The notes under the pieces are model-generated. The model was not told the DNA's origin. It did not search any database and was given only the letters and a program-made list of their open reading frames with translations. A DNA stretch of 7,904 nucleotides from JBFMHD01 sp040752395 [NCBI: Candidatus Hydrogenedentota bacterium] (GTDB lineage Bacteria; JBFMHD01), in assembly GCA_040752395.1 (NCBI GenBank), contig JBFMHD010000128.1, positions 1-7,904 of the forward strand. Direction: 5' to 3'. The position numbers and the translations under genes are program-made. Positions 1 through 7,904 of this stretch are shown here, piece by piece; positions within the stretch are counted from its first letter, which is position 1, and each line of letters begins with the position of its first letter.

Positions 1-88
1 AACGAAAGAAGCAAGAGGCAAGAAGCAAGATAACGGAAAGAAAGATAACGAAAGAAGCAAGAGGCAAGAAGCAAGATAACGGAAGAAG
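1..88. repeat. Purine-rich heptad array with a 46-bp tandem unit
   Basis: The first 38 bases recur exactly at 47-84, a tandem repeat with a 46-bp period. Inside each copy the sequence runs in 7-base steps (GAAGCAA, GAGGCAA, GAAGCAA, GATAACG). The plus strand is almost purely purine. No open frame or RNA gene is seen here. The last 18 bases of the unit also occur in reverse orientation at 3560-3577, so this is a dispersed family rather than a purely local slippage product. The left edge is cut by the window, so more copies may lie upstream. Confidence 0.85.
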
Positions 89-103
89 TGAGAGGTGTCA
101 GGA

Positions 104-139
104 CAGGCTACAGGCTACGGACTACAGCCGACTGGAGCC
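104..139. repeat. CAGGCTA-type heptads; copy 1 of a 27-bp dispersed repeat
   Basis: The sequence reads in heptads (CAGGCTA, CAGGCTA, CGGACTA, CAGCCGA). Bases 113-139 match 7561-7587 at 26 of 27 positions in the same orientation. The two copies lie near opposite ends of the window and bracket all the genes. No coding potential is seen. Confidence 0.75.
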
Positions 140-159
140 CCCTATGACCCATCCCCTAA

Positions 160-206
160 TATCCTTTGTGCCTTTCCCTCCTGTCTTCTGTCTCCTGTCT
201 TCTTGT
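160..206. repeat. Pyrimidine-rich heptad/octad repeats
   Basis: An 11-base string, TCCTGTCTTCT, occurs at 179-189 and again at 193-203, a 14-bp period or two heptads. The 12-mer CTTTGTGCCTTT at 164-175 recurs at 7870-7881, and TGTCTCCTGTCT at 189-200 recurs at 5987-5998. The tract lies just downstream of the last gene, in the direction of transcription. The only terminator-like feature is a weak 4-bp GGGA/TCCC hairpin around 213-224, which I do not call. Confidence 0.65.
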
Positions 207-229
207 AAAATATGGGATGTGTCCCTAAT

Positions 230-874
230 TTAAAAATTTAAATACTTTATCTGATAAGCGATATATTTTATATATTCCTGGAGTATAATTAACGGAAGAT
301 CGTCTTTTTCGAGTAAATTAGTTATTAATTTTTCAGTCTCCTCATAGGTATAATAAAATTTTATATCTTTATTTTTTTTAAATATTTTTTTTATGCAAAA
401 ATCTATTCTCTTTGTATGATATGCGTCCGACACTATTAACACTGAACTAACCGGCTTGTTTTCTATCTCTTTATGTAATAATATCACATCCTTAAATGTA
501 CTTTCAGACCCGCATAATATTTTGTATTTATCATTAGAGAACTTTATTCGTTTAAAGACTTCCTTGATAATAAACTCTTCATTAGCAACAAAACCAAATA
601 TTTTTTCAAATTCTTTTTCAGTGTTTGAAACTGCTGTAGCAGTACACCACATCTGGTTGCCGTATCCCTCATTAAAAAGTTTCAAAGCGTATGGGAGTCT
701 ATAATATGGATGGCCGCCGGGAACAAAAATCACATCAGCTTTTTGTGTTTGTTTATCAAGTATTAAAAATTTACCCAAAATTATGCTTAATTCAAATCTA
801 TAATAAAACGAGACTCCAAAAATAACTACAACAAACAAAAGGAATATAATCCATTTTTTTAAGCTCTCTTGCAA
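230..874 (-). CDS. Membrane-anchored DUF218/YdcF-SanA-like protein
   Basis: This 214-aa protein looks like the DUF218 superfamily (YdcF, SanA, ElyC), envelope-associated proteins of poorly defined biochemistry. After a short basic start there is one membrane segment (residues about 8-25), then a soluble domain. Family-type motifs are VPGGHPYYR (51-59), SESTFKDV (123-130) and VSDAYHTKR (148-156); these correspond to the usual GG...R, the middle S-T-x-(E/D) and the late H-x-x-R positions. The start is TTG at 874-872: it has an AAAGGAG Shine-Dalgarno seven bases upstream, and no ATG lies close by. The start overlaps the end of the receiver-cyclase gene by 16 nt, so the two are probably translationally coupled. 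The anchor suggests the domain faces the periplasm. The family call is moderately firm; the precise role is unknown. Confidence 0.72.
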   Translation of the reverse strand: MQESLKKWIIFLLFVVVIFGVSFYYRFELSIILGKFLILDKQTQKADVIFVPGGHPYYRLPYALKLFNEGYGNQMWCTATAVSNTEKEFEKIFGFVANEEFIIKEVFKRIKFSNDKYKILCGSESTFKDVILLHKEIENKPVSSVLIVSDAYHTKRIDFCIKKIFKKNKDIKFYYTYEETEKLITNLLEKDDLPLIILQEYIKYIAYQIKYLNF

Positions 875-3225
875 ATCCTGTCTCCTTTGTATTTTTCAAA
901 CTCTTCAAATGAATCTAAGTATTTTAAACTATATCTGCCCCCAACCCTATGGATAGCTACTATCTGTTCATCTTCTCTGAAATAATAAATTCTATCGTCC
1001 TCTGCATTTTCTCTAAAAAAATCTATACCGCGTTTGAGAGCATTAAAGAATTCAATATTTTCATGCTTAACATCAGAACCTATAACAAAATTAAGAGTTG
1101 TGTTATTAATATTTTCAAGTATTTTTATGAAATAACGATACCCATCCTCAAGAGAGAACATTCTTTCAATATACAACCCTTTTAATCGCCATTTATTAAT
1201 AGCAGTAATACTTATCTCTTCTACCGCGGCAGGATCATAGATATTTGTTAATAATATGACCTGATTTAACACTTTTTCTTTTGGCGTAGGCTCTATCGTC
1301 AAACTATGCTTTACCCTATATTTCTCAAGTTCTGAAACAACCATCTTCATTTCGTCAAGAAGAGCCTTCTCCTCAAAAGAGATAACCTTTATCTTCCAGG
1401 AATCATTATATAAATCATTGTAAACCAGATAAGCACATAAATCTATAATTGAGACAAATCTGCCAAGACAGGTGCTCTTATCCTTTTTAAGTAATGATTC
1501 TGTTTTTATTCCCTGGTGTAGTTCCCATTTATTCTCAGAAGTAAGATATAAGGTATAATTTGTCCCATTAAACGAATATTTTTTTAGTTCGTTTATAGGT
1601 AAAATTCTATTTTTTTCTTCTCTGTAATACATTTCAAAAATATTAATAATGCTATTCAAATCATCTTTTTTAATGTTTATTTCCTTTTGTTTTTTTAAAA
1701 AATTATCCAGAGTTTTTAACATAAAATTTGATACCCTTATCTCAAAATCTTTTAATTTTGTATAAGACCAGTTCCCGAAATTTCTGGTTTCGTAAACAAT
1801 GGTCCTTTGCACTTTCCAATCCTCTATATATTTTTTAATGATGTGGGTTCTGTATTCATCAATGGTTCTATTCTGAAAAACTTTTAATAAAAAACACCTG
1901 TCAATAAGTTCCTTGAGTTCTTCGTTTTTTTTATCTGTTGCATATTTTCTCACCACAGTGGTTATAAGAAAATATGGGTCGGTTAATCCAGGCTCAGTTA
2001 TAGAATTAAAGATGTTGTTTTTTAAGACGTTACATAACGGCATAGATTCCCCTGGGTTTTCAAAATAGTTTAATAACAGAGCTATTTTAAGCACTGATTT
2101 AAATGGTGATGAGAGCCCCTTTAATATCTGCCATAAAGAAGCGCCTACGAATTCACTTTTGGGCAACTCTAAAATATTCCCCAAATCAATAAATTTAGCT
2201 AAACTTAAATTATTAAACCAATACCTGTATTCGTCATCTGTATAATTAGAAGGTATTATACACCAGAACGGTATCTTTCCTGCAATAAATGTCATTGTTC
2301 TGTAAAACTCTTCTTTTAAAAGATACCCCTGGGCCGAACCCGAACTCTCGCTATCCATTAACCCAAAAACAGCCTCTCTCACATCTCTCTCTTTCATAAC
2401 AAAACAATTTATCTCAAGGTTATGCTTCTGTCTGAGTATCTCTTTTAAATGCTCTGTTTTTAATCTTACAATCTCTAAATATTCTTCATCAACTATTACC
2501 CATACGTCTAAATCAGAATAAGGGGTCTGCGCCACGCTCCCTGCACTACCCATAAAATAGATTCCTTTTATGCCTTTATCAGTAATATCAGGGATTCCCG
2601 TCTCAGAAAAATTTTTTATAAAACTTATATCTTCATTTGTATATTCGTAGTTTTCAATACCAATATCGGTTAAGCCTTTTACATAACCAGGAAGGTTTTT
2701 TTGATTTAAAGAGATTAATAAGTGAAGATACGAAACTAAAAAGGATTTATCAATTTGATAGAAGTTGTATATACGATATTTTTTTATATTATTATATCGA
2801 AGATATGCCCCCAGGTTTTTATTGAATATCTCAAAATAATCTTTATCCTCAGTACCTATCCCCCTGTTTCTCATAATATAATTTATTCTCTCTTTTAGAT
2901 AATTAATTTTTACCGGTTTCTTTATATATTCAAGTATATTCAATGAATCCTTTAATCCGTAATAATCATCCATAGGATATGCGCTTATTAAAATAACAGC
3001 GATCTCTTTATTAAATTCTCTTATTTTTTTGAGAACCTCGATCCCGGATAAATCAGGTAACCCTATATCAAGAAATATTAAATTCGGTTTAAATAAAAAT
3101 GTTTTTCTCAAAGCATCCTCACCACTATGAGCATCTATAAAATCGATCTCACCGATATCTGATAAACTCTGTTTATATAAAAGATGAGTCTGGGCAATAT
3201 CATCAACTATTAGAATTTTATACAT
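859..3225 (-). CDS. Receiver domain fused to class I adenylate cyclase
   Basis: The 788-aa product has two parts. Residues 1-120 are a response-regulator receiver with the acidic pair D8-D9, phospho-acceptor D53 (FLDIGLP), S81 and the K103-P104 switch residues. From about residue 130 it follows enterobacterial CyaA (class I adenylate cyclase, ATP to cAMP). LPGYVKG (178-184) precedes the nucleotidyltransferase core GSAGSVAQTPYSDLDVWV (226-243). S227, S237, D238, D240 and W242 align with E. coli S103, S113, D114, D116 and W118. GSAQGYLLKEEFYRT (296-310), FVGASLWQILKG (359-370) and DRCFLLKVF (442-450) also match. The C-terminal part (about 500-788) is divergent and roughly 180 residues shorter than in the E. 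coli enzyme, whose C-terminus is regulatory. There is no membrane segment. GGAG lies four bases before the ATG. cAMP output under phosphorelay control is inferred. Confidence 0.9.
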   Translation of the reverse strand: MYKILIVDDIAQTHLLYKQSLSDIGEIDFIDAHSGEDALRKTFLFKPNLIFLDIGLPDLSGIEVLKKIREFNKEIAVILISAYPMDDYYGLKDSLNILEYIKKPVKINYLKERINYIMRNRGIGTEDKDYFEIFNKNLGAYLRYNNIKKYRIYNFYQIDKSFLVSYLHLLISLNQKNLPGYVKGLTDIGIENYEYTNEDISFIKNFSETGIPDITDKGIKGIYFMGSAGSVAQTPYSDLDVWVIVDEEYLEIVRLKTEHLKEILRQKHNLEINCFVMKERDVREAVFGLMDSESSGSAQGYLLKEEFYRTMTFIAGKIPFWCIIPSNYTDDEYRYWFNNLSLAKFIDLGNILELPKSEFVGASLWQILKGLSSPFKSVLKIALLLNYFENPGESMPLCNVLKNNIFNSITEPGLTDPYFLITTVVRKYATDKKNEELKELIDRCFLLKVFQNRTIDEYRTHIIKKYIEDWKVQRTIVYETRNFGNWSYTKLKDFEIRVSNFMLKTLDNFLKKQKEINIKKDDLNSIINIFEMYYREEKNRILPINELKKYSFNGTNYTLYLTSENKWELHQGIKTESLLKKDKSTCLGRFVSIIDLCAYLVYNDLYNDSWKIKVISFEEKALLDEMKMVVSELEKYRVKHSLTIEPTPKEKVLNQVILLTNIYDPAAVEEISITAINKWRLKGLYIERMFSLEDGYRYFIKILENINNTTLNFVIGSDVKHENIEFFNALKRGIDFFRENAEDDRIYYFREDEQIVAIHRVGGRYSLKYLDSFEEFEKYKGDRICKRA

Positions 3226-3227
3226 AT

Positions 3228-3233
3228 CTCTCC
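3228..3233 (-). promoter_or_regulatory. Shine-Dalgarno site of the receiver-cyclase gene
   Basis: GGAGAG ends two bases before the ATG, or four if only GGAG is counted. This spacing is short. The site directly adjoins the outer arm (3234-3241) of the hairpin formed by repeat copy A, so folding of the leader could mask or expose it. That effect is inferred. Confidence 0.55.
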
Positions 3234-3277
3234 GAATTCCCTCACGTTGTTACTTTCCGAGGTGGCGACGGGAATTC
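3234..3277 (-). repeat. Repeat copy A: degenerate copy of the tRNA-Gly 3' end plus trailer
   Basis: Bases 3235-3276 match 3377-3418 at 40 of 42 positions. In copy B the matching stretch includes the last 17 bases of the tRNA-Gly gene and its trailer. The two mismatches fall in what would be the acceptor stem. The ends form a perfect 8-bp inverted repeat, GAATTCCC/GGGAATTC. In copy B the arms are CAATTCCC/GGGAATTG, so both partners of the terminal pair changed together. It cannot be a working tRNA because the D and anticodon arms are absent. Confidence 0.8.
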
Positions 3278-3376
3278 TCTCCTTGTTTAAGCCTCCTCGC
3301 TTAAACTGCGTCGAGCCGGCTTCTGCCAGAAAATATTCACAGGATATTTTCTACATCCTTGTAAGGCAGAAGCTTC
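3277..3376 (-). repeat. 100-bp hairpin-rich insert between the two 42-bp repeats
   Basis: Two strong inverted repeats are visible. GTTTAAGC/GCTTAAAC (3285-3292 and 3299-3306) is a perfect 8-bp stem whose 6-base loop reads GAGGAG on the transcribed strand. A second, longer structure has a 9-bp outer stem (3319-3327 with 3365-3373), a 9-bp inner stem (3328-3336 with 3344-3352), a 7-base loop and a 12-base one-sided bulge (3353-3364). Neither stem is followed by a U-run, so they are not typical intrinsic terminators. The insert shares the 9-mer AGCCGGCTT with the tRNA anticodon arm, which may be chance. There is no open frame of note. Confidence 0.75.
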
Positions 3377-3418
3377 AATTCCCTCACGTTGTTACTTTCC
3401 GAGCGGGCGACGGGAATT
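3377..3418 (-). repeat. Repeat copy B: tRNA-Gly 3' end and trailer
   Basis: This is the second member of the 42-bp direct repeat pair; starts of the two copies are 142 bp apart. Bases 3402-3418 are the 3' part of tRNA-Gly. The flanks form a perfect 10-bp inverted repeat (3374-3383 with 3412-3421), so the tRNA T-arm sequence can alternatively pair with the trailer RNA. Confidence 0.8.
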
Positions 3419-3472
3419 GAACCCATACAGCCGGCTTGGAAGGCCGGGACTCTACCATTGAGCTACGCCCGC
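3402..3472 (-). tRNA. tRNA-Gly (anticodon TCC)
   Basis: This 71-nt cloverleaf reads GCGGGCG as the acceptor 5' strand (3472-3466) and CGCCCGC as the 3' strand, with discriminator U. The D-arm is GCTC/GAGT with the AATGGTA loop. The anticodon stem CCGGC/GCCGG encloses the loop CTTCCAA, giving anticodon TCC and reading GGA/GGG codons. The T-arm is ATGGG-TTCAATT-CCCGT, with one wobble pair. CCA is not encoded; the next bases are CGG, so CCA must be added after transcription. It is the only tRNA in the window. A promoter is visible upstream, and no clear terminator separates it from the receiver-cyclase gene 176 nt downstream. Confidence 0.96.
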
Positions 3473-3485
3473 TAAAAACTATAAT

Positions 3486-3514
3486 CATATAACACAATAA
3501 TCAATGAACGTCAA
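3486..3514 (-). promoter_or_regulatory. Sigma-70-type promoter for tRNA-Gly
   Basis: On the minus strand, TTGACG (3514-3509) and TATATG (3491-3486) are separated by exactly 17 bases. Transcription would begin about 5-10 bases before the mature tRNA 5' end at 3472. The -35 box is one base from the bacterial consensus; the -10 box is weaker, and an alternative TATGAT lies two bases downstream. A 17-base palindrome abuts the -35 box. Confidence 0.6.
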
Positions 3515-3530
3515 TCTTTGCAGCAAAGAT
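3514..3530. promoter_or_regulatory. 17-bp palindrome overlapping the tRNA promoter -35 box
   Basis: ATCTTTGC-A-GCAAAGAT is a perfect inverted repeat with 8-bp arms and a single central base. Base 3514 is shared with the first base of the -35 hexamer. It could be an operator, or a remnant hairpin downstream of the deoxynucleoside kinase gene; there is no U-run to make it a standard terminator. The function is unknown. Confidence 0.45.
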
Positions 3531-3559
3531 AACCAATATGTCCGTGACCTACAACGTTT

Positions 3560-3577
3560 TTCCGTTATCTTGCTTCT
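3560..3577 (-). repeat. Inverted solitary copy of the purine heptad repeat
   Basis: These 18 bases are the exact reverse complement of 21-38 and 67-84. They lie in the 179-bp gap between the deoxynucleoside kinase gene and tRNA-Gly. The rest of this gap (3578-3651) is pyrimidine-rich on the plus strand and shows nothing I can assign. Confidence 0.75.
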
Positions 3578-3651
3578 ATTTCAATCCCCACTTCTCCTTC
3601 ACCTATAACTGATAGGATACCCTTATCTTCTATCTTTTATGTAGTGCTGGA

Positions 3652-4305
3652 CTATGGCATAATTACCGGATTATAATACCTCCTACCGCCACGAGTATTT
3701 TCCAGCTCCTGGACCAGTTTATAAACATACTCGGGCTCTTTTATAAAATCTATATATTCTGTATTTACAACAAGAAGCGGTGTCTCGTCATACCTTAAAA
3801 AAAAATCATTATAAACCTTACAAACTTTTTCTAAATAATCTCTTGAAACTAATTTAGCTGTATCAATATTTTTAATTTTATCGTAAAGTTTTTCAGCTCC
3901 GCAATATAAATAAACAACCACATCTGGCTTTACATTTTCTTTTTGAATTAAATTGAATAGCTGGCGGTATAAACAGAATTCCTGTTCAGAAAGATTAATA
4001 CTTGCGAAAAGGAAATCTTTTAAAATCATAAAATCAGAGATGATGAAATCAGTAAACAGATCAAGATAGAGTTCATTTTTTAATTGATTATATCTTGACA
4101 GCAAAAAAAAGATTTGTGTCTGAAATGCGTATAAACTTTTGTTCTCATAAAATTTTAAGAGAAAGGGGTTATCGTAACTTTTTTCTAAAATCTGTTTCCC
4201 TCTATATCTCTCGGCTATCAACTTAACTAAATCCGATTTACCAACCCCTATCGGCCCTTCCACGACAATGTAATTATGAGTTATTCTGTCGGCATTAATT
4301 TCCAT
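3652..4305 (-). CDS. Deoxynucleoside kinase (dCK/dGK-like family)
   Basis: This 217-aa protein looks like the deoxynucleoside kinase family that phosphorylates salvaged deoxynucleosides to dNMPs with ATP or another NTP. The P-loop is GPIGVGKS (17-24). E41 in LEKSYDNPFL fits the family's catalytic base position, and FQTQIFFLLSRYNQL (61-75) is the substrate-pocket helix. ISDFMILKDFLFA (89-101) stands where many members have DRS or ERS followed by an aromatic and acidic pair. The lid region (about 144-156, KIKNIDTAKLVSRDY) lacks the usual arginine-rich RGRxxE string, which is odd. Substrate preference cannot be read from sequence. The ATG overlaps the folK end by 25 nt and has an AGAGGG Shine-Dalgarno seven bases upstream, so translation is probably coupled to folK. 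Pairing with folK fits a nucleotide/folate metabolism operon. Confidence 0.82.
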   Translation of the reverse strand: MEINADRITHNYIVVEGPIGVGKSDLVKLIAERYRGKQILEKSYDNPFLLKFYENKSLYAFQTQIFFLLSRYNQLKNELYLDLFTDFIISDFMILKDFLFASINLSEQEFCLYRQLFNLIQKENVKPDVVVYLYCGAEKLYDKIKNIDTAKLVSRDYLEKVCKVYNDFFLRYDETPLLVVNTEYIDFIKEPEYVYKLVQELENTRGGRRYYNPVIMP

Positions 4306-4823
4306 CCAGCAACCCTCTTTAAAATTTCAATTTTTTTTACACGTTGTCCTCTGAAATCCCTCTCTCTTAAAAGTTCCTTGATAGTTTTTTTAGAGCGTGG
4401 GTCAATAAAATTACCCCATCCTATATCGAAGAGTGGTTTTAACACAAATAATCTTTTTCTAAATTTTTTATGTGGGATTTTTAAATTATCTGTGTCTATA
4501 ACTAAATCACCACAGAAAATTATGTCAATGTCAATCAGCCTTGGTAATATCTCATTTTGTTTTCTTTTTCTACCAAAATATTCTTCTATTTCTAAAAGTT
4601 CTTTTGAAAATTTTATAATATCTCTCTTTCTTCCCGGTATTTCAAAAACACAAACTACGTTATAATAATAAGGATGCTCATTTACTTCAACAGGTTTTGT
4701 CTCATATATATCAGATATTGAGATAAGTTTATAATTCTTATCAATTATTCTTTTTACAGCAGTTATAATATTAGCTCTTCTATCACCGAGATTCGAACCA
4801 ATGGATAATACTACTCTCTTCAT
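4281..4823 (-). CDS. folK: 6-hydroxymethyl-7,8-dihydropterin pyrophosphokinase
   Basis: HPPK transfers pyrophosphate from ATP to 6-hydroxymethyl-7,8-dihydropterin in folate biosynthesis, in the cytoplasm. The 180-aa protein opens with the family start SIGSNLGDR (7-15), followed by IYETKPVEV (39-47). The catalytic signature LPRLIDIDIIF (93-103) has R95 and the metal-binding D98 and D100, matching E. coli R92, D95 and D97. IPHKKFRKRLFVLKPL (116-131) matches the HPPK pattern PHxxxxxRxFvLxPL. Length is slightly above the roughly 160 aa typical of single-domain HPPK; the extra is a basic C-terminal tail. The ATG overlaps the dapL stop as ATGA, a classic coupling arrangement. The downstream kinase begins inside its last codons. 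Confidence 0.93.
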   Translation of the reverse strand: MKRVVLSIGSNLGDRRANIITAVKRIIDKNYKLISISDIYETKPVEVNEHPYYYNVVCVFEIPGRKRDIIKFSKELLEIEEYFGRKRKQNEILPRLIDIDIIFCGDLVIDTDNLKIPHKKFRKRLFVLKPLFDIGWGNFIDPRSKKTIKELLRERDFRGQRVKKIEILKRVAGWKLMPTE

Positions 4824-5980
4824 TTAATCTTTTTAATCCTCTGCAATGCTTCTTTCAATTCTTGCTCTTTAACGGTCAATGCAACTCGAAAATATCCCTC
4901 ACCATATCGTCCAAAACCTATGCCAGGTGTAACAACAACACCTGTTTCTTCAAGAACCCTCATAGCAAATGTCTTTGAATCTATATCTCCTGGAACTTTT
5001 ACCCAGATATAAAAAGTAGTATCAGTATCAAAATATCTGAATCCTAATTCATCCAAACCCTGCTTGAATAATTTTCTTCTTTTTGTAAAAGTTTGCCGGA
5101 TCTTTTTAACAGATTGCTTGCTGGAACCTAAAGCAGTAATAGCAGCTTCCTGAACAGCTTGAAATACACCAGAATCAACATTTGTTTTTACTTTCCCTAA
5201 TCCTGAAATAATATCAGCGTTACCACAAACAAACCCGATCCGCCAGCCTGTCATATTATATGTTTTCGATAACGAATGAAACTCAACCCCAACATCTCTG
5301 GCTTCTCTGGCATTTAAAAAGCTTGGCGGCGGTTCGTTATCATAAATTTCAGAATATGCCGTATCAGCACAGATAATCACGTTGTAATCTTTAGCAAATC
5401 TTACAACATCGTTATAAAATCTTAAATCAGCTTTAGCGCCGGTTGGATTATTAGGATAATTAATAAAAAATAGTTTCGCTCTTTTAGCGATATCTGTTGG
5501 TATCGAACTTAAATCAGGTAGAAAATTATTTTTTTCTAAAAGAGGGACTGTATAAGATTCGCCATCAGTAAAGACTGTCCCTATATGATAAACCGGATAT
5601 GCTGGGTCAGGCTCTAAAACAATGTCACCCGGATTAACAAATGCAATGTGTATATGAGCTATACCTTCTTTAGAACCTATAAGAGATAAAATTTCTCGCT
5701 GTGGGTCTAAATCCACATTAAATCTTCGCTTATACCATAAAGCAACTGCCTTACGATAGATTTCCATCCCCTCATATGATGGATAATGATGATGTTCTGG
5801 GTTTCTTATGGCTTTAGCCATAGACTTGATAATATGTTCGGGTGTAGCGCCATCAGGATCACCTATTCCGAGACTGATAATATCTTTGCCTTTTTTCTTT
5901 ACACTTTCTTTTAAAGCATCGATCTCAGCAAAAAGATACGGTGGAAGCTTTTGTAATCTTTTACTTATCTCTATCTGCAT
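4820..5980 (-). CDS. dapL: LL-diaminopimelate aminotransferase
   Basis: This 386-aa fold-type I PLP enzyme most resembles DapL, which converts tetrahydrodipicolinate plus glutamate directly to LL-diaminopimelate plus 2-oxoglutarate for lysine and peptidoglycan. It starts with ISKRLQKLPPYLFAEIDALK (5-24), typical of the DapL/related aspartate-aminotransferase group. SLGIGDPDGATPEHI follows at 36-50. NYPNNPTG (174-181) carries the PLP-contacting N178; D206 and Y209 follow in CADTAYSEIY. HSLSKTYNMTGWRIGF (235-250) holds the PLP lysine K239 and phosphate-binding R247. GYFRVAL (362-368) supplies the substrate-carboxylate arginine R365. A GGAG Shine-Dalgarno lies nine bases before the ATG. It overlaps folK by four bases. 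An alternative is another aminotransferase of the same subgroup, since motifs alone do not settle the substrate. Confidence 0.82.
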   Translation of the reverse strand: MQIEISKRLQKLPPYLFAEIDALKESVKKKGKDIISLGIGDPDGATPEHIIKSMAKAIRNPEHHHYPSYEGMEIYRKAVALWYKRRFNVDLDPQREILSLIGSKEGIAHIHIAFVNPGDIVLEPDPAYPVYHIGTVFTDGESYTVPLLEKNNFLPDLSSIPTDIAKRAKLFFINYPNNPTGAKADLRFYNDVVRFAKDYNVIICADTAYSEIYDNEPPPSFLNAREARDVGVEFHSLSKTYNMTGWRIGFVCGNADIISGLGKVKTNVDSGVFQAVQEAAITALGSSKQSVKKIRQTFTKRRKLFKQGLDELGFRYFDTDTTFYIWVKVPGDIDSKTFAMRVLEETGVVVTPGIGFGRYGEGYFRVALTVKEQELKEALQRIKKIK

Positions 5981-5986
5981 ACTTTT

Positions 5987-6058
5987 TGTCTCCTGTCTCT
6001 CTCAAAAAACAGGCTTCAGAACTGGTTTTTCATACTTTGTGCAGTACTAAAGTGCTAA
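5987..6058. repeat. Short repeats in the DJ-1/dapL gap
   Basis: Three small repeats occupy the 107-bp gap. TGTCTCCTGTCT (5987-5998) matches 189-200 and, on the minus strand, contains the dapL Shine-Dalgarno GGAG. TTTTTCATACTTTGTG (6026-6041) recurs exactly at 7861-7876 and with one change at 7693-7708. AGTACTAA/AGTGCTAA (6043-6058) is an 8-bp tandem pair with one mismatch. An imperfect hairpin at 6003-6029 might slow transcription between the two genes, but its GC stem is only three base pairs. Confidence 0.6.
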
Positions 6059-6087
6059 TGGCAACCCCTTCGAAAAAATTCCTACTT

Positions 6088-6681
6088 CTACTTTATCTTC
6101 ATTACTTTAAGAATGGTTTTACCAAATTTTTCAGCAGATTGTGGACCATTAGCCGTTATAATCTTTCCATCAACCACAACCGCATCCTCCTGCCATATTG
6201 CCCCCTTCTCAATAAGTATCTTTTTACAAGTAGAATAACCAGTAGCTTTTCTGCCTTTTAAAACACCTGCTTTAGCTAATATCCCGGGAGCAAGGCATAT
6301 CGCACCTAAAACCTTTTTTTGAGCCACAACGTCTTTTGCTATTTGATGACAAACAGAATTATCCCAGTAATCTTTTGAACCGATGCCTCCTACAAAAATA
6401 ACCACTGCATAATCTTTCACTTTTACGTCTCTCAGTAATATATCTGGTTTAACTTTCATACCAAGCATACCTTTTGCAGTTTCTAAAGAACTTGATGCTA
6501 CAGTGACTTTTACCCCTTTTCCTTCTAATAATTTTCTTGGCTGCGAATATTCTTCATCACGAAAATCATTTTTTGCTATAACCATTAAAGCTTTTACTTT
6601 AGTATCAACAGCTATACTATAAGAAAAAAAACTACAGCAAAAAAGAAAACCAACCGAAATAAAAACTAATTTTTTTAACAT
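6088..6681 (-). CDS. Exported DJ-1/PfpI-family protein
   Basis: The 197-aa product belongs to the DJ-1/PfpI (ThiJ) branch of the class I glutamine amidotransferase-like fold; members include proteases, chaperones and glyoxalase/deglycase-type enzymes. Residues 1-24 form a signal peptide (LKK, then a hydrophobic core, then a small-residue end at SIA, with likely cleavage before VDTK). The domain begins KVKALMVIAKNDFRDEEY (28-45), with the conserved glutamate at E43/E44. VVIFVGGIGSKDYW (93-106) is the characteristic GG-x-G turn. GAICLAPGILAKAGVLKG (126-143) holds the nucleophile-elbow cysteine C129. DGKIITANGPQSAEKF (171-186) is the usual C-terminal motif. AGGAGG lies nine bases before the ATG, a strong ribosome site. 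It sits 68 bp after the nitroreductase gene, probably in one transcript. Activity and substrate are unknown; export is unusual for the family. Confidence 0.87.
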   Translation of the reverse strand: MLKKLVFISVGFLFCCSFFSYSIAVDTKVKALMVIAKNDFRDEEYSQPRKLLEGKGVKVTVASSSLETAKGMLGMKVKPDILLRDVKVKDYAVVIFVGGIGSKDYWDNSVCHQIAKDVVAQKKVLGAICLAPGILAKAGVLKGRKATGYSTCKKILIEKGAIWQEDAVVVDGKIITANGPQSAEKFGKTILKVMKIK

Positions 6682-6749
6682 CGAGTGATCCCTCCTAAAA
6701 AATTAAAAAAATTTGCTAACTTTTTAAAAAACTAATATATATTTCTAAT
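6682..6749 (-). other. AT-rich spacer between nitroreductase and DJ-1 genes
   Basis: These 68 bases are almost entirely A and T apart from the AGGAGG ribosome site. No clear promoter pair or GC-rich terminator stem is present, which supports cotranscription of the two exported-protein genes. Confidence 0.5.
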
Positions 6750-7457
6750 TTATTTTAATCTGCCAACAGGCATAAGATATAAAGGTTCTTCATTATCAGG
6801 CAACTTTAATATCTTTTTTATTTCCTCGTCATAAAATGCACCGATCGCAACTGTGCCGAGATTTAATGAGACTGCTTGTAAATATACATTCTCTGACGAA
6901 TGCCCAACCTCAATATGAACATATCTCATCCCCCGCTCCCCATACCTTTTAGTAGTTCGTTCATATATAGCTGTAAATATTAAAACAAAAGCCCCTTTTC
7001 TAACCCAGCTCTGACCAAGACAAGCTTTACACAGTTCTTGACGTTTGTCACCATCAATAACTTTTATAAGTTTATGACCCAAAGAAACATATTTATATAT
7101 ACCTCTGTTTAAATCTTTTACGTTTCCTGCTGCAACATAAATCTCAAGAGGATAAGTTGCACCTGCTGAAGGCGCTGCTCGTAAACCACGCCTTTTATCT
7201 GTTATCCCACCAGCTGACCATAATATCTGTGAGAGAACAGAAAGTGTAAGTGCTTCATCTTTATAATCTCTTATTGACCTTCGATTTTGTATGGCTTCCT
7301 CTATTGATACATCGCTTGTATACCGTGGCTGTGGAAGATTTATATATATAGGGTTAGCATCTGTCTCAGCTCTATTTTTTGATGTTTGAAACACTATTAA
7401 AATAAATAAAAATAAACTACAAACCAAAAAACACGCTAATAATACTTTTCTTTGCAT
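6750..7457 (-). CDS. Membrane-anchored SagB/ThcOx-type nitroreductase
   Basis: This 235-aa protein is a flavin-dependent nitroreductase-fold enzyme of the SagB/ThcOx group, whose known members oxidise azolines in peptide maturation; many stand-alone members have no known substrate. An uncleaved anchor or signal sequence covers residues 5-24. SIEEAIQNRRSIRDY (51-65) carries the FMN-binding arginines. APSAGATYPLEIYVAA (95-110) is the SagB-type signature. CLGQSWVRKGAFVLIFTA (146-163), RYVHIEVGHSSENVYLQA (178-195) and TVAIGAFYDEEIKKIL (202-217) follow the family order. LMPVGR (228-233) closes the fold. Length fits a single domain. No precursor peptide, cyclodehydratase or protease gene is nearby, so a role in azole peptide synthesis is not supported. 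No clear Shine-Dalgarno precedes the ATG. Confidence 0.85.
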   Translation of the reverse strand: MQRKVLLACFLVCSLFLFILIVFQTSKNRAETDANPIYINLPQPRYTSDVSIEEAIQNRRSIRDYKDEALTLSVLSQILWSAGGITDKRRGLRAAPSAGATYPLEIYVAAGNVKDLNRGIYKYVSLGHKLIKVIDGDKRQELCKACLGQSWVRKGAFVLIFTAIYERTTKRYGERGMRYVHIEVGHSSENVYLQAVSLNLGTVAIGAFYDEEIKKILKLPDNEEPLYLMPVGRLK

Positions 7458-7465
7458 AATTTAAA

Positions 7466-7471
7466 ATTGTA
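7466..7471 (-). promoter_or_regulatory. Possible -10 box for the nitroreductase gene
   Basis: TACAAT on the minus strand ends eight bases before the ATG, so a start about seven bases downstream would give a leaderless or nearly leaderless transcript. This would fit the missing Shine-Dalgarno. No convincing -35 hexamer is seen 17 bases upstream, so the call is weak. Confidence 0.25.
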
Positions 7472-7560
7472 CCCCATCAGTTTTCAGCCTACTACGGGTC
7501 TTGTGACCCTCACTACTTCGAAAAACTTCGCAACTCTAATAATTCGGGGTACAGACTACG

Positions 7561-7587
7561 GGCTACGGACTACAGCCGGCTGGAGCC
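7561..7587. repeat. Copy 2 of the 27-bp dispersed repeat
   Basis: It matches 113-139 at 26 of 27 positions, in the same orientation. The single difference makes the core CAGCCGGCTG a perfect 10-bp palindrome here, while copy 1 has CAGCCGACTG. It runs directly into further heptads. Confidence 0.75.
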
Positions 7588-7608
7588 AAAAGCCCAAAGC
7601 CTGCTGAA

Positions 7609-7674
7609 AAGTCTTGAGTCTTGAGTCTTGAGTCCCGAGTCCTGTTTTGACTCACGACTTGCGACTCACGACTC
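7609..7674. repeat. GAGTC heptad array with inverted partner
   Basis: The left half has GAGTC at 7616, 7623, 7630 and 7637, exactly every 7 bases, preceded by an AAGTC unit at 7609. The right half has GACTC at 7649, 7663 and 7670, with GACTT at 7656, again every 7 bases. Between them lie seven bases, CTGTTTT. The halves therefore form an imperfect 26-bp inverted repeat matching at 20 of 26 positions, with the GAGTC cores paired and the 2-base spacers varying. AAAA and TTTT flank the pair. Confidence 0.85.
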
Positions 7675-7860
7675 TTTTCATATCATCTTTAGTTTTTCAT
7701 GCTTTGTGTAGAGCGCAAAAACGCAAAAACGCAATAACCCAAGAACCCAATAACACAACAGTGTAGAGCGCAACCCGCGCTTATGTTGACTCTTCTTGAA
7801 AAAGTTCTGAGTTCGGAGCTCGGAGCTCGGCTCTATTATTACGAACTCCTAACTCCTATC

Positions 7861-7890
7861 TTTTTCATACTTTGTGCCTTTGTGCCTCTT
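7861..7890. repeat. TTTTTCATACTTTGTG dispersed repeat and TTTGTGCC octads
   Basis: The 16-mer at 7861-7876 is identical to 6026-6041 and differs by one base from 7693-7708. It continues into two TTTGTGCC octads and TCTTTCGT. The TCTTTCGTT segment is the reverse complement of AACGAAAGA at the very start of the window. Confidence 0.7.
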
Positions 7891-7904
7891 TCGTTGTCTT
7901 AGAT

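Follow-up and report, generated by a model that had tools for sequence, protein, structure and literature searches.

A class I (CyaA-type) adenylate cyclase as the predicted output of a putative response regulator

Introduction

Can a class I adenylate cyclase be the output of a two-component response regulator? The question is raised by one gene in the window (the whole 7,904-nucleotide stretch of DNA analysed here), whose product starts as a receiver and continues as a CyaA-type cyclase. Class I adenylate cyclases are viewed as a PTS-linked housekeeping enzyme of gammaproteobacteria, and the PTS acts on Escherichia coli CyaA through the C-terminal half of that protein. Response regulators with a nucleotide-cyclase output exist as receiver-class III cyclase fusions. 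In the accessible part of one report, the phosphorylated PTS is described as interacting with E. coli CyaA, and the PTS view of class I cyclase regulation as hard to reconcile with some observations (PMC4005916); in that of another, class 1 cyclases are described as not known as environmental sensors (PMC1183210). A light-responsive class I cyclase, CyaA of Vibrio cholerae AJ10, was reported in 2026. It resembles the protein described here in that it is reported to take environmental input directly, but its input is light/flavin, it is without a canonical BLUF or LOV motif, and a receiver is unmentioned in the accessible text of the report (PMC13079933).

The regulation of class I cyclases is unsettled, and a natural receiver fusion would offer a cyclase whose on/off input is defined. 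If true, such a fusion could be used to learn how the class I fold switches, and it would extend the outputs of response regulators by one cyclase class. From its sequence, we propose that the protein is likely to be a response regulator with a cAMP-producing class I adenylate cyclase as its output. Its architecture suggests that cAMP synthesis is wired directly to environmental sensing, and we found no description of such an arrangement for this class.

Gene and Domain Organization

The fusion gene is a single open reading frame that runs from ATG to stop with no internal stops. The features of the gene and of its immediate surroundings are as follows, in window coordinates.

859..3225 (-): receiver-class I adenylate cyclase fusion gene (predicted), 788 aa, ATG start
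2866..3225 (-): receiver domain, residues 1-120; Pfam Response_reg at residues 4-114, E 9.4e-16
3067-3069 (-): predicted phosphorylation site D53, in the receiver
2806..2865 (-): junction, residues 121-140, from DSSP of the AlphaFold model
2263..2805 (-): Adenyl_cycl_N domain, the nucleotidyltransferase core, residues 141-321; Pfam E 3.1e-40; AadA/GlnE-like fold
2500..2553 (-): catalytic core MGSAGSVAQTPYSDLDVW, residues 225-242, from pattern match and invariant columns
1243..2193 (-): Adenylate_cycl domain, residues 345-661; Pfam E 1.1e-31, profile positions 2-333 of 601
862..1242 (-): divergent C-terminal tail, residues 662-788, alpha/beta in the model
3226..3233 (-): likely ribosome-binding site GGAGAGAT, from sequence, adjoining the ATG of the fusion gene
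230..874 (-): downstream gene with a weak DUF218 match, overlapping the fusion gene by 16 nt

All three Pfam domains score above their curated cut-offs (Response_reg 58 vs 30 bits, Adenyl_cycl_N 138.7 vs 27 bits and Adenylate_cycl 110.6 vs 27 bits), which bears out the original prediction, made from the DNA alone, that a receiver and a class I cyclase are joined in one chain. The residues on which that prediction was built (D8, D9, D53, S81, K103, P104, S227, S237, D238, D240 and W242) are all where it had placed them, and profile searches of the protein give significant class I cyclase matches with both Pfam and NCBIfam. A class III or GGDEF output was considered and rejected, as Pfam finds neither a class III (PF00211) nor a GGDEF domain in the protein at E <= 1.

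The Receiver Domain

The receiver site residues D8, D9, D53, S81, Y100 and K103 are all present. In an alignment with seven receivers from other loci, D8, D9, D53, Y100, K103 and P104 are invariant, and S81 stands where the other receivers have Thr. By sequence, the protein therefore has the acidic pocket, phosphorylatable Asp, Ser/Thr and Lys of a two-component response regulator. The predicted model of residues 1-123 has a CheY-like fold and resembles solved receivers at Z about 20, the best match being the VicR receiver (Z 20.4, rmsd 1.6, 121 residues aligned). The receivers of PleD are also among the structure matches (Z 19.9), and PleD (receiver-receiver-GGDEF) is similar in overall plan, with N-terminal receivers ahead of a second-messenger enzyme. 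The predicted output of the fusion protein differs from those of PleD and the receiver-class III fusions in being a class I cyclase with a nucleotidyltransferase fold.

Beside an active cyclase, the receiver might instead have a fixed role in dimerisation, docking or localisation, or be a phosphoryl sink. Such a passive role would suit a Pfam scan of seven window genes, which found no histidine kinase, but all residues of the acidic pocket and of the switch are kept, although a passive domain could do without them, and we regard this explanation as unlikely. A receiver that signals to the cyclase is the reading that we prefer.

The Cyclase Part and Its Catalytic Core

The cyclase part resembles E. 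coli CyaA in its Adenyl_cycl_N and Adenylate_cycl domains and in the corresponding core residues, S227, S237, D238, D240 and W242 of the fusion protein being S103, S113, D114, D116 and W118 of CyaA (numbering corrected for three residues that precede the annotated start). Linder reportedly studied these core residues. The cyclase part differs from CyaA in that the two proteins are 25% identical and that CyaA is without a receiver and has a longer C-terminus. The GASLWQ (residues 361-366) and CFLLKV (residues 444-449) blocks noted originally are both present and align with GASLWQ and CFYLKV of E. coli CyaA. When searched as a DNA pattern, the MGS...SDLDVW core is matched once in the window and in 0 of 200 shuffles.

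Compared with 50 other class I cyclases, to which its overall identity is 20-25%, the fusion protein keeps 29 of the 32 columns that are invariant among them, including all core columns; the kept positions include G226, S227, S237, D238, D240, W242 and K256, and the three changed columns (446, 530 and 683) are outside the core. For less strict columns, conserved in at least 90% of the 50 others, 17 of 34 are kept. All nine NCBIfam class I cyclase (PRK09450) models match the protein, the best being PRK09450.2-1/NF006981 over residues 139-679 (E 1.9e-81, 274 bits), and the equivalog cut-off is missed by a wide margin for all nine (802 bits for the best model). By sequence, the protein has the PF12633 and PF01295 domains and the core residues of a class I adenylate cyclase, and it is placed inside the wider Pfam family and outside every named NCBIfam equivalog.

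The model of residues 130-788 (mean pLDDT 83, pTM 0.82) predicts a nucleotidyltransferase fold with a helical partner at model residues 15-385 (protein residues 144-514). Foldseek gives weak matches for this model, with a best E of 3.8e-3 and no match at E <= 0.001. A second structure comparison places the AadA adenylyltransferase first (Z 12.0, 229 residues aligned, rmsd 4.2); AAD(9) comes next, and the further matches include GlnE (Z 9.0). A PDB sequence search with E. coli CyaA finds no solved structure at E <= 1. An adenylyltransferase match is therefore what would be expected of a true class I cyclase.

Class I cyclase-like genes also occur beside receivers in two gammaproteobacterial genomes, G729 (loci L147 and L166, 5900-9329) and G529 (loci L148 and L167). 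Their products of 897 and 898 aa match PF12633 (E 1.9e-26 and 5.2e-23) and have no GS..SDxDxW core, and both genes overlap an upstream receiver gene by 11 nt; for G729, the product of that receiver gene contains two receiver stretches by Pfam. In L166, MFS transporter and MCP genes are found further upstream. From sequence, the two cyclase-like proteins look like pseudoenzymes coupled to receivers. They reveal a further connection between receivers and class I cyclases, one that is silent on the activity of the fusion protein. Class I homologues of G550 (L146) and G481 (L149) also apparently lack the catalytic core by eye and are possible pseudoenzymes.

The C-terminal part of the fusion protein could likewise be a receiver-regulated pseudoenzyme, or a nucleotidyltransferase that makes something other than cAMP. 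The apparent loss of the core from the gene in the gammaproteobacterial genomes G550, G729, G529 and G481, in two of which (G729 and G529) that gene overlaps a receiver gene, and the adenylyltransferases as nearest solved folds would agree with this. It is improbable, given that every core residue is kept in the fusion protein along with 29 of the 32 invariant positions, and that the fold match is equally expected of the genuine enzyme while the PDB holds no class I structure recognisable by sequence. A changed product or regulation is possible given the long branch of the protein in the tree below and its low equivalog scores.

The C-terminus and Short Class I Cyclases

The cyclase part consists of about 660 residues vs 848 in E. 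coli CyaA, so the C-terminal part is shortened as first noted. The Adenylate_cycl profile is matched to position 333 of 601, and its C-terminal part is unmatched. Confidence for the tail (residues 662-788) is low in the full-length model and low to moderate in the 130-788 model; the extent to which the tail aligns varies between alignments, and structure comparison gives no clear solved-fold match for it (all Z < 5).

The shortened C-terminus had also been taken as evidence of rewiring, and this part of the original prediction is rejected. Two receiver-free short class I cyclases of the NF006981 type, L127 and L128, end at about the same point, with the Adenylate_cycl profile matched likewise to position 341; a short C-terminus is thus common to receiver-free short class I cyclases and by itself is no signal of rewiring. 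The fusion protein is like them in having NF006981 as its best NCBIfam model and an early C-terminal end, but they are without a receiver and score above the cut-off that it misses (872 bits for L127 and 811 bits for the L128 gene). In a tree of the catalytic part with 51 rows, midpoint-rooted for drawing only, the fusion protein groups with L127 and L128 with support of 99/98, a grouping to be read with long-branch caution since the branch of the fusion protein is 2.57 changes per column. Short class I cyclases such as L127 and L128 (genomes G017 and G377), which have about 650-660 aa, are seemingly uncommon within their order: NF006981 matches 121 of 148 genomes of one order, two over the cut-off and 119 below it.

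Search for Further Fusions

PF12633 was searched for in two overlapping draws of genomes and is present in 62 of 398 from Pseudomonadota, with 60 scoring over the cut-off, and in 109 of 369 from a single class, with 107 over it. Loci were read for 51 of the 62 and 25 of the 109 genomes, respectively, and 192 of the 193 loci read have a class I match, the exception being L165. Of the 195 matching ORFs, 186 (178 distinct strings) were left after removal of the fusion protein and of eight ORFs that were truncated at a locus edge or aligned too far in, and some of the 186 are the same gene in two loci. At E <= 1, a receiver HMM finds no receiver in any of these class I cyclase ORFs of Pseudomonadota, which represent at most 178 distinct sequences. 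The HMM was built from eight receivers, that of the fusion protein included, whose own match is by construction; it also detects receivers outside its building set, one example being the L147 protein with two receivers (E 1e-22). Of six cyclase ORFs with long N-terminal stretches (L032, L151, L152, L162, L164 and L174), the first five were scanned with Pfam and contain no Pfam domain in that stretch at E <= 0.01. Four very long open frames (L189, L190, L191 and L192 in G778, G793, G759 and G806; 1834, 2007, 1964 and 3487 aa) begin with a class I cyclase domain, and Pfam finds nothing in them beyond cyclase/nucleotidyltransferase families.

A peptide-pattern scan of genome contigs found no relative of the fusion. 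A core-motif scan of genome contigs found 91 stretches, 87 of them gammaproteobacterial by title and the remaining four from tubeworm endosymbionts (L020, L053 and L082) and a record titled 'Proteobacteria' (L075); where readable, the cyclase ORFs of these stretches contain no receiver. Scans of viral contigs found no relative either. Among the 40 listed of 884 plasmid records matching by tblastn, the cyclase part matches gammaproteobacterial CyaA alone (18 rows), and the other rows are mainly receiver-end matches. As judged from these sequences, the rarity of the fusion applies to Pseudomonadota alone. In the open-access literature searched, no receiver-class I cyclase fusion is described among the matches listed, as judged from titles and in part from the opening of abstracts. 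The original statement that no characterised example was known thus agrees with both the Pseudomonadota sample and the literature searched.

The Junction

DSSP of the AlphaFold model assigns a receiver helix at residues 107-120, followed almost directly by a helix at residues 125-155 that enters the cyclase N domain. Mean pLDDT is 59 at residues 121-130, where the geometry is untrustworthy, and 87 at residues 131-140; the full-length model has a pTM of 0.70, and its relative domain placement is unreliable. The start of E. coli CyaA aligns at about residue 127-130 of the fusion protein, so the receiver lies just ahead of the natural start of the cyclase. The receiver has a GC3 of 0.23, the cyclase parts have values of 0.25-0.31, and the junction of 20 residues has 0.40. 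In synonymous codon use, the receiver correlates with the cyclase part at r 0.84, and 120-codon blocks of the cyclase part correlate with its rest at r 0.66-0.82 (5-95%).

That the gene is an assembly or cloning chimera of response-regulator and cyclase genes, as might be suspected of a single record with no second example found in the Pseudomonadota sample, is most improbable, and an assembly join was rejected, because the two parts are in frame behind one ribosome-binding site, meet at the natural N-terminus of the cyclase and agree in codon usage and GC3. The check for a join that had been suggested originally thus gave no sign of one in frame or codon usage.

Proposed Mechanism

Based on these results, we propose that D53 would be phosphorylated by a histidine kinase encoded elsewhere, and that the receiver would then switch via S81/Y100/K103 and its alpha4-beta5-alpha5 face. 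The change may pass through the short junction to the first helix of the cyclase N domain, where it would set the rate at which ATP is converted to cAMP at the core (S227, S237, D238, D240 and W242). The genes scanned in the window count against this wiring in that no histidine kinase, phosphodiesterase or CRP was found among them. We infer this wiring because of the architecture and the intact residues; phosphorylation, cAMP as the product, the direction of control and dimerisation are put forward as predictions in the same manner. Of the direct phosphorelay control predicted originally, the single chain with complete sites on both sides stands, while the coupling between them is part of the wiring that we infer.

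A plausible if tentative extension is that class I cyclases became direct phosphorelay outputs in a perhaps non-proteobacterial lineage, with cAMP set by a histidine kinase, and that the putative pseudoenzymes of L147 and L148 are a second, split version of this arrangement.

Gene Neighbourhood

The genes of the window are all on the (-) strand, in the order nitroreductase, DJ-1/PfpI, class I/II aminotransferase, HPPK, deoxynucleoside kinase, tRNA-Gly, the fusion gene and the DUF218-like gene. A promoter/terminator scan upstream of the fusion gene found no site on the strand of the gene. The downstream gene, whose DUF218 match (E 5e-5, 23.6 bits) is under the cut-off of 27.6 bits, has a TTG start preceded by GGAG, and by sequence it is probably co-translated with the fusion gene. 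A 42-nt direct repeat (95%) is found at window positions 3235-3276 and 3377-3418; it includes the 3' end of the tRNA-Gly and its flank, and one of the copies reaches to within about 10 nt upstream of the fusion start codon. Degenerate short tandem repeats are present in the intergenic ends of the window, at positions 4-85, 7610-7641 and 7716-7758.
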